A DNA stretch of 64,000 nucleotides. Origin: Ethanoligenens harbinense YUAN-3 (GTDB taxonomy: Bacteria; Bacillota; Clostridia; Oscillospirales; Ethanoligenentaceae). The notes beneath the pieces were generated by a model. The model ran no database searches. It saw only the letters and a program-made list of their open reading frames with translations, and had not been told where the DNA came from. Positions 1-64,000 of this stretch are shown piece by piece. A program made the position numbers and the translations under genes. Location: positions 2,555,501 to 2,619,500 of the forward strand of contig NC_014828.1 in assembly GCF_000178115.2 (NCBI RefSeq), written 5' to 3'. Positions within the stretch are counted from its first letter, which is position 1; each line of letters begins with the position of its first letter.

Positions 1-868
1 GCGGGGCTTTCCTTTCCTTCAGAAAGGGCTTTGCAGAACGCAAGCAATTTCCGTGAAATGATCCGGAAAGCTGCAAAACGGCCATATTACGTTCCGTGCT
101 TCTTCTGTATCTCCGCGCTTTTGGATCGCAACAAATCCAATCGCCGCAGCGCTTTCCAGCACCGCCAGATACGGAAGATAAAAACATACCACACATCAGG
201 GCAGCTTTTGAATTTCTGGCTCGAATATAATCGGTCGCTCTATGAAAATGCGAAAATTCTCCTTAAAAAATGCAAAACGCTACTTTGGGTCAATCAATAT
301 TTGGCTGTTGTCGTTTATTCCGCTTTCATTTATCTACAATGTTTTATTTACAGGCATGATCGCACCATATCCGTTGATTGTTTCTTCCGCCATTGTGTTC
401 CCTGCACCACAACACAACTGTCTGCCGGGGACACTTTGACCATTACACCCCACAAGCGGCATCGAGTGAAGTTTACAAGCATCGAACCGCCATGTTTCTG
501 GCTTTGTGTTTTTTGGAAGTAAGACCGTGACCGTTGATTTAACGGTTACTTTGAAAGCGGAGAAACAACATGAACATTCTGATTCTTTCAGGCGCGATCG
601 TAAAAGCGGGGCAACCGCGCTGCTCATTGAATATGCTGTAGGTGTCGCATGGAAAAGATTCACCTCCAACTCTGTGTTTCCCATATAATCGAGTGTTTTC
701 TGGCTATTGTTTCAACAAGGTTTACAAAGCAACCACATTAAATTGATTTTTTGTATTTTTTCATATATCATTAAATTGTTGCTTTTTTGAGATGAAATAA
801 GTGTTATGAAAAATCATTTCAAAATTGCCAGAACTTAAAATTCAGGAAAGAGAAAGGTAGAATGGGGA
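1..868. other. Region without a supportable gene
   Basis: Open frames exist on both strands here, but none has a convincing ribosome binding site, a recognisable motif or the composition of a real protein. The last 200 bases are AT-rich and lead into the surface-protein gene, so its promoter probably lies there. I could not pick a clear -35/-10 pair. Confidence 0.5.
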
Positions 869-3800
869 ATGAAAAAAGTTAAAGCACTACTGTCGCTTAT
901 TCTTTCGGCGATACTGGTTTTCACCATGGCAGTAACACCTGTTCACGCAAGCAGCGTAGCAAAAGCAGAAACGGCTTCGTCCATCAGGTTGGTTTCTATG
1001 AACAGTACCACCAAAAACTGTATATCGATCGCACTCGATACGGCCGCGATGGCAAGCGGCATTCCTGGTTTGCCTGCGATTGTCGCCCCGCTAATGAATC
1101 TGATATCCCCAAGTCCCGACGCTCAAATACTCCAGGACGTGACTGAAATCAAAAATGAGTTAACGAAAATGGAAAACCAGTTGAACACGATAGACAGCAA
1201 GTTGTCGAGTCTGCAACAAGAAGTGAACATTGATACCACCAAAGCTTCATTGGGCAATGCGCTGAATTCTTTTTATGCGCAATTTCAAAACTATCCGGTT
1301 ATAGCGCAAGATTATCTCCAACAGATTGATTCCATTCAAAGCATGCCAACAGACACCGCAGACGAAAAAGCCCAGCAACAGGCAGCGATAACGCAGTTCT
1401 TCCAAAGCATCTATTACTCAACTCCGGTAAATGGCAGCCAGGATATATTTCAATCGGTGCAGAATTTACGGCAATTGATGACGAAAACTTGGTATACCAA
1501 CGCCAATGCCAACTACGACATCATCGGCACGTTCGATGAGTACGAGTGTTACGCGTATCCTTGGGAGCACCAAGCTTATACGGAGCGGCAGAGTTTTCGG
1601 GCATATGTTATTGGGACCTACTCCATGCTCAATGCCATTGCACTGATGAGCCTGGAATACGCGAACCAGAATCCTCCCAGCACCTGGGCAAATCATCCTG
1701 GAACGACCTATGCGCCAAATTACTATGATGGATCCGGTTTTTCGCCGCAAATCGAACTGACAAATTTTGAGTCCAACCTTCAGGATGTCAATACGATACT
1801 AGCAGGTGAATCAACCTTTACACGGCGCCCGAGCGATCAACGATACTATCAAGTGCCGGGTCATGAATGCCTGCTGGCAAGCAGTGCAGAAAATTGGCCC
1901 AAAGTCTTGAGCAATTCCGATACTGGCGCTGGCTGCACTTCCGTTTTTACTGGTCAGATATGGACACAAACATGCGATGCCTTAACGGCTGGTCAATTTT
2001 CCAATAACAACCTCGGCATCGCGAACACGCGCCCCACTTCCGACTGGCTTGAGGCTGTATATAAGGACTATGGTGGAACCTCGCTGTATGACATCTTCCT
2101 TCAACCGGATAATGGAAACTTTACCGCTGACTCTGGTATATCAGGTGGAATGGTCTTCCTCACGAATACTTCTAATGCAACAGGAAATGACGTATCGGCC
2201 GGCGGCGATGGAAAATGGTGGGATAATGCGACAATTGTAGATGACAGCGGTCAACTTGATTCAAATTATACAATTGCCTGGGGGATGGCCACGGATGGGG
2301 GTAATTGGGAAGTCGGTATCGAACCTGATGTTGATAGCTGGTACAACACGGCACATTGCATTGGTTTGGCGGTTCTGAACCAGACTGCGACACCGATGGG
2401 CTATGATGTAGCTACGATTGCTTGTCCAAGCGCAACAAACGGCAGTGTGAGCGTGGACATGCAATATCCCACGACAACGGAATTGGATGACTTTACGGCA
2501 ACCTACAGCATCGACGGCGGTGATCCGCAGCCGCTGGCCCTGACTGGTATCAGCGGCAGTGGATCAAACTACACCTTATCATTTGATCAGATTTCCGCGG
2601 CAGCTGCCAGCCACAGCATCGCAATCACCGTCAATTATTGCGGAAATACTGCAAGCGCCCCGGCATTTACCGTAAGCCCTGCCGTGGCGGCTGTCAATGG
2701 AACAAACTATAGCACGTTTCAGGATGCTCTGAATGCTGCGGCAACCAGTGGAGATACGGTAACGCTGCTCAACAATGTGACGGAATCCGACACTGTCACA
2801 ACAACTTCCGGTCAAACCATCACCATCGACGGCGAGAACTATACACTCACTGCCCCGGATAACAGCAGCGGCAACAGCAATGCGCTTACTGTTACCGGTG
2901 GAGGTACACTGATCCTGAAGAATATCACCTTGCAGGGCGGTGCGGCGAATGGCGCCAGTGGCAACAGCATCGGTCTGGATGCCGATAGCGGTTTTTCCGG
3001 TACTGTTATCGCATTGGGAACCGTCAACGCGAATGGCGGAGATACCAGCAACAGCGGAAATGGCGTAGAGAATGACGGCAGCGGAACCGTCAATGTTAGT
3101 ACCGCCAATAGTGGCGAGTGGAACGGCAGTGGTACTTATGACGGTTCTTCCGGCGTTATCAATGGCGCTTATAACGGTTCTTCCGGCGTTATCAATGTAG
3201 GTACCGCAAAAGGGGCAGGCAGTGGAGTTTATAACAGCTCTTCCGGCGTTATCAATGTAGGCACTGCGACAGGGAACTGCAACAATGGCGTTTATAATGG
3301 TACTTCCGGAACCGTCAATGCGAACACTGTTATAAGCTGTGGTCTTGAGGATGTAGCTAATGGGTGGGCCGTCGGTGGTACTATCAATGTTGGCGGCCAA
3401 GTAACGGGCGATAATGCAGGAACCATCAACTATGGCAGCAATGTGAAAACTGTTACGCTGCACGCGGGCGACAGCAGCAGCTGTGTTCTCGGCACCATCA
3501 CTATCGCTGCCAATGAATCTACAAATGTAGGCGCATTGCCTGCTGTATGTGACGTAAACGGCAACGTTGGCGAGTGGTTCACCGATCCCAGTCTTACCAC
3601 CAAGGCTTCTCCCCCGCTTAGCAGCTCCACCACAGACCTGTACAGCACCTTCTATACGGCGGCTAAAAGCGACCCGCTAACCGCCGACTGCTTTGTGGTA
3701 ACCAACAACTCCGGTTCAGACGATACTGTGACGATCAAAAATCTGAATGCCGGGGATATTGTGAAAATGTATGACGCACCCACTGCGGGGAACATGATTG

Positions 3801-4327
3801 GAACCGCGTCGGCGGACAATGCAGCTAAAGCCACAGCCTCAACAACCAGCACAACGGGAGAAAACCTGCAAGTCAATGCAATGACGGCGGCCGCCGGCAA
3901 ACTGCACTTGGCAACAGATATTGACATTACTCCCGCACAAAAAAGCGTTACCCTGCACCTGAAGCTTGCTTCCAGCGGTGGAAGCATTTATGTGACGAGA
4001 ACCAGTACTGGCAAAACAGAGAGTACCAGAATCCAAATCACCTATGCGGCAGAATCTGCTGAAAGTTCATCAGATGCGGGTACTGCCAGTTCTGCATCCT
4101 CTACCCCATCCACGACTTCAGAAACAAGCAGCAATCAGGAAAGCTGCTCGTCCACTGTGTCGGGAACAGGCAGCAGCCACGGAAGCGGTTCCTCCAGTGC
4201 GAGGATACAAAACCCGCACACCGGAAGCAACGATTTGGCCAGCAATCTTCCATGTGCTTCGGGGACACTGATCTTGGCATGTGTTTCTGTTTTGTTGATT
4301 CGAAAAAAAAGTTACGATAAGGATTAA
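869..4327 (+). CDS. Secreted, sortase-type wall-anchored surface protein with glycine/asparagine-rich repeats
   Basis: This 1152-residue protein probably sits on the outer cell surface. Residues 1-27 form a typical signal peptide (MKKVKA, hydrophobic core, VHA cleavage region). A heptad-like stretch at about 93-122 suggests a short coiled coil. The middle (about 700-840) carries beta-helix-like repeats built on NGSSGVINVGTA units. A Ser/Thr-rich spacer precedes a C-terminal sorting signal: NPHTG at 1115-1119, a hydrophobic segment and an RKK tail. The NPxTG form departs from the classical LPxTG but is expected for some clostridial sortases; no sortase gene is in the window. A GAAAGG-type binding site precedes the ATG, and a strong terminator follows. 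The ligand or role is unknown; adhesion is a guess. Confidence 0.8.
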   Translation: MKKVKALLSLILSAILVFTMAVTPVHASSVAKAETASSIRLVSMNSTTKNCISIALDTAAMASGIPGLPAIVAPLMNLISPSPDAQILQDVTEIKNELTKMENQLNTIDSKLSSLQQEVNIDTTKASLGNALNSFYAQFQNYPVIAQDYLQQIDSIQSMPTDTADEKAQQQAAITQFFQSIYYSTPVNGSQDIFQSVQNLRQLMTKTWYTNANANYDIIGTFDEYECYAYPWEHQAYTERQSFRAYVIGTYSMLNAIALMSLEYANQNPPSTWANHPGTTYAPNYYDGSGFSPQIELTNFESNLQDVNTILAGESTFTRRPSDQRYYQVPGHECLLASSAENWPKVLSNSDTGAGCTSVFTGQIWTQTCDALTAGQFSNNNLGIANTRPTSDWLEAVYKDYGGTSLYDIFLQPDNGNFTADSGISGGMVFLTNTSNATGNDVSAGGDGKWWDNATIVDDSGQLDSNYTIAWGMATDGGNWEVGIEPDVDSWYNTAHCIGLAVLNQTATPMGYDVATIACPSATNGSVSVDMQYPTTTELDDFTATYSIDGGDPQPLALTGISGSGSNYTLSFDQISAAAASHSIAITVNYCGNTASAPAFTVSPAVAAVNGTNYSTFQDALNAAATSGDTVTLLNNVTESDTVTTTSGQTITIDGENYTLTAPDNSSGNSNALTVTGGGTLILKNITLQGGAANGASGNSIGLDADSGFSGTVIALGTVNANGGDTSNSGNGVENDGSGTVNVSTANSGEWNGSGTYDGSSGVINGAYNGSSGVINVGTAKGAGSGVYNSSSGVINVGTATGNCNNGVYNGTSGTVNANTVISCGLEDVANGWAVGGTINVGGQVTGDNAGTINYGSNVKTVTLHAGDSSSCVLGTITIAANESTNVGALPAVCDVNGNVGEWFTDPSLTTKASPPLSSSTTDLYSTFYTAAKSDPLTADCFVVTNNSGSDDTVTIKNLNAGDIVKMYDAPTAGNMIGTASADNAAKATASTTSTTGENLQVNAMTAAAGKLHLATDIDITPAQKSVTLHLKLASSGGSIYVTRTSTGKTESTRIQITYAAESAESSSDAGTASSASSTPSTTSETSSNQESCSSTVSGTGSSHGSGSSSARIQNPHTGSNDLASNLPCASGTLILACVSVLLIRKKSYDKD

Positions 4328-4343
4328 TTTTCTATCTTATAAC

Positions 4344-4396
4344 AAACAGGGGTTGAACATTCCAACATGCAGGAATGTTCAACCCCTGTTTTATTT
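4344..4396 (+). terminator. Rho-independent terminator of the surface-protein gene
   Basis: There is a perfect 20-bp inverted repeat, arms 4344-4363 and 4372-4391, with an 8-nt loop. It ends in a T-rich tract just after the surface-protein stop codon. Confidence 0.85.
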
Positions 4397-4429
4397 CTCA
4401 AATAGTTCTAATATTTAGGGTAACCGTCA

Positions 4430-5195
4430 AATCAGCGGTCACGCCTTCCACGGCATGAGGCTTTCAACATCTGCACCGTTTGGCGTATTGGAAAACAGCC
4501 CGTTCTTCCGCCCCATCACAAAAGGCCGAATGGCGTTTTCCGCGCGATTGTTGCTGATTTCCAGCCGTCCGTCCAACAAATACCGCACCAGATACATCCG
4601 TTGTGACCGCGCGTAATGGATTGCTTTACCCACCAGGGTTTTAGGCAATTCGCGGAGTATACCGACCCACGCATAAGCATGCAGCACTTTGCGACGGCAG
4701 AGTTTCCCATGCAGCAGATCGTAAAGGGGCTGCAACCAATCTTCCGCACAGCGTATCAACCAGTTCGACATGGTTTGACGGGACAAATGGATCCCGCCGC
4801 CAGCAAACTCCTGCTCCTGACGGTATAACGGCACACCGGTCAAGAATTTCTGCGTCATGATTTGCGCCACGGCTTCCGGCGAGGCAAAACTTCCCTTGAT
4901 GACCGGCACATCACCTTTTGCTTTCAAAACCGGAACGCTGCATTGGGTACGTTCACAGCGCCGGTAAGAAATACGCATCGGTCACATGCTCCACAATTAC
5001 AGCCCTGGCAGGGATGAGTTTCAGTCCGCGCCGGGTTTCCTTGCCCATAACATGCAACGTGCCGCCACATTCCGGGCAAACCTGCCGATCCGCGGGAGGA
5101 GCAATGCCCCGCTGTTTCAACGGGCAAATCCGGCGGCAGACGATCGCCGCTTTCCCTCGCCTTTTTGCGGTAGTGCATACTCTGCCGAAACATTT
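4430..5195 (-). pseudogene. Internally deleted IS66 transposase (tnpC) remnant
   Basis: This is a decayed relative of the intact IS66 at 54.1-56.5 kb. The terminal sequence GTAACCGTCAA survives at 4430. The downstream frame (4439-4978) matches the full-length TnpC but lacks two blocks. One runs from just after VLHA to the FYAWVG motif and removes the first catalytic aspartate. The other lies between two copies of the PNGA motif near the C-terminus. The N-terminal zinc-finger-like part (about 4924-5193) is frameshifted. TnpA and TnpB are absent. The product cannot be an active transposase. The two missing blocks have sharp edges, one at a short repeat, which suggests recombination rather than random decay. 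Confidence 0.8.
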
Positions 5196-5221
5196 GTGAA
5201 TACAGGTTCTAAGTAGTACAA

Positions 5222-5803
5222 TCAGCTAAAAACAAGGAATATCGTGAGATTGCGGGCTAAGCCGCCCGCTGCTAATAAAATCGCCACCGGAATTCCGACA
5301 GTGCGACGTTGCCGGTTGAAATAAATTTCAATATACTCAAAAATAGCGGCTAAGTGCGAGATTTTGACGACAGCTTCAGCGGAATCGGTAGCAATTTCAT
5401 AATCCTTGCTGAGACAACGAAAGTGATTCAGCCAACCGAAGGTGCGTTCACCCACCCAACGCCAAGGACGTTTCTCCCACGCATGCGGCTTGATTTTCTC
5501 TGAAATGTCCACACAAAGGCCAAGGATTTTATCTACATCAAATACAAATATACCACGATAACCTGCATCAGCACAGAATTTTTCGATGGATGGATAGCGC
5601 TCATAAGCAAGTCTCGTATGTTCGATGCCGGCCTTTGTATCGTGAATGTTTAAAGTAGTACAATAAAGCCGCACACCCTTGACAACACTCAAAGTCAAGG
5701 AGATGTTAAAAATGGGAAGCAAATACATCTTTTTCCTGTATCTTATAAGATTTTCCCACCCCGATTGATGAACTGGAGTTTTGTCTTGCCTGTTCGGCGG
5801 CAA
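5222..5803 (-). pseudogene. Truncated IS5-family-like transposase, possibly fused to an IS3-type tail
   Basis: The central part, reading from HDTKAG through ADAGYRG to RWVGERTFGWLNHFRCLSKDYE, is the C-terminal half of an IS5-family DDE transposase. The N-terminal half with the first aspartates is missing. After HLAAIF the sequence changes to EYIEIYFNRQRR, which resembles the end of IS3-family OrfB proteins, so two IS remnants may be joined. A short direct repeat containing AAGTAGTACAAT lies at about 5212 and again at about 5654. Non-functional. Confidence 0.65.
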
Positions 5804-5810
5804 TTACGAA

Positions 5811-5836
5811 AGGGCTGCCCCAGTTGGAGCAGCCCT
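5811..5836 (-). terminator. Possible terminator of the cotJ operon
   Basis: Inverted repeat AGGGCTGC (5811-5818) and GCAGCCCT (5829-5836) lies 27 bases past the cotJC stop codon. On the minus strand only a short TTT follows, so termination may be weak. Confidence 0.45.
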
Positions 5837-5862
5837 CTCATGCAAATATGCCGGATTGTTTC

Positions 5863-6474
5863 CTACCGCTTCGCCGACGGGGTATCGAAAGACGGGTTAA
5901 ACGCATAGAAATTCTTTTCATTGAGGTGGTCGAGCGTGATGCGCAGCGCTTCCCCGAAACGCTGATAATGTACGATTTCGCGCTGTCTGAGGAATTTGAT
6001 CGGTTCACGCACATCCGGATCGTCCGTAAACCGCAATATGTTGTCGTAAACCACGCGCGCCTTCTGCTCGGCGGCAAGGTCCTCGTTCAGGTCGGCGATG
6101 ACGTCGCCCTTCACGGCAAGCGCTTCGGCCGAAAACGGCACGCCGCTGGCCGCCTGCGGATAAACGCCCGCGGTGTGGTCCACAAAATAGGCATCGAATC
6201 CGGCCTTTTTGATTTCCTCCATTGTCATGTTGCGCGTAAGCTGGTAGACGATCGTCCCCACCATTTCCAGGTGTCCGAGTTCTTCAGTCCCAATATCCGT
6301 CAGCACGGCTTTCACTTCGGGATACGGCATGCTCATGCGTTGGCTCAGGTAGCGCAAAGAAGCACCCAATTCGCCATCCGGACCACCGTACTGACTGATG
6401 ACGACCTTGGCCAGTTGGGGGTTGGTCTGTTTGATCTTGATCGGAAATTGCAAACGTTTTTCATAGCTCCACAT
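5863..6474 (-). CDS. cotJC: Spore coat protein CotJC, manganese-catalase family
   Basis: This 203-residue protein belongs to the ferritin-like manganese catalase family (CotJC/YjqC type). It is expected in the inner coat of the endospore, where it may break down peroxide. Metal-ligand signatures are visible: E in GASLRYL-flanking helices, the pair in TEELGHLEMV, and E/H in DLNEDLAAEQKAR and REIVHYQRFGEAL. I start at MWSYEKRL because family members begin there, and it follows cotJB by only 4 bases. The frame extends further upstream but would overlap cotJB. Last gene of cotJA-cotJB-cotJC. In Bacillus the operon is under sigma-E; no sigma-E site was confidently found here. Confidence 0.93.
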   Translation of the reverse strand: MWSYEKRLQFPIKIKQTNPQLAKVVISQYGGPDGELGASLRYLSQRMSMPYPEVKAVLTDIGTEELGHLEMVGTIVYQLTRNMTMEEIKKAGFDAYFVDHTAGVYPQAASGVPFSAEALAVKGDVIADLNEDLAAEQKARVVYDNILRFTDDPDVREPIKFLRQREIVHYQRFGEALRITLDHLNEKNFYAFNPSFDTPSAKR

Positions 6475-6478
6475 AGCA

Positions 6479-6742
6479 TCAAACCTCCGGGTTGGCCGCC
6501 GCTTCCCACGGCCACGGATCTTTGACCCATTGCCAGGTGTTGCCGGCGTTGGCGGTGTTGGAATCGATCGGGCCGTAGGCACGGGTATATTCGGCCGTCA
6601 GCACGCTCAGCTTCTGCTGATATTTGTTGAACAGCGCGATCCCGGTCGCGTCGGCCGGATGAGTGTCCAAAAACAGCCGCAGCTCCTGCATGGAAAACCC
6701 GATCGCGGCGATGTTGCGCAGCAATGTGGCTTGCTCGTTCAT
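6479..6742 (-). CDS. cotJB: Spore coat protein CotJB
   Basis: An 87-residue protein with the family hallmarks: an N-terminal helical region (IAAIGFSMQELRLFLDTHP), a central FNKYQQKL segment and the C-terminal WQWVKDPWPWE motif. It is needed for coat assembly together with CotJA and CotJC. The start overlaps the cotJA stop by 4 bases, so the two are translationally coupled. Normal family length. Confidence 0.93.
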   Translation of the reverse strand: MNEQATLLRNIAAIGFSMQELRLFLDTHPADATGIALFNKYQQKLSVLTAEYTRAYGPIDSNTANAGNTWQWVKDPWPWEAAANPEV

Positions 6743-6945
6743 TTTGCGCTCGCCCCCATTTCCGGATGCCAGGGTTTATCCAGTTCGGGATACAGGGTGC
6801 CGCGTTTAAGCGCGTGCACCGGTTCATAGATGTTTTCCAACTTCTGCATAGGCACATAGGCCATGGCCAGCGGCGTTCCCGGAGGGAACAGCGGGTCACC
6901 CATCGGCATGGGTCGGCTCTGCGCGTGAAAATGATCCGTTGACAC
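6739..6945 (-). CDS. cotJA: Spore coat associated protein CotJA
   Basis: A 68-residue proline-rich protein with the CotJA pattern: AMAYVPMQKLENIYEP followed by ALKRGTLYPELDKPW. It begins with GTG, supported by a GAAAGGAG binding site 8 bases upstream. First gene of the cotJABC operon; the three genes overlap or nearly touch. It marks the organism as an endospore former. Confidence 0.93.
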   Translation of the reverse strand: MSTDHFHAQSRPMPMGDPLFPPGTPLAMAYVPMQKLENIYEPVHALKRGTLYPELDKPWHPEMGASAK

Positions 6946-7087
6946 AATTATCGGCTCCTTTCAAATCAGACTCCACCACCAGCCTATGCCCTGTCCACGC
7001 GCGGGGTGAACAGGCTGCGGACCGGCCCGGCCGTTTTCGACAGAAAACGCGCATCCGACGGCAGACAACCGTCCGCTCTGCGCATGC

Positions 7088-7130
7088 AAAAACGCCGCGC
7101 ACGGTCCAGGACCGCACGCGGCGCTTTTTT
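7088..7130. terminator. Bidirectional stem-loop between cotJA and the immA-like gene
   Basis: An imperfect inverted repeat at 7093-7123 (CGCCGCG..CGGTCC against GGACCG..CGCGGCG, two central mismatches) has an A-run on the left and a T-run on the right. On the minus strand it ends the immA-like transcript. Confidence 0.7.
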
Positions 7131-7150
7131 CCATACGGCACAATACCGTT

Positions 7151-7564
7151 TCAAATTTTCCCCTCACACCGGTAGATGTAGATCGCCCGCCGAACGAACG
7201 CCTCCGTTTGGTTGAAGCGTTCGGCCAGTTGCCACGGCTCCACATCTCCGTCCCGCAACGCCTCCAGCAGGTGCTCCAGCGGCAGCAGGCGGCGCACGGC
7301 ATATTTGTCCGCGCGGTATTCGTCCTGCGCGATGACCTCCCACGGCGAACCCACCGGATGCATCGAACCGGTGGCGATATGCCCCGCCTCATGCGCCACG
7401 GCATATTTTTCCTCCGCCGTGGTGCGCACCAGCCGCTCGTTCACAAAAATGGCGCTGCCATAGAGGTTCTGCACCGCCGTGGCCGGGGTCCCGGCAGCTG
7501 CATAGTTGAACAGCATGATCCCCTGCGCCATCACTTCATTATACAGTTGCTCGATGTCAGACAT
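7151..7564 (-). CDS. ImmA/IrrE-family metallopeptidase (module A)
   Basis: A 137-residue zinc peptidase of the ImmA/IrrE (DUF955) family. The zinc motif HEAGH is visible in VAHEAGHIATG, and the third-ligand region follows at EYRADKYAVRRLLP. ImmA proteins cleave partner XRE repressors to switch on mobile elements or stress genes. Its gene starts 15 bases after an XRE gene on the same strand, the usual ImmR-ImmA arrangement. A GAGGGG binding site supports the start. A second copy of this pair lies at 24.99-25.79 kb. Confidence 0.85.
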   Translation of the reverse strand: MSDIEQLYNEVMAQGIMLFNYAAAGTPATAVQNLYGSAIFVNERLVRTTAEEKYAVAHEAGHIATGSMHPVGSPWEVIAQDEYRADKYAVRRLLPLEHLLEALRDGDVEPWQLAERFNQTEAFVRRAIYIYRCEGKI

Positions 7565-7579
7565 ACATGTCCCCTCTTG

Positions 7580-7951
7580 TCAGCCGCCTGCCGGCTTGTC
7601 CTTCCCTTCCCGGTGCTGCCGCTCACGCAGCAATCGGGCCATATCCAGCAGCATCCGTTTGTTTTCCTCAGTGAGTTCCCTGCCCTCGTGGAACATCGCA
7701 TAGGTAAAATCGTCGAAGGTCACGGGCGGAATACCGTCCTCGCCCAGCGGGCCGTCCGCCCCGGTAAGCAAGTAATCGGTGGTCACATGGAAATGCTCCG
7801 CGATGGCCCTGAGTTTTTCGGCCGACGGCATGGAGCCGTTTTTCCACTTGGTCACCGTGCCGGATGAAATGTGCAGCTCTTTGGCAACGGCATTGGGCGA
7901 AAATCCGCTCTGCCGGCAAAGCTGTTTGTAAATATCAAAAAACGCCATCAT
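7580..7951 (-). CDS. XRE/CI-type transcriptional repressor (module A)
   Basis: This 123-residue protein has an N-terminal helix-turn-helix (about residues 8-62: FSPNAVAKELHISSGTVTKWKNG, then KLRAIAEHFHVTTDYLLTG). A short C-terminal tail may be the target of the downstream ImmA-type peptidase. ATG codons at 7951 and 7948 are both possible. It faces the tail-like gene and its promoter across about 210 bases, as expected for a repressor controlling a divergent unit. Direct repeats AAAATCTYACYA at 8011-8022 and 8052-8063 could be operators, which is inference. Confidence 0.88.
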   Translation of the reverse strand: MMAFFDIYKQLCRQSGFSPNAVAKELHISSGTVTKWKNGSMPSAEKLRAIAEHFHVTTDYLLTGADGPLGEDGIPPVTFDDFTYAMFHEGRELTEENKRMLLDMARLLRERQHREGKDKPAGG

Positions 7952-8007
7952 TCATCTTACCTTTTTATGCATAACGTAGATCATCTTTCCATTGTGTGTT
8001 TTTCTCT

Positions 8008-8036
8008 TGAAAATCTCACTATTATAAGATATACTG
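8008..8036 (+). promoter_or_regulatory. Sigma-A-type promoter of the module A tail-like gene
   Basis: TTGAAA (8008-8013), a 17-bp spacer and TATACT (8031-8036). The direct repeat AAAATCTYACYA overlaps the -35/spacer at 8011 and recurs at 8052, a plausible repressor arrangement. Confidence 0.65.
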
Positions 8037-8161
8037 CAATCAATGGCTCACAAAATCTTACCAAAAGAAATTATACCTCTGCCCCGACTCCCCTGTCAAT
8101 CACACCGGCAAAAAAATGCGGCGGGTTGACACAGGCCGGGGCACCGAAAGGAGGCACCCGC

Positions 8162-11068
8162 ATGCTCACTCCGATCAGTTTCAACGGCGTAGCGCTTAAC
8201 GACGGATTTTTTTCCAGCGACCTGCGCGGCGCGTTCGACGCGGACAAGACCCTCACCACAAATGATATTCTCGACGACGGGCAGGTGTTTGGGCGCAGCA
8301 AAGTCGCCCCACGCAAGCTGGTGCTGCAGATCGTGGCCGGTGCGCACGACCTCGCCCGGCTCGCCGTGCTCAACCGGATGGCGGCCGGCAACGCGCTCAA
8401 GCCCCTGGTGATCGACACCGACTTCGGCCGGCTGATCGGCTACGCGGAGGTGACGGGCTTTGGCTGGAGCAGCGACACGCCGCTGCTCTCCACCGTGCAG
8501 CTCACCATGCCCGACCCGCACTGGTACACCCTGCGGGCCGACACGCTTTCACTCGAGCCGCATATCGACAACGGCGTAATCTTCACCGGCGGCGCCTGGT
8601 GCGCCGCCATCGAGAGCTGGCTCGCCGCGCATTACCAGTTTCTCACCACCTATACCCGTGCCCAGATCCCCAACGCCCTCAACGAGACGGATCTGGTCTC
8701 GGCGCAGTTCCGGATGGCATCCGGCACAGGCGTCTATTTCGCACCGGGCAGCGGCACCACGGAAGGGGAATTTCTGCTATTGCGCGGCATGCTGGACACC
8801 TACCTCTCCACCGGCGACGGCAAATGGCTCACCTTCGCGCGCAGCGTGGCCGCCCGCATGATGGACGTGCTGTTCGACGGGGAAAACCTGCCCGCCGTGT
8901 TCGACGGACAGACCTATCGCCTGCCCACCTGGCTGTTCGACGTCAAAGCGGATTTCACCTCCGAGGTGTTCTACCTCGACCGGCAGGTGACGTTTGCAAA
9001 CGGCGTGGCCACATTCACAGCGCAGCACGCGGCGCGCAGAGTCTTTTCCGTGCGCGCGCCGGACGCCACCCTCCAGTGGCCCAACCCATTCTCCCGGATC
9101 ACCGGCACGCAGTACGCCGTCGCATCCTGCGCCACCGACGGCGCGTCCACCTTCACCGTGATGCTGGAAGACACGTCGTTTTCCGGCCCCGCGCTTGTGG
9201 CCTACAGCGATCTGGGCGGCCCCGTCATCCCCAAAAACAGCACCTATGAGGCATGGCCCGTCTGGCGGCCGCTCGAACCGACCGAGATTTCCTGCGCGGT
9301 GGACAGCCTCTGGTGGCTTTATGATTGCTTCGACCGGCTCTCCCGTTCCACCGGCGAATCCGGATGGAGCGACGCCTGCGCCTATCTGCGGCAGGTAATC
9401 CCGTCCGCCGTGCGCGTTGACGATTTTGACGACTGGTTCGACGCCAGCACCGGCACCGACGACCCGTTCGACCTTGCGGGCACCTACTGGCAAACCAGCC
9501 GGGACGGCGCATCCGTCTCGCGCAACATGACCACCGGCGCGGTGGATATCCGGATACCCACGGGCAGCGGGTTCGCGCAGTATGGCAACGGCGCGCTGGC
9601 CGACACCTGGAGCACAAACAATTACCTGGAACTGGAGATCGCCTCCACGCTCGCGGGCATTGTCCGCATCGACATCGACCCCACCACGTCCTACGATGCA
9701 AACACCCGTTACTCCGCCGTCGCGGCGCTGGACGGCAGCGGTGTTCCGCAAACGGTCACGCTCCGCCTGTCCGATTTCCTCCTGTCCGCCGGCCTTGTCT
9801 GGGACATGTCCTACAAATCCTCCACCTACGGTGTCAATAAAGACAGTGCCAGCACTGTTTCCGCCACCGCGGCGGCAGACGGCTCATATGTCGCCGCCGC
9901 CTACTCCAAATCGGCAGACGGCTACGCGCAGCTCGAGCCGTATCCGGACGCGACCATTCCCCTCACATCCTGCCCCGCCGTCACCTACGCCTCCGGCGCG
10001 CCATGCAGCCTGCGTCTCACCGACGCCGCCGGGTGGTACTGGTATTATCCCCTGCCCGCCGCATCCGTCAAAACCACCGTCACGCCCGCCCTGTCGGCGT
10101 TCACGACAAGCGGCTACCAGCCCTCGAACGGCACGCCGCCCTCCGTGTTCACCGGTGCCATCCGGGCCGTCGTGTTCGATTTCACCGCGTCCGGCGGCAC
10201 GTTCACACTCTACCGGCTGGGCACGGCGCAAAGCCCCGCAGTCGGGGTTGCCATCGCCAACGCGGCGGTGTACGTGGACAATTCCGCCGCGCAGACCATC
10301 AGCGTCTACCGCCTGCGCTTTCTGCCGCAAAAAGTCATTCCCTACACGCCGTATGTCGCGCCGTTCACCGTCAACCTGCTGCATGGTTCCATCGTCACCT
10401 GGCGCGGCATGCCCTACACCGGCTACCAGGCGCCCTATATCTGGCAGGCCATCGGCGATCCGGCCGGCGTGGCCACCGTGCTGCAATTCCTCAGCGACGC
10501 GCAGGACGCCTACGAAGCCGCCACCGGCGTGCGCGGGCCGTTCGCGCCCTGCTATGTGTGGAACCGGTGGGACGCGGCGGCCTACGGCACGCCCGGCACC
10601 TGGACCTGGAACGGCCCCGACCCCAACACCTTCTGGGGCGGGTTTCAGTACCGGGCGCTCGAAGCGGCCGCCCGCGCGCTGGAAAACGACCCCGCGCTCC
10701 CTGCGGCGGCGCGCATCGTCTCCGATTTTCTCACGATGGTCGCCCGGTACTGGCCGTCCGCCGACATGTATCCCCTCACGGCTTTCCCCCAAAGCGGCCC
10801 GCCCACCGGCGCCTACGACGATCCGCACGGCGCGGCGCTGCTCCTGCGCGCTGCCATCCGCGCCTACAATTCGCGCAAAGTGCCCGACCTGCTCACCCAG
10901 CCGCTCATTCTGCGCTGCATGGCCTATCTGAACCGGCTCTATGTGTCGGATAACCAGAGCGAGGTCTGCGGCACCTGGTCCACCGACGGCGACTGGTATG
11001 CGTATTGGAGCGGCGAACTGCTCTCCGCGCTCTCGATGGCGCACGATTATTTCAAAGCCACAGTCTGA
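8162..11068 (+). CDS. Phage distal-tail-like protein fused to a large helical-barrel, glycosidase-like region
   Basis: 968 residues. The first ~135 residues follow the siphovirus distal tail (Dit, Sipho_tail) pattern: a start in PISFNGVALNDGFF, the DGQVFGRSKVAPRKLVLQI strand block and the ending QLTMPDPHWYTL. The rest has helical segments near 150-230 and 840-960 that look like halves of an alpha/alpha toroid (EGEFLLLRGMLDTYLSTGDGKWL; FQYRALEAAARALE), with beta-rich insertions between. Such folds occur in glycoside hydrolases; I could not assign catalytic residues. I start at 8162 because AAAGGAGG lies 8 bases upstream. No capsid, terminase or other tail gene is near, so this is an orphan. 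A Mor-family gene follows after 32 bases. Composition is very GC-rich. Confidence 0.7.
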   Translation: MLTPISFNGVALNDGFFSSDLRGAFDADKTLTTNDILDDGQVFGRSKVAPRKLVLQIVAGAHDLARLAVLNRMAAGNALKPLVIDTDFGRLIGYAEVTGFGWSSDTPLLSTVQLTMPDPHWYTLRADTLSLEPHIDNGVIFTGGAWCAAIESWLAAHYQFLTTYTRAQIPNALNETDLVSAQFRMASGTGVYFAPGSGTTEGEFLLLRGMLDTYLSTGDGKWLTFARSVAARMMDVLFDGENLPAVFDGQTYRLPTWLFDVKADFTSEVFYLDRQVTFANGVATFTAQHAARRVFSVRAPDATLQWPNPFSRITGTQYAVASCATDGASTFTVMLEDTSFSGPALVAYSDLGGPVIPKNSTYEAWPVWRPLEPTEISCAVDSLWWLYDCFDRLSRSTGESGWSDACAYLRQVIPSAVRVDDFDDWFDASTGTDDPFDLAGTYWQTSRDGASVSRNMTTGAVDIRIPTGSGFAQYGNGALADTWSTNNYLELEIASTLAGIVRIDIDPTTSYDANTRYSAVAALDGSGVPQTVTLRLSDFLLSAGLVWDMSYKSSTYGVNKDSASTVSATAAADGSYVAAAYSKSADGYAQLEPYPDATIPLTSCPAVTYASGAPCSLRLTDAAGWYWYYPLPAASVKTTVTPALSAFTTSGYQPSNGTPPSVFTGAIRAVVFDFTASGGTFTLYRLGTAQSPAVGVAIANAAVYVDNSAAQTISVYRLRFLPQKVIPYTPYVAPFTVNLLHGSIVTWRGMPYTGYQAPYIWQAIGDPAGVATVLQFLSDAQDAYEAATGVRGPFAPCYVWNRWDAAAYGTPGTWTWNGPDPNTFWGGFQYRALEAAARALENDPALPAAARIVSDFLTMVARYWPSADMYPLTAFPQSGPPTGAYDDPHGAALLLRAAIRAYNSRKVPDLLTQPLILRCMAYLNRLYVSDNQSEVCGTWSTDGDWYAYWSGELLSALSMAHDYFKATV

Positions 11069-11100
11069 CACACTACGGACATGCAAAAAGGAGGAAAGCC

Positions 11101-11412
11101 ATGGAACTCAGACACATTACCGTTTCCGACCTCAAAGGTGAGCAGCGCGACCTGGCCGAAACGGTCGGGCTGGAAACCTACCTCAAGCTGGTGCGGATCT
11201 TCGGCGGCTGCAATCTTTACATTTATAAAGCCGACACCATCCTGCGCATCGCGCGCGACACAGAAATCCGCCGCCGCTACAACGGCCGCAACCTCCACGA
11301 GCTGGTTGCCGCCTTCGGCATGAGCGAGCGCGCCGTGCGCAAGATTCTCTCCGGCCGCGCATATCCCGCGCGGCGCGTCAAACAGCGCCGCCGGGCGGCA
11401 AGTTCTTCTTGA
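11101..11412 (+). CDS. Mor-family transcriptional regulator (module A)
   Basis: A 103-residue protein resembling the Mor activator of phage Mu: an N-terminal dimerisation part (GEQRDLAETVGLETYLKLV, FGGCNLYIYKADTIL) and a C-terminal helix-turn-helix (NLHELVAAFGMSERAVRKIL), ending in a basic tail. AAAGGAGG precedes the start. It shares the block GGCNLYIYKADTIL exactly with the protein at 25981, and both lie beside an XRE-ImmA pair. It probably activates a middle promoter in this module; the target is unknown. Confidence 0.82.
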   Translation: MELRHITVSDLKGEQRDLAETVGLETYLKLVRIFGGCNLYIYKADTILRIARDTEIRRRYNGRNLHELVAAFGMSERAVRKILSGRAYPARRVKQRRRAASSS

Positions 11413-11418
11413 ACGGTA

Positions 11419-11468
11419 CCCAAAAGCCGCGCACAGCTTCCGCCATGCACGGCTTTTGGGTTGTTTTA
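11419..11468 (+). terminator. Terminator after the module A Mor gene
   Basis: A perfect 11-bp stem, CCCAAAAGCCG (11419-11429) with CGGCTTTTGGG (11450-11460), is followed by TTGTTTTA. Confidence 0.75.
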
Positions 11469-11483
11469 CGGTATCAGGTTGGT

Positions 11484-14102
<2,619 letters not shown>

Positions 14103-14158
14103 ACCCATTCCTCCTCTGCGCCGCATGCGGCGGCGGATCTTTTTGCACCTTTGCATGC

Positions 14159-14188
14159 AGTATAGCACTTTGGTCAGATAAAGTCAAA
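14159..14188 (-). promoter_or_regulatory. clpB promoter with overlapping CtsR box
   Basis: On the minus strand the -35 is TTGACT (14182-14187) and the -10 TATACT (14159-14164), with a 17-bp spacer. On the plus strand 14172-14188 reads GGTCAGA-TAA-AGTCAAA, matching the CtsR consensus RGTCAAA-NAN-RGTCAAA with one mismatch. The operator covers the -35, so binding would block RNA polymerase. No ctsR gene is in the window. Confidence 0.8.
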
Positions 14189-14309
14189 CTGCATTTTTGC
14201 CCTGTGTCTCCTTTTTGCGCCGAAAACTGCACTGGTAAAAACCTGTGCTGTCTTTTCGCTTTTCCTCTTTCATTTTCGCCCGTTTTTGCATGCACATACG
14301 CATAGAAAT

Positions 14310-14347
14310 GTAGAAAAGAAACAGCGCGCGGCATGCGCCGCGCACTG
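14310..14347 (-). terminator. Terminator of the levansucrase gene
   Basis: CAGCGCGCGGC (14322-14332) and GCCGCGCACTG (14337-14347) form an 11-bp stem with one mismatch. On the minus strand it is followed by TTTCTTTTC. Confidence 0.65.
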
Positions 14348-14407
14348 TAAAAAAGAAAAAAGGGGGAAGGAAGATGGATTCGCTCAGAAGAAATGGTCCG
14401 CCGGATT

Positions 14408-15865
14408 TCACCGGCGGTGCTGGTCGCCGTCGATCGTCAACTGACCCTGCGCCAGAAGACCGCCCTGCACCACGCTTGTGTGGTTGCCCAGAATGCTGAG
14501 CAGAAAGCTGGGTGCAAAAGAGGAATGATGCTCCGTGGAAATACTGCGGTTGGTGATGTAGCTGGTGACGACCACATTGTTGCCCTTTTCCTGCGGGATG
14601 GCATAGTAGGAATAGGTAAAGGTCGGGTCGTAATAATTCTTGTCCATGTGCAACACCAGGCCGCTGTCGTTGAGCGGCTTATAGGAGCCGGTGAGTGAAT
14701 TGGAGGAATACCCCAGCATGTAGATATCTTTGGCACCGATACCGTCAATGGTCATCTTCGAGCCGCGGGAATCGGTGAACAGATACCAGCGCCCGTTGAG
14801 TTTGAACACGTTTGCGCGCTCGATCTCATCGGTCACCGTATTGGAGGTGATAAGCGGCTTCATCACCGTCTTGAGAGAATAATCGTCGTTGAGCTCGATG
14901 ATGCCCAGTGCGCCGTTGGCAACAGCGGCCGCGTCCTTGGACGGGCTGTTCAGGAGCTTGTCCTTTTCGGTCTGGAAGAAACGGAAGGAGCCGCCGTAAT
15001 ACGCCTGGTTGAACAGGGAATCTTCGCCCTGATAGCCGTCGGTCGTACCGGTATTGGCTTCAAACACCAGGTATTTATGGCCGTTGTCCTCCACATAGTG
15101 CGGGTCGCGCAGGGTGTGGTTGTCACCCGGCGTCACCTGCCCCTGCATCACGTTCTGGTAAATGGTGCCGTCTCCTCCATCGAAAACGGATTTGAGATCC
15201 TGCACGCCATCGACTTTGATTGTGGACGCATCCGGCTGTGAGAGATTGACCTGTGCGGTCGTCAGCGTCTGCTTGCCATACAGCCCGTTGGCCAGATCAA
15301 ATGCGCCGCGGTCGGTATAGAACAGCCGCACCTTGTTGTCCGCCGTCAGTGTCGCAGAACCCGACCACTCTTCCGTCTGCTGGGCCAGTATGGGATCGCC
15401 CGTGTATTTGTCGCTGTCTTGAAAGACACGGCCCGCGCACTTCCAACTGTCGATGGAGGTCTCGCCGTCTTTCTGGTAGAACAGATAAATGTGCGTATCC
15501 CACGCGCGGCTGGGGTCGCCCACCAGCGCGAACACGAGATGATATCCGTTGTAGGTTGCGACCGTGCCGTCCGGGCTCTGCAACGGCCAACTGTCCCAAA
15601 CATCCAGATCGACCGGGTTGCCGTTTTCATCCGGCCCCTGCACATGCAGGTTTTTAAGTGTAGACGCGTCGAATTCGGGCACTTCAAATTGTGCGCTGGA
15701 CTGCTGGCCGGGAATTTGGGACATATCATAGCGCGTAATGTGGGAAATACCGTAGGTGTTGTTATAGTCCGCCGTCTGTGCCATTGCAAACGGCGAAGCC
15801 AGCATCGCCGTTCCAAGCAGGATGGTACTGGAAATCGCCAGCCGTGCAAGTGCTCGTTTTTTCAT
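14408..15865 (-). CDS. sacB: Secreted levansucrase (GH68)
   Basis: A 485-residue exported enzyme that transfers fructose from sucrose to build levan or hydrolyses sucrose. A signal peptide covers about residues 1-29 (MKKRALARLA, ending AMAQ). The GH68 active-site motifs are intact: nucleophile Asp91 in DVWDSWP, transition-state stabiliser Asp254 in RDPHY, and acid/base Glu349 in DEIER, followed by ANVFKLNGRWYLF. Length is normal for Gram-positive levansucrases. The start is set by GGAGGAAA just upstream; the frame extends further but lacks a site. An orphan LytTR response regulator lies immediately upstream on the same strand and may control it. Confidence 0.95.
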   Translation of the reverse strand: MKKRALARLAISSTILLGTAMLASPFAMAQTADYNNTYGISHITRYDMSQIPGQQSSAQFEVPEFDASTLKNLHVQGPDENGNPVDLDVWDSWPLQSPDGTVATYNGYHLVFALVGDPSRAWDTHIYLFYQKDGETSIDSWKCAGRVFQDSDKYTGDPILAQQTEEWSGSATLTADNKVRLFYTDRGAFDLANGLYGKQTLTTAQVNLSQPDASTIKVDGVQDLKSVFDGGDGTIYQNVMQGQVTPGDNHTLRDPHYVEDNGHKYLVFEANTGTTDGYQGEDSLFNQAYYGGSFRFFQTEKDKLLNSPSKDAAAVANGALGIIELNDDYSLKTVMKPLITSNTVTDEIERANVFKLNGRWYLFTDSRGSKMTIDGIGAKDIYMLGYSSNSLTGSYKPLNDSGLVLHMDKNYYDPTFTYSYYAIPQEKGNNVVVTSYITNRSISTEHHSSFAPSFLLSILGNHTSVVQGGLLAQGQLTIDGDQHRR

Positions 15866-16081
15866 GTTTTCTCCTCCGTTTTCACAGTCGTCGTTTTCTA
15901 TCTTCCATCGCGGGCTGCGGGCGGGATTCACCTCCTCAGCGCGGAAATGGTATCGATTCCATATTCGCCGCATGTCCGCAGATGGTTTCTATTTCCAGTA
16001 TATAAATTTCCAGAAAAAAGAAAACCAGTTTTTCCCAAAAAGCGCGAAAAACAGCATATAAACGGATTTATTGTTGAAATA

Positions 16082-16160
16082 TGTATAATCGTGGCGAATT
16101 TTTCTAGTTTTATGCCAAGCTATTGCCAATTTCCAGTTTTATGTATTTTACATAAAACTG
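16082..16160 (-). promoter_or_regulatory. Putative activated promoter and repeat sites upstream of levansucrase
   Basis: The minus-strand -10 TATACA (16082-16087) has no good -35. Instead a repeat, TTCYAGTTTTATG on the plus strand, lies at 16102-16114 and 16131-16143. The second copy is part of a perfect inverted repeat, CAGTTTTATGTA (16134-16145) with TACATAAAACTG (16149-16160). Weak -35 plus upstream repeats fits an activator-dependent promoter. Binding by the adjacent LytTR regulator is inference. The inverted repeat might instead end the regulator transcript. Confidence 0.45.
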
Positions 16161-16895
16161 TTAACACTCCGTCTCGGATTTTTCAAACAACCGCAGTACA
16201 TTGTCCTTGTATTTGTTCCCAAGCAGTGCGATTTCCGGATAGTTATCGAAATGGATATTCCAGGACGTGAGCGCATAGCGCTCAATGCTGCGGATATACC
16301 GCAGGTTGACCGCGTAGGATTTATGCGTCTGGATAATGTCCGGGCTGTTAATGTGCCGCAGCACATCCTTGAGCGGCATGCGGTTGAGACGGAACACCTG
16401 CTCAGCCGTATGGATGGTGCAGGCGCGCGCGTTGATCTCCAGGAAAATAATCTCATCCACGTAGACTTTGAACGCCTTATTCCCATTGCGGAACAGGCGA
16501 AACGGCCGCTCCGGCCCGGCGGCCCGCCCCTCGCCCAGCAGCAGCCGCACCGTTTCCCGCATCCGGCCCGCGTCATAGGGCTTGATGAAAAAATCGTAAC
16601 AGTGGATTTGTTGGAACGCTTCGGGTATCCCATCGGCATATTGGCTGATGAACAGGATCCATGTCAGCCGGCAGAGCGACAGCTTCCTGATCTCCGCGGC
16701 GCAATGCAGGCCGGAACCGTTCTTCAATTGAGTGTCGATCACAAACAATGCAATAGTTGTCGTCTGCGCGATGCGCAGGGCCTCTTCTTCCGTTTCGGCC
16801 TCATACACGTTCATCCGCGCCGGGACCTCCGGCAGGAGTGCGCGAAATTGTTCTCTTTCTGCTTGCGATGCCGCCGCCAGAAGAATGTTAAGCAT
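16161..16895 (-). CDS. LytTR-type response regulator (orphan)
   Basis: A 244-residue cytoplasmic regulator. Residues 1-120 form a receiver domain with the phosphorylation site Asp54 in FVIDTQLKNGSG and the conserved lysine in FIKPYD. Residues about 140-240 are a LytTR DNA-binding domain (VDEIIFLEINARACTIHT, LKDVLRHI, IQTHKSYAVNLRYIRSIE). Members such as AgrA and VirR bind direct repeats upstream of extracellular-product genes. No histidine kinase is adjacent. The gene ends about 295 bases before levansucrase on the same strand, making levansucrase the natural candidate target. Confidence 0.88.
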   Translation of the reverse strand: MLNILLAAASQAEREQFRALLPEVPARMNVYEAETEEEALRIAQTTTIALFVIDTQLKNGSGLHCAAEIRKLSLCRLTWILFISQYADGIPEAFQQIHCYDFFIKPYDAGRMRETVRLLLGEGRAAGPERPFRLFRNGNKAFKVYVDEIIFLEINARACTIHTAEQVFRLNRMPLKDVLRHINSPDIIQTHKSYAVNLRYIRSIERYALTSWNIHFDNYPEIALLGNKYKDNVLRLFEKSETEC

Positions 16896-16940
16896 TCAAT
16901 CGCCTCATTTACAGGATTCTCCCGCCGTATGTTCTATCAA

Positions 16941-16969
16941 AAAAGGCCGCCTCAAGCAGGCGGCCAAAA
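16941..16969 (-). terminator. Stem-loop with minus-strand T-run upstream of the response regulator
   Basis: A perfect 8-bp stem GGCCGCCT (16945-16952) with AGGCGGCC (16958-16965) has a poly-T on the minus strand side (A-run 16939-16944). It separates the uppP transcript from the regulator gene. Confidence 0.7.
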
Positions 16970-17105
16970 GTATAGAATGTCGGGCGGTGAAATAGTTACA
17001 AAATGGTATCATTCTAGAAACATTTTCATTAAATATACCGGGTTTCCTGTAAAATGTCAATCCATTATACGGTCAAATCATTTCATAAATATTGGAAATA
17101 CATGC

Positions 17106-17184
17106 AAAAGCCCCCGGCGGGATGCATATCCGGGCACCAGCAACAGCCGGCATGTGGCGGGGTTTCCGCAGCATACCGGCTGTT
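17106..17184 (-). other. Two stem-loops downstream of uppP
   Basis: Within the 342-base gap between the regulator and uppP, 17145-17181 folds into a hairpin (AGCCGG..CCGGCT, extended by ATG and GCGG pairs). 17110-17135 forms a second, imperfect GC stem with minus-strand TTTT at 17106-17109. Read on the minus strand they look like a structured uppP 3' end with a terminator. The rest of the gap (16970-17100) is AT-rich with nothing I can name. Confidence 0.4.
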
Positions 17185-17237
17185 TTCACACACGATGTCT
17201 ACTTATTCCAACAGGCAGCCCCTGCCGAAAACGCCGC

Positions 17238-18071
17238 TCAGTGCAGCACGCCGGCCGCCACGCAGATGAGCATCACGATACCCACGGCGATGCGGTAATA
17301 CCCAAACACGCGCAGCGGTTTCTTTTTCAAAAAACCGATGAATTTCTTCACCACGATGAGCGCCACGATGAACGCCACTACGAAACCGAGCACCAGCGCG
17401 GCCACTTCGATACCGCTCAGCTTCATTTTGGCGTCGAGCAGCGAATAAGCCGACGCGCCGAACATCGTGGGGATCGCCAGAAAAAAGGTGTAATCCGCGG
17501 CGGCCACGGTGGTCAGTCCCACGACCCAGCCGCCGATGATGGTAGACGCCGAGCGCGAAAAACCGGGCCACAGAAACGAGAGGCACTGGAAGACGCCGAC
17601 CATAAAGCCTTCTTTGATGCCCACGTCCTCCATCCGGCGCACTTTTCCCTTGTGGCCAAACGCCCGCTCAAAGTAGATCAGCGCGATGCCGCCCACCACC
17701 AGGGACAGAGCCACCGGCAGCGGATACATCAGCAGCTTACCGATCTTTTTATAAAACAGCACCGCCACGATCACCGTAGGTACCAGCGAAGCGATGATGG
17801 CCAGCGCAAGCCGCAGTCCGTACTGGCCGGGCTTAAAGTTCCGGAACACATCGAGAATGCGCTTGCGGAACAGCACCACCACCGCGAGGATGGCGCCGAA
17901 CTGAATGACAATTTCAAACAGCGTGAAAAATTTTGCATATGGGCCGCTGTCGGTACCCATGAACGCACCGACCAGGATCATATGCCCAGTGGAAGAAATG
18001 GGAAGAAATTCCGTGATGCCCTCAACGATGCCGAGGATGAGCGCCTTGAGCAGCAGAAGCAGATTAGCCAT
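17238..18071 (-). CDS. uppP: Undecaprenyl-diphosphatase UppP (BacA)
   Basis: A 277-residue integral membrane phosphatase that recycles undecaprenyl pyrophosphate to the monophosphate lipid carrier used for peptidoglycan and other glycans. The family motifs are present: ALILGIVEGITEFLPISSTGHMIL near the N-terminus (catalytic Glu region) and FLWPGFSRSASTIIGG (PGxSRS). Seven to eight hydrophobic helices span the protein. The start at 18071 gives the usual beginning; an upstream in-frame extension lacks support. High expression of this family gives bacitracin resistance. Monocistronic and divergent from nadA. Confidence 0.95.
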   Translation of the reverse strand: MANLLLLLKALILGIVEGITEFLPISSTGHMILVGAFMGTDSGPYAKFFTLFEIVIQFGAILAVVVLFRKRILDVFRNFKPGQYGLRLALAIIASLVPTVIVAVLFYKKIGKLLMYPLPVALSLVVGGIALIYFERAFGHKGKVRRMEDVGIKEGFMVGVFQCLSFLWPGFSRSASTIIGGWVVGLTTVAAADYTFFLAIPTMFGASAYSLLDAKMKLSGIEVAALVLGFVVAFIVALIVVKKFIGFLKKKPLRVFGYYRIAVGIVMLICVAAGVLH

Positions 18072-18246
18072 GCAAACAGTCCCTTCAAAATCCGTATCAG
18101 TCGTCGCAGCGGCGCGCCACAAAGACACAACAGCCGCACCGGTTTCTATTATACCGGGTATCACACGCATTGGCAATCTTTTGGGTTCATAAGTTTACCG
18201 CCCATATGGCGCACGGCTTCCCGAGGCGGCCTCGGCAATTCTGCAA

Positions 18247-18354
18247 TTGAAAAAAGTGAATTTCATGGTATAATAACTTGCGAAGCAGGTCGTTTCCTGC
18301 GCAACTTCCACACTTTTTTCCACATCGTTCCCACGGGGGCAGCCCCGCGGGAAC
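18247..18354 (+). promoter_or_regulatory. nadA-mnmA promoter and leader hairpin
   Basis: TTGAAA (18247-18252), a 16-bp spacer and TATAAT (18269-18274). About 50 bases downstream the leader holds a GC hairpin, GTTCCC (18327-18332) with GGGAAC (18349-18354) and inner GGGG/CCCC pairs, ending 21 bases before the nadA start. It lacks a T-run, so any effect would be on translation or RNA stability. Confidence 0.6.
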
Positions 18355-18374
18355 TGCACAGAAGGAATTGATAT

Positions 18375-19274
18375 ATGGAACTGATTCAGGAAATCCGGCG
18401 CCTGAAAGCCGAGCGCGGCGCCGTCATCGTGGCACACAATTATCAGATCGACGAAGTGCAGGACATCGCCGATCATGTCGGCGATTCGTTCTACCTGAGC
18501 AAGATCTGCGCCGGATCCGATGCTTCCACCATTGTGTTCTGCGGCGTGCGCTTCATGGCTGAGAGCGCCAAGATCCTTTCTCCCGAAAAGACCGTGCTGC
18601 TGCCCGAGGCGCACGCGGGCTGCCCCATGGCCGATTCCATCACGCCCGAGGACGTGCGCAGGCTCAAGGCGGAGCATCCGGGCGCAGCGGTGGTCTGCTA
18701 TATTAACTCCTCTGTGGAGGTCAAGGCCGAGTGCGACATCTGCTGCACCTCCTCCAACGCGGTGCGCATCGTGCGCAGCCTGAAAGAAAACGAGGTCGTG
18801 TTCGTGCCCGATCAGAACCTCGGCAGCTATGTGGCAAAGCAGGTGCCCGAAAAGCGCTTCACGCTGTTCAACGGCTGCTGCGCCACCCACGCGCGTGTGA
18901 CGTTGAACGAACTGCACAGCGCCCGCGCGCTCTATCCCGATGCGCCGGTTGCCGTGCACCCCGAATGCTCGCCCGAAATTGTGAACGCCGCCGATTTTGC
19001 AGGCAGCACCAGCGAAATCATCGACTTCTGCCGCAAAAGCGACGCGAAGCGCATCATCATCGGCACCGAAATGGGCATCCTGCACAAACTCAAACGGGAC
19101 AACCCCGAGAAGGACTTTTACCTGCTCACCCCACGGCTGATCTGTACCAATATGAAGCTGACTTCGCTGCAGAGCGTTTACCGCGCGCTGGCCGAAAACC
19201 GCACGCAGGTCGAGGTGGAGGAATCCATCCGCCTGCGGGCGCGCACCTGTCTGGAAAGGATGTTGCAAGCATGA
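18375..19274 (+). CDS. nadA: Quinolinate synthase A
   Basis: A 299-residue cytoplasmic [4Fe-4S] enzyme condensing iminoaspartate with dihydroxyacetone phosphate to quinolinate in NAD biosynthesis. Hallmarks are the N-terminal VAHNYQIDEVQDIADHVGDS, the cluster cysteines in HAGCPMADS, NGCCATHARV and PRLICTNMK, plus GTEMGILH. Normal length for the short NadA type. AAGGAATTG precedes the start. Neither nadB nor nadC is next to it, which is unusual. Its stop overlaps the mnmA start by 4 bases. Confidence 0.95.
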   Translation: MELIQEIRRLKAERGAVIVAHNYQIDEVQDIADHVGDSFYLSKICAGSDASTIVFCGVRFMAESAKILSPEKTVLLPEAHAGCPMADSITPEDVRRLKAEHPGAAVVCYINSSVEVKAECDICCTSSNAVRIVRSLKENEVVFVPDQNLGSYVAKQVPEKRFTLFNGCCATHARVTLNELHSARALYPDAPVAVHPECSPEIVNAADFAGSTSEIIDFCRKSDAKRIIIGTEMGILHKLKRDNPEKDFYLLTPRLICTNMKLTSLQSVYRALAENRTQVEVEESIRLRARTCLERMLQA

Positions 19275-20362
19275 CTCCCGCCCTCCCACTCGCGGGAAAA
19301 ACCGTGCTGGCCGCTATGAGCGGCGGGGTGGACAGTTCCGTCACGGCCGCCCTGCTCAAAGAACAGGGTGCCAGCGTAATCGGCATCACCCTCAATGTCT
19401 GGCCGGAAGAGGAGAACCCCTGCGCGCGCAGCTGCTGCTCCGTCACCGACGTGGACGACGCGCGCGCCGTCTGCAACGTGCTCGGCATCCCGCACTACGT
19501 CCTCAACACGCAGGCCGATTTCAAGCGCGGCGTCATCGACTATTTCGCCGCGGAATACCTGCGCGGGCGCACGCCCAACCCCTGCATCGCCTGCAACGCG
19601 CGTGTGAAGTTTACCGCCATGCTGCGCAAAGCCGACGAGTTCCAGGCCGATTTCATCGCCACGGGACATTACGCCCGCATCCTGCGCGACGCGGGCGGCT
19701 GCCGTCTCGTGCGCGCGGCCGACGCACGCAAGGACCAGACCTATGTGCTCTATATGCTCACGCAGACGCAGCTTGGTCGCATCCTGTTCCCCTGCGGCGG
19801 ATATGAAAAGCCGCAGATCCGCGCCCTTGCCAAAGCGTTCGGCCTGCCCACCTTTCAGAAAACCGACAGTCAGGACCTCTGTTTCATCGGCCGCGGCGGA
19901 TACACCGGTTTTCTACGCGAAAACTGCGCCGGCCTGCTGCGCCCCGGCAACATTGTGGACGAAAGCGGCCAAGTGCTGGGCCGTCACGACGGCGTCTATC
20001 GGTTCACAATCGGGCAGCACAAGGGGCTGGGGGCTTTTTCCGAAAAGAAACTCTATGTGCTCTCCATCGACGCCGCGCGCGCCGAGGTGCGCGTGGGTGA
20101 AAACGCGGCGCTGTTCGCGGCGGGCGCGCTGGTGGGCGGCACCCACCGCATACTGCCGGGCGCATTGGAAGACGGGGCGCGCGTGCAGGCTAAAATCCGC
20201 TACAATGCGCCCGCCGTGCCCGCTACCCTGCACACGGTGGAAAACGGCGCGCTCCGCCTGCTGTTTGACGAGCCGCAGCGCGCCGTCACGCCCGGGCAGG
20301 CCGCCGTTTTTTACGACGGTGATACCGTGCTCGGCGGCGGCACCATCGAACGGCCCGTCTGA
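19271..20362 (+). CDS. mnmA: tRNA-specific 2-thiouridylase MnmA
   Basis: A 363-residue cytoplasmic enzyme that thiolates U34 of tRNA Lys, Glu and Gln. The PP-loop SGGVDSS lies at residues 17-23. Catalytic cysteines are in NPCIACNARVKF and SQDLCFIG, with GHYAR and the IGQHKGLG motif between domains, then the C-terminal beta-barrel. I choose the ATG at 19271, which overlaps the nadA stop (ATGA). The much longer open frame upstream merely runs through nadA. Coupling of nadA and mnmA links two enzymes that depend on sulfur trafficking. Confidence 0.95.
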   Translation: MTPALPLAGKTVLAAMSGGVDSSVTAALLKEQGASVIGITLNVWPEEENPCARSCCSVTDVDDARAVCNVLGIPHYVLNTQADFKRGVIDYFAAEYLRGRTPNPCIACNARVKFTAMLRKADEFQADFIATGHYARILRDAGGCRLVRAADARKDQTYVLYMLTQTQLGRILFPCGGYEKPQIRALAKAFGLPTFQKTDSQDLCFIGRGGYTGFLRENCAGLLRPGNIVDESGQVLGRHDGVYRFTIGQHKGLGAFSEKKLYVLSIDAARAEVRVGENAALFAAGALVGGTHRILPGALEDGARVQAKIRYNAPAVPATLHTVENGALRLLFDEPQRAVTPGQAAVFYDGDTVLGGGTIERPV

Positions 20363-20418
20363 ATCCGCCCGGCGTCACCGGCAAACAGGCAGGCATTCAT
20401 CTGCCCGCACCCCAATGG

Positions 20419-20438
20419 TCCACACCTGGTGGATTTTT
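20419..20438 (+). terminator. Weak terminator after mnmA
   Basis: Short stem TCCAC (20419-20423) with GTGGA (20429-20433) followed by TTTTT. It is 56 bases past the mnmA stop. Confidence 0.4.
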
Positions 20439-20530
20439 CTGAAACAGGAAATGAAGCACGACCACACCGGTTGAATCGGTGCGTTTGCTGTGCAACTTCA
20501 CAAATTTGACAGCAAATCAGCGGTCAAACC

Positions 20531-20559
20531 TTGCAATACCATGGAAACGATAGTATAAT
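20531..20559 (+). promoter_or_regulatory. Promoter of the radical SAM gene
   Basis: TTGCAA (20531-20536), a 17-bp spacer and TATAAT (20554-20559). A leader of about 150 bases follows before the ATG at 20720. I see no convincing structure in it. Confidence 0.65.
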
Positions 20560-20719
20560 TCGCTTGATAATCATATCACGCGGTCAAGGGATATTGCAGC
20601 ATGCCGCCGTGACCGTTCGTATCGGTCTGCCCTGAGGACACACCGCTTTCACAGCGCAGAGAAACAGGCACCGTCCGGCATGCACAAAACCAAAAGGGTT
20701 CTTTTGGGGAGGAAAAACC

Positions 20720-22120
20720 ATGATAAACGCAAAACAGATTCTCAGCAAACTGGTTCTCAACGAAGTCTACAAATATGTGGATAAAGACCCGATGAAGAAC
20801 TTGAACAAGATGATCAACTGGGCGGAAAAGGTCATGACCAAAACGTCCTATGCGTCCATGATCAGCATGTTCCGGGAAATTGCGGAAGATCCGAACAGCA
20901 ACTGGTACAAACTGATCGAGCGCTATTTCACCGAGCTGAACAAAAATACCCAGAAACGCTTCCTGACGAACTTCATCGTGAACGCCGGCCTTGTGGGCAA
21001 CACGATCATCGACAAGAGCAAAGCCAAATACGACTGCAACGTGCCGTGGGCCATCCTGATGGACCCGACCACAGCCTGCAACCTCAAATGCACCGGCTGC
21101 TGGGCGGCGGAATACGCCAACAGCGTCTCGCTGAGTTATGAGCAGTTGGCCAGCGTCATCGAGCAGGGCAAGAAGCTGGGTATTTATATGTACCTGTTCT
21201 CGGGCGGCGAACCGCTGGTGCGCAAAAAAGACCTGCTGCGCCTGGCCGAAGAGAACAACGACTGCATGTTCCTCGCTTTCACCAACGCCACCCTCATCGA
21301 CGAGGAATTCGCCGCCGAAGTCGAGCGCCTGGGCAACTTCGCGTTCGCCATCAGCGTGGAAGGCTTCGAGGAAGAAACCGACATGCGCCGCGGCAAGGGC
21401 ACCTATCAGGCTGTGATGAACGCCATGGACATTCTGCATCGCCACGGCATCATCTTCGGCTTCTCCACCTGCTACCACAGCAAGAACACCGACGTGGTGG
21501 GCAGCGACGAATGGCTCGACCTCATGATCGAAAAAGGATGCACCTTCGGCTGGTACTTCACATACATGCCCATCGGCAAAGATGCCGTTACCGATCTGCT
21601 GGCGCGTCCGGAGCAGCGCGAATATATGTACCGCCAGCTGCACAAATTCCGCGGCACCAACCCGCACAACGGCACCAAGCCTATTTTCCTGCTCGATTTC
21701 TGGAACGACGGCGAATATGTGGGCGGCTGCATCGCCGGCGGCCGCGTCTATCTGCACATCAACGCCAACGGCGATGTGGAGCCCTGCGCTTTCATCCATT
21801 ATTCCAACGCGAACATCAAGGAACAGAGCCTGCTGGAAGCACTCCAGTCCCCGCTCTTCCAGGAATATAAAAAAGGCCAGCCGTTCAACGAGAACATGCT
21901 GCGTCCCTGCCCGCTGCTGGATAACCCCGAAAAACTGCGCGGCATGGTCAACACCTCCGGCGCACACTCCACCCAGTATCAGGACAACGAGAGCGCCGAG
22001 GAAGTCACCGCAAAAACCGAAGAAATTTCCAAAGAGTGGAAAGAAACAGCCGATCGCATATGGGAAACCAACCCCAACAATCCCAGCCAAAAGGAAACCG
22101 TCAGCAAATCTGCGGACTGA
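20720..22120 (+). CDS. Radical SAM protein with SPASM-like C-terminal region
   Basis: 466 residues. The radical SAM cluster motif CNLKCTGC lies near residue 119, followed by the SAM-binding GGEP (LFSGGEPLVRKKDLL). The C-terminal third has conserved cysteines in GGCIAGGRVYLHINANGDVEPCAF and LRPCPLLDNP, typical of an auxiliary-cluster (SPASM/twitch) domain. An N-terminal helical domain of about 100 residues is an addition to the core, and a charged tail follows. Substrate unknown; no peptide precursor gene was seen nearby, so a RiPP role is not supported. GGGGAGG precedes the ATG. Confidence 0.85.
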   Translation: MINAKQILSKLVLNEVYKYVDKDPMKNLNKMINWAEKVMTKTSYASMISMFREIAEDPNSNWYKLIERYFTELNKNTQKRFLTNFIVNAGLVGNTIIDKSKAKYDCNVPWAILMDPTTACNLKCTGCWAAEYANSVSLSYEQLASVIEQGKKLGIYMYLFSGGEPLVRKKDLLRLAEENNDCMFLAFTNATLIDEEFAAEVERLGNFAFAISVEGFEEETDMRRGKGTYQAVMNAMDILHRHGIIFGFSTCYHSKNTDVVGSDEWLDLMIEKGCTFGWYFTYMPIGKDAVTDLLARPEQREYMYRQLHKFRGTNPHNGTKPIFLLDFWNDGEYVGGCIAGGRVYLHINANGDVEPCAFIHYSNANIKEQSLLEALQSPLFQEYKKGQPFNENMLRPCPLLDNPEKLRGMVNTSGAHSTQYQDNESAEEVTAKTEEISKEWKETADRIWETNPNNPSQKETVSKSAD

Positions 22121-22168
22121 TTCCGCCCGCAACTGCATAGGTATTACCCGGGAGGCCCCGCCGACCGG

Positions 22169-22199
22169 AAAAGCCGCCGGCAAGTCCCGGCGGCTTTTT
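22169..22199 (+). terminator. Terminator of the radical SAM gene
   Basis: GCCGCCGG (22173-22180) and CCGGCGGC (22187-22194) form a perfect stem followed by TTTTT. Confidence 0.85.
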
Positions 22200-22214
22200 A
22201 TATTTCCCGCCCTC

Positions 22215-22292
22215 TTGCAATCCTGTGGAAGATACCGGATAATAGGTTTGGGTATCAAAGTGGTCCAGCAGGGGCATAAGCGCCCTGCTTTT
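22215..22292 (+). promoter_or_regulatory. Promoter followed by a terminator-like hairpin before the membrane-protein gene
   Basis: TTGCAA (22215-22220), a 17-bp spacer and GATAAT (22238-22243). About 24 bases downstream AGCAGGG (22267-22273) pairs with CCCTGCT (22283-22289), followed by TTTT. The hairpin lies between promoter and gene, so it could attenuate transcription. Confidence 0.45.
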
Positions 22293-22328
22293 ACATACAG
22301 TTTGTATGCAAGAAAGGGAGAATGACGT

Positions 22329-22937
22329 ATGAACCTTTATCAAATCGGGTCGCTGATCGTCCTGATCGGTTCCTGGCTGTTCTACAGCACCATCAACTGG
22401 GCGCTTGCCATCAAGACCGACTACCCCAACAAACAGTTGGCCTGGGTACCCGTCGCCAATATGTGGATCTATGGAAAAACCGTGCGCTTCTCCAACCCGC
22501 TTACCGTCGGCATGATGTTTCCGTTCATCGCCTCCATCCTCAGTCTCTTTGCACCCGGCAACCCTGTCACCGTCATCCTGGATCTTGTCGGCATAGTCGT
22601 CCTGCTGATCGCCACAGTCCGGCTTTTTCGCTGCTTCGGCACCAGCCCCGCCAACATCTGGTGGGTCTTGCTGCCCATCGTCGGCACCATCATCTTCCTC
22701 GTTAAATTTTTTGGTCTTCTTTTTTCCAAAAACGTCCCCTATACCGACCTGTACGCCAAAAACTCTGCGGATAAAAAAGGCGTGCTGACCGCCACGCCGG
22801 AATGGAATGCGCTCAGCACCGCGCTGGCGCTTGCCATCGTCGCCATCATCATCATCATCGTCGGCTCTTTCTTCACGACAGCAGCCTCCATGCAGCAGGC
22901 GTTCGAAGCGGCCGCTCATTCGTCGCTCTACAAATAA
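22329..22937 (+). CDS. Polytopic membrane protein of unknown function
   Basis: 202 residues with about five hydrophobic segments (near 5-28, 60-80, 83-100, 110-132 and 163-185). A motif between helices 1 and 2 (KQLAWVPVANMWIYGK) recalls small DUF5684-like membrane proteins in which a W..P..N motif precedes a second helix. That is a loose resemblance. GAAAGGGAG supports the ATG at 22329; an overlapping frame from 22322 is not convincing. Single-gene unit closed by a strong terminator. Confidence 0.7.
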   Translation: MNLYQIGSLIVLIGSWLFYSTINWALAIKTDYPNKQLAWVPVANMWIYGKTVRFSNPLTVGMMFPFIASILSLFAPGNPVTVILDLVGIVVLLIATVRLFRCFGTSPANIWWVLLPIVGTIIFLVKFFGLLFSKNVPYTDLYAKNSADKKGVLTATPEWNALSTALALAIVAIIIIIVGSFFTTAASMQQAFEAAAHSSLYK

Positions 22938-23002
22938 CCGGGCACATCCATTCGGGAACAACCGCCTCGTTCGATACGCAGGGCGGACGATCCGCGCATT
23001 TC

Positions 23003-23043
23003 AAAAGACGGCAGGTGCATTCTGCACCTGCCGTCTTTTTTTC
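23003..23043. terminator. Bidirectional terminator
   Basis: A 17-bp stem, AAAAGACGGCAGGTGCA (23003-23019) with its complement ending at 23039, with TTTTTTT on the right and AAAA on the left. It serves the membrane-protein gene and, on the other strand, the lipoprotein gene. Confidence 0.85.
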
Positions 23044-23099
23044 ATCGGAACCTAACGTTCAAAAAAACATCCTGCCGAGCCGGCAGTCCCGCATTCGGT

Positions 23100-23798
23100 T
23101 CAATGCGCGGTACCCACACCGGGTGCTTCAAAATGTGCCATCATATACTGCGCGGCCGCATCATACTGTGCCTTCTGCCCTTCCGGGAACTGAAAACGAA
23201 GCGTATTGATGGAGCCGGTACCCACCACAGACTTGATATAGCCCAATTTACCATCCACATTCCAGGTGATGACGGTGGTATCGCCGCTTTCCTGTTTGGA
23301 GAGGATGCCCGCCTGCCGCTGATAAAAATACTGGTCAAAATAATCGGACGGGCTGAGGTTTTCCGCGTTGTTGCCGCCGGAAACACTGAGGATCACCGTA
23401 TTGTCGGACGACGTGAACGTCTGCCCCGAACTGCTGTTGCTGAACGCTTTCAGCGACGACAGCACCGGCACGGAAAACCCGAAACGATCGTTGGTATACA
23501 AGGTGTAGCCCGCGGCGATTGAAGCGGACGAGGACGCGGGAGCAGACGACGATGACGGAGTCGACGAAGCCGACGAAGAGGACTTGCCGGACGAAACCGA
23601 TGAAGCGGATGTCGACGACACCTGTGATGACACGGCGGAGGATACCGAAGACGAGGACGAAGAAACCAACTGGGCCGGTTTGGTGTGGCCCATACAGGCG
23701 GTCAGCGCTGTCGCGGCGGCCAGCACTGCGGCGGCAACCGCAATACCCGGCAAAAGCGGCCCGTGTTCTCTGCGATTTTGAATGCTTTTCATATCCAT
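23100..23798 (-). CDS. Putative lipoprotein with serine-rich linker
   Basis: About 232 residues. A basic N-terminus and hydrophobic stretch end in a lipobox, LTAC (ATALTACMGH), so the protein is probably lipid-anchored outside the membrane. A low-complexity serine/alanine linker of about 60 residues follows. The C-terminal ~130 residues form a compact domain (YTLYTNDRFGFSVPVLSSLKA), recalling small clostridial domains that begin 'Y.N.ryGFsi'. No catalytic motif. The start is uncertain between GTG 23801, ATG 23798 and ATG 23789. Confidence 0.72.
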   Translation of the reverse strand: MDMKSIQNRREHGPLLPGIAVAAAVLAAATALTACMGHTKPAQLVSSSSSSVSSAVSSQVSSTSASSVSSGKSSSSASSTPSSSSAPASSSASIAAGYTLYTNDRFGFSVPVLSSLKAFSNSSSGQTFTSSDNTVILSVSGGNNAENLSPSDYFDQYFYQRQAGILSKQESGDTTVITWNVDGKLGYIKSVVGTGSINTLRFQFPEGQKAQYDAAAQYMMAHFEAPGVGTAH

Positions 23799-24030
23799 CA
23801 CTCTTTTCTAAACGCGTGCGGCGGGACAAGCCGTTCACGCCGGCAAAATCGATTTTTGTCATAAAAAGCGTACCATATGCTTGGGGGTGTGTCAAGCGCG
23901 GCCCGGGCCGCTGCGGTGCACAGTCCGGCCGCCGGGTTTACCGTCCTGTTTACGGGCATACTAAAAAAAGGCAGGTGTTTTTGCATGGCCGTAATAAAAA
24001 ACGCGTTTGATCGCAGACAGGAGGAATTGG

Positions 24031-24585
24031 ATGAATCCCATCATCCTGTATGGTTCCGAGAAAGATGAGAACATCGCCAATATGCTTTTGGCCGCGCTGC
24101 GCAGCCTGCGGGTCGGCGTGCTGCGCCTGACGGCGCAGTCCGTCACTCTTCTGCCGCCCTGCGTGCCGGATGTCTCCTATTTGTTGCTGGACGACGGGCA
24201 GATGCGTTCGGTGCAGATGGACCACTGCATCCTGCTGTTTAAAGCAAATTGCAGCGGGCTTGGCGGCGTCACCCTGCCCCGAGCCCACGCCGCCGTGCTG
24301 GAGCCGGAAAACGAGGAGGCTGCCGCGCTGCTGCAGGCACAGCATGTTCCCATCGTCACCTGCGGGCTCTCGCAGAAAAACACCGTCACATTTTCCAGCC
24401 GCACGCCCGCCACCGCCGTCGTCAGCCTCCAGCGGGAGATCCACGCCACAGACGGTGCGCCGGTGGAGCCGCGCGAGCTGCCGGTGACGCTCTCCTCCCC
24501 GCGCGACGATTATCCGCTGCTGGCCAGCGTGGCGGCACTGTGGCTGGCAGGTATATCATTCCCGGATAAGGGATTAAACGTGTAA
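24031..24585 (+). CDS. Unknown protein, distant resemblance to a Mur-ligase segment
   Basis: 184 residues, cytoplasmic by sequence. CAGGAGGAATTGG precedes the ATG. The segment VPIVTCGLSQKNTVTFSSRT resembles the strand-turn of the central to C-terminal part of Mur ligases, but ATP and metal motifs are absent, so ligase activity is not claimed. It lies upstream of a spore-protein gene on the same strand; a sporulation link is only a possibility. Confidence 0.6.
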   Translation: MNPIILYGSEKDENIANMLLAALRSLRVGVLRLTAQSVTLLPPCVPDVSYLLLDDGQMRSVQMDHCILLFKANCSGLGGVTLPRAHAAVLEPENEEAAALLQAQHVPIVTCGLSQKNTVTFSSRTPATAVVSLQREIHATDGAPVEPRELPVTLSSPRDDYPLLASVAALWLAGISFPDKGLNV

Positions 24586-24693
24586 CAAGAAAAACCATAA
24601 AAATTAGAAACAATTGCATTTCATAATTCAACGCACAAAACCCAAAATAGTAAAGCAAACGCAAAACAAAAACCTTTTTAAGGAGAGATATAT

Positions 24694-24921
24694 ATGGCTG
24701 GTAACAATGGTAGCAACCAGACCCTGATCCCGCAGGCGCGTGAAGCCCTCAACCGTTTTAAAATGGAAGCTGCGAGCGAAGTCGGTGTGTCCCTGAAACA
24801 GGGCTACAACGGCGACCTGACCTCCCGTCAGGCCGGCTCCATCGGCGGCCAGATGGTCAAAAAGATGATCGCGCAGGTCGAAAACAGCATGGCCAGCGGT
24901 TCCATCAACGGCATGCAGTAA
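24694..24921 (+). CDS. Alpha/beta-type small acid-soluble spore protein
   Basis: A 75-residue DNA-binding protein that coats and protects spore DNA and is degraded at germination. Family features: ALNRFKMEAASEVGV, containing the E-A/S germination-protease cleavage region, and the second conserved block LTSRQAGSIGGQMVKKMI. AAGGAGAGATATAT precedes the ATG. The family is normally expressed in the forespore under sigma-G; I could not fit a clear sigma-G promoter in the 108 bases upstream. A very strong terminator follows. Confidence 0.95.
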   Translation: MAGNNGSNQTLIPQAREALNRFKMEAASEVGVSLKQGYNGDLTSRQAGSIGGQMVKKMIAQVENSMASGSINGMQ

Positions 24922-24940
24922 TCAGCGCTTTTAAAGCGTT

Positions 24941-24975
24941 GGGCGGGGCCCCCAATGGGGGCCCCGCCCTTTTTG
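24941..24975 (+). terminator. Terminator of the spore-protein gene
   Basis: GGGCGGGGCCCCC pairs with GGGGGCCCCGCCC around a tiny loop, followed by TTTTTG. Confidence 0.9.
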
Positions 24976-24990
24976 TCTACAGCCGGATTT

Positions 24991-25407
24991 TTATAGCAGT
25001 CCTTTTTGCCGGTAGATCTGGACGGCCCGGGCGACCAGCCGCTCCGAGCAGCCCAGATATTCCGCCAGTTCCCAGCATTCCCGGCAGTTTTCCGCAAACG
25101 CACGCCTCAGTCGTTCCACCGGGAGCAGGCGCTCCACCGTCCAGACGTCCGCTTTGTATTCCATTTTGCTGCGCAACTGCAGCGGGTTGTATGCCCGGTA
25201 ATAGGTGCCGGTGTGATAATGGCCCAACTCATGCGCAAACGTTTCGGCCGTTTCCTGACGGTCTTCCATCTTGCCGGTGTTCAAGCCAATGGCAGCCGCA
25301 CCGTCCCCCAGATCGGCGATGACGCCCTTGATCTCTCCCAGCGGGCCGTCATAAACGGGGATTTGGTTTTCGGCGGCATCCTGATACAGTTCGTCAAGTA
25401 TGTCCAT
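24991..25407 (-). CDS. ImmA/IrrE-family metallopeptidase (module B)
   Basis: A 138-residue zinc peptidase with HELGH in FAHELGHYHTG and the downstream MEYKADVWTVERLLP region carrying the third ligand. It is organised like the module A protein at 7151 (same length, same ending ..AVQIYRQKG against ..AIYIYRCEG) but has diverged strongly. The start overlaps the XRE stop by 14 bases, so the pair is translationally coupled. Likely role: cleaving the adjacent XRE repressor on a signal. Confidence 0.87.
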   Translation of the reverse strand: MDILDELYQDAAENQIPVYDGPLGEIKGVIADLGDGAAAIGLNTGKMEDRQETAETFAHELGHYHTGTYYRAYNPLQLRSKMEYKADVWTVERLLPVERLRRAFAENCRECWELAEYLGCSERLVARAVQIYRQKGLL

Positions 25408-25792
25408 GTTCCCGGCCTTCTTTTTTATCTTTGGCGGCGCGCTGTGCTTTTACGAACTTGATGAAATCGAGCACGTCTTTCTTTTCGTTCAGCGTCAGCT
25501 CATGCACCTCGCCTGAAAGCGCGAAGTTCACCTCGCGCAGCTGGCTGTCCACCGTGTCTTCCTCGGGCAGGGAGAGCGACGGCGCGGATGGCCCGTCTTT
25601 GCCTGTAAGGAGGTAATCCACCGACACATGGAAATAGTCCGCGATTTTCTGCAGATTTCTGGATGACGGCTTCTGCGCACCCTTTTTCCACTGGCTGACA
25701 AGCCCGACGGTCAGCCCGGCTTCGCGGGTGAGCTGCGCCGCGTTCATCTCATGCGCTTCCATCAGCTGGAATATCCTGTTTATGGTCGTCAA
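25394..25792 (-). CDS. XRE/CI-type transcriptional repressor (module B)
   Basis: 132 residues with an N-terminal helix-turn-helix (MNAAQLTREAGLTVGLVSQWKKG, then NLQKIADYFHVSVDYLLTGKDGP) and a C-terminal helical tail. The block ..DYFHVS.DYLLTG.DGP is shared with the module A repressor. It starts with TTG at 25792, supported by AAGGGGAAGG. It is divergent from the Mor-family gene, whose promoter spacer carries a 12-bp palindrome that is a likely operator. Confidence 0.88.
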   Translation of the reverse strand: MTTINRIFQLMEAHEMNAAQLTREAGLTVGLVSQWKKGAQKPSSRNLQKIADYFHVSVDYLLTGKDGPSAPSLSLPEEDTVDSQLREVNFALSGEVHELTLNEKKDVLDFIKFVKAQRAAKDKKEGREHGHT

Positions 25793-25811
25793 CGGCCTTC
25801 CCCTTTAGTCA

Positions 25812-25873
25812 GAGAGTTTTCTCAAAAAAATTGCATATTCCTACTTGATAAATTGAGAATTCTCATTTATACT
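25812..25873 (+). promoter_or_regulatory. Module B Mor promoter with two repressor-like operators
   Basis: TTGATA (25845-25850), a 17-bp spacer and TATACT (25868-25873). A perfect palindrome TGAGAATTCTCA (25854-25865) fills the spacer. A related site GAGA-N4-TCTC lies at 25812-25823, 42 bp upstream centre to centre. This is the pattern of a CI-like repressor controlling the divergent Mor gene. Confidence 0.65.
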
Positions 25874-25980
25874 GTATACAGCAACGTACCTTGCTTTTTA
25901 TAGTTTACCATGCCGGAGGCCGCTGTGCAACCCCGCCGGCACCCGAAAACACAGGTACCCGACACACGGAGGGAACACAC

Positions 25981-26286
25981 ATGGAACTGAAACAGCTTAC
26001 GGTATCCGATCTCAGAGGCGAACAGCGCGATCTGGCCGAACTTGTCGGGATGGATACCTACCGCACACTGGTGGAAGTATACGGCGGCTGCAATCTTTAC
26101 ATTTACAAAGCAGATACCATCCTCAAAAACGTCCGCGACAAAGAGATCCGCAGCCAATACACGGGCAGCAACATCCAGGAACTGGTAGATACCTACGGCA
26201 TGAGCGAACGGGCCGTGCGCGAGATCGTGGCCGACCTCGCCAGGCAGCGGCGCACACAGGCAGCGCCCCGAAAAGTACGCGCCTGA
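25981..26286 (+). CDS. Mor-family transcriptional regulator (module B)
   Basis: A 101-residue homolog of the module A protein at 11101: TVSDL.GEQRDLAE, GGCNLYIYKADTIL and a C-terminal helix-turn-helix GMSERAVREIV, ending in a basic tail. CGGAGGG precedes the ATG. In this module Mor lies directly opposite the XRE gene, with no intervening cargo gene. What it activates is unknown; the protease gene 246 bases downstream on the same strand is a candidate. Confidence 0.85.
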   Translation: MELKQLTVSDLRGEQRDLAELVGMDTYRTLVEVYGGCNLYIYKADTILKNVRDKEIRSQYTGSNIQELVDTYGMSERAVREIVADLARQRRTQAAPRKVRA

Positions 26287-26532
26287 CCCTTGCCTTTTTC
26301 CGGTGCCCTTGAGAAAATTTGCTCCAAATATCGTTGCGGATACATATTTTTCACAAGTAGCCCTCGCCAAACATTGCCGAAATATGTTAAAATAAGATGG
26401 ATTTTCTTCTTGAGCATGCCGCTTTTCCCGAATCGTTTTGACCGAAATCGCCTGAAAAGGGCTGCGGAACAGACGGCGCACATCCATCTGCTGATCGACT
26501 ATGACATTTCATTCGTAAAAAAGGGGGCCGCA

Positions 26533-29500
26533 ATGAAAATCAAAACCACCCGCGTATGCGCGGCAGTTTGCGCATTTTTCTTCCTGTTATCCAGTTCGGT
26601 GCCGGCATCGGCCGCCACCTCCACCGCACAGCAGTACACTGTACAGACAACAACCGGTGCCAGTATATCCGGGCTTTCCGTCACCTCGCTGATGCATACC
26701 GCATCCTCCGGGAGCGGCACACGGAAACTGGGCTACCGCAGCACCCTGTTGCAAATTCCCCACGCCGCCACGGGCGCTTCCCGCCGGTATGGGGCCGTCA
26801 GCATCCCTTCTTCCTACGACCTGCGCACGACCAATAAACTGACCCCCATCAGGGACCAGGGAATGGAGGGAGACTGCTGGGCCTATGCAGCCATCGCTTC
26901 TCTGGAATCCTTTTTGATGCCGGGCGAAGAAGACGATTTTTCCGAAAGCGACCTTGTCCAGAACGCAGGCTTCGACGCAAGTGAAAATGACGGCGGTAAC
27001 GATCTCATGGCCACGGCATACCTGGCACGCTGGAACGGTCCGCTCAATGAAGGAACCACATCGGGCGTACAAAAGCACGTGCAGAATGTGGACTGGCTGC
27101 CCAGTCGCAGCGGCTACGGCGACACAGACACGGATACCGCCATCAAGCAGGCCGTGATGAACGACGGTGCAGTTTCCACGCCCATATATATGGATGAAAA
27201 TTCCTATTATTGTGCGTCCACCTCCAGCTATTTCGACCCGCATGATGACACCGCCAATCACGCGGTGGACATCGTTGGGTGGAACGATGCATATCCGGCC
27301 TCGAATTTCACCACGACGGCGGGCGGCACGCCCGCCGGCAACGGTGCGTTCCTGTGCCGCAATAGTTGGGGAACCAGTTGGGGAGACAGCGGCTATTTCT
27401 ATGTTTCCTATTATGATAAGTCCCTCGGCCAGTCGGAAAGCGCGGTCTTCGACAGCGCAGAATCCACCGACAACTACAACCGGAATTATCAGTACGACCC
27501 GCTGGGCCTAGTGGGTGAGATCGGGATGTCGGGCTCCGGTACACAGTGGATGGCCAACGTGTTCACTGCATCGGACAATGACAGCCTCGCCGCCATGGGC
27601 TTCTATACGCTCATCCCCTCCACATCCTATAATCTCTACATCATTCCGAACTACACCGGATCGCTCACCAACGCCACACTGGTCGCATCCGGCACCGTTG
27701 CGGACGCCGGCTATCATACCGCCGCTCTTTCCAACCAGGTGGCGCTGACAAGCGGCAAACAGTTTGCGGTGGAAGTGGAGTTCGTCGGCCAGGGCGGCGT
27801 GATCCCCATTGAGGGCCCGGTCAGCGGCTATTCCTCACAGGCTACGGCATCCTCGGGACAGAGCTTTGTCTCGGACAACGGCACCGACTGGGAAGACACC
27901 ACCGCCATTGATCTGGCCGCCGCGCAGGATCCCAGCAGCGGTTCCGCGCAATTCATCCAGTCGGGCAGCAACTCAAATCTCAATGTCTGCCTGAAAGCGT
28001 TCACCATTCCGCTGACCCTCTCCGGCAGCACCCTGAATGCCAATGCGACCTATTACGGCGGTATCCCGGTAGGAGGCACCGCCGCGGCGCACGCGGGATT
28101 AAAACAGGTCACGGTTTCCGCCGACGGCAAAGCGCTCCAGACCCTGCCGGAAACCGGAATCAGCGCCGATTTCTCCTATACCATCCCGGCGGGAACACTG
28201 TCGTCCGGCACCCACAGCATTACCGTAACCGCGACTGATACCGGCAACAGCACCGTGCAGCAGACCACTTCGATCGTGGTCGGCGCGCCGCAGACCACGA
28301 TCGACACACTGGCTGTCGATTCCTCGGGGGACGGCGGCTGGACGGTCGCCGGCTGGTCTGTGGCCCCATCCGGCATTGCATCCAATGTCATCTATATAGA
28401 TAAGGGCACCGCCAATGAAAAGCAATATTCTGCGGCGTTCACCTCCCGCCCGGACGTACAGAAGAACATTTACCCCAACGGAAACTATCCGAACGGCGCA
28501 AACAGCGGGTTTTCCGTGAGCATCCCGGCCGACAACCTGACGGTAGGCACACACACCGTCACCGTAGCGGCAAACGCACAAAACGGTTCCACCCAGTTGA
28601 CGACGCGAAGTATGGACGTCGGTCCCGCTTCCCTCACGACCATCGACACTCCCGCAAACGGGTCGGCTCTGGCAGGGGTGATAACCGTTTCCGGCTGGGC
28701 GCTCAACCACGCAGGCATCAACCGGGTGGACGCCTACCTGTACAACAGCAGTGGAACGCCCACGCCCATCGGCTCCGTTCCGGCCGAAGATATGACCGAC
28801 CGCACGGATGTCGCCGGCGCTTATGCGCAGGCTGGCTATCTGGGACTGAACGCAGCCGGATACACGATCCAATATGATACATCCGCCCTGCCTGCCGGCA
28901 ACTACACGCTGGTCGTCGCCGGCATCGGCAACGACGGCAGCGTACAGTGGGCCTCAAGAGGCATTACGTTGGGTACCCTTCCCGCACAAACCCGCATCGA
29001 CACACCGGCAAACAATACTTACGTAACCGGGAATCATTTCACCGTTTCCGGCTGGGCACTCAACTCCAGCGGCATCCAGCGCGTGGACATCTATGCATAT
29101 GATCCTTCCAACAAGCCGCACCAGCTCGGCTCCGTCTCCTCCGACGCCCTGTCGGCGCGGATAGATGTGGCCGACGCGTTCCCCGCTTACGGCACATGCA
29201 ACAGCGGCTACAGCCTTTCCGCAAGCACAACGGGTCTGCCCGCCGGCATCTATACGCTGGCTGTCGCCGGCATCGGCAAAGACGGCAGCGTGCAGTGGAC
29301 TTCCCGGTCGCTTACTATCGGCCCTGCTCCGCAGACCTGCATCGACGCGCCTGGCAACGGCGATTATGTGACCGGGCAGAACGTCACCATCTCGGGCTGG
29401 GCGCTCAACCATTCCGGCATTCAGCGCGTAGACGTCTATGCCTACGACCAATCCCACACGCCGCATAAGCTCGGTTCCATCCTGTCCGACAACATGACCA

Positions 29501-30015
29501 ACCGTTCGGATGTTGCCGGTGCCTTCCCCGCCTATGGCATGCTAAACAGCGGCTACAGCCTTTCCGTGAGCACGGCCGATCTGCCTGCCGGCACGTATAA
29601 CCTGGCTGTCGCCGGCATCGGCAACGACGGCGATGTGCAGTGGGCTTCCCGGCTAATCACCATCGGCCCTGCTCCGCAAACTCACATTGACGCGCCGACA
29701 TCCGGCGCCCGCGTGTCGGGGCAAAGTTTCACCGTTTCCGGCTGGGCGCTCAACCATTCCGGCATTCAGCGCGTAGACGTCTATGTCTACGACCACTCCA
29801 ACACGCCGCATAAGCTCGGTTCCGTCCTGTCCGACGACATGACCAACCGTTCGGATGTAGCCGGTGCCTTCCCCGCCTACGGCATGCTGAACAGCGGCTA
29901 CAGCCTAACGGTCAGCATGGCCAGCCTGCCCACCGGTACGTATAACCTGGCTGTCGCCGGCATCGGCAACGATGGCGATGTACAGTGGGCTTCCACGAGC
30001 ATCAGCGTAAATTGA
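26533..30015 (+). CDS. Secreted papain-like cysteine protease with tandem Ig-like repeats
   Basis: 1160 residues, exported (signal peptide about 1-27, ending ASA). The C1A peptidase domain (about 90-310) has a complete catalytic set: Gln109 and Cys115 in DQGMEGDCWAYA, His243 in NHAVDIVGW, Asn277 in CRNSWGTSWG. A lectin-like beta domain follows (about 320-480). The C-terminal half is Ig-like: one divergent unit (about 600-700) and four tandem units of about 115 residues, each carrying a motif like VSGWALNHSGIQRVDVY and ending AGIGNDGDVQW. There is no sorting signal, so it is probably free or wall-bound through the repeats. The ATG at 26533 opens the signal peptide. Substrate unknown. Confidence 0.88.
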   Translation: MKIKTTRVCAAVCAFFFLLSSSVPASAATSTAQQYTVQTTTGASISGLSVTSLMHTASSGSGTRKLGYRSTLLQIPHAATGASRRYGAVSIPSSYDLRTTNKLTPIRDQGMEGDCWAYAAIASLESFLMPGEEDDFSESDLVQNAGFDASENDGGNDLMATAYLARWNGPLNEGTTSGVQKHVQNVDWLPSRSGYGDTDTDTAIKQAVMNDGAVSTPIYMDENSYYCASTSSYFDPHDDTANHAVDIVGWNDAYPASNFTTTAGGTPAGNGAFLCRNSWGTSWGDSGYFYVSYYDKSLGQSESAVFDSAESTDNYNRNYQYDPLGLVGEIGMSGSGTQWMANVFTASDNDSLAAMGFYTLIPSTSYNLYIIPNYTGSLTNATLVASGTVADAGYHTAALSNQVALTSGKQFAVEVEFVGQGGVIPIEGPVSGYSSQATASSGQSFVSDNGTDWEDTTAIDLAAAQDPSSGSAQFIQSGSNSNLNVCLKAFTIPLTLSGSTLNANATYYGGIPVGGTAAAHAGLKQVTVSADGKALQTLPETGISADFSYTIPAGTLSSGTHSITVTATDTGNSTVQQTTSIVVGAPQTTIDTLAVDSSGDGGWTVAGWSVAPSGIASNVIYIDKGTANEKQYSAAFTSRPDVQKNIYPNGNYPNGANSGFSVSIPADNLTVGTHTVTVAANAQNGSTQLTTRSMDVGPASLTTIDTPANGSALAGVITVSGWALNHAGINRVDAYLYNSSGTPTPIGSVPAEDMTDRTDVAGAYAQAGYLGLNAAGYTIQYDTSALPAGNYTLVVAGIGNDGSVQWASRGITLGTLPAQTRIDTPANNTYVTGNHFTVSGWALNSSGIQRVDIYAYDPSNKPHQLGSVSSDALSARIDVADAFPAYGTCNSGYSLSASTTGLPAGIYTLAVAGIGKDGSVQWTSRSLTIGPAPQTCIDAPGNGDYVTGQNVTISGWALNHSGIQRVDVYAYDQSHTPHKLGSILSDNMTNRSDVAGAFPAYGMLNSGYSLSVSTADLPAGTYNLAVAGIGNDGDVQWASRLITIGPAPQTHIDAPTSGARVSGQSFTVSGWALNHSGIQRVDVYVYDHSNTPHKLGSVLSDDMTNRSDVAGAFPAYGMLNSGYSLTVSMASLPTGTYNLAVAGIGNDGDVQWASTSISVN
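28630..30012 (+). repeat. Four tandem Ig-like domain repeats, period about 345 bp
   Basis: In-frame units start near 28630, 28981, 29326 and 29671. The last two are the most alike, indicating recent duplication or gene conversion. Each encodes IDxP..., SGWALNxSGIxRVD, a D(V/I)A.AF/AYAxYG block and AGIG(N/K)DG.VQW. Confidence 0.85.
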
Positions 30016-30417
30016 CCTTCCCATGCGCAGCAAACATCTTCTGCATGGGCTCCCGCACCGGGCTGCTTTCCGGTGCGGGAGTTTTTTTTATGGGTTGTTC
30101 ATTTGTTTCCTATCCGCCCGTCACAGTAGGCGCTCATAACGTAATGGGCACGGCTTCGTACATACCAACGCGGCATCTTCCGCAAACGCACATGATATTC
30201 CGTTTTTCACACAGCAGCTTCGACCCGTTTGTACCGATATGTCCGATTGGCTTTTTTATTGCTTGCACACACAGATCGTCTCCGAACGAGACTGCCATAG
30301 ACTTTCAGGTATAAGCAAGAGCAGCCGGGATCATCCCGTAAAAAAATCTCCATCGCCCTGTTTACAGGCAATAGAGAAAAATAAGAGCAGCGTGCGCAAG
30401 TCAAACCCCAAAACAGA
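30016..30417. other. Intergenic region with a strong terminator
   Basis: CTCCCGCACCGG (30050-30061) pairs with CCGGTGCGGGAG (30070-30081), followed by a T-run, ending the protease transcript. The remaining 330 bases hold no gene I can support. Confidence 0.7.
30050..30089 (+). terminator. Terminator of the protease gene
   Basis: Perfect 12-bp stem with an 8-nt loop and seven T residues. Confidence 0.9.
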
Positions 30418-31791
30418 TTACGTCGGCGTTTCAACGACCAGTTGACCATTTTTAAAAATATACTGTACGCCATATTGAGGTAAAAAGCTGCCGCACAATT
30501 CGATTGCCAGACGTTCCGGATGCAGGCTGTGAAGCGGTATGGTCACCGTCGCGTTCAGACGCTCCGCCAAATACTTCAGATTCTTCGGAAACGCATGCCC
30601 GCTGCAGTAAATGGGTACGGTGTCGATCCCAAGAAAGCTTACAAAATCCCGAAAGGAAGGATCTCTGGGATCGTAAATTCCAAGCGGTGTGCCACCCGTA
30701 TGGATGTAAAGCCCGTCATGTAACCGGAACCGAAGCAGATCCAAACTGTTTTGATAGGTGTTTTGCAGCGCGAACAGATGCGGATCGTGATTGATTTCAT
30801 CCACATCAATCCAGTGCCACGCATTCTGCAAAACGTCCGGGGACATGGTCTGGTGCCCGCCGGAAAATACCCGGAAACGCCGCGCGCACCCCATTTTCTC
30901 CGCAACGAACGCCGTCCTCGGGTCTAGCACCAGGGTACGCCCGTTTCGGATCGCCGCGTCCATCGCCGCGTCGATCCGCTCGACATTACGGGGATAGAGA
31001 TTGATTACGACAAGCCCCTTTGCTCTGGCGATCAGCGCCGCCATCCGTTCACGGACGCCGTCTTCCGTGATAACGTCCGGCGGTAGCTTGCTGTCCGCTT
31101 TAATAGGTAATGGAGTTTCCTCCCGGCCGCGCAGGGCCGTCCCTTCCACCAGCGCCACATCAATTCCCAATGTCCGGGCAGTCTCCGCCATGCGCCGTGT
31201 TTTTTCGGGATGCCTGCCATGCAGACGCACATCCCCCGTATACAGCAGGCGAACATCCGGCGCGGCGATATGCAATGCGCACGCGCCCGGCACGTCGTGA
31301 TCCACCTCCAGAAACTTCACCGTGAACGGGCCCCACGCGACCGGTTTTGTCGTGTCAACCGCTTGAATCTGCGGGTTCCATTCCGTCCCGTCTTCCACAA
31401 AATGCAGCGCCTCATATAAGGTTCGAGACGGTTCGGAAAGAAAAACGGGGACAGACGGGCTCAACAGGCTCAGAGCCCCCATATGGTCGATATGCAGATG
31501 CGTGATACATACTGCGGTTTTGCCGTCCGCCTCGGCCGGGCGCAACGGCAGCCCTTCGATGTCTTCCGCCCGATAAAGGCCACTGATGGGCTTGAGACGC
31601 CTGAGTGTGAGAAAATCCCGGACAATCTGTTCGGATTTCATATGAATTCCATAGCGCAGGATGCCGCTTGTTTTTGTTTCGATGATTCCAAAATCGAAAA
31701 CGATACGGAAATCACCGTGTTCAAGAGAAACAATTGTGCCTCCGATCGTACTCAGGCCGCCCCAAAACCGGATCCTTGTTTTTTCCTGCAT
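30418..31791 (-). CDS. Metallo-beta-lactamase-fold hydrolase, RNase J-like
   Basis: 457 residues. The metal motif HxHxDH is at residues 98-103 (THLHIDHMGAL), with further ligands likely in LEVDHDVPGA and LLYTGDVRLH. A later region (GLVVINLYPRNVERID, LYIHTGGTPLG, YCSGHAFPKNL, IPLHSLHPE) resembles the beta-CASP/RNase J architecture. It is about 100 residues shorter than RNase J and lacks its C-terminal domain. It is the last gene of an ABC-transporter operon, after a hairpin-bearing 79-base gap. The context suggests it hydrolyses the imported compound or a derivative, but nuclease activity cannot be excluded. Confidence 0.75.
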   Translation of the reverse strand: MQEKTRIRFWGGLSTIGGTIVSLEHGDFRIVFDFGIIETKTSGILRYGIHMKSEQIVRDFLTLRRLKPISGLYRAEDIEGLPLRPAEADGKTAVCITHLHIDHMGALSLLSPSVPVFLSEPSRTLYEALHFVEDGTEWNPQIQAVDTTKPVAWGPFTVKFLEVDHDVPGACALHIAAPDVRLLYTGDVRLHGRHPEKTRRMAETARTLGIDVALVEGTALRGREETPLPIKADSKLPPDVITEDGVRERMAALIARAKGLVVINLYPRNVERIDAAMDAAIRNGRTLVLDPRTAFVAEKMGCARRFRVFSGGHQTMSPDVLQNAWHWIDVDEINHDPHLFALQNTYQNSLDLLRFRLHDGLYIHTGGTPLGIYDPRDPSFRDFVSFLGIDTVPIYCSGHAFPKNLKYLAERLNATVTIPLHSLHPERLAIELCGSFLPQYGVQYIFKNGQLVVETPT

Positions 31792-31870
31792 GTCATTTCT
31801 CCTATAAAATACAGAGGCATGGCTTACAGCCTTGCCCCTGTGCCGATCCCTTTATGATCTGTCCGGAAAC

Positions 31871-33226
31871 TCAGCTTTTGGCGTCATCCAGAGCTTTCTG
31901 ATAATTGTCCGCGGCGGTTTTCAGCCCATCGTTCACCGAGGCCTTACCCAGCATAACCGTTTGGATATCGGTGGTGAGCTTGTTGTTCGCATTGTCGGAA
32001 CCGTTCAGACGGGTGAGAAAATAACCCGCGCCGAACTGATCTACAGCGGCGCTGTAGACCGGGTTCTGCTGGACAAAGCTTTTCCATGTGCTGTCGTTCA
32101 GGGCGGAGGTACGCACCGGCACATATCCGGTTTTTTCCGCCCATTGAATGGTCTGGTCTTTATCAGTCAGATATTTGATGAACTCCCACGCGGCCAGCTT
32201 TTGCTGCGAGGAGACGGACGAGAAAACGACCAGATTGGTGCCCATGAACGGCACCGCCGATTTTTTGCCCTTGGGAAGCGGAGCGGTAGCCCAGTTAAAT
32301 TTGCCTTTCGCGCCGCTGGCAATAAAGCTCATGCCCGCACAGGAGCCGAACGCCATCGCCACGTCGCCGCGTGTGAAGACGTTGGAGATATACTGGTCCT
32401 CATTGGCCATGCGCGCCTCGCTGCTCTGGAACAGGTCATTGAGGTAGCTCAGCGCGGTTTTACCCTCGGTAGAATTGAATTTGACCTTCCCGGTGCTGTC
32501 GTCCACAAAGGTGCCGCCCGCCTGCTGGAGGAAAGACGGGAAATCGACCATGCCGAGGGAGTTTTCAAATCCGACGCCAATAACTTTTCGCCCATTGATG
32601 GTGGTGGTCAATTTCTTGGCATCGTTGGTCAGGTCATCCCAGGTTTTGGGAGCGGAAAGACCGAACTGGTTGAAGTAATCGGTGTTGTAAAACAGGATCT
32701 CGGTGCTTTTATTGAACGGCAGAGAATACAGTTTGCCGTTCCAGGTGTTGGAATCGCGGAAGACCTTGACAAAATCATTGTAACTCGTACTGGAAAGGCC
32801 GACGGTCTTGTTATCTTTATACGGGGTGAGGTCGGTGATGAGGTTGTTCTGGATGTAATCAGTCTCCCAGTCTTCATACGCCTGCGCCATCGCCGGGGAG
32901 GTGTGCGCCTTGGCCGCGGCCATCAGCTTTTGCTGGAGGTCGGTGTAACCGCCCTGCGCCACGAGATTGACGGTGACGTTCTTGTTCTGGGCCATGAAAT
33001 CGCTTGCAAGCTGTTTGAGCTCGGCAGCCTGCGCGCCCGTCATGGCGTGCCAGAAGTCGATGGTGACCGGACCGGTGATCTTGGTGTCCACCGAAACGGT
33101 GCCGCTTGTGGTGCCTCCCGTCTGAGATTTGCACGCCGTGGCGCCCAGCGCCAGCGCGACGGCCAGCACGGCGGCCACAACGCCTTTTGCCCTTTTGCTT
33201 TTCAGGAACTGCATCTGCTTTTTCAT
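31871..33226 (-). CDS. Extracellular solute-binding lipoprotein of a carbohydrate-type ABC transporter
   Basis: 451 residues. Signal peptide with lipobox GATAC places it on the outer membrane face. The body follows the family-1 solute-binding pattern (TIDFWHAMTGAQAAELKQLASDF, SLPFNKSTEILFYNTDYF, GDVAMAFGSCAGMSFI, AWEFIKYLTD), which covers sugars and glycerol-3-phosphate. A GGAGG site supports the start at 33226. It is fourth in the operon ATPase-permease-permease-binding protein-hydrolase. A small hairpin (31814-31837) after its stop may stabilise the upstream message. Substrate not identifiable from sequence. Confidence 0.9.
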   Translation of the reverse strand: MKKQMQFLKSKRAKGVVAAVLAVALALGATACKSQTGGTTSGTVSVDTKITGPVTIDFWHAMTGAQAAELKQLASDFMAQNKNVTVNLVAQGGYTDLQQKLMAAAKAHTSPAMAQAYEDWETDYIQNNLITDLTPYKDNKTVGLSSTSYNDFVKVFRDSNTWNGKLYSLPFNKSTEILFYNTDYFNQFGLSAPKTWDDLTNDAKKLTTTINGRKVIGVGFENSLGMVDFPSFLQQAGGTFVDDSTGKVKFNSTEGKTALSYLNDLFQSSEARMANEDQYISNVFTRGDVAMAFGSCAGMSFIASGAKGKFNWATAPLPKGKKSAVPFMGTNLVVFSSVSSQQKLAAWEFIKYLTDKDQTIQWAEKTGYVPVRTSALNDSTWKSFVQQNPVYSAAVDQFGAGYFLTRLNGSDNANNKLTTDIQTVMLGKASVNDGLKTAADNYQKALDDAKS

Positions 33227-33268
33227 GTTTACCTCCTGTTTTCGCAACGATTCGAACAACGGGTATTC

Positions 33269-34093
33269 CTACCCCTTTATACCCACGCGCGCCACCCCGT
33301 TGATGACATATTTCTGTAAGATCAGAAACAACACCACCATCGGCAGAATAATCATGGTAGACGCAGCCATAAGTAACTCATAATGGATACCGGTTTCCGT
33401 ACTGAACGCCGTGAGGCCGACCGGAAGCGTACGCATCGTATCGGAATTGGTGGCGATAAGCGGCCAGAGAAAATCGTTCCAGCTGCCGATCACTTTGAGG
33501 AGGAGGATGGTGATAAGCGCGGGTTTCACCATCGGAAGCAGAATAGCCGTCAGGTAACGGAAATTCCGGCAGCCGTCCACCCGCGCGGCATACCCCAGCT
33601 CCTTTGGCACGGCCAGAAAGAACTGGCGCAGCAGAAAAATGGAAAAAATACTGGCGCACCACGGCACGATCAGGCCCGGGTACGTGTCCACCCAGCCCAG
33701 ATTGGCAATGGTGACGAAATTGGGAATCATCAGCACCTCGCCGGGCACCATCATGGTTCCGAGCAATAAAGCGAACAGGATGTCCCGTCCGTAGAACTTT
33801 AGATTGGAAAAGGCATACGCCGCCAGAATGGTGGTGACCAGTTCACCGACCGTGCCCAGCCCCGTAACGATCACGCTGTTGAGCAGATAACGCGGAAACG
33901 GGGCCGATTGCCAGGCCGTTACATAATTCCACCACTGAAATGGGTTGGGAAACCATTGCGGAGGCATCACCATCACATCGCCCGGCGACTTGAACGAGGT
34001 GCTCAGCATCCACACAAAAGGGAGCAGCATCAGAATCGCCCCCAGGATCAGCAAAAAATAGATGCATGCCTTTGAAAGCGCCTGTTTAACCAT
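33269..34093 (-). CDS. Carbohydrate ABC transporter permease (MalG/UgpE type)
   Basis: 274 residues with six predicted membrane helices and the inner-membrane permease loop EAA-like motif (ELGYAARVDGCRNFRYLTAILLPMVKPAL), which contacts the ATPase. The N-terminal helix LGAILMLLPFVWML and the PxxW motif (MPPQWFPNPFQWWNYV) are typical. The start at 34093 overlaps the preceding permease stop by 8 bases, and AGGAAGG lies upstream. Confidence 0.92.
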   Translation of the reverse strand: MVKQALSKACIYFLLILGAILMLLPFVWMLSTSFKSPGDVMVMPPQWFPNPFQWWNYVTAWQSAPFPRYLLNSVIVTGLGTVGELVTTILAAYAFSNLKFYGRDILFALLLGTMMVPGEVLMIPNFVTIANLGWVDTYPGLIVPWCASIFSIFLLRQFFLAVPKELGYAARVDGCRNFRYLTAILLPMVKPALITILLLKVIGSWNDFLWPLIATNSDTMRTLPVGLTAFSTETGIHYELLMAASTMIILPMVVLFLILQKYVINGVARVGIKG

Positions 34094-35018
34094 GACCGTT
34101 TCCTTCCTCCGCCACCGCGTATTTTTTCGTTTTCCACGGAAAACCGCCGCTTCCAAACTTCAACTGGATCAGCGTAAAAACAAAGATGACCAGAAACAGA
34201 ACATAGGCTGCGGCCGATGCCACGCCGAAATTCCAGCTGCCATAGAATTTGGAATAAATATAGTAGACCATCGTTTCCGCACTGCCGGCCGGTCCCATCT
34301 GGCCGCCGAACAAGGCGTACACTTCGTCGAATACTTTAAATGAACTAATGATGGCAATGATGGAAACGAACAGCGTAGTGCCGGACAGAAGCGGAACCGT
34401 CAGACGCTTGAAGCGCTGCCAGCCGAATGCGCCGTCGATGCGCGCCGCCAGATAATACCGCTCGTCGATATTCTGCAGCCCAGCCAGAAAGATCACGATG
34501 TTATATCCAAGCCCTTTCCAGATTGCCAGAATGACCAGCGCCGGCATGGCGAAATTGGGATCAGTCAGCCATTTGACTGCCGGGATGCCCACCAGCTCCA
34601 GAAAATAATTGAGCAGACCGTACTGGGAATGGAAAATCCAGCGCCAGACGATGGAAATTGCCACCACAGAGGTGACAAACGGCAGAAAGAAAACGGTGCG
34701 GAACAATGCGCGAAAGCGGATCTTCTGGTTGAGCAAACAGGCGATCAGCAGCGAAAGCACAATGGAAATCGGCACCACGCCGACCACAAACAGGAACGTA
34801 TTGCCCATCGAGCGCCAGAACTCCGGATCACGAAAAATATAGGCATAATTGTCCAATCCATAACGGGAAACCACATCGGTGAAATAATTGTATTTCGTAT
34901 AAAAACTCATTAAAAAGGAGCGAACGATTGGATAAATCTTGAATACGACCAGAATCACCATGGCTGGCATCAGATATAGCGCCGCCCTGGCCGTCGTACG
35001 CATCCTGCTTTCATACAT
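34086..35018 (-). CDS. Carbohydrate ABC transporter permease (MalF/UgpA type)
   Basis: 310 residues with six membrane helices. The coupling motif is at YYLAARIDGAFGWQRFKRLTVPLL, and AMVILVVFKIYPIVRSFLMSFY is the first helix. It pairs with the MalG-type protein to form the channel. I start at MYESRM because it overlaps the ATPase stop by 8 bases and GGGGTGGG lies upstream. A longer in-frame version would extend deep into the ATPase gene. Confidence 0.92.
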   Translation of the reverse strand: MYESRMRTTARAALYLMPAMVILVVFKIYPIVRSFLMSFYTKYNYFTDVVSRYGLDNYAYIFRDPEFWRSMGNTFLFVVGVVPISIVLSLLIACLLNQKIRFRALFRTVFFLPFVTSVVAISIVWRWIFHSQYGLLNYFLELVGIPAVKWLTDPNFAMPALVILAIWKGLGYNIVIFLAGLQNIDERYYLAARIDGAFGWQRFKRLTVPLLSGTTLFVSIIAIISSFKVFDEVYALFGGQMGPAGSAETMVYYIYSKFYGSWNFGVASAAAYVLFLVIFVFTLIQLKFGSGGFPWKTKKYAVAEEGNGHG

Positions 35019-36126
35019 TCGCGCCCACCCCTTTTTCACGGGAAGAAATACGCTCACCTTTTGCATTAAAAAGCAGGCCTTTCCCTTTTTTGACGGCAAG
35101 CCGTACGTGATCGCCCGATTTTGCTTCCCAATCGGAAGGCATCAGCGCACGCACCGGGGTCTTCCCGGCTTTTGCGTAAAGCAGGTTGTCCCGGCCGGAC
35201 CGGGTGAGCATAGTGCAAATCAGGTCCAGCCCGCCGGTTTCCCCGCCCGGCACGAAATCTTCCGGCCGGATGCCGACCACGATCTCTTCTCCTTCCGTCA
35301 GGCCCTCGGGCAGTTTACTGCTGTAGGTAAACGCTTCGCCCGTATCCGACAGGCACAAGACGTTTTCTTTGGTGCGGGTGCAGGTCAGAAAATTGATCGG
35401 CGGGTTCCCCAAAAAGGACGCAACAAACCGGTTCACAGGATCTTGATAGATCGCATTGGGCAACCCCGCCTGCTGAAGCTTTCCCTCATTCATCACGAGG
35501 ATACGGTCAGAAATGCTCATTGCTTCTTCCTGGTCGTGTGTGATAAACAAGGTTGTCACACCGGTTTCGTCATGCAGCCGCCGGATCTCCTCCCGCATTT
35601 CCAGGCGCAGCCTTGCGTCCAGGTTGGAAAGCGGTTCATCCAGAAGCAGAAGACGAGGTTTTTTGACCAGCGCCCGTGCGATAGCCACACGTTGCTGCTG
35701 CCCGCCTGAGAGCTGATCCGGTTTACGGTCCAGTAGATGTTCCACCTTCACCACCCTGGCAATTTCCAGCGCCTGTCCCTCGGCAACCTTTCGGGGAACT
35801 TTTTTCATATTCAGAGGAAACAGGATGTTCTTCATAACCGTCATATGCGGATAGAGCGCATAGTTCTGAAAAACCATGCCAATCTCCCGTTTCTCCGGTT
35901 CTATTTTGTTCATCCGTTTATCGTCAAAATAGAGATTGCCGCTTGTGGGCGTATACAGACCCGCCAGTATAAAAAAGGTGGATGTTTTGCCGCAGCCGCT
36001 GGGCCCGAGCAAACAAACCATCTCTCCGGTATCAATGGAGAAAGACAAATGATCGACCGCGAAAACGTCTCCGAATTTCAGTGTGATATCATCCAAACGT
36101 ATACCCATCCGCGTCATTCCTTTCAT
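35011..36126 (-). CDS. Carbohydrate ABC transporter ATPase (MalK/UgpC type)
   Basis: About 371 residues. Walker A GPSGCGKTS, Q-loop FQNYALYPHM, signature LSGGQQQRVAIARAL, Walker B LLLLDEPLSNLD and switch His in FITHDQEEAM are all present. After residue ~240 a C-terminal TOBE-type regulatory domain follows (IVVGIRPEDFV). It powers the two downstream permeases and is the first gene of the operon, an uncommon order. Starts at 36126 (GAAGGA upstream) or 36108 (AAAGGA upstream) are both reasonable. Confidence 0.93.
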   Translation of the reverse strand: MKGMTRMGIRLDDITLKFGDVFAVDHLSFSIDTGEMVCLLGPSGCGKTSTFFILAGLYTPTSGNLYFDDKRMNKIEPEKREIGMVFQNYALYPHMTVMKNILFPLNMKKVPRKVAEGQALEIARVVKVEHLLDRKPDQLSGGQQQRVAIARALVKKPRLLLLDEPLSNLDARLRLEMREEIRRLHDETGVTTLFITHDQEEAMSISDRILVMNEGKLQQAGLPNAIYQDPVNRFVASFLGNPPINFLTCTRTKENVLCLSDTGEAFTYSSKLPEGLTEGEEIVVGIRPEDFVPGGETGGLDLICTMLTRSGRDNLLYAKAGKTPVRALMPSDWEAKSGDHVRLAVKKGKGLLFNAKGERISSREKGVGANV

Positions 36127-36331
36127 GGTTGAGGTCCTTCGGACCAGTATTACAGAATAACACATATTTTTCATGCTTGTGTCTAGAAAGGATATAGCCC
36201 ACATAAAACTTATGTAAATATTTTGTAATTTCTCACATCAAGGCGCCACCCGCATACAAAAAGGACTATTAGAATCATCCGCGCACAACGATTCTGGCCG
36301 AATAAAAGGAAATTTTCTGTTTGACAAAGCG

Positions 36332-36376
36332 AAAAAATCCCCGCAAACCTTGTTTTGATGTAGGTTTGCGGGGATT
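36332..36376 (-). terminator. Terminator downstream of the tRNA-like fragment
   Basis: A 15-bp stem AATCCCCGCAAACCT (36336-36350) with AGGTTTGCGGGGATT (36362-36376) and a minus-strand T-run. It follows the tRNA 3' fragment on the same strand. The rest of the gap 36127-36504 has nothing else I can name. Confidence 0.8.
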
Positions 36377-36382
36377 ATAAAC

Positions 36383-36406
36383 TGGTGCGCGCTAAGGAAC
36401 TCGAAC
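36383..36406 (-). other. tRNA 3'-end fragment, candidate attachment site copy 1
   Basis: On the minus strand this reads the end of a tRNA: T-loop GTTCGAG, then TTCCTTAGCGCGCACCA with an encoded CCA, followed by a terminator. The 5' half and the paired T-stem strand are missing, so it is not a working tRNA. The same 24 bases, with two differences, recur at 53726-53749 in the same orientation. Confidence 0.6.
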
Positions 36407-36504
36407 CGCCGCCCGCCCGTTGACAAGCGAATGCCGCATTTTGTACTCTGCTTTATCACGGTATCATTCCATCCGATTTTATGCTATAATATGAAATCAT
36501 TTTA

Positions 36505-36921
36505 TCAGTTACTTGGCGCGGGCGGGAATCGTTTTTTCCAGCCGCCGAAAGAAGTGATATCTTCTGCCGCCTCAGACGCAAACCCTTCACAGATAAAACC
36601 ACAGATTATCTCACCACTGTTTAGAATTACTTTTCCAATTCCAAGCGGGGAAGGAATTAGTTTTACAAAACCTCCAAAATATTGGATTGGCATTTCCCAA
36701 ATTTCCACCGAAATAGCACTTCCCCCTTTTTCAGTACGAATCAAACCGGGCTTCGGTGGAGTCATTGGAAGCAGATAAAGCCTGTAGATGGGTGCTGTTT
36801 TGTCTTCACGGACAAAGTGGGCATTGCGCTCTAACAGTTGGCTCTCTAACGGGTAACCGCGCATGTGCAAACCGCAGACAGCGATGGTTACCGTATCATT
36901 TTCATTGATCATAGCTTGCAT
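36505..36921 (-). CDS. Stand-alone allophanate hydrolase C-terminal domain protein
   Basis: 138 residues matching the C-terminal (AtzF-C) domain of allophanate hydrolase: VAVCGLHMRGYPLESQLLERNAHFV-type start, APIYRLYLLP, PPKPGLIR, IEVWEMP-like (SVEIWEMPIQYFGGFVKLIPSPLGIGKV) and the GFICEGFAS/DITSFGGWKKR ending. In most organisms this domain is fused after the amidase domain and takes part in the decarboxylation step. Here the amidase domain is encoded separately at 46660 without it. AAGGAGTG precedes the ATG. It is divergent from a MerR gene and has its own promoter. Confidence 0.85.
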   Translation of the reverse strand: MQAMINENDTVTIAVCGLHMRGYPLESQLLERNAHFVREDKTAPIYRLYLLPMTPPKPGLIRTEKGGSAISVEIWEMPIQYFGGFVKLIPSPLGIGKVILNSGEIICGFICEGFASEAAEDITSFGGWKKRFPPAPSN

Positions 36922-36946
36922 GCTTTGCCACTCCTTTTTACGAAAA

Positions 36947-36985
36947 ACTGTCTATCAGTATAAAATGTCGGGCAGATTCTGTCAA
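36947..36985 (-). promoter_or_regulatory. Promoter of the allophanate hydrolase C-domain gene with a dyad
   Basis: Minus-strand TTGACA (36980-36985), a 17-bp spacer and TATACT (36957-36962). The dyad ACTG-N5-CAGT (36947-36959) covers the -10 and start region, in the divergent MerR gene control region. MerR-family binding is inference. Confidence 0.6.
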
Positions 36986-37018
36986 ACAAGTATATCCGCC
37001 CACATACAGGAGAAAAAG

Positions 37019-37849
37019 ATGCCACCTAAAATCATCATTGGTGAAATGGCCAGAATGCACGGAATTTCTACCCAGACGCTGCGTTACTATGACCGAATCA
37101 ATCTATTCAAGCCGTCTTATACCGATCAGGAAAACGGCTACCGGTATTATGGAATTGAGCAGTTCGCGCATCTGGAATCCATCCTGTTTTTAAAAGGTCT
37201 GGGCATGTCCTTGCAGGACATCAAAAAGTATTTTAAAAACCGGGATCTCAAATCCATGCTGGAGCTGATGGAAAACCGCCTGAGCCGGCTCGACGCAGAG
37301 GTTTTAAACCTGGAGATGAAACGAAAAAAAATCGCCTCCTTGTTTTCCACAATTCGCAATTATCAGAACCACGATGTGCTGGGAAAATGTCATCTTCAGA
37401 AAATGCCGGAACGACGTATCCTGTTTTTTCATTTTGGAGGCGGCGATATCGTTTCTGAACACGAGTTTGGCATCAAAAAACTGGAAAATGTATTGGAGAA
37501 TGTGGATGACCTCTATCTGAACCCATTTGGAACGGTTATTTCAAAGGACGCGCTGCAGACTAAATCATATGAGATATTTAAAGGAATCGCCATGGTTTTC
37601 GACGCGGATATTCCCAAGCGACCCGGTACATTGCCTATGCAAACCGGTTCTTATGCATGCATGGCTTTTGTAGGAACCTATAAGGAGGTTTCGGGCTATT
37701 GCGCGCAGTTGGTGGATTGGATCAATAAACAAAATTTAGAAATAATTGGGGACGGGATTATACTGGTCGTGACAGACAAGGCATATTCCGATTTTGAATA
37801 TGAATATGTCAGCGAAATTCAGGTTCCGGTTCGGAAAATAAGGACTTGA
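37019..37849 (+). CDS. MerR-family regulator with GyrI-like effector domain
   Basis: 276 residues. The winged helix-turn-helix covers residues 1-72 (IIIGEMARMHGISTQTLRYYDRINLFKPSYTD, ENGYRYYGIEQFAHLESILFLK). A dimerisation coiled coil follows, then a GyrI/BmrR-like ligand-binding domain (about 125-276). Such proteins bind small hydrophobic or cationic molecules and remodel promoters. ACAGGAGA supports the ATG at 37019. It sits between the divergent allophanate hydrolase domain and the PII/transporter/guanidine operon, so it is the likely local regulator. Effector unknown. Confidence 0.9.
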   Translation: MPPKIIIGEMARMHGISTQTLRYYDRINLFKPSYTDQENGYRYYGIEQFAHLESILFLKGLGMSLQDIKKYFKNRDLKSMLELMENRLSRLDAEVLNLEMKRKKIASLFSTIRNYQNHDVLGKCHLQKMPERRILFFHFGGGDIVSEHEFGIKKLENVLENVDDLYLNPFGTVISKDALQTKSYEIFKGIAMVFDADIPKRPGTLPMQTGSYACMAFVGTYKEVSGYCAQLVDWINKQNLEIIGDGIILVVTDKAYSDFEYEYVSEIQVPVRKIRT

Positions 37850-37931
37850 CATTATAGTTGTTATAAGGTTTAAACTGATCGTAACAAAGCAGCAAAGACG
37901 CTGGTTCGGTAGAATCAGTGTCTTATTTTAT
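37846..37931 (+). promoter_or_regulatory. Promoter, dyad and leader hairpin before the NifI genes
   Basis: TTGACA (37846-37851), a 17-bp spacer and TTTAAA (37869-37874). The spacer carries a dyad TTATA-N5-TATAA (37852-37866), where a MerR protein would bind. A leader hairpin AAGACGCTG (37895-37903) with CAGTGTCTT (37916-37924), followed by ATTTTATTAA, is terminator-like and directly precedes the ribosome binding site. Confidence 0.55.
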
Positions 37932-37950
37932 TAATGGGGTGATTGAATTG

Positions 37951-38274
37951 GTGATGATCGAAGCTTTTGTTCGACCGGAAAAAGCAGATGATATTTTGGC
38001 AAAGCTGAAGGATAAAGGGTTTGCAGCGGCGACAAGAATATCTGTTCTGGGACGCGGCAAACAAAAGGGACTAAAAGCTGTGGACGTGTATTACGACGAA
38101 CTACCCAAAGAATTGCTTATGCTGGTGGTACAGGACACGCAGGAGCAGCTGGCCGTCGACACGATTTTGCAAAGTGCCAAATCTAAGGGTGACGGCGCAT
38201 TCGGGGATGGCAAGATCTTCGTGACACCGGTTTCCAAAGCGTATACTGTCAGCAGCGGAAAAGCGGAATTATGA
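37951..38274 (+). CDS. PII signal protein, NifI1 type
   Basis: 107 residues. The pattern MIEAFVRPEK..DILAKLKDKGF, GRGKQKG, VYYDELPKELLMLVVQD and GDGKIFVTPVSKAYTV is that of NifI1 (GlnB-like) proteins. In methanogens and clostridia these bind ATP and 2-oxoglutarate and, with NifI2, inhibit nitrogenase. A GTG start is chosen because GGGGTGA lies 8 bases upstream; ATG 37954 is the alternative. No nitrogenase gene is nearby. It leads an operon-like set with NifI2 and a transporter, followed by guanidine catabolism genes, so a nitrogen-status control of that pathway is likely (inference). Confidence 0.85.
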   Translation: MMIEAFVRPEKADDILAKLKDKGFAAATRISVLGRGKQKGLKAVDVYYDELPKELLMLVVQDTQEQLAVDTILQSAKSKGDGAFGDGKIFVTPVSKAYTVSSGKAEL

Positions 38275-38305
38275 TACCCGGAAGATCGGAAAGGGACAGA
38301 ACGAA

Positions 38306-38662
38306 ATGAAAAAAGCGGTTGTAATCCTTCGGCCAAACATGTATACCCAAACCAAACGGGTGTTGGAACAGGAAGGTTTTTCTTCGTTCAGTGCGGCCAG
38401 TGTTCACGGTTGCGGAAAGAAAGCGATCCCCATGTCGGCGGCAGACAACAGTGTGGCATCGTCGGATAACACGGCACATCGCTTCGTTGCAAAAAAAATG
38501 CTGATTGTATATATACGGGATGAAGATGAAGAACCGTTCGTTCGGGCGATTTTTTCTGTCAACAGCACCGGGAACGCAGGGGATGGGAAAATCTTTATTA
38601 TTCCTGTTTCCCGCGTTGTCCGTATCCGAACCAATGAAACGGATGAAAACGCCTTGCTGTGA
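38306..38662 (+). CDS. PII signal protein, NifI2 type
   Basis: 118 residues. It starts KKAVVILRPNMYTQTKRVLEQEGF and ends GNAGDGKIFIIPVSRVVRIRTNE, as in NifI2 proteins. In nitrogenase control NifI1 and NifI2 assemble together and neither works alone. The T-loop region (GCGKKAIPMSAADNSVASSDNTAH) is long and diverged from standard NifI2, perhaps reflecting a different target. AAAGGGA precedes the ATG, 31 bases after nifI1. Confidence 0.8.
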   Translation: MKKAVVILRPNMYTQTKRVLEQEGFSSFSAASVHGCGKKAIPMSAADNSVASSDNTAHRFVAKKMLIVYIRDEDEEPFVRAIFSVNSTGNAGDGKIFIIPVSRVVRIRTNETDENALL

Positions 38663-38771
38663 CATCGGCATTGGATAAAATCCACCAAGCACTTTTCCCG
38701 AGGGAATATCCGTCCATGTTCAACTGTCGTTAGGGACTAAAAACAGCTTTGAACGAATAGGAGAAAAAATC

Positions 38772-39824
38772 ATGAAAAAGAAAGTCATAGCGGTCATAAC
38801 TGCTCTACTCATGCTGACGGCAATATTTTCAGGCTGCGCCAGCCAGTCGCCTAAATCTTCTGCCGGCCAAACCATTACCATTGGCACCTCCCCCTATCCG
38901 GCGTGGTATGTGTGGTATATCGCACAAGACGAAGGTCTTTTCAAAAAATATGGGCTGAATGTTACACTGAAGTATTTCCCGGTCTACAGCGACAGTCTGC
39001 AAGCATTCAACACCGGCAAGCTTGATATGCTGAATATCGCCACCTGTGACACGGTGGCACCCTATAATCAGGGCGTTGGATTCAAGATCGTTATGATCAA
39101 CGACAACTCCAACGGAGCCGACGGCCTGGTCGCAAAGAACCAGTACAAGACCATCAAAGACCTGAAAGGGAAAACCGTGGTGACCGAATACGGCACCATC
39201 GAGCATTTCTTCCTTCTTAAAGCGCTTGAATCGGCGGGCATGACTCAGGACGATGTCAAGTACACCAATATGACGGTAAACGACAGCGGAACGGCCATGC
39301 TGGCCGGAAAAGTGGATGCCGCCTGTGTTTGGGAACCGTCGCTCTCTATGGCGCTTGGCAGCAAAGACAACCACCTGCTGTACAGCTCGGCAGACACACC
39401 CGGCCTGATTCCGGATCTTCTTGTTGCCTCGAACAAATTGATCAAAAACAACCCGAACAACGTACAGAACCTCATCAATGTCTGGTACGATGCGCTCGAT
39501 TTCTACAACAAGAATCCGGATAAGGCCGCCGCGGATATGGCAAAACAAGCCAACGTGTCGACCACAGAAATGAAAAAAATCATGGCAGGTTCCAAACTTT
39601 TTTCCGTAAAAGACAACATAGAAGCCATTACCAAAAAGCAAAACAGTTATACCTATCTTCCCTATACTATCACCGAGACCGCAAAATTTCTGAAATCCGT
39701 CAAAATGGTGGACACAGTACCTTCCAATCCGCTGGATATGATCGATTCGACTTTTATCAAAGCTGCACAGAAAAAATACGGAGAGCAGACAGCGCCGGAT
39801 ACCAAAGCTTTGAATAACGGATAA
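38772..39824 (+). CDS. Substrate-binding lipoprotein of a nitrate/sulfonate/taurine-type ABC transporter (probably guanidine-related)
   Basis: 350 residues. Lipobox FSGC after a hydrophobic signal. The NMT1/SsuA-like fold is seen in TITIGTSPYPAWYVWYIAQDEGLFKKYGL, GKLDMLNIATCDTVA, LKGKTVVTEYGTIEHFFLLKAL and AGKVDAACVWEP. Transporters of this class are regular partners of guanidine/urea carboxylase loci. Guanidine or a related compound is the inferred substrate. AGGAG precedes the ATG. First of three transporter genes. Confidence 0.88.
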   Translation: MKKKVIAVITALLMLTAIFSGCASQSPKSSAGQTITIGTSPYPAWYVWYIAQDEGLFKKYGLNVTLKYFPVYSDSLQAFNTGKLDMLNIATCDTVAPYNQGVGFKIVMINDNSNGADGLVAKNQYKTIKDLKGKTVVTEYGTIEHFFLLKALESAGMTQDDVKYTNMTVNDSGTAMLAGKVDAACVWEPSLSMALGSKDNHLLYSSADTPGLIPDLLVASNKLIKNNPNNVQNLINVWYDALDFYNKNPDKAAADMAKQANVSTTEMKKIMAGSKLFSVKDNIEAITKKQNSYTYLPYTITETAKFLKSVKMVDTVPSNPLDMIDSTFIKAAQKKYGEQTAPDTKALNNG

Positions 39825-39837
39825 AGAGGGTGCTATT

Positions 39838-40629
39838 TTGAAAAGTATGTTCAGAATACGCGCAAAAATCAGCCGAAAGCTCTATTATACGCTGGCGGTT
39901 GGCGTATTTGCAGTGGTATTTCTGGTCTGGACGATTCTGGCCGGAAGCGGCCTCGTCAGCAATATTTTCCTGCCGTCTCCCCTCAAAGTGTTTGCTTATC
40001 TTGTCAATGCCTTTGCAACCGGAAGCATCTGGGGCGACATCGGTATCAGCAGTTACCGCATTTTCATGGGCTTCCTCGTAGCGGTGATCATCGGCGTGCC
40101 ACTCGGCATTCTGGCCGGCACATTTCATTTTGCGGAAGCGCTGATTCAGCCTTTTTCCGAATTTCTCCGCTATATGCCGGTGCCGGCTTTTGTGCCGTTG
40201 ATTATGGTCTGGTGCGGCATTGGGGAGACGGCCAAAATCGCGGTCATTTTCCTTGGCACATTGTTTCAGCTCATCCCCATGATGGCCGACAACGTGCGCG
40301 CGGTGCCGGACGATCTGCTCGGTGCGGCCTATACGCTGGGAGGCGGACGCAGTCTGGTGTTGCGCCGGGTCATCCTTCCGGCCATTGCTCCCAGCACGAT
40401 GAACACACTGCGCATCATGCTCGGCTGGGCGTGGACGTATCTGACCGTGGCGGAACTGGTGGCAGCCAATTCCGGCCTTGGTTACAACATTCTGAAAGCA
40501 CAGCGCTTTTTACGGACAGACGCCATCTTCGGCGGCATCCTGATTATCGGGGTTTTGGGGCTTTTGTGTGACCGGGCGTTCGTACTGGCCGGCAAAAAGC
40601 TGTTCCCGTGGGCGGAGGGGGATCGGTAA
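39838..40629 (+). CDS. ABC transporter permease (SsuC/TauC type)
   Basis: 263 residues, six membrane helices. The coupling loop DDLLGAAYTLGGGRSLVLRRVILPAIAPSTMNTLR and PSPLKVFAYL near the N-terminus are characteristic. A TTG start at 39838 is supported by AGAGGGTG at the proper distance; ATG 39847 is an alternative. Its stop overlaps the ATPase start (TAATG). Confidence 0.9.
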   Translation: MKSMFRIRAKISRKLYYTLAVGVFAVVFLVWTILAGSGLVSNIFLPSPLKVFAYLVNAFATGSIWGDIGISSYRIFMGFLVAVIIGVPLGILAGTFHFAEALIQPFSEFLRYMPVPAFVPLIMVWCGIGETAKIAVIFLGTLFQLIPMMADNVRAVPDDLLGAAYTLGGGRSLVLRRVILPAIAPSTMNTLRIMLGWAWTYLTVAELVAANSGLGYNILKAQRFLRTDAIFGGILIIGVLGLLCDRAFVLAGKKLFPWAEGDR

Positions 40630-41468
40630 TGCTGAAATTGCGCAAAGAGAAAAAGAGCGCCACCCGTTCCCAGCCGGTGGACGCCCGGGTGGGCACCAGC
40701 AAAATCGTAGTGCAAAACCTGCAAAAGACCTACCAGACCAAAAAAGGCGAGGTTGTTGCCATTCAAGACGCCAGCGCGGAAATCCTCGAAAATGAGTTTG
40801 TCTGCATCGTTGGACCGTCCGGTTGCGGAAAGTCCACGCTTTTGCGCATCCTGGCCGGCCTGGATGAAGCGACCGGGGGCGAAACTTCCGTGGATGACCA
40901 GCCCATCACCGGGCCGGGTGCGGACAGAGGCATGGTCTTTCAGACTTACACGCTGTTTCCGTGGCTGACGGTGGAGGAAAATATCTGCTTTGGATTGAAA
41001 ATCAAAAAAATGCCCAAAAAGCAGATGGAGGAGATTGTCGGCCGGTATCTGAAAGTCATCGGTCTGGAGGCATTTCGCAAAAGTTTTCCCCGCGAGTTGT
41101 CCGGCGGGATGAAACAGCGTGTTGCCATTGCGCGCGCGCTGGCCAACAGCCCGAAAGTCCTGCTGATGGACGAACCGTTCGGTGCGCTGGATGCGCAGAC
41201 AAAAGCGCAGATGCAGCTTTTGATGCGAGAAATCTGGCAGGTAGAAAAGCCGACGGTGGTTTTCATCACCCATGATATTGAGGAAGCGGTTTTCTTGGCC
41301 AACCGTGTTTATGTGATGAGCAACCGGCCCAGCCGCATGGTGGCCAACATCCCGATTTTGCTTCCATATAACAGGGAATTGAATTTAAAAGAACAGTCCG
41401 CGTTTCTGCATTACCGCCACCAGATCACCGGATTGCTGCATCAGCAGACACCGGGATCGGAGGCGTAG
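40629..41468 (+). CDS. ABC transporter ATPase (SsuB/TauB type)
   Basis: 279 residues. Walker A GPSGCGKST, Q-loop FQTYTLFPWL, signature LSGGMKQRVAIARAL, Walker B VLLMDEPFGALD and switch FITHDIEEA are intact. An N-terminal extension of about 30 basic residues precedes the ABC domain. GGAGGGGG lies upstream, and the start overlaps the permease stop. The riboswitch begins about 25 bases after its stop codon. Confidence 0.93.
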   Translation: MLKLRKEKKSATRSQPVDARVGTSKIVVQNLQKTYQTKKGEVVAIQDASAEILENEFVCIVGPSGCGKSTLLRILAGLDEATGGETSVDDQPITGPGADRGMVFQTYTLFPWLTVEENICFGLKIKKMPKKQMEEIVGRYLKVIGLEAFRKSFPRELSGGMKQRVAIARALANSPKVLLMDEPFGALDAQTKAQMQLLMREIWQVEKPTVVFITHDIEEAVFLANRVYVMSNRPSRMVANIPILLPYNRELNLKEQSAFLHYRHQITGLLHQQTPGSEA

Positions 41469-41493
41469 CGGGCAAATCGAATATCTATATCTG

Positions 41494-41580
41494 TTTTCTA
41501 GGGTTCCGTGGAAGAAGACTTCCAGTCTGGTCCGAGAGAAAACGCACATCGCGCAGGTGGTGTGTCACGGAGGGAGAAAA
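41494..41580 (+). ncRNA. Guanidine-I (ykkC) riboswitch aptamer
   Basis: The conserved blocks occur in order: CTAGGGTTCCG (from 41498), a variable hairpin, GTCTGGTCCGAGAG (41525-41538), the ACGCAC region, and GTGTCACGGAGGGAGAAAA at the 3' end. These are the hallmark of the guanidine-I class, which senses free guanidinium. A terminator follows at once, so guanidine binding should permit read-through into the deiminase and carboxylase genes. It lies inside the cluster, after the transporter genes. Confidence 0.92.
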
Positions 41581-41582
41581 GC

Positions 41583-41622
41583 CCGGGAGGACAGAAATTT
41601 TTCTGAACCTCCCGGCTTTTTT
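41583..41622 (+). terminator. Expression-platform terminator of the guanidine-I riboswitch
   Basis: CCGGGAGG pairs with CCTCCCGG around an inner CAGAAA/TTTCTG stem, followed by CTTTTTTA. It starts right at the aptamer 3' end, as expected for a genetic-ON switch. Confidence 0.85.
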
Positions 41623-41653
41623 ATCTTAAACAATCAAAAGGAGTGTACTGTTT

Positions 41654-42370
41654 ATGAATACGATTTGGAAAAACACATTCAGAGCCGGTGAAAAATGGTC
41701 CGGGCTGATCGGCAGACATAAGCTGCTTCGCTTTACGGCAATGGAAGCCGGCGCCAACCTTGCGCTCCTGCTTTACAACCGGCTGGAGCTGAACGAAAAA
41801 TACAATATGCCGGATACATTGAAGGCCCAGCACACCGCACACCTGACCGCGGGCAACGCACTTTTCAGCGACAAGGGGCGCGTGCTGGCATCCATTGTGG
41901 AAGACAGCATCGGCTGGCATGACACCATCGGCGGCATCACCACCAGAGAGAGCACCGACCAAAAGTATGGAAAAACGGATTATCAGACGCTGCGCAACGA
42001 CTGGCTGCGCAACGGTTACGACAATTTCATGATGGAGCTGGAGTGCAACGGCCTTGGCCCGCGTGATTTTGTCCCGCCGGTCAATCTGTTTTCAAAAATC
42101 CGGTGTGATAAAGACGGGCATATGCACGCCGACCCGGAAAACTGTCCCAAAGGGGCGACCGTCACGCTGCGCACGGAGATGGATGTGCTGCTGGTACTTT
42201 CCAACACGCCGAATCCGCTTGACCCCCGCAAAGACTACCCGGCGGTTCCGGTGAAGATGGAGGTTCTGCCCGCGGCCCCGGAGGATTCTCTGGACCCGTG
42301 CATGAACAGCATGCCGGAAGTGCGGCGCGCTTATGAGAATACGTGGGATTATTACACCCTGTTGGGCTGA
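41654..42370 (+). CDS. cgdA: DUF1989 protein, carboxyguanidine deiminase subunit (urea carboxylase-associated)
   Basis: 238 residues. The DUF1989 core shows RFTAMEAGANLALLLYN, DSIGWHDTIGGITTRE and PRDFVPPVNLFSKI. Proteins of this family next to carboxylase and allophanate hydrolase, once called urea carboxylase-associated proteins, form a two-subunit deiminase converting carboxyguanidine to allophanate. An AAAAGGAG binding site precedes the ATG. First gene after the riboswitch; the next gene starts 14 bases later. Assigning A or B subunit is from gene order and length. Confidence 0.85.
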   Translation: MNTIWKNTFRAGEKWSGLIGRHKLLRFTAMEAGANLALLLYNRLELNEKYNMPDTLKAQHTAHLTAGNALFSDKGRVLASIVEDSIGWHDTIGGITTRESTDQKYGKTDYQTLRNDWLRNGYDNFMMELECNGLGPRDFVPPVNLFSKIRCDKDGHMHADPENCPKGATVTLRTEMDVLLVLSNTPNPLDPRKDYPAVPVKMEVLPAAPEDSLDPCMNSMPEVRRAYENTWDYYTLLG

Positions 42371-42384
42371 GGGAGGAAAAAGCA

Positions 42385-43038
42385 ATGAGCACAGCATTTA
42401 AACCTTGTGAAAGCAAACGTCAGGAGAAGGATGCGGTCTTCAACCAGATCGTTCCCGCAGGCGCCGGGTTGATGCATGTCGTGAAAAAAGGACAGGTTTT
42501 GCGCATCACGGATGTGGAGGGCAACCAGGCTGCCGACACTATGTTTTACGATACGGAAAATCCGGAAGACCATTACAGTGCTACCGCCACAATAACCGGG
42601 CAGGAAAATATTTACCTGACTACCGGCACCGTATTGCGTACGGAGTCCGGAAAACCGTTGCTCACCATCGTGGCCGATACCTGCGGGCAGCATGACACAC
42701 TGGGCGGCTCCTGCTCCGCGCAGAGCAATACCATCCGCTATTCGCGTGACATCCGGTATATGCACAACTGCCGCGATACCTTTATGCTGCAAATGGCGAA
42801 ATTCGACGGGAAATATGCAAAGCGCGATCTGGCGCCCAATATCAATTTCTTCATGAATGTGCCGGTCACGGAAGACGGCGGGCTGGAATTTGCGGACGGT
42901 GTCTCCGGCCCCGGACGTTATGTGGAAATGCGCGCCGAGCGGGACGCCACGCTTTTGCTGAGCTGCTGCCCGCAGTTGAATAACCCTTGCAATGCCTACA
43001 ATCCGACTCCGCTGCGCGTGCTGGTCTGGGATGAATGA
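42385..43038 (+). CDS. cgdB: DUF1989 protein, second carboxyguanidine deiminase subunit
   Basis: 217 residues, paralogous to its upstream neighbour (shared core DTCGQHDTLGGSCS and ITDVEGNQAADTMFY). It has several cysteines and histidines (HNCRDTFMLQ, LLSCCPQLNNPCN) that could bind metal. It would form the heteromeric deiminase with the preceding protein. GGGAGGAAA supports the start at 42385. Confidence 0.85.
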   Translation: MSTAFKPCESKRQEKDAVFNQIVPAGAGLMHVVKKGQVLRITDVEGNQAADTMFYDTENPEDHYSATATITGQENIYLTTGTVLRTESGKPLLTIVADTCGQHDTLGGSCSAQSNTIRYSRDIRYMHNCRDTFMLQMAKFDGKYAKRDLAPNINFFMNVPVTEDGGLEFADGVSGPGRYVEMRAERDATLLLSCCPQLNNPCNAYNPTPLRVLVWDE

Positions 43039-43050
43039 GGAGTTGTTCCT

Positions 43051-46000
43051 ATGTTTGAAAAAGTACTGATTGCAAACCGGGGCGCGATTGCCTGCCGTAT
43101 CGAGCGCACGCTGAAAAAGATGGGAATCCGCTCGGTGGCGGTTTACACCAAGGCGGATCAGGACAGCCTGCATGTTTTTCATGCGGATGAAACCGTCTGT
43201 ATCGGCGACGGCCCGGCGAGCGAAAGTTATTTGAATGCGGAAAAAATACTGCAAACCGCTTTGCAGACGGGCGCGCAGGCCATTCATCCCGGTTATGGTT
43301 TCCTAAGCGAAAATGCAGATTTTGCGCGCAGATGCGCAGAAAACGGGATTGCTTTTATCGGCCCGACACCGGAACAGATCGAGCTGTTTGGCCTCAAGCA
43401 TTCGGCCCGCGCGCTGGCAAAAAAAGCCGGCGTTCCACTTCCGCCGGGCACCGGGTTGCTAAAAGATGCCGCACAGGCCGTCGAAAGCGCGGCGCGCATA
43501 GGGTATCCGGTGATGCTCAAAAGCACGGCTGGCGGCGGCGGTATCGGGATGCGCGTCTGTTCCAATGAAACGGAACTGCACGCCGCGTTTGAGTCCGTGC
43601 GTCATCTGGCGGCTGCTAATTTCGGAAACAGCGGCATTTTTCTGGAAAAATATGTTCCGCATGCCAGGCATATCGAGGTTCAGATTTTCGGAAGTGCATC
43701 CGGCGAAGTGGTCGCTATTGGCGAGCGCGACTGCTCGGTGCAGCGCCGCAACCAGAAAGTGATGGAAGAAACACCCGCACCGGATCTTCCGCAGGCGGTC
43801 CGTGAAGACATGCATGCGTCGGCTGTGCGCTTTGCCCGGATGGCGCAGTACCGCAGCGCGGGCACGGTGGAGTACCTGTATGATAAGGATGAAAAGACTT
43901 ATTATTTTCTGGAGGTCAATACCCGCCTTCAAGTTGAACACGGCGTCACCGAGGAAGTGTATGGCATCGACCTGGTGGAATGGATGGTGCTGGAGGCGGC
44001 TGGAGAGATCGGCACGCTTGCGCCACGGGTTGGTCGGCCGAAAGGGCACAGCATACAGGCGCGCATCTATGCCGAAGACAGCAGCGCGGGCTTCCTGCCC
44101 TGCGCCGGTCATGTAGACGGCGTGTATTTCTCGAAAGAAGCGCGCATTGAAACCTGGCTGCAAAATAATGCCGAAGTGACCACACTGTATGACCCGATGC
44201 TTGCCAAAATCATCACCTATGGTCAAAACCGGAAAGAAGCGCGCGCCAAACTGGAAAAGGCGCTGGATGAATCGCGCATTTACGGTGTGACCAGCAACCG
44301 TGCCTATTTGGCGGCGTTTATCCGCCGGGATGATTACCGAAATGGGAATCTTTCCACCCATATGCTGGATGGGTTTGCTCCGGAGGAGCACGCGCTGGAA
44401 GTTTTGGACGGTGGCGTGCAAAGCATGGTGCAGGACTACCCGGGCCGCACAGGCTATTGGGACGTGGGTGTGCCGCCGAGCGGCGCGATGGATATGTGGT
44501 CGTTTCGCGCGGGCAATCGGATACTCGGCAATGCGGAAGGCGCCCCGGGTATCGAGATGACCCTGCGCGGCGGAAAGTATCGGTTCCGCGGTGCGGCGGC
44601 CTTTTGTCTGGCCGGCGCGGATATGCATGCCGAACTGGACGGTGTGCCGGTCGCACCGTATACTGCCGTGGCGGCAAAGACCGGACAAGTGCTTTCTTTC
44701 GGGGAATGCCGGCTCGGCATGCGCGCCTATCTCCTGCTCAAGGGCGGACTGGACATGCCGCGTATCCTCGGAAGCGCGTCTACCTTTACGCTGGGCGTAT
44801 TTGGCGGCTACAACGGGCGCACCCTGCAACCGGGCGACCTGCTTGCCATCCGAAAAGCAGACGGCGATGAGATGCCCCGTCCTGTCCGGGTGACACAGCC
44901 TCTCACGCACCAATGGACGCTCGGCGTGATTTCCGGACCGCACTGCACCACGGAGTTTTTAAAAGAAGACTATCTGAAACAGCTGACGGACACGGCATGG
45001 GAGGTGCACTTTAACAGTTCCCGCACCGGCGTGCGGCTGATCGGTCCCGCGCCGGAATGGACACGGGCGGACGGGGGTGAAGCCGGTCTGCATCCCTCAA
45101 ATATCCACGACACGCCGTATGCGCTCGGTGCGCTGGATATGACCGGCGACATGCCCATTCTTCTGGGCCCGGATGGCCCAAGCCTCGGCGGCTTTGTTTG
45201 CCCGGTCACGGTCGCAACGGCGGAACTCTGGAAAATCGGCCAGATGCACCCGGGGGATACGGTAAAGTTTCAGATCGTTGCACCGGAAGAAGCAGAACAG
45301 ATGCGGCAGAAACAGGAACAGGCGTTTGCGTCCGCGGGTGCGGCCAATGCGCTTGCTCCGGCAGAATTGCCGTTGAAACATGCGCTGCCGTCGCCGGATG
45401 TCCCTATCCTCTATACTGCCGGAAAACAGCGTGACAAAGTGGTGTTTCGCTGCTCCGGCGACCAGAATGTGCTGGTTGAGTTTGGAGAAATGGAATTGGA
45501 TCTGCGTCTGCGCTTTAAAGCGCATTTGCTTATGCGGGCGATTAAGGAAGACGGCCGCATTCCAGTGGTTGATCTCACTCCCGGCATCCGCTCGCTTCAG
45601 GTACATTTTGACCCGGATCGAATGAAAATGAAGCGGGTCTGCGAACAGATTACGCGCATGATTGCGGAACTGCCTTCACTGGAAACGGCCAGAATTCCTT
45701 CTCGCGTGGTGGAACTGCCGATTTCGTGGAATGATCCGGCTGTGCGTCTCGCCATGAAACGCTATCAGCAGGGTGTTCGCCCGGACGCGCCCTGGTGCCC
45801 GGATAATATCGAATTTATCCGGCGTATCAACGGGCTGCAAAGCATTCAAGACGTGTATGACATCATTTTTAACGCGACCTATCTGGTGATGGGGTTGGGC
45901 GACGTTTATCTCGGCGCACCGGTCGCGGTGCCGCTGGACCCGCGCCATCGGCTGGTCACCACAAAATATAACCCCGCGCGCATTTGGACACCGGAAAATG

Positions 46001-46647
46001 CCGTGGGCATCGGCGGTGCGTACATGTGCGTTTATGGTGTGGAGGGTCCCGGCGGCTACCAGCTTTTTGGCCGCACTGTGCAGATGTGGAACCGCATGCA
46101 CGAAACTCCCTGTTTTGAAAAAGACCGCCCGTGGCTGCTGCGGTTCTTTGACCAAATAAAATTTTACCCGGTGGAGCCGGAGAAGCTGCTCGAATACCGT
46201 GAAGCATTCCTGCGCGGGCGGTTCAATGTAAAAATCACTGATACGACCTTCGACCTTGGCGGCTATCTGCGTTATCTTGACTCCATTGAGGGCGTTTCCG
46301 CTGTTGCCAAGCAGCGCCAGCAGACTGCGTTTGAAGCGGAGCGAGAGCGCTGGAAGAAAAACGGTTTGGATGAATTCATTTCGGAACAGCCGGAGATCCC
46401 GGAGGAGGACGAAACGCTGCCCCATGGCGCCGAACCTCTGAACGCCAAGATGGCAGGTAGTATTTGGAAAATATTAGTTAACGAAGGTGACCGGGTCGAA
46501 GCAGGACAGACGCTTGTCGTGATGGAAAGCATGAAGATGGAATTTGAACAAAAGGCTCCTGCCACCGGCAAAGTCGGCAAAATCTTTGTTCACCCCGGTG
46601 ATATCGTTCGAAATGGGCATGCTCTTTTGTATATCCAGACGGCGTAA
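43051..46647 (+). CDS. Biotin-dependent urea/guanidine carboxylase
   Basis: 1198 residues, cytoplasmic. Residues 1-445 are a biotin carboxylase (ATP-grasp loop KSTAGGGGIGMRV, EVNTRLQVEHGVTEE). Next come the KipA-like (about 450-740) and KipI-like (about 790-1000) carboxyltransferase halves, then a BCCP domain with ESMKME, biotin on Lys1162. The full domain set carboxylates urea to allophanate, or guanidine to carboxyguanidine. The guanidine-I riboswitch and two DUF1989 genes argue for guanidine as substrate. AGGAG lies upstream. I did not check substrate-specificity residues. Confidence 0.92.
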   Translation: MFEKVLIANRGAIACRIERTLKKMGIRSVAVYTKADQDSLHVFHADETVCIGDGPASESYLNAEKILQTALQTGAQAIHPGYGFLSENADFARRCAENGIAFIGPTPEQIELFGLKHSARALAKKAGVPLPPGTGLLKDAAQAVESAARIGYPVMLKSTAGGGGIGMRVCSNETELHAAFESVRHLAAANFGNSGIFLEKYVPHARHIEVQIFGSASGEVVAIGERDCSVQRRNQKVMEETPAPDLPQAVREDMHASAVRFARMAQYRSAGTVEYLYDKDEKTYYFLEVNTRLQVEHGVTEEVYGIDLVEWMVLEAAGEIGTLAPRVGRPKGHSIQARIYAEDSSAGFLPCAGHVDGVYFSKEARIETWLQNNAEVTTLYDPMLAKIITYGQNRKEARAKLEKALDESRIYGVTSNRAYLAAFIRRDDYRNGNLSTHMLDGFAPEEHALEVLDGGVQSMVQDYPGRTGYWDVGVPPSGAMDMWSFRAGNRILGNAEGAPGIEMTLRGGKYRFRGAAAFCLAGADMHAELDGVPVAPYTAVAAKTGQVLSFGECRLGMRAYLLLKGGLDMPRILGSASTFTLGVFGGYNGRTLQPGDLLAIRKADGDEMPRPVRVTQPLTHQWTLGVISGPHCTTEFLKEDYLKQLTDTAWEVHFNSSRTGVRLIGPAPEWTRADGGEAGLHPSNIHDTPYALGALDMTGDMPILLGPDGPSLGGFVCPVTVATAELWKIGQMHPGDTVKFQIVAPEEAEQMRQKQEQAFASAGAANALAPAELPLKHALPSPDVPILYTAGKQRDKVVFRCSGDQNVLVEFGEMELDLRLRFKAHLLMRAIKEDGRIPVVDLTPGIRSLQVHFDPDRMKMKRVCEQITRMIAELPSLETARIPSRVVELPISWNDPAVRLAMKRYQQGVRPDAPWCPDNIEFIRRINGLQSIQDVYDIIFNATYLVMGLGDVYLGAPVAVPLDPRHRLVTTKYNPARIWTPENAVGIGGAYMCVYGVEGPGGYQLFGRTVQMWNRMHETPCFEKDRPWLLRFFDQIKFYPVEPEKLLEYREAFLRGRFNVKITDTTFDLGGYLRYLDSIEGVSAVAKQRQQTAFEAERERWKKNGLDEFISEQPEIPEEDETLPHGAEPLNAKMAGSIWKILVNEGDRVEAGQTLVVMESMKMEFEQKAPATGKVGKIFVHPGDIVRNGHALLYIQTA

Positions 46648-46659
46648 GGAGGGAATTTT

Positions 46660-47994
46660 ATGGAACAGGTGCCGGAAAAAATGACTGTGGCGGGGCTGCG
46701 GCAGGCATATCGCACCAAAACATTGACACCGCGCAGGGTACTGGACAAAGTGCTGTCGCGTGCCCGCCGTTATGCTGCAAAACATATTTTCATTTCAGCG
46801 CCGGAAGAGGCAAAGCTGGCGGCATATCTGGGCAGACTGGAGCAGATGAATTTCGACAGTCACCCGCTTTGGGGCATTCCCTTTGTGGTAAAAGACAACA
46901 TTGATGTCGAGGGGTTTACAACGACCGCCGCCTGCCCCGATTATGCCTATATTCCCAAGCAGAGTGCCGCGGTGGTGCAGCGGCTGGTCAATGCGGGTGC
47001 CGTTCCGGTCGGAAAAGCCAATCTTGACCAGTTCGCTACCGGTCTGGTAGGAACGCGCAGTCCTTATGGAGCGGTGCACAATGCGTGGAGGGACGAACTC
47101 ATCAGCGGCGGTTCGTCGTCCGGCTCCGCCGTTTCGGCCGCGCTGGGTATCTGTGCGTTTTCTTTGGGAACAGATACGGCCGGTTCCGGCCGCGTGCCGG
47201 CCGCCCTGAACGGATTATTCGGCTTTAAGCCGAGCTGCGGCGCATGGCCGATTAAAGGGGTGGTGCCTGCCTGTGCCAGCATTGACTGCGTGACGGTTTT
47301 TGCCCATACCATGGGCGATTGCTTGGCAGTGGATGACGTTGCGCGTGGTTGTCAGGCGAACGACCCATGGTCGAAAGATCTGCCGCGCAAGATGGCGGCC
47401 GCACCCCAAACCGTGTATATTTCGGATAAGCCTCCGGTGTTTTTCGGCCCGTTTGCACAGGAATATGAAGCGGCATGGAAAAACGCGCTGAAGATGGTTT
47501 CCAACGCGGGATTTGCCGTAAAAAAAACGGCGGTGTCCCTGTACGAAGAGGCGGCGTCCATTTTGTATGGCGGGCCATGGGTGGCGGAGCGCTGGGCGGA
47601 TCTCGGCGACTTCGTGGGAAGTCATCCCGGCAAGGTATTTCCGGTCACGGAAAAGATTCTGCGCAGCGGGGAAAAACCGACGGCGGCTTCGCTGTTTCAT
47701 GCAATCCACCGGCTTCAGGAAATAAAGCGTTCTGTTCAAGAGTTGTTGGCCGATGCGGTGTTGTTGATGCCGACGGCAGGCGGAACATGGACGATCCGCG
47801 ACGTGGAAGCCGATCCGGTGGAAACCAACACACAGATGGGTGCCTTTACCAACCACTGCAATCTGTTGGATCTGTGTGCGTGCAGTTACCCGGTTGCCAT
47901 GGCTGCCGACAATCTGCCGTTTGGTATAACGGCGTTTGCCCTTTCAGGCGGAGAAGGACTCCTGTCTTCCTTTTCAGAACGCCTTTTTTCGTAA
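46660..47994 (+). CDS. atzF: Allophanate hydrolase, amidase domain only
   Basis: 444 residues of the amidase-signature family. The Ser-cisSer-Lys triad is visible: Lys78 in PFVVKDNID, the GGSSSGS loop near 151-156, and nucleophile Ser176 in DTAGSGR. It turns allophanate into ammonia and CO2 at the end of the guanidine or urea route. Usual allophanate hydrolases have about 600 residues with a C-terminal domain; here the protein ends after the amidase domain. The missing domain is encoded at 36505. AAGGAGGG precedes the ATG, 12 bases after the carboxylase. Confidence 0.9.
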   Translation: MEQVPEKMTVAGLRQAYRTKTLTPRRVLDKVLSRARRYAAKHIFISAPEEAKLAAYLGRLEQMNFDSHPLWGIPFVVKDNIDVEGFTTTAACPDYAYIPKQSAAVVQRLVNAGAVPVGKANLDQFATGLVGTRSPYGAVHNAWRDELISGGSSSGSAVSAALGICAFSLGTDTAGSGRVPAALNGLFGFKPSCGAWPIKGVVPACASIDCVTVFAHTMGDCLAVDDVARGCQANDPWSKDLPRKMAAAPQTVYISDKPPVFFGPFAQEYEAAWKNALKMVSNAGFAVKKTAVSLYEEAASILYGGPWVAERWADLGDFVGSHPGKVFPVTEKILRSGEKPTAASLFHAIHRLQEIKRSVQELLADAVLLMPTAGGTWTIRDVEADPVETNTQMGAFTNHCNLLDLCACSYPVAMAADNLPFGITAFALSGGEGLLSSFSERLFS

Positions 47995-48819
47995 ATAGAA
48001 GTTTTTTGCTTTGGATTGCCCCCCATTTGCCATCAGTATATCCTCTTGGAAGCAAATGGGGGGTTCCATATACCATAAGGCCATCGGTGATCAAGCTGAG
48101 ATGCTCTGCCATCTCAGCCATTACGACCAGGTGTACCACTCGAAGACCTTTGATTTCACCAACGGGACGGGAAGCACTGGCTGCCATCCGTGCAGACGGG
48201 ATATTGTACGGCGGCACCGGGTCTCAAAACAGCCACGTTCCCTGCCGCCTGAAATCGAGCACATCTACCCGTATTACAGTCTGTATCCACACTTTTCGCA
48301 GGCATACGGTTTCCTCACCAGGGGTTGCCCGCGGGCATGTCCCTTTTGTGTTGTCTCAAAAAAGGAAGGCGAAGCGTTCAGGTGTCCGATCTGAACAGGT
48401 TCCGGCACGGGCAAAAGGAAATAAAAGCTGTTGGACGCTAACCTGCCGGCTTGCGAAAACCAATGCTGTGGGTGCTCCGGCCTGCTCAGAATCGGACTTG
48501 CTCCGCCGGGGAACGGATACCTGCAAAGCGGTTTTAAAAGTCTGTTGGATAACAGGCTTGTTTTGCTATGTCTGTTTTACCAAAAGAGGGGGGAATCTGC
48601 AATACAATATACAAGGGAAGGATTGCGGAAATCCGATGCATCATTAGTTTACAAAAAATTTGCATTTGTTTTTTTATTTTTATAAAAAGTTTTGATAAAC
48701 TGACAGAGTCAAATATTCGATATTCGTACGGACTTTGGCAGGAAGACCGGCGAGGATCGTTCCACTCAATAGGTACGACGATAGACTGTTTCCTTATTTT
48801 CATAGCGAGGAGGTGCGCG
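47995..48819. other. Gap with a pseudogene and AT-rich promoter-like region
   Basis: A perfect 12-bp inverted repeat, CCCCCCATTTGC (48019-48030) with GCAAATGGGGGG (48052-48063), begins the gap. It has no T-run but may still end the guanidine transcript. A radical SAM pseudogene follows to about 48394. From 48640 to 48720 the sequence is very AT-rich and probably carries the promoter of the glycan cluster. Confidence 0.5.
48054..48394 (+). pseudogene. Fragment of a radical SAM protein (mobile-element type)
   Basis: Three pieces in two frames spell a known pattern: IYHKAIGDQAEM..YDQVYHSKTFDFT, then ADGILYGGTGS in another frame, then LPPEIEHIYPYYSLYP and AYGFLTRGCPRACPFCVVSKKEG. The last part contains the CxxxCxxC cluster motif. 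At least two frameshifts and the missing remainder make it non-functional. Similar radical SAM genes are common on clostridial mobile elements. Confidence 0.75.
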
Positions 48820-50244
48820 ATGTCGCACCTGGATAGAAATCGGTCACGTCCTAAAACACTGCTTATCATTTACGGAGGGATGTTTGTTTTTTTTCTGGCA
48901 AAAGCTTTTTTTTATGCCAGATATGTTGGCCGCTTCCCGGATGAGAGCGACCATATAAGCTATATCGCCTATCTGGAAAAGACCAATGCCTTAATTCCGA
49001 ATTTCAAAAACATGATGCTTTTGGTTTTGCAACAGGGCGCGGGCGGAGATACTTACCACGGACAGTATGTCTTTGGTTCGGTGCTCAATCAGCTTGGGCA
49101 TCCGCCGCTGTATTATCAGTTCATGCGGCTGGCACATGGTGTGGTGCTGCAAAATGGTGTGTTCGTAATCCACATTGTCCGTCTGCGTTTGCTTAGTCTG
49201 TTTCTGGCATCTCTCGGGCTGCTGCTTGCTTTTTATATTGGCTGGACGCGCATTGCCCACGTCCCGATGCTTCATCTGCTGTATGCGGTGATCTGCACTT
49301 CCGTTCCGATGTTTGCATATGTCAGCGCAGGGGTCAATAACGACACCATGGCATATGTGACGTTCAACCTCTATTTACTGGGATTTCTGCGATATACGGA
49401 AAGAAAGACGGATATTGGGACCTATCTGTTGATCAGCGCAGGCATTACGCTGTCGCTTCTGACTAAAAGCACTGCGGCGCTGGTCGCGATTGGCTCACTG
49501 GCGCTCTACCTGCTTTATTGTATGATTTGCCGGAAAGACCTGCAGTTTTTCCGCCGCCGGCAATTTTGGGTAACACTCCCTGTATATCTGGTCGCCGCTC
49601 TATATCTTTTTACAGTAAAATGGGAGACGGGTTCTTTTCAGCCCACATTGAGCTCGTTGGACTGGCAGCAGTTTGTAAATTCTTCGTTTTATGTGGCACC
49701 CGCGAACCGTCAGCATATGGATTTTGGCGCTTATTTTTATTATTTCTTCCATGGTTTTTTCTTGACTTGGAGCGGTATTGCCTCACATGTATCCCTGACA
49801 AAGTCCGACGCGTTGTGGGCAATCGACCAAATCGGGCTGCTTCTGCTTTTTGTCCTGCCGCTTTTCCTGCTAGTGAGATCCAAACATGGGCTCGAGCGAA
49901 AATGGCACAGCGCAAATCTACTTTTCATTTATTGCGCATTGTTGATCGTCATATTCCTCCAATTTTTCCGTGCCTACTGGCAGTTCTCGCATGTATCCGG
50001 TTATCTGGGCGGATGCCAGTCCCGCTACTATCTTTGCGCCGTCCCAATGCTTTCGCTGTGCATCACATGGAGTGCGCAAACGGCCTATTCTCGTTTGACT
50101 CGGCGGACGACATTTGACCGGCAGAGCATGGCGCGCAGCACAGCGGGCGGAATAGCCGTACAGGCCGCTTGCGCCGGTTTTTCCGTTTTGTTGATTTATG
50201 AGGACATTATCTATTTTTTATGCAATTTCCATCAGTATTTATAA
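48820..50244 (+). CDS. Polytopic membrane protein, GT-C-like glycosyltransferase
   Basis: 474 residues with about 10-12 membrane helices. The first external loop holds an acidic motif, GRFPDESDHISY, as in lipid-dependent GT-C enzymes and DUF2142-like proteins. GAGGAGG right before the ATG at 48820 fixes the start. First of four genes that together look like a pathway for a lipid-linked or wall glycan. Donor and acceptor unknown. Confidence 0.78.
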   Translation: MSHLDRNRSRPKTLLIIYGGMFVFFLAKAFFYARYVGRFPDESDHISYIAYLEKTNALIPNFKNMMLLVLQQGAGGDTYHGQYVFGSVLNQLGHPPLYYQFMRLAHGVVLQNGVFVIHIVRLRLLSLFLASLGLLLAFYIGWTRIAHVPMLHLLYAVICTSVPMFAYVSAGVNNDTMAYVTFNLYLLGFLRYTERKTDIGTYLLISAGITLSLLTKSTAALVAIGSLALYLLYCMICRKDLQFFRRRQFWVTLPVYLVAALYLFTVKWETGSFQPTLSSLDWQQFVNSSFYVAPANRQHMDFGAYFYYFFHGFFLTWSGIASHVSLTKSDALWAIDQIGLLLLFVLPLFLLVRSKHGLERKWHSANLLFIYCALLIVIFLQFFRAYWQFSHVSGYLGGCQSRYYLCAVPMLSLCITWSAQTAYSRLTRRTTFDRQSMARSTAGGIAVQAACAGFSVLLIYEDIIYFLCNFHQYL

Positions 50245-50297
50245 AGGGTTTTGTATGCGCACAGTGATGTCGGGCATCCGAAAGCGGGAGGTAAACC

Positions 50298-51278
50298 ATG
50301 AAACTGATTATTCAGATCCCCTGTTACAATGAGGAAGAAACACTGGGGCAGACGTATTTTGATCTGCCCAGACGAATTCCCGGAGTGGACCAGATTGAGT
50401 ATCTGATTATTAACGATGGCAGTTCCGACAGAACCGTTGCGGTCGCACAGCAGCTTGGCATCGACCATATTGTCAATTTCAAACAGAACAGAGGGTTGGC
50501 CGCCGGATTTATGGCGGGGATCGACGCCTGCCTCCGTTTGGGTGCCGACATTATTGTAAACACCGATGCCGACAACCAATACCGCGGCTCGGATATCGCA
50601 CGCCTGATCGCTCCGATCCTGCGGGGGGAAAGTGATATCGTGGTGGGTTGCCGCCCCATCGACGAGATCGACCATTTTTCCAAAGCCAAGAAGATTCTAC
50701 AACATGTTGGAAGCCGTGTTGTCCAAAAGGTTTCTTCCACCACAGTACCGGACGCGCCAAGCGGTTTCCGCGCCTATTCGCGCGAAGCCGCCATGCACTT
50801 GAACGTCGTCAATGAATACACCTATACGCTGGAGACGCTCATTCAAGCCGGGCGAAACCACATAGCTGTCTGCTCCGTGCCTATACATGTGAATCCGGAA
50901 ACTCGGAAATCACGCTTGTTCAAAAGCATTCCGGCTTATATCCGTCGATCGGCTTCTGTAATCATCCGCTCGTTTATGATGTATAAACCCCTTCGCTTTT
51001 TCTGCATTTTGGGCGGCGTATTGTTTGTCATCGGCGCAGTGTTTATCGCTCGTTTTTTAATTTTGTACTTACTTGGAACCGGCGCCGGACACATCCAGTC
51101 GTTGATTTTGGCTATTCTGCTGATACTGCTCGGGTGTAGTTCCGTTCTGTCCGGACTGCAGGCGGATCTGATTGCATCCAACCGCAAACTGCTTGAGGAT
51201 GTACAGTACCGTATCCGCAGGATAGATTACGAAAACGTCGATCCGCAACAGATTCCCAGAAAAAGAGCCGCAAGATGA
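50298..51278 (+). CDS. Family 2 glycosyltransferase with C-terminal membrane helices
   Basis: 326 residues. GT2 signature: IQIPCYNEEETLGQT, LIINDGSSDRT, the NTDADNQYRGSDI metal site and SGFRAYSREAA. Two hydrophobic helices (about 238-290) resemble polyprenyl-phosphate glycosyltransferases such as DPM-like enzymes, so it may load a sugar on undecaprenyl phosphate. The start has GGGAGG upstream, and its stop overlaps the next gene by 4 bases. Confidence 0.88.
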   Translation: MKLIIQIPCYNEEETLGQTYFDLPRRIPGVDQIEYLIINDGSSDRTVAVAQQLGIDHIVNFKQNRGLAAGFMAGIDACLRLGADIIVNTDADNQYRGSDIARLIAPILRGESDIVVGCRPIDEIDHFSKAKKILQHVGSRVVQKVSSTTVPDAPSGFRAYSREAAMHLNVVNEYTYTLETLIQAGRNHIAVCSVPIHVNPETRKSRLFKSIPAYIRRSASVIIRSFMMYKPLRFFCILGGVLFVIGAVFIARFLILYLLGTGAGHIQSLILAILLILLGCSSVLSGLQADLIASNRKLLEDVQYRIRRIDYENVDPQQIPRKRAAR

Positions 51279-52288
51279 AAACCACTCACACGTTTCCGGA
51301 TGACTGGGTTGCGCGAAAAAATGTGCTGTTTATCACCACGAAAAATCTAAATTATATACGTAATGCACAGGAGATTGCCTGCCTGCGCCGCAGTGCCGGT
51401 CAGCTACAGGTCATCGGGTGCGAAAAAGGCGGCACGATATCGCGGCTTTTGCGCGTTTGGCTGCGGCTGCTTTTCCTGCCTGTCCGCTCCTATGATGTGG
51501 TGTTCATTGGGTTTGCCCCACAGCTCATTCTACCGTTTTGGGGATGGAAGTTCCGAAAGCAGACCGTGGTTGCAGACTTCTTTATCTCGTTTTACGAAAC
51601 CTTGGTGTTTGACAGGCAGATTTTCCGGACAAAATCTCTGGCGGCAGCGCTTGCACACCGGCTGGATACGACTGTCTGCCAGCGGGCGGATAGGGTTTTT
51701 GCCGATACATGCGCAGATGCCGATTATTTTATTCGAAAATTTGGATTGACAGCGGAAAAGACGAAAGTGTTCTATCTGGAAGCGGATATGTCGGTTTTTT
51801 ACCCTCGGAAATCTTTGCCGGCCCGGTTAGGGCCAACGGAAAAATTCGTGGTGCTTTATTTCGGCTCCATTCTGCCCCTGCAGGGGGTGGACGTAATCCT
51901 GCAATGCGTACGGCTGATGCGGCAGGATACAAGTATCGTATTCAATTTGATTGGACCCGTTCCACAGAAGGAACGACGGCTTTGCGCCGACCTTCCCAAT
52001 GTGCATTTTACAGACTGGCTGCCACAGAATGACCTGGCAGAGCGCATCGCTCAGGCGGATTTATGCCTGGCCGGGCATTTTAACGCCCGGATTCAAAAAG
52101 CGTGCCGCACGATTCCGGGGAAAGCTTATATTTATCATGCGATGGGTAAGCCGATGATCTTAGGGGATAACCCCGCCAATCACGAGTTGTTTGATGAGAA
52201 CGGAAAAACCGTTTATTATGTCAGGATGGGGGATGCGGGCAGTCTGGCTGAAAAAATCAGGCAGATCGCGTTGCATGCAGTGCAGTGA
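51275..52288 (+). CDS. Glycosyltransferase, GT-B fold (GT4-like)
   Basis: 337 residues. The N-terminal half is weakly conserved, but the C-terminal half has the GT4 layout: KFVVLYFGSILPLQGVDVILQCVRLM, a nucleotide-sugar site region GKAYIYHAMGKPMILGDNPANHELF, and GDAGSLAEKIRQ. It is short for the family. Overlaps of 4 bases on both sides tie it to its neighbours. Cytoplasmic or membrane-associated. Confidence 0.78.
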   Translation: MKTTHTFPDDWVARKNVLFITTKNLNYIRNAQEIACLRRSAGQLQVIGCEKGGTISRLLRVWLRLLFLPVRSYDVVFIGFAPQLILPFWGWKFRKQTVVADFFISFYETLVFDRQIFRTKSLAAALAHRLDTTVCQRADRVFADTCADADYFIRKFGLTAEKTKVFYLEADMSVFYPRKSLPARLGPTEKFVVLYFGSILPLQGVDVILQCVRLMRQDTSIVFNLIGPVPQKERRLCADLPNVHFTDWLPQNDLAERIAQADLCLAGHFNARIQKACRTIPGKAYIYHAMGKPMILGDNPANHELFDENGKTVYYVRMGDAGSLAEKIRQIALHAVQ

Positions 52289-53250
52289 AAATAAAGATCT
52301 CCTTAAAAAGCAAATGGATGCGATGGATCGGCATCGGAATTACAGCAGTTTCCTTCGTTTTTCTGGCAAAGTTCCTGTTTTCAATGCATGTTGATCTCTT
52401 CCGGCTACAGCACCCAGCCCTAACGGTTTTGCTGGTGGTCGCTCTGGCGGTCTGCTATGTGGGAGTGGTCTATCTTTCCGCAGCCGCATGGCGGCTGGCG
52501 CTTAATTTTATCAGCCAAACAAAGATTCCATTCCATGATGTTTTCGATATCTATGTCCGCGCTAATATCGCCAAATACCTTCCCGGAAACGTGATGCATT
52601 TTGCCGGGCGCAATATGCTGGCCCAAAAGCTGTCGTTCGACCAGGTGGACGTTGCCTTCAGCACCGTGCTGGAAGTAGCCGCGCTGCTTGTCACGGCTGT
52701 GATTTGGTCGGCGGTACTGTCCTTTCAATCGTTTCTATCCATGATTACCGATTTGAGTCGGAAGTCCGGCATGTATCTCTATATCGTCATCGGGGTACTG
52801 ATCCTGCTGGTGGCAGCCGCATGCCTGATTCTCCGTAAAAAGGGGCTGTTGAAAAAGTACCGGCGCTTTTTCACACCCGCGTTTGCAAGGCTGCTCCCAA
52901 AACTTTTTTTGCTCTACAGTCTTACCATGATGATCCCCGGGGGGTTTCTGTCGGTGTTTCTTGGCGCGCTCGGCGTAAGCCTTACGCCGACACTTCTGTT
53001 GAATGTGATTGCCTCCTACATGATATCATGGGTCGCAGGCTATGTGGTCATCGGCTCACCCGGCGGCATCGGCGTGCGGGAATCCGTTATGGTGCTGCTG
53101 CTCGGGCCGTTTTGCGGAAATGATATCGCGCTGCTTGCCGCGTTGTTGCTGCGGGTTGCGTCTGCATTCGGTGATGGAGCTGCATATGCACTGCAGCAGA
53201 TTTGGAACAACGCCCGGCGGCACAAATCGGCAAGCGACTGTGAAAAATGA
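52285..53250 (+). CDS. Flippase-like membrane protein (LPG synthase TM region / UPF0104 family)
   Basis: 321 residues with about eight membrane helices. Motifs YLPGNVMHFAGRNMLAQ and GSPGGIGVRESVMVLLL are typical of the lysylphosphatidylglycerol synthetase TM-region family (AglD/MprF-N like), often beside glycosyltransferases and thought to move lipid-linked products. It lacks the aminoacyltransferase domain. GTG start overlaps the previous stop (GTGA). Confidence 0.85.
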   Translation: MKIKISLKSKWMRWIGIGITAVSFVFLAKFLFSMHVDLFRLQHPALTVLLVVALAVCYVGVVYLSAAAWRLALNFISQTKIPFHDVFDIYVRANIAKYLPGNVMHFAGRNMLAQKLSFDQVDVAFSTVLEVAALLVTAVIWSAVLSFQSFLSMITDLSRKSGMYLYIVIGVLILLVAAACLILRKKGLLKKYRRFFTPAFARLLPKLFLLYSLTMMIPGGFLSVFLGALGVSLTPTLLLNVIASYMISWVAGYVVIGSPGGIGVRESVMVLLLGPFCGNDIALLAALLLRVASAFGDGAAYALQQIWNNARRHKSASDCEK

Positions 53251-53725
53251 TTGGACTCGATTGCAGACGCATTCATATTTTGGCCCATCTATGACCGTAA
53301 TGGCCACGGAAATACCGGCAGGGTTGTAAATTCCGCGCACTGCCGGAGCTTGAAATATGGTCCACAGAAACCATAGCAAAATGCTTTCGTTTCTCATATT
53401 CTTCAGAGTCAAGATTTATACTGAATCTATCTGGACTGCGCCATTTCAAACCGGGAATTGTGCAGACTGGCATATAAGCCATTTTTGCTAAGCAATTCCT
53501 CAGATCGAGGATGCAACCACGCAGGTTTTGGAGCGCGCCAGGGTAACACTGGCGTTGAATGGCGGCGTGGAAAATGAGCTGTGTCATTTAGTGCGTAAAA
53601 GCAACTTTGATTTTATCCACTCAATTTTGTATAAGGGATACCACGGCTTGCCATTATTTCGTATATGCCTGCGAAACAAAACGCCACTCTACGTCTTAAA
53701 TAAGCCGTAGAGTGGCGTTATAGGC
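53251..53725. other. Non-coding gap with tRNA-type terminator
   Basis: No frame here has a good start or recognisable motif; I treat it as non-coding or relic sequence. A minus-strand terminator, ACGCCACTCTACG (53681-53693) with CGTAGAGTGGCGT (53706-53718) and a T-rich end, directly follows the tRNA fragment at 53726. Confidence 0.55.
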
Positions 53726-53770
53726 TGGTGCGCGCTGAGGAACTCGAATCCCCGACCCTTCGCACGTCAA
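53726..53770 (-). other. tRNA 3'-end fragment, attachment site at the left end of the integrated element
   Basis: The minus strand reads CTTGACGTGCGAAGGGTC, then a pairable T-arm GGGGA-TTCGAGT-TCCTC, and AGCGCGCACCA with encoded CCA: the 3' part of a tRNA starting at the anticodon loop (possibly valine GAC). The 5' half is missing. A terminator follows, and the integrase C-terminus lies 42 bases away. This is the layout of an attachment site where host downstream sequence remains on the left, so the intact tRNA should be at the other end, beyond the window. Confidence 0.7.
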
Positions 53771-54082
53771 GGAAATATACATATAGAAATAGACCGCTTA
53801 GCTATGCGTTTTTACCTGCTATGCTTCTCTTTTTTGTCCACTGGATGTCCACCGGCCAGTTTTTCACGTATGGTCTTCCCTGCTTTGTCCAAACTGCGCT
53901 CTGTGAAATGCGTATAGATATTTGCCGTTGTTTTAATGCTCGCGTGTCCCATAAGGTACTGAGCTGTCTTCAAGTCGATCCCTATTTCAAATAAAGATGT
54001 GCAGTATGTGTGCCGTAAAAAGTAGGGTGTGACAGCCTGATCAAGACCGTGGACAATGATCTTGTTCCGGTATAGCTCCGCA

Positions 54083-54090
54083 CCTAATGC
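54083..54090 (+). repeat. Target-site duplication, left copy
   Basis: CCTAATGC flanks the left IS66 end; the same 8 bases are at 56521-56528. Confidence 0.9.
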
Positions 54091-54097
54091 GTAACCG

Positions 54098-55630
54098 TCA
54101 AATCAACGGGCACGCCCCCCAAGGCATGAGGTTTTCAACATCCGCGCCATTGGGCGCTTCGGTGAAAATCTTTGTGAGGTACTCAAAAGGCACAAGACCA
54201 TTCTCCCTGGCAGAGACGATCAAGCTGTAATAGATTGCGCTGGCTTTTGCACCGTTTGGCGTGTTGGAAAACAGCCAGTTCTTCCGTCCCATTACAAAAG
54301 GTCGAATGGCGTTTTCCGCGCGATTGTTACTGATTTCCAGCCGTCCGTCCAACAGATACCGCACAAGATACATGCGCTGTGACTGTGCATAATGGATTGC
54401 TTTACCCATCAGGGTTTTAGGCAGTTCCCGGAGCGATCCGACCCAGGCGTAGAACGCCTCAACCACCGGTTTACTTTGCTGTTCGCGTTCCTTCAAACGA
54501 TCTTCCGGGGTCAGCAAAGTGAACTGTTTCTCCAAATGAAACAGCCTGTCACAGTAAGCAATCCCCTTTGCGGCGTCAGACGATTTCCGTTTATCCTTCG
54601 GCAGTGTTTGCAGCGCTTCGTCAAATTTCCGACGCAGATGCGCCCAACAGCCCACCACGGTGATTCGGTCAGGCAGCTTGTGGTATCCGTCATAACCATC
54701 TGCATGGAGAAAACCTGAAAAATCCTCTAAGAAGTCTTTCGGACGGATATGCTTTCGATCCCGCTGGTAGTCATACAGCACAATCTGGCGCTTAGCCTCG
54801 CCGCTTGTACGATAAAGCCACATGTAACTTTTACTCTGGGCGGGCTTGCCGTCCTCATGCAGCACCTGAAGGGTGGTTTCGTCTGCGTGAAGGACTTGAT
54901 GATTGCATAGCTGTCGCTTCATTTCCTGATAAATTGGCTCCAGCCAATCTTCACAGGCTCTGATGAGCCAGTTGGACATGGTTTGACGTGAGAGCAGAAT
55001 GCCGCTTTGCGCCCACTCCTGCTCTTGCCGATAAAGCGGGCTGCCCATCACAAATTTTTGCACGGCGATATGGGCGACGGATTCGGGTGATGCGAACCCT
55101 CCCTTGATGACGGGTTTTGGCATCTCCGCCTTGACAATCGGCACACGATCAGAGGACTCCTCGCAGTGGCGGCAGGCATAGACGTGCCGTACATGGCGTA
55201 CAATCACGGCTTTTGCCGGGATGATTTTCAGTTCCTCACGGATGTCTTCCCCCATTTTGTGCAGAGGACAACCGCAGTCCGGACAGATACGCGCCTCGAT
55301 CGGCAGCTCGTGTTCAATGGTCTCAACAGGTAAATCTTCCGGCAACTTGTCGGTGGTCAGGCGCGTCTTTCTGCGGTAATGCGCCTTGACCTCGGTGGTT
55401 TCCGGCTCTGGCACGGTCAAATCGGCGGTTTGCTCTGCTTCGTTAAACAGACATAATTGTTCGTTGTCCGTCTGTTCACTGGACGCGCCGAATTGCTTAC
55501 GTTTGGCCAGGCGGAATTGCTCCATCAGCCACTGAATCTGCTGTTTTAGCTCGGCAATCTGCTCCGCCTGTTTGAGAAAATTCTCGTAAACAGAAAGCGG
55601 TATTTCAATTGTTTTTTCTTGTTTTTCCAT
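54098..55630 (-). CDS. tnpC: IS66 transposase TnpC
   Basis: 510 residues. An N-terminal leucine-rich coiled coil (QIAELKQQIQWLMEQFRLAK) is followed by a zinc finger (CPDCGCPLHKMG, YACRHCEES). The DDE catalytic core shows HADETTLQV, LHADGYDGY and NNRAENAIRPF, followed by a conserved C-terminal tail. It catalyses DNA cleavage and strand transfer. Full length, no frameshift. Confidence 0.95.
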   Translation of the reverse strand: MEKQEKTIEIPLSVYENFLKQAEQIAELKQQIQWLMEQFRLAKRKQFGASSEQTDNEQLCLFNEAEQTADLTVPEPETTEVKAHYRRKTRLTTDKLPEDLPVETIEHELPIEARICPDCGCPLHKMGEDIREELKIIPAKAVIVRHVRHVYACRHCEESSDRVPIVKAEMPKPVIKGGFASPESVAHIAVQKFVMGSPLYRQEQEWAQSGILLSRQTMSNWLIRACEDWLEPIYQEMKRQLCNHQVLHADETTLQVLHEDGKPAQSKSYMWLYRTSGEAKRQIVLYDYQRDRKHIRPKDFLEDFSGFLHADGYDGYHKLPDRITVVGCWAHLRRKFDEALQTLPKDKRKSSDAAKGIAYCDRLFHLEKQFTLLTPEDRLKEREQQSKPVVEAFYAWVGSLRELPKTLMGKAIHYAQSQRMYLVRYLLDGRLEISNNRAENAIRPFVMGRKNWLFSNTPNGAKASAIYYSLIVSARENGLVPFEYLTKIFTEAPNGADVENLMPWGACPLI

Positions 55631-55695
55631 TCTCTAATTATACCGGAAAAACCGCATAGAATCAAGAAAAAACGGCATTTTCGTATCCCGATGTG

Positions 55696-56049
55696 TTACG
55701 AAATATTGTGTTCAAGAACTTCGCTGCGGCGAAGCTTTTTCTCCAGCCTTGCGCCATCGATCAGACAAGACAGTTCCTCACTGTTCAGCGTCATTGTGGT
55801 TTCCTCGTCTGACGACGGCCAGCGGAAATGTCCGCGTTCCAGCCGTTTGAAATACAGCCAAAAGCCATCGCCGTCCCACTCCAGTATTTTCAGGCGGTCA
55901 CGGCTTCGGTTGCAGAACACGAACAGCGCGTCGACAAAAGGGTCGAGAGAAAAACTGTGCTGCACAAGCGTCATTAGCCCGTTGATCGATTTCCTCATAT
56001 CCGTGCACCCACAGCAAAGATACACAGGTTTTTCTCCGAACTGCATCAC
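55696..56049 (-). CDS. tnpB: IS66 accessory protein TnpB
   Basis: 117 residues with the IS66 Orf2 pattern: VYLCCGCTDMRKSINGLMTLVQ, DPFVDALFVFCNRSRDRLKILEWDGDGFWLYFKRLERG. Needed for transposition in several IS66 elements. Its start overlaps the tnpA stop by 4 bases. Confidence 0.95.
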   Translation of the reverse strand: MMQFGEKPVYLCCGCTDMRKSINGLMTLVQHSFSLDPFVDALFVFCNRSRDRLKILEWDGDGFWLYFKRLERGHFRWPSSDEETTMTLNSEELSCLIDGARLEKKLRRSEVLEHNIS

Positions 56050-56405
56050 AGCGATCTCAGGATGCGGCAGACTCTCGCCAGCAATTCCAGGTCGGTTTGG
56101 GCATTTGCAAGGATATGGCAGCCGGCGATTTCAATGTCTAGGGTGCCTTCGCCGGCAGTAACAGATTTTGCTTCCGTAAGCTGCGTCCAGCCGTCCGGCA
56201 CAAGCCCGGTTCCGCGCTTTTGTTTCTCCATAAGCTCCATGCAGGCAGCTTCCCGTACTTTTTTCTGCCTGTAGTAATAGGTGGCCTTGCTGATGTTTTT
56301 TTCTTCGCAAAATGCGTCCACGCTCTGCCCGCCAGCTATTCGCTCCTTTACCGCCTCGCCCCACTCTGATAGCCGGAACTCCCTCGCGATTTTTTGCGTA
56401 TCCAT
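56046..56405 (-). CDS. tnpA: IS66 accessory protein TnpA
   Basis: 119 residues. An N-terminal helix-turn-helix (LSEWGEAVKERIAGGQSVDAFCEEKNISKATYYYRQKK) and a C-terminal region typical of IS66 Orf1. GGAGTGA supports the ATG at 56405; an in-frame ATG 24 bases upstream is less likely. Confidence 0.92.
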   Translation of the reverse strand: MDTQKIAREFRLSEWGEAVKERIAGGQSVDAFCEEKNISKATYYYRQKKVREAACMELMEKQKRGTGLVPDGWTQLTEAKSVTAGEGTLDIEIAGCHILANAQTDLELLARVCRILRSL

Positions 56406-56520
56406 TTTATTCACTCCAATTTGGTCCAAAACACTCCATTACATGTTTTGAACCCTTTTGAAGTTCATTGTACCTTCCCCGACACCATGCTTACAAGGTG
56501 CGCGCGGTCTTGACGGTTAC

Positions 56521-56528
56521 CCTAATGC
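56521..56528 (+). repeat. Target-site duplication, right copy
   Basis: CCTAATGC, identical to 54083-54090. Confidence 0.9.
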
Positions 56529-57460
56529 AATATCCAGTTCCCGTTTGAAAGAGTGCCACAAACGACGGACGTTCGTTTGGGTAAGCATCCCCGTTGACTG
56601 TTCCGGAGTAAAAACGTAAAGCCCTCTGTGCGGGGCTGCCTTTAACTTTTCAACGAGCTCACCTGGTATCGGAATGGTGCGCTCCTTTTCTTTGCCCTTT
56701 TTCTTATCTTTGCCCTTTAGGCCCTTTATTTTCGCACGGCCATTCACCCATTCAACAGCCCTACTAACTGTGATCGTTTCCTTGCCCTCTGTAAAAGACA
56801 CATCGCTCCACATCAGAGGGACCGTCTCTTCTGGCCGCAACCCTGAGAAGAGCATGACCATCACCCACAGCCCCGCCCTGTGTGTTTCCGCAACACGCAA
56901 CACCGCTGCCTTTTCTTCCGGTGTAAGTGGGCGACGCTCCCCCTCAACAGTTTCAGGCATGTGTAACCCTTCGGACACATCCTTGAGAATGATGCCATTT
57001 AAAAAGGCCCGATGAAATACTTGACGAATGGCAAAGCGGATTTTATCAGTATTACTGCTGCTTTTCCCTTGTTGGCCATTCATTATCTCTTGCAAGTGAA
57101 ATGGCTTTACATCCGCAATTTTCAGATGTCCGATGTGTGGAAGAATATGTAATCGCAGATTAATCTCGTAAGTCTGATAACAATGATCTCTAACTGTCGG
57201 CTTCTTATAAATCTCGAGCCATTTATATGCCCATTCCGCAACTGAGATATCTTTTGCGTCAAAATCGTACCCATGATCTCTCCGGTTCTCTGCCTCTCGC
57301 ACAAGTTTCTTAAACTCCTGATAGGATTTTGAACGAATAATCTCAAGTTTCGCTGAACCGTCTGGATTTTTACCAACAGTCAGTGTCTTTTTGTAGTATC
57401 CGTCTTTATTAGGCTTAGGAACAGGCATAAGGATCACCTGCCATTCTGGTTAATAGGGTG

Positions 57461-58024
57461 CTATTTTCTTTCTATCCAAGAAGCATTATTGCGGCTGATA
57501 ACTTGAATGTATTCTAAGGTCGATAAAAATTTCTCCAAAGCAGCGGTATATAAGTTTTCTGTCCGGATGAATATGCATGGATTATAAACATTCTTTAATG
57601 CAATTTTTATAACGTTTGCTTCTCTTGTTTTGTTTACTTTGATTATGTCAGCGTATCTATAAATTTGCATTGGACCGTTTTCATATAAAATAGCAAACCA
57701 TTTGTGTATGTCATCTATAAAAACCTTGGGTTCGGTATCAAACCTTACGGCAAGATGAAAACCTTGTCTGTCTAACTCTTGCAGGTTCTGGATGTAAGTT
57801 CTTTCCACTGAAGCATTATATTTTATTGTCTTTCTATATTCAACAATAGAGAGCATAAATTGTATTATGTGTTTAATACTGATGATTAAAGATACAGCCA
57901 GAAGCAAGTACTCAAATGCTTTATAAAAAAAGGGTTGCTCAGACTTCGTTGTATTCCAAACATAGAGGCTAAATAGAAAAAGAGCAACCGCTACAATAAA
58001 GTGTATTATAATCCTTGCTTTCAC
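57461..58024 (-). CDS. Unknown membrane-anchored protein of the element
   Basis: 187 residues. Two hydrophobic helices near the N-terminus (about 5-24 and 36-58) are followed by a soluble domain of about 120 residues with no motif I recognise (RFDTEPKVFIDDIHKWFAILYENGPMQIYRYADI). AT-rich compared with the host region, as expected for acquired DNA. It lies between the repressor and integrase on the same strand; in similar elements this slot often holds a cargo or immunity gene. Confidence 0.6.
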   Translation of the reverse strand: MKARIIIHFIVAVALFLFSLYVWNTTKSEQPFFYKAFEYLLLAVSLIISIKHIIQFMLSIVEYRKTIKYNASVERTYIQNLQELDRQGFHLAVRFDTEPKVFIDDIHKWFAILYENGPMQIYRYADIIKVNKTREANVIKIALKNVYNPCIFIRTENLYTAALEKFLSTLEYIQVISRNNASWIERK

Positions 58025-58102
58025 AGTTAAGTCACCTCCGAACTCTTCTCACCATCATCACAGAATGATTTTACATCATAAGGCTCAAATTGATAATTTT
58101 CC

Positions 58103-58546
58103 CTATGCATGGTTCTCGTTATCAATCTCTGTTGAAGTGGTTTCTTTGGAACTTTTACTCACATACTTGGAATTCATGACTGCACCTTCAGCTGCGGTCA
58201 GTACTGCCTCTTTTCCTGCATTATTTAGTTGATGAAATAAAGACAATAGATGTAGATCTATATTGCTAATTCTGATGTTATCGCTGTCACATGATGTTGA
58301 ATCCACAGACTCTTCAAGTTCAAAAGGTTTACCATAAAGTTCATTTATATTGCTAATTGAATAGATTTTGCATAAGCGCAAAAGTGTATCGGCATCAGGT
58401 TGTCCATGGCAATGTTCCCATGCATTAACTGTTTTACCGCTTTTGCCTATCATGACTCCCACTTGATTTGCTGTCAATTTGTTTTTGATTCTAAAATACT
58501 TGAGTCTTTCGGCCAGAACTTGTTTAATCAAAAAATCTACCCCCAT
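58103..58546 (-). CDS. XRE-family repressor of the element
   Basis: 147 residues. A helix-turn-helix lies at about residues 10-65 (ERLKYFRIKNKLTANQVGVMIGKSGKTVNAWEH, DADTLLRLCKIYSISNINELYG). The C-terminal half is unlike CI peptidase domains and is acidic. It is divergent from a small Cro-like gene across 144 bases, the classical immunity arrangement of phages and integrative elements. Confidence 0.82.
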   Translation of the reverse strand: MGVDFLIKQVLAERLKYFRIKNKLTANQVGVMIGKSGKTVNAWEHCHGQPDADTLLRLCKIYSISNINELYGKPFELEESVDSTSCDSDNIRISNIDLHLLSLFHQLNNAGKEAVLTAAEGAVMNSKYVSKSSKETTSTEIDNENHA

Positions 58547-58619
58547 ATATACTATCTGCTTATAACGGTGAAGTCAACAATAAATTCCATGTTTTGTAGG
58601 AAAACACGTCTGATTTATA

Positions 58620-58648
58620 TTGACTTACTGCAAAATGTAGATTATAAT
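58620..58648 (+). promoter_or_regulatory. Rightward promoter of the element
   Basis: TTGACT (58620-58625), a 17-bp spacer and TATAAT (58643-58648). AAATGTAGA occurs twice, at about 58633 (in the spacer) and 58662, as possible repressor sites. Confidence 0.7.
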
Positions 58649-58690
58649 AGAAATATCCAATAAATGTAGAATTACGAGGGGCCATGCAAA

Positions 58691-58894
58691 TTGTTGACTA
58701 CGTCTCAAATTCTTAAAGAATATATTAAGAATAATGGAATTAGTATAAGTTTCATAGCCAGAAAATCCGGCATGTCTCGTGAATTGTTGCGGCGTTCACT
58801 TGAAGGATCTCGCAATCTTAAAGCGGATGAGTTTGTGAAAATTTGTAAGACACTCTCCTTGGAGGACTTAAACTATTTTACTGCAAAATTATGA
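58691..58894 (+). CDS. Small Cro-like HTH protein
   Basis: 67 residues, almost entirely a helix-turn-helix (ISISFIARKSGMSRELLRRSLEGSRNLKADEFVKICKTL). It begins with TTG, supported by the GAGGGG site about 9 bases upstream; ATG 58684 is out of frame. First gene of the rightward unit, opposite the XRE gene. Likely an antagonist of that repressor. Confidence 0.72.
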   Translation: MLTTSQILKEYIKNNGISISFIARKSGMSRELLRRSLEGSRNLKADEFVKICKTLSLEDLNYFTAKL

Positions 58895-58918
58895 CATTTG
58901 AATAAAGGAGATACCTAG

Positions 58919-59182
58919 ATGCCAAGAGTCAACTTTAAAGGATATCTCGCTCCTGCAAAAGAACACTTACCGTCAGATCTGGAGGTCGTTGTCGCCACAT
59001 ATGGGCCATACCTCTCACTTAACGATGCTGCTACTTGTATCAAGCGTGATCGCCGTACCGTAGAAAAACTGATAAAGTCAGGTGATATTCCCGCTTCACG
59101 GACCAGCAAGAGTGGCTTTTACATCATCGCAGCGACCGATTTGGTGAGGTTTATACACAAATCTAAAATTGCCTGCAATTAA
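58919..59182 (+). CDS. Excisionase-like helix-turn-helix protein
   Basis: 87 residues. The C-terminal ~50 residues match MerR-like excisionase domains: YLSLNDAATCIKRDRRTVEKLIKSGDIPASRTSKSGFYIIAATDLVRFI. The N-terminal 30 residues are an extension. AAAGGAG precedes the ATG. A candidate Xis for the now-broken integrase, or an element regulator. Confidence 0.75.
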   Translation: MPRVNFKGYLAPAKEHLPSDLEVVVATYGPYLSLNDAATCIKRDRRTVEKLIKSGDIPASRTSKSGFYIIAATDLVRFIHKSKIACN

Positions 59183-59246
59183 TCTCAATTATAAACTTAC
59201 AGATCGATGTAGTCAATAATTTCCAGCACTGACAGGAGCGTTGACA

Positions 59247-59510
59247 ATGAAAAAACGTCTCAAGAGCATCGTTCAAATCTGGAATGATTTCGAGCAGTCG
59301 CCCGACCGGGAACAGCTAGCTCCCCAAACATCCTCCGAAATCCACGCTTACCAGGACGGCCAGAAGGTGCGCTGCGTGGCCAGCTGCACACCGGAGTTGG
59401 CGGGCCACACGATTGCCTTCCTGCTCCGTACATTCACAGACACCCCCTCCAACACCTCCAGAATGATCCGATCGGCTTGCGAAAGCCTTCCGGACCGCAA
59501 AAGCCAATAA
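59247..59510 (+). CDS. Small protein of unknown function
   Basis: 87 residues without a recognised domain (KKRLKSIVQIWNDFEQSPDREQL at the N-terminus). The start is set by AGGAGCGTTGACAATG, an initiation sequence nearly identical to that of the gene at 60600. Part of the rightward gene series. Confidence 0.55.
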   Translation: MKKRLKSIVQIWNDFEQSPDREQLAPQTSSEIHAYQDGQKVRCVASCTPELAGHTIAFLLRTFTDTPSNTSRMIRSACESLPDRKSQ

Positions 59511-59541
59511 AGAAGCGGACATAAGACAGGAGAGGTAGACA

Positions 59542-60381
59542 ATGAGTAAAGCATGGTACATCATCGCATCACGAAAACAGGACGAGCTTGAACTGCTGCT
59601 AGACCGCAAAGACATCGATTACTTCAACCCCACCTGCTTACAGGCCCGGACAACACGCCAGAAGCTCCAGCTGCAAGAGCAAAACATCATGGGCGGCTAT
59701 GTATTCGCTTATCTGGATCTCTCACAGGAGTACTACTACCTCAAGCACAATGAGATGTTTTACGGCAACGTTATCGCCATCTTGGGCATGGACAACGGCA
59801 TTGCCGGCACAGTCGATGAGGATGAGGTTGTCGAGTGGCGCCAGCTGGCGGCAGCGGTTTCCGTCCCTCTCCGGCTCCGCTTTACAAAAGGCAAGTATCG
59901 CATTACCAACAAAGGGCTGCATAGCGCCCGGATCGTCCACTATTACCGCCGCAAACTCAGCGCATCGATTGAGATCATGGTGGCCGGAAAGATCCGTAAA
60001 CTGATGGTGGCCGCCTATGACGTCGGCAATCAATCTGCCGCAGCGTTGGAACTGGCTGCCATCTACAAGAAATCACAGCACCTGTTGACGTCTGGAACTG
60101 GTTCCCGCCAAAGGAAACGCCGGATTGCTGCCTTTTTGGAAACCGTGCGCCAGGATGCCACCAACGCTATTGCGGAGCTGGAAAGAACCCGCCTCAAGTC
60201 TCATAGAATCACCATGATGATCGTAGATAACCCCAGGCAATATTTGAACGATCTCAAAAGGTCCGCAAAATACCGGATGGTTTCCTATGGCCGATGGAGG
60301 ATCGCGCCGTTTAGCAGCGATTGGCTCTACGTAACAAGACACAATTACGCGTTTGCCCAGCGCTTCCCGATTGCAGACTAA
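59542..60381 (+). CDS. NusG-family transcription elongation factor paralog
   Basis: 279 residues. Residues 1-105 follow the NusG NGN domain: KAWYIIASRKQDELELLLDRK, DYFNPTCLQ, MGGYVFAYLD, NVIAILGMDNGIAGTVDEDEVVEW. Residues ~110-165 look like a KOW domain (RLRFTKGKYRITNKGLHSARIVHYYRRK..SIEIMVAGK). About 100 extra residues at the C-terminus are unlike NusG. Specialised NusG paralogs (RfaH, LoaP, UpxY types) act on long operons; this one is probably dedicated to the element. AGGAGAGG lies before the ATG. Confidence 0.68.
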   Translation: MSKAWYIIASRKQDELELLLDRKDIDYFNPTCLQARTTRQKLQLQEQNIMGGYVFAYLDLSQEYYYLKHNEMFYGNVIAILGMDNGIAGTVDEDEVVEWRQLAAAVSVPLRLRFTKGKYRITNKGLHSARIVHYYRRKLSASIEIMVAGKIRKLMVAAYDVGNQSAAALELAAIYKKSQHLLTSGTGSRQRKRRIAAFLETVRQDATNAIAELERTRLKSHRITMMIVDNPRQYLNDLKRSAKYRMVSYGRWRIAPFSSDWLYVTRHNYAFAQRFPIAD

Positions 60382-60599
60382 CTCCTTATCCCCGATATCC
60401 ACGTTTCTTTTGTCCACAATATGCAGCCCCATGCGCCGTTCGTGCTAGTGGCACCCGTCGCTTTGCCGATTTGATACAGAATTTTGTAATCCTGTATCGA
60501 AATGGCGAAGCGTGCCCTCGCAATTATACCATTATTTGGATATTACGACAAATTTGATTTTGGAACTAGTTCCCGACCATAGACAAAGGAGTGTTGACA
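60382..60599 (+). other. Short gap, no gene seen
   Basis: About 218 bases between the NusG-like gene and the next. No structured terminator was found. If the NusG paralog recruits to a leader element, this gap and the one upstream of 59247 are places to look. Confidence 0.4.
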
Positions 60600-61349
60600 A
60601 TGCAAAGCAAGGAAAAAATCTCCCGCATAAACGAGGTGCTTACTGATTTACAGTATAAACTTGATGATTTGCAGTTTCAGAATACCGCCTGCGCCAACGA
60701 AAAAAATGGTACGTACTACGATTATGATGGTGTGATTGCTTTGCTTGAGCAGACGGTGGCTCTACTTGAGCAGACGGTAGATCGTCAAAAAGGAACAGCC
60801 CGCAATCCCCGCCCCGCTAATCTGCCGAACAACATAGCATGGCGCGAAACTTTTGCCGACCCGGACGAAGAGTTTGATCCCTACGTCTTTGACGGCAGCA
60901 TGTCGCCGGAGGACTACAACAAGATGGTATCGGCTTACGAAGCCAACAGAGACCATCCTACAGGAGATCCCTCTAAATCAAAGGTAGACTACAGCCTTTC
61001 AGCCGCCATGCGGGACGCTGAAAGGAACCACGCGACGGTTGATCTCGCTCATCCCGACCGAAAACCAGTTCCAGCCGATGCGCTGCCGGCAGCAGACCTG
61101 CGGGCAGGTAACACCATGAAAATCCGTTTCTTCGACCCGCACGGCGTTTATTTTATGGATACCGTGGCTTTCCGCCCAAAGGCCATGGAAATACAAGCGG
61201 CGTTGGCAACGTTGAAGGTTGATTGTCAGCCACCGGATGAATACGCCGGGTGGACGGCCTTTGAATGGAACGAGCAGAAACGACAGTGGTGGCCGTACCG
61301 GGACAAACAAAATAAGGGATTCCAGTATGATACCGGCAGAAGGACATAG
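60600..61349 (+). CDS. Unknown protein with N-terminal coiled coil
   Basis: 249 residues. Residues 1-60 form a coiled coil with a small internal duplication (LLEQTVALLEQTV). The C-terminal part (MKIRFFDPHGVYFMDTVAFRPKAMEIQAALATL) has no motif I can name. AAGGAGTGTTGACAATG fixes the start. Confidence 0.6.
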   Translation: MQSKEKISRINEVLTDLQYKLDDLQFQNTACANEKNGTYYDYDGVIALLEQTVALLEQTVDRQKGTARNPRPANLPNNIAWRETFADPDEEFDPYVFDGSMSPEDYNKMVSAYEANRDHPTGDPSKSKVDYSLSAAMRDAERNHATVDLAHPDRKPVPADALPAADLRAGNTMKIRFFDPHGVYFMDTVAFRPKAMEIQAALATLKVDCQPPDEYAGWTAFEWNEQKRQWWPYRDKQNKGFQYDTGRRT

Positions 61350-61414
61350 AAGTCCGACAATTTGCCGCACTTCACATGCCATGTACCACAAATGTAACAG
61401 AGGAAAATCAAAAA

Positions 61415-61639
61415 ATGGAAAGTAAAGTTGAAACGGAAACATTTCTTGGATATTGCTTTGACGCAGAGGGCCGTTATCCTTCGCCTGTGTCCTTGCATGG
61501 GATTGAACAGGCAGTTGGCTATTTCAAACTGCAAATGCCGCTGCACCCTCGCGTCATGATTACCGATCAGCGTGATTATTGCGTGCTGGAAGCGCAAAAC
61601 GGCAAAATCACGTTTCCGCCGGCTCGCAAGGATACTTAA
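61415..61639 (+). CDS. Small unknown protein
   Basis: 74 residues starting MESKVETETFLGYCFD after GAGGAAAATC; an upstream in-frame ATG at 61376 is possible but lacks a binding site. No domain recognised (ITDQRDYCVLEAQNGKITFP). Confidence 0.5.
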   Translation: MESKVETETFLGYCFDAEGRYPSPVSLHGIEQAVGYFKLQMPLHPRVMITDQRDYCVLEAQNGKITFPPARKDT

Positions 61640-61659
61640 AGAAAGGCTGTTGATGAAAG

Positions 61660-61821
61660 ATGCCGGGTATCGTGCGAAATATCGATCAGAATGGTCACCT
61701 GGTAATTCCAAAAGGTGTGCGCAAAACCTTGGGTATTCCCGAGGGTACGTGCCTGGAGGTATGGGTGGACCGGAATAGGATCATTCTACGGAAACAAAAG
61801 GAAGCTCACAATGAGCCTTAA
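61660..61821 (+). CDS. AbrB/SpoVT-like DNA-binding protein
   Basis: 53 residues: a short swapped-hairpin AbrB domain, PGIVRNIDQNGHLVIPKGVRK followed by LGIPEGTCLEVWVDRNRIILRK. The pattern (R.ID..G...IPK..R..LGI..G..LE) is that of AbrB regulators and MazE-like antitoxins. An in-frame stop immediately upstream fixes the ATG, but the binding site (GAAAGG) is distant. No toxin gene follows at the expected distance, so regulator is favoured over antitoxin. Confidence 0.75.
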   Translation: MPGIVRNIDQNGHLVIPKGVRKTLGIPEGTCLEVWVDRNRIILRKQKEAHNEP

Positions 61822-61925
61822 ACGGCCGCAGTGTTTTTGTCGTTGATTGTATCCGGCATCGTCCGTGCAATACAGACAATACAGAAGATTCGTGCCGAAA
61901 CCGTAAGACAAAAGAGGCGATTAAA

Positions 61926-62246
61926 ATGATGGAATATAAGCTGTTTGAGCTGCAATCTCTTAAAACTTATGAAAAAGATATTGCGGCGCATGGCTGCGGG
62001 TACTGGAGCGTGTGTATGGAACATGGCCATTCCTGTCCGTGTGCCTCTACTTCTGCGGTCATGCAAGGGTTTAGCTTAGACACATGGGTTAGCTTGCTAT
62101 CGGAAATGGAGCATGTGGCCGAGGACGCGGAAAAGGAGGACAGGAAGTTTTTGCTTGATCACGGCTGTACGTTCGAGCAGTATGTCAAAAATGGGTGCAA
62201 GGATGAGCCGGATAATGATTATCCATGGCCGTCCGATAACGATTGA
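61926..62246 (+). CDS. Small cysteine-containing unknown protein
   Basis: 106 residues. Cys/His-rich middle (HGCGYWSVCMEHGHSCPCAS) could bind zinc. The C-terminus is acidic. Starts MMEYKLFEL; the binding site is weak. No family recognised. Confidence 0.5.
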   Translation: MMEYKLFELQSLKTYEKDIAAHGCGYWSVCMEHGHSCPCASTSAVMQGFSLDTWVSLLSEMEHVAEDAEKEDRKFLLDHGCTFEQYVKNGCKDEPDNDYPWPSDND

Positions 62247-62566
62247 ACGATAGATTCAACTTCCTAATCTTCTGCCTACTGAATAGTAAGCCGAAACGGG
62301 ACTTTGGTCCTGTCTGCCGGGAATGGCCGCCCGGCACTGAGGATGGCAGGCTGCTGTTATCAAAATTTGGGTGCCGATGACAGCGCTGGACGGGTCCCCC
62401 TCCGTTCCACGCGCGAGGAGCTTGCGGTTAAATGCGCCGGTGCAGCCCAGCTTGTGGAATATGTCCACTAAGCCCCCAAGTGCGACAAATTGTCGCACTT
62501 GGGGGTAAAAATCTAAAGACCAGCTTTTTCAGCAACTGCGACAATAAAAGATGGGAGGATGTGTAC
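62247..62566. other. Gap holding a 33-bp palindrome
   Basis: No gene seen in these 320 bases. The last 100 contain the palindrome at 62473-62505 and a half-site at 62535-62544. Confidence 0.5.
62473..62505. repeat. 33-bp palindrome containing TGCGACAA-N-TTGTCGCA
   Basis: Arms CCCCCAAGTGCGACAA (62473-62488) and TTGTCGCACTTGGGGG (62490-62505) are perfect complements around one base. The same core returns at 63645-63667. An ACTGCGACAA half-site lies at 62535-62544. Either a protein-binding operator or a strong RNA hairpin; without a T-run it is not a typical terminator. Confidence 0.85.
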
Positions 62567-63019
62567 ATGCGCAAAAAAGACATAATAGAAGCAAGAGAAG
62601 CAATGAAAGGGACGTATCCGGAAATATTGCGGAAATTAAACGCTCTTATCGCCATCGGAAGGGGCCGCGCTCTTTTTACGGCAGTAATCTATATTGAAGA
62701 CAATAAGACTTTGACAACTTCTCAAAAGCAATATATACTGAATAAAGTGGAAGCGGCGCAACATGAATGCAGGAGATTTCTGTACATTGGATGGCGCTTT
62801 GTCTGGCAGCTTCCCGTAGAAATGCGGGATGGCGTCGCTTATATGGATACGTTCAGATATATTCGATATCTTCCGGCCGGGCGACAACAGTTCAGGCTGC
62901 TCTTGAAACTGATAAAAATGGCGAACCATGAAAGCAACCCTGATTTTATTAAAAGCAGCTACAAGAAAGATCTATATTATGACGCGTATCGTGTATTGCG
63001 CAATTATTACATAAAATAA
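62567..63019 (+). CDS. Unknown protein
   Basis: 150 residues, basic and helical, no domain recognised (RKKDIIEAREAMKGTYPEILRKLNALIAIGRG at the start, YDAYRVLRNYYIK at the end). GGGAGG supports the ATG. 62 bases downstream of the palindrome. Confidence 0.6.
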   Translation: MRKKDIIEAREAMKGTYPEILRKLNALIAIGRGRALFTAVIYIEDNKTLTTSQKQYILNKVEAAQHECRRFLYIGWRFVWQLPVEMRDGVAYMDTFRYIRYLPAGRQQFRLLLKLIKMANHESNPDFIKSSYKKDLYYDAYRVLRNYYIK

Positions 63020-63040
63020 CATTCCATAGGATGTGATTGC

Positions 63041-63601
63041 TTGTTCCGTTGCAAAAAGGAAATTGAAGAGCTTAGAAAAAGCAATGAGGAACAAAAGAAA
63101 CTGATATGCAAGCAATCTATCCTGTTGAAGGATCATCAGGTGCTTTTGGAAAACGCCGATCGCATACAGCAAGAGGGTGACTTCCATCTATACATCCAAG
63201 ACGGACATTTGCATTACATACAGATCAAACCGGAAAAAACGGATTTTGTTTATACAGTAACATTTTCTGTTTACAGACTGAGTCAACACTATTATTCCTC
63301 TGGAGCCTGGATTTCACAAGCGGTGGGTAATATAGTAATGTGCCAAGATACTGATTTTCCTTATAAAACCAATAATACGTTTGATCTTACAAGCTTAGAT
63401 ACCATACCTGATTACCAAAGGCAAGGTCATGCCAGCCATTTGATTTCTGCGATTCTTTCATTTTCTTATGAGCACAAAGTTCAATTGGTCTCGGGAGACT
63501 TATATGCAGAAACACCTATCGGAATAGATAATTTGAGGAATTTTTATCAGAAAAATGGATTTAAGGTAGGGAAAAGCTCATTTAGTATGGCACTAAAATA
63601 G
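63041..63601 (+). CDS. GNAT-family acetyltransferase-like protein
   Basis: 186 residues. An N-terminal coiled coil (about 1-40) precedes a region ending in a GNAT core: TIPDYQRQGHASHLISAIL (acetyl-CoA loop RQGHAS) and IDNLRNFYQKNGFKV. A TTG start is used; AGGATG lies upstream. The substrate is unknown. A strong terminator follows. Confidence 0.72.
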   Translation: MFRCKKEIEELRKSNEEQKKLICKQSILLKDHQVLLENADRIQQEGDFHLYIQDGHLHYIQIKPEKTDFVYTVTFSVYRLSQHYYSSGAWISQAVGNIVMCQDTDFPYKTNNTFDLTSLDTIPDYQRQGHASHLISAILSFSYEHKVQLVSGDLYAETPIGIDNLRNFYQKNGFKVGKSSFSMALK

Positions 63602-63612
63602 AATCGTATCGT

Positions 63613-63645
63613 AAAAGCAGCCTTCCAACCGGAAGGCTGCTTTTT
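63613..63645 (+). terminator. Terminator of the GNAT gene
   Basis: AAAGCAGCCTTCC pairs with GGAAGGCTGCTTT, followed by TTTTT. Confidence 0.85.
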
Positions 63646-63667
63646 ACTGCGACAATTTGTCGCAGTA
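63645..63667. repeat. Second palindrome with the TGCGACAA core
   Basis: TACTGCGACAA (63645-63655), one base, and TTGTCGCAGTA (63657-63667). The core equals that at 62473-62505. It lies 27 bases before the next start codon. Confidence 0.8.
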
Positions 63668-63694
63668 GTGCTTGTTGTGAAAGGATACGCCAAT

Positions 63695-64000
63695 ATGTGC
63701 AAGATGGTAATTGAAGATGGAGTACTGAAGGAATATGAGGGTGCCAAGGCAGTGGTCACGGTTCCCAATGGCGTACACACAATCGGTTGCAGGGCGTTTG
63801 CTCAATGCGACAGTATACAAAGCATTCATTTACCGGAAGGGCTGACCACGATCGGAATCGGTGCGTTTGAAAATTGCAAAGCCTTGAGAGAGGTCTTTCT
63901 CCCTTCCACAGTGACGCTAATTGAGGATCAGCCGTTTTCCAGTTGCGTCTCCCTCAAAAAAATAGAGGTCGCAACTGGAAATAAGCAGTTTCGGTCAACG
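63695..64000 (+). CDS. BspA-type leucine-rich-repeat protein, cut by the window end
   Basis: The first 102 residues are visible, with no stop. LRR_5 units of about 23 residues: VPNGVHTIGCRAFAQCDSIQSIHLP, EGLTTIGIGAFENCKALREVFLP, STVTLIEDQPFSSCVSLKKIEV. No signal peptide at the N-terminus, so this form may be cytoplasmic or a cargo gene. AAAGGA precedes the ATG. Confidence 0.8.
   Translation, partial: MCKMVIEDGVLKEYEGAKAVVTVPNGVHTIGCRAFAQCDSIQSIHLPEGLTTIGIGAFENCKALREVFLPSTVTLIEDQPFSSCVSLKKIEVATGNKQFRST

Follow-up and report, generated by a model that had tools for sequence, protein, structure and literature searches.

A NifI1/NifI2-type PII pair adjoining a putative guanidine importer in Ethanoligenens harbinense and other Clostridia

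The guanidine locus of Ethanoligenens harbinense

We analyzed a 64,000-nucleotide stretch of the Ethanoligenens harbinense YUAN-3 genome (hereafter the window, to which all coordinates refer, with strand given as + or −) that encodes, in this order, a MerR regulator, NifI1, NifI2, the substrate-binding protein (SBP), permease and ATPase of an importer, a guanidine-I riboswitch, UAAP1, UAAP2, a carboxylase and an allophanate hydrolase. The MerR regulator (37019..37849, +) carries a GyrI-like domain (PF13411, 56.5 bits; PF06445, 28.1 bits). The NifI1-type PII gene (37951..38274, +) has a GTG start in a frame that opens at 37918, an ATG at 37954 being also possible, and is followed on the same strand, after a spacing of 31 bp, by the NifI2-type PII gene (38306..38662, +). 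Both reading frames are open and intact, and both products match the Pfam P-II model (65.1 bits for NifI1 and 63.1 bits for NifI2, cut-off 25), with no NCBIfam model scoring above its cut-off for either protein. Together with their position in the NifI clades of the trees described below, these data bear out the original prediction of an intact and adjacent NifI1/NifI2 pair.

The importer downstream of the pair comprises an SBP of the NMT1/SsuA family (38772..39824, +; PF09084, 85.7 bits; TIGR01728 above cut-off), a BPD_transp_1 permease (39838..40629, +; PF00528, 82 bits) and an ATPase of NitT/TauT type (40608..41468, +; PF00005, 112.7 bits), the last of which scores 218 bits against the nitrate ATPase model ntrCD, under its cut-off of 292. 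The guanidine-I riboswitch aptamer (41487..41591, +; RF00442, 89 bits) lies between the importer genes and those encoding the two carboxyguanidine deiminase subunits, UAAP1 (41654..42370, +; TIGR03425, 281.7 bits) and UAAP2 (42385..43038, +; TIGR03424, 302.1 bits; frame opening at 42343). These are followed by the urea/guanidine carboxylase (43051..46647, +; TIGR02712, 1727.9 bits), which includes a biotin carrier domain (Biotin_lipoyl, 54.5 bits), and by an allophanate hydrolase of 444 aa consisting of the amidase part only (46660..47994, +; NF006043, 512 bits, cut-off 487; TIGR02713, 464 bits, under its cut-off of 511). Profile matches thus verify each element of the context initially described for the pair, that is, an ABC transporter, a riboswitch, a deiminase, a carboxylase and an allophanate hydrolase. 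Judging from the position of its genes, the probable substrate of the importer is guanidine.

The allophanate hydrolase is split in the window, its C-terminal domain AH_C being encoded by a separate, divergent gene (36505..36921, −; PF21986, 158.6 bits). By eye, a short AH_C-like ORF is also seen in divergent orientation at another locus (L064, 3871-4290) and 3′ of the carboxylase in L063. A type II hammerhead ribozyme was detected elsewhere in the window (62289-62355, +; RF02276, 48.3 bits).

Family assignment and ligand residues of the PII pair

A tree of PII proteins was built with 77 rows and only 122 retained columns, omitting X-containing sequences and the degenerate L145_10454 row. The window NifI1 falls within the NifI1 clade (100/99; 100/98 in a second tree) and the window NifI2 within the NifI2 clade (100/98; 100/97 in the second tree). 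Assignment to ordinary GlnB/GlnK was rejected on the basis of these trees and of T-loops of 12 (NifI1) and 21 (NifI2) residues, versus about 16. The phylogenetic check put forward with the original prediction hence places both proteins with NifI1/NifI2 and apart from GlnB/GlnK, and the window genes are, by sequence, a genuine NifI1/NifI2-type pair. The best solved relative of both proteins is PDB 9p1x (chain H for NifI1, 88 bits; chain G for NifI2, 65 bits), a structure that also includes a nitrogenase alpha chain, and not the PotN structure 7o4x. The AlphaFold2 model of NifI2 (pLDDT 81.9) has a PII fold, with the 50 best Foldseek matches listed being PII/GlnK-type chains; the NifI1 model is poor (pLDDT 65.8).

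Using the residue numbering of Aquifex GlnB and counting T-loop length between positions 41 and 58, the alignment reveals that NifI1 has a T-loop of 12 residues, keeps Q39 and K58 and carries T101 and S103 in place of two C-loop arginines, while NifI2 has a T-loop of 21 residues, K instead of Q39 and I instead of G41, and keeps K58, R101 and R103. The T-loop of the second protein, singled out as unusual in the original prediction, is real and belongs to the NifI2 type, and its 21 residues are fewer than the 24-34 of tabulated nitrogenase-linked NifI2 proteins. Across the 11 non-redundant pair loci described below, every NifI1 retains Q39, G41 and K58 and has T101/S103, and every NifI2 retains K58, R101 and R103; Q39 is missing from NifI2 in 10 of 11 loci (exception L072), as is G41 (10 of 11, exception G527). 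At nif-type loci, Q39 is present in 41 of 43 NifI1-like and 12 of 39 NifI2-like proteins. That the second protein lacks Gln39 specifically at guanidine loci was ruled out, as 27 of 39 nif-type NifI2-like proteins also lack it, four of these 27 aligning poorly at position 39; the Q39 division of NifI1 and NifI2, found in many nif-type pairs, is instead a family trait.

In PII proteins, the pocket for ATP and 2-oxoglutarate lies at a subunit interface, lined on one side by the T and B loops and on the other by the C loop of the adjacent subunit. Under this geometry, the division of T/B-loop and C-loop residues between the two proteins predicts a complete site only at a NifI1-NifI2 contact. The ligand residues therefore agree with a shared site, and NifI1 and NifI2 probably form a heteromer with a composite binding site.

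Relation to nitrogenase

To our knowledge, NifI pairs have been described so far only as nitrogenase off-switches. P-II is matched ten times in the host genome (G000; 3.01 Mb in one contig), once only weakly, and these matches include two further tandem PII pairs. These reside in nitrogenase operons outside the window, one of V-type (L009, at C1:2.48 Mb; VNFD, 922 bits) and the other of Mo-type (L010, at C1:1.70 Mb; nifD, 651 bits against a cut-off of 653.55, with the subfamily model TIGR01862 passed). The window pair is not located between nifH and nifD and precedes an ABC importer, which identifies it as a NifI homologue in a new context and not as a nitrogenase NifI. It shares with the NifI1/NifI2 pairs of nitrogenase operons (Methanococcus maripaludis; 9p1x) the tandem arrangement of the genes, the short T-loop and Thr for Arg101 in NifI1 and the long T-loop in NifI2. 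It differs from them in standing beside an ABC importer instead of nifH/nifD, in its shorter NifI2 T-loop and in that importer-linked pairs occur also in genomes without a nitrogenase gene above cut-off.

In the trees, the neighbours of both window proteins are NifI rows mostly of Mo-type operons (18 rows, 100/98, for NifI1; 18 rows, 97/93, for NifI2), where "mostly" denotes class by grouping, operon typing having been done for L009 and L010 only; L053, which carries the same class label as L010, clusters with V-type rows. The importer-linked NifI2 proteins constitute a single clade (12 rows, 100/98; 13 rows, 100/99, once L207 is added), with importer-linked NifI1 rows clustering at weaker support (94/91). 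A profile built from 12 importer-linked NifI2 proteins gives 167-177 bits for the importer loci that went into it and no more than 126 bits elsewhere in 391 class and 398 phylum genomes, two samples that overlap in some genomes. Among the lower-ranked loci, all 41 inspected (L159-L181, L187-L204) are nif-type, and L182-L185, further down the list, are Amt-linked or without marker. The importer-linked NifI2 form thus appears to be a restricted subfamily.

Affinity to the NifI of Mo-type nitrogenase operons would be expected if the window pair were a spare NifI set with nitrogenase as its true target, coupling guanidine use with nitrogen fixation. Nitrogenase alpha (TIGR01862) is above cut-off in 7 of 14 genomes searched, and 8 of the 11 pair genomes, the window's included, contain a nitrogenase alpha gene above cut-off. 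Nonetheless, we find this explanation very improbable. Three pair genomes, all MAGs of unstated completeness, have no nitrogenase alpha above cut-off: TIGR01862 returns no match in G1003 (L132) or G1006 (L141), and only a distant one in G1005 (L137; 169 bits versus a cut-off of 486). Moreover, the inspected nitrogenase operons mostly have pairs of their own, and the importer-linked NifI2 proteins sit in a separate clade.

Recurrence of the pair at guanidine loci

UAAP2 is rare, scoring above the curated cut-off in 2 of 245 order, 4 of 391 class and 3 of 398 phylum genomes, with the window genome counted each time. At the UAAP2 locus, four of the six other genomes (G008, G527, G566 and G972) encode a PII pair; of the remaining two, G291 has a single PII there and G934 has no PII match genome-wide. 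A broader survey covered the 80 top-ranking loci out of at least 536 from a UAAP2 alignment search, ordered by similarity to the window UAAP2; ABC genes were scored as present at phmmer >250 versus the window SBP or permease. Among these best 80, the 60 Bacilli loci comprise 56 with a carboxylase ORF, 16 with ABC genes and none with PII, so that Bacilli run the same enzymes and related importers with no PII at the locus and the control is dispensable for the pathway. The 15 loci from Clostridia include eight with both the pair and ABC genes, three with a single PII and no importer-type ABC genes, and four with neither, one of them on a 5 kb contig. PII is found in two of four Negativicutes loci (L125 and L144), the other two being PII-free 5 kb contigs, and the single Cytophagia locus is PII-free. 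Absence carries little weight on the contigs of about 5 kb (L112, L129 and L139). In flanks of about 10 kb, the clostridial loci L124, L136 and L142 have neither PII nor an NMT1/SsuA-type importer.

After merging duplicates (L065 = G008, L133 = G566, L206 = L072), the survey of other genomes called for by the original prediction yields a NifI pair at 11 non-redundant guanidine-carboxylase loci: the window, G008/L065, G527, G566/L133 (Clostridium tyrobutyricum), G972, L066 (Desulfosporosinus), L072 (Clostridium sp. LS), L132, L135 (Ruminiclostridium cellobioparum), L137 and L141. This recurrence rules out a pair unique to the Ethanoligenens genome.

Contact between the pair and the importer

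In all 11 pair loci the second PII gene stops 2-109 bp upstream of an importer gene, which is the SBP in 10 and the permease in L132. The surroundings of this pair-importer block vary. It stands before UAAP1 in the window, L059, L064, L066 and L072, between UAAP and carboxylase in L061 and L062, ahead of carboxylase and hydrolase in L135, where UAAP comes last, after the allophanate hydrolase in L132 and L141, and on the opposite strand in L137, giving five gene arrangements with a constant pair-importer contact. More generally, PII genes in the class often adjoin a partner gene; 24 of 28 PII loci (best-scoring PII per genome, 28 of a 69-genome sample) are fused to or adjoin amt. In a tree of importers, the 12 PII-linked importers lie on one branch (100/100) together with two Paenibacillus importers that have neither PII nor the ATPase segment described below. 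Since the pair-bearing importers form one branch, the 11 loci do not represent 11 independent events and the linkage may be inherited, as if the pair had simply been carried along with a nitrogen-uptake island and had no specific role. That the two genes are mere neighbours of the importer is nevertheless hardly credible in view of the same contact in five arrangements, of two intact proteins with complementary ligand residues and of a second PII family at guanidine loci of the APC type.

A regulatory pair with a specific role could also act on the guanidine carboxylase, for instance through its biotin carrier domain. PMC5080355 describes such an interaction between GlnB and the acetyl-CoA carboxylase carrier protein BCCP, and at six further loci a single GlnK-like PII gene is found right after the allophanate hydrolase, near the carboxylase. 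The maps fit this alternative less well, and we deem it unlikely: across the 11 loci the pair always adjoins the importer and not always the carboxylase, same-clade pairs occur at L145 and L207, where a carboxylase gene was not seen within the stretch fetched, and the carboxylase-bearing loci of Bacilli do without PII. The original prediction had left open gating of uptake or of the carboxylase; linkage to the importer in 11 of 11 loci, and also at L145 and L207, favours the importer as the target.

The importer ATPases contain a candidate PII-docking site, an N-terminal segment before the ATPase core (40677..40706, +; ATPase residues 24-33 in the window) with the pattern h-[DE]-[AV]-x-h-[AGS]-[NSTR]-[ST]-x-[IL]. 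In a comparison where the pattern was built from the very sequences scored, the segment is present in 11 of 11 ATPases of pair loci, 12 ATPases from guanidine loci without PII lack it, and no match occurs within residues 1-60 of any of 2090 background ORFs. It is also present in the L207 ATPase and missing from those of L145 and L205.

Expression signals

A candidate MerR-type promoter, TTGACA-N19-TAAACT (37846..37876, +), was identified by eye upstream of NifI1, and the 19-bp spacing is common to the window, L059, L064 and L066 (TTGACA-N19-TATAAT-like, by eye). A spacer of 19 bp is a hallmark of MerR-activated promoters. The promoter is followed by a putative leader switch (37890..37932, +), in which a small ANTAR-target-like hairpin with hexaloop AAAGAC overlaps an intrinsic terminator. 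The region 37860-37960 has a folding z of -3.49, and the leader pattern occurs once in the window against 0.04 occurrences expected. The element GCAAAGNNGC with overlapping terminator is repeated at nitrogen loci, amounting to 13 elements in the window, L059, L064, L066, L072, L137, L207, L205, L060 (two), L134, L146 and L155. As in ANTAR targets, each of the 13 elements, the window's included, has a short-stemmed hairpin, overlapping the terminator, whose hexaloop carries A1 and G4. PMC3369931 describes two hairpins in ANTAR targets, whereas there is one here; a second upstream hexaloop hairpin is absent from the window, and among the 13 elements weak candidates appear in L059 and L072 only. 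The only ANTAR match of the genome sits directly after a glutamine synthetase gene.

These signals invite the explanation that the target of the pair is not the importer but transcription or a different partner, such as the MerR regulator, the ANTAR antiterminator or glutamine synthetase. In other bacteria, the partners of PII proteins include soluble regulators, a MerR gene adjoins the pair in four loci (with relatives of the window gene at L059/L065, L064 and L066), and an ANTAR-target-like leader lies upstream of the pair in seven. Yet a MerR relative was not seen in the other seven loci (the upstream region of L135 being hardly covered), while the importer is there in all 11, and we judge this explanation quite improbable.

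The riboswitch also lies between importer and enzyme genes in L059, L064, L066 and L072. Being downstream of the importer genes, it would control the enzymes only. A tie between pair and riboswitch was ruled out, as only five of the 11 pair loci (the window, L059, L064, L066 and L072) have a riboswitch at gathering score. Expression of the locus would be layered: the importer genes would answer to a MerR-type promoter and a leader of antitermination type, and the enzyme genes to the guanidine riboswitch.

Pairs beyond the carboxylase and other PII families

A second pair in the genome of L064 (G972), at L145, lies 13 bp before permease, ATPase and SBP genes. Downstream lie genes for a ureohydrolase, which scores 182 bits against the agmatinase model (cut-off 174), and for urease, with the alpha subunit at 1040 bits and the other subunits identified by eye; no guanidine riboswitch reaches gathering score at L145, which may encode a guanidinase pathway. 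A very degenerate PII-like protein is also encoded inside this ureohydrolase-urease locus, near L145 10454. At L207 a pair stands 18 bp before permease and ATPase genes, with a class III aminotransferase, an Fe-alcohol dehydrogenase and an arginase-family enzyme nearby. The L145 and L207 pairs fall in the importer-linked clades. A further pair is encoded at L205 (7044-7713), in a genome where TIGR01862 finds no nitrogenase alpha. It ends 79 bp upstream of the genes for another NMT1-type importer, which are accompanied by genes for an aminotransferase, an Fe-alcohol dehydrogenase and TauE; its NifI2 groups weakly with nitrogenase-operon NifI2 (85/78), suggesting that it may be a separate recruitment.

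The six guanidine loci with a GlnK-like PII directly after the allophanate hydrolase (L060/G291, L122, L125, L134, L143 and L144) have no NMT1/SsuA-type ABC importer. The next gene encodes an APC permease in L060, L122, L134 and L143, and L125 contains an additional GlnK-like PII reading frame. In the PII tree the proteins of these loci are set apart as a clade of their own (100/100) within the Amt-linked GlnK proteins, pointing to a parallel recruitment at six guanidine loci, before an APC permease in four. APC permeases are proposed as guanidine importers in comammox bacteria in PMC11410670. A relative of these PIIs (100/99) precedes an APC permease at L208, with ornithine cyclodeaminase and FAD oxidase genes alongside; at L148 of C. 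tyrobutyricum, five such genes, 44-73% identical, are found together with Pot-type ABC genes, and there the PII has PotN (7o4x) as its closest solved structure. The swap of APC for Pot-type transporter with a swap of PII suggests that PII type tracks transporter type, an idea that rests on this one locus pair (L208/L148) and against which, as a general rule, stand the Pot-type ABC genes of the L124 guanidine locus, which have no PII.

PotN is a lactobacillus PII linked to a polyamine transporter. The window pair resembles it in its apparent dedication to a transporter, and differs in that PotN is a single protein of another PII branch with another importer type, as opposed to a pair with a NitT/TauT-type importer. 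In the E. harbinense genome, a single PII (L013, G000:C1:608000-622000; 6777-7127) with 7o4x as best solved relative precedes Pot-type ABC genes and a putrescine aminotransferase. Regulators of LuxR/GerE type, alike in their N-terminal parts, are encoded beside this locus and the guanidine loci L060, L061, L062 and L136, identified with Pfam for L061 and L013 and by eye for L060, L062 and L136.

Proposed gating of guanidine import

The pair directly precedes the importer in this and related bacteria, which makes it likely that it shuts the pump at sufficient nitrogen. We consider it probable that a NifI pair has been recruited from nitrogenase to gate guanidine import, with the block reversed by 2-oxoglutarate and ATP. 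What the sequences show is the placement of the proteins with NifI1/NifI2, the linkage to the importer, its recurrence and its presence in genomes without nitrogenase above cut-off; from them we further infer the substrate of the importer, the heteromer, its composite site, binding to the ATPase and the direction of the 2-oxoglutarate effect. When nitrogen is plentiful and 2-oxoglutarate is low, the NifI1/NifI2 heteromer would bind the guanidine importer, most likely at its ATPase subunit, and uptake would stop; as 2-oxoglutarate and ATP rise, the pair would release the importer and uptake would restart. The sensing site is probably shared, with NifI1 contributing the 2-oxoglutarate/Mg-ATP pocket (Q39, K58) and NifI2 the two C-loop arginines.

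GlnK blocks uptake through AmtB directly, and the block is reversed by 2-oxoglutarate and ATP. In that system, too, the PII gene adjoins its transporter gene, but a single GlnK acts on a channel and there is no ATPase target. According to PMC6603209, NrtC, NrtD and UrtE, which are ATPases of ABC importers of nitrogen compounds, are bound by the PII protein of Synechocystis. The likeness would lie in control of such importers via the ATPase, and the difference in that one general PII takes the place of a NifI pair dedicated to one importer. The same paper describes UrtE binding as apparently independent of the T-loop, so the cyanobacterial mechanism is not simply transferable. PII control of ABC importers is hence already known in general, and what would be new is a NifI pair at a guanidine importer. 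In a search mostly confined to literature outside subscription, including the accessible portions of PMC12186494, PMC11410670 and PMC12930504, none of the titles and abstract openings listed reported a link between guanidine and a PII or NifI protein.

More tentatively, a separate NifI branch in Clostridia and relatives, no longer bound to nitrogenase, may provide dedicated gates for organic-nitrogen importers of NitT/TauT type, docking on the conserved N-terminal segment of the ATPase, with GlnK-like PII recruited in parallel to guanidine APC permeases and the kind of PII following the kind of transporter rather than the degradation pathway. The gated substrates would then be guanidine, probably other guanidino compounds and perhaps amines.

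The riboswitch reports guanidine only and cannot supply a layer of nitrogen status. If guanidine import is gated as we propose, NifI pairs would gain a second target, and the importer would offer a simpler system for the study of 2-oxoglutarate sensing by a heteromer. It would also explain how guanidine uptake and carboxylation, which are costly in ATP, are avoided when nitrogen is plentiful.
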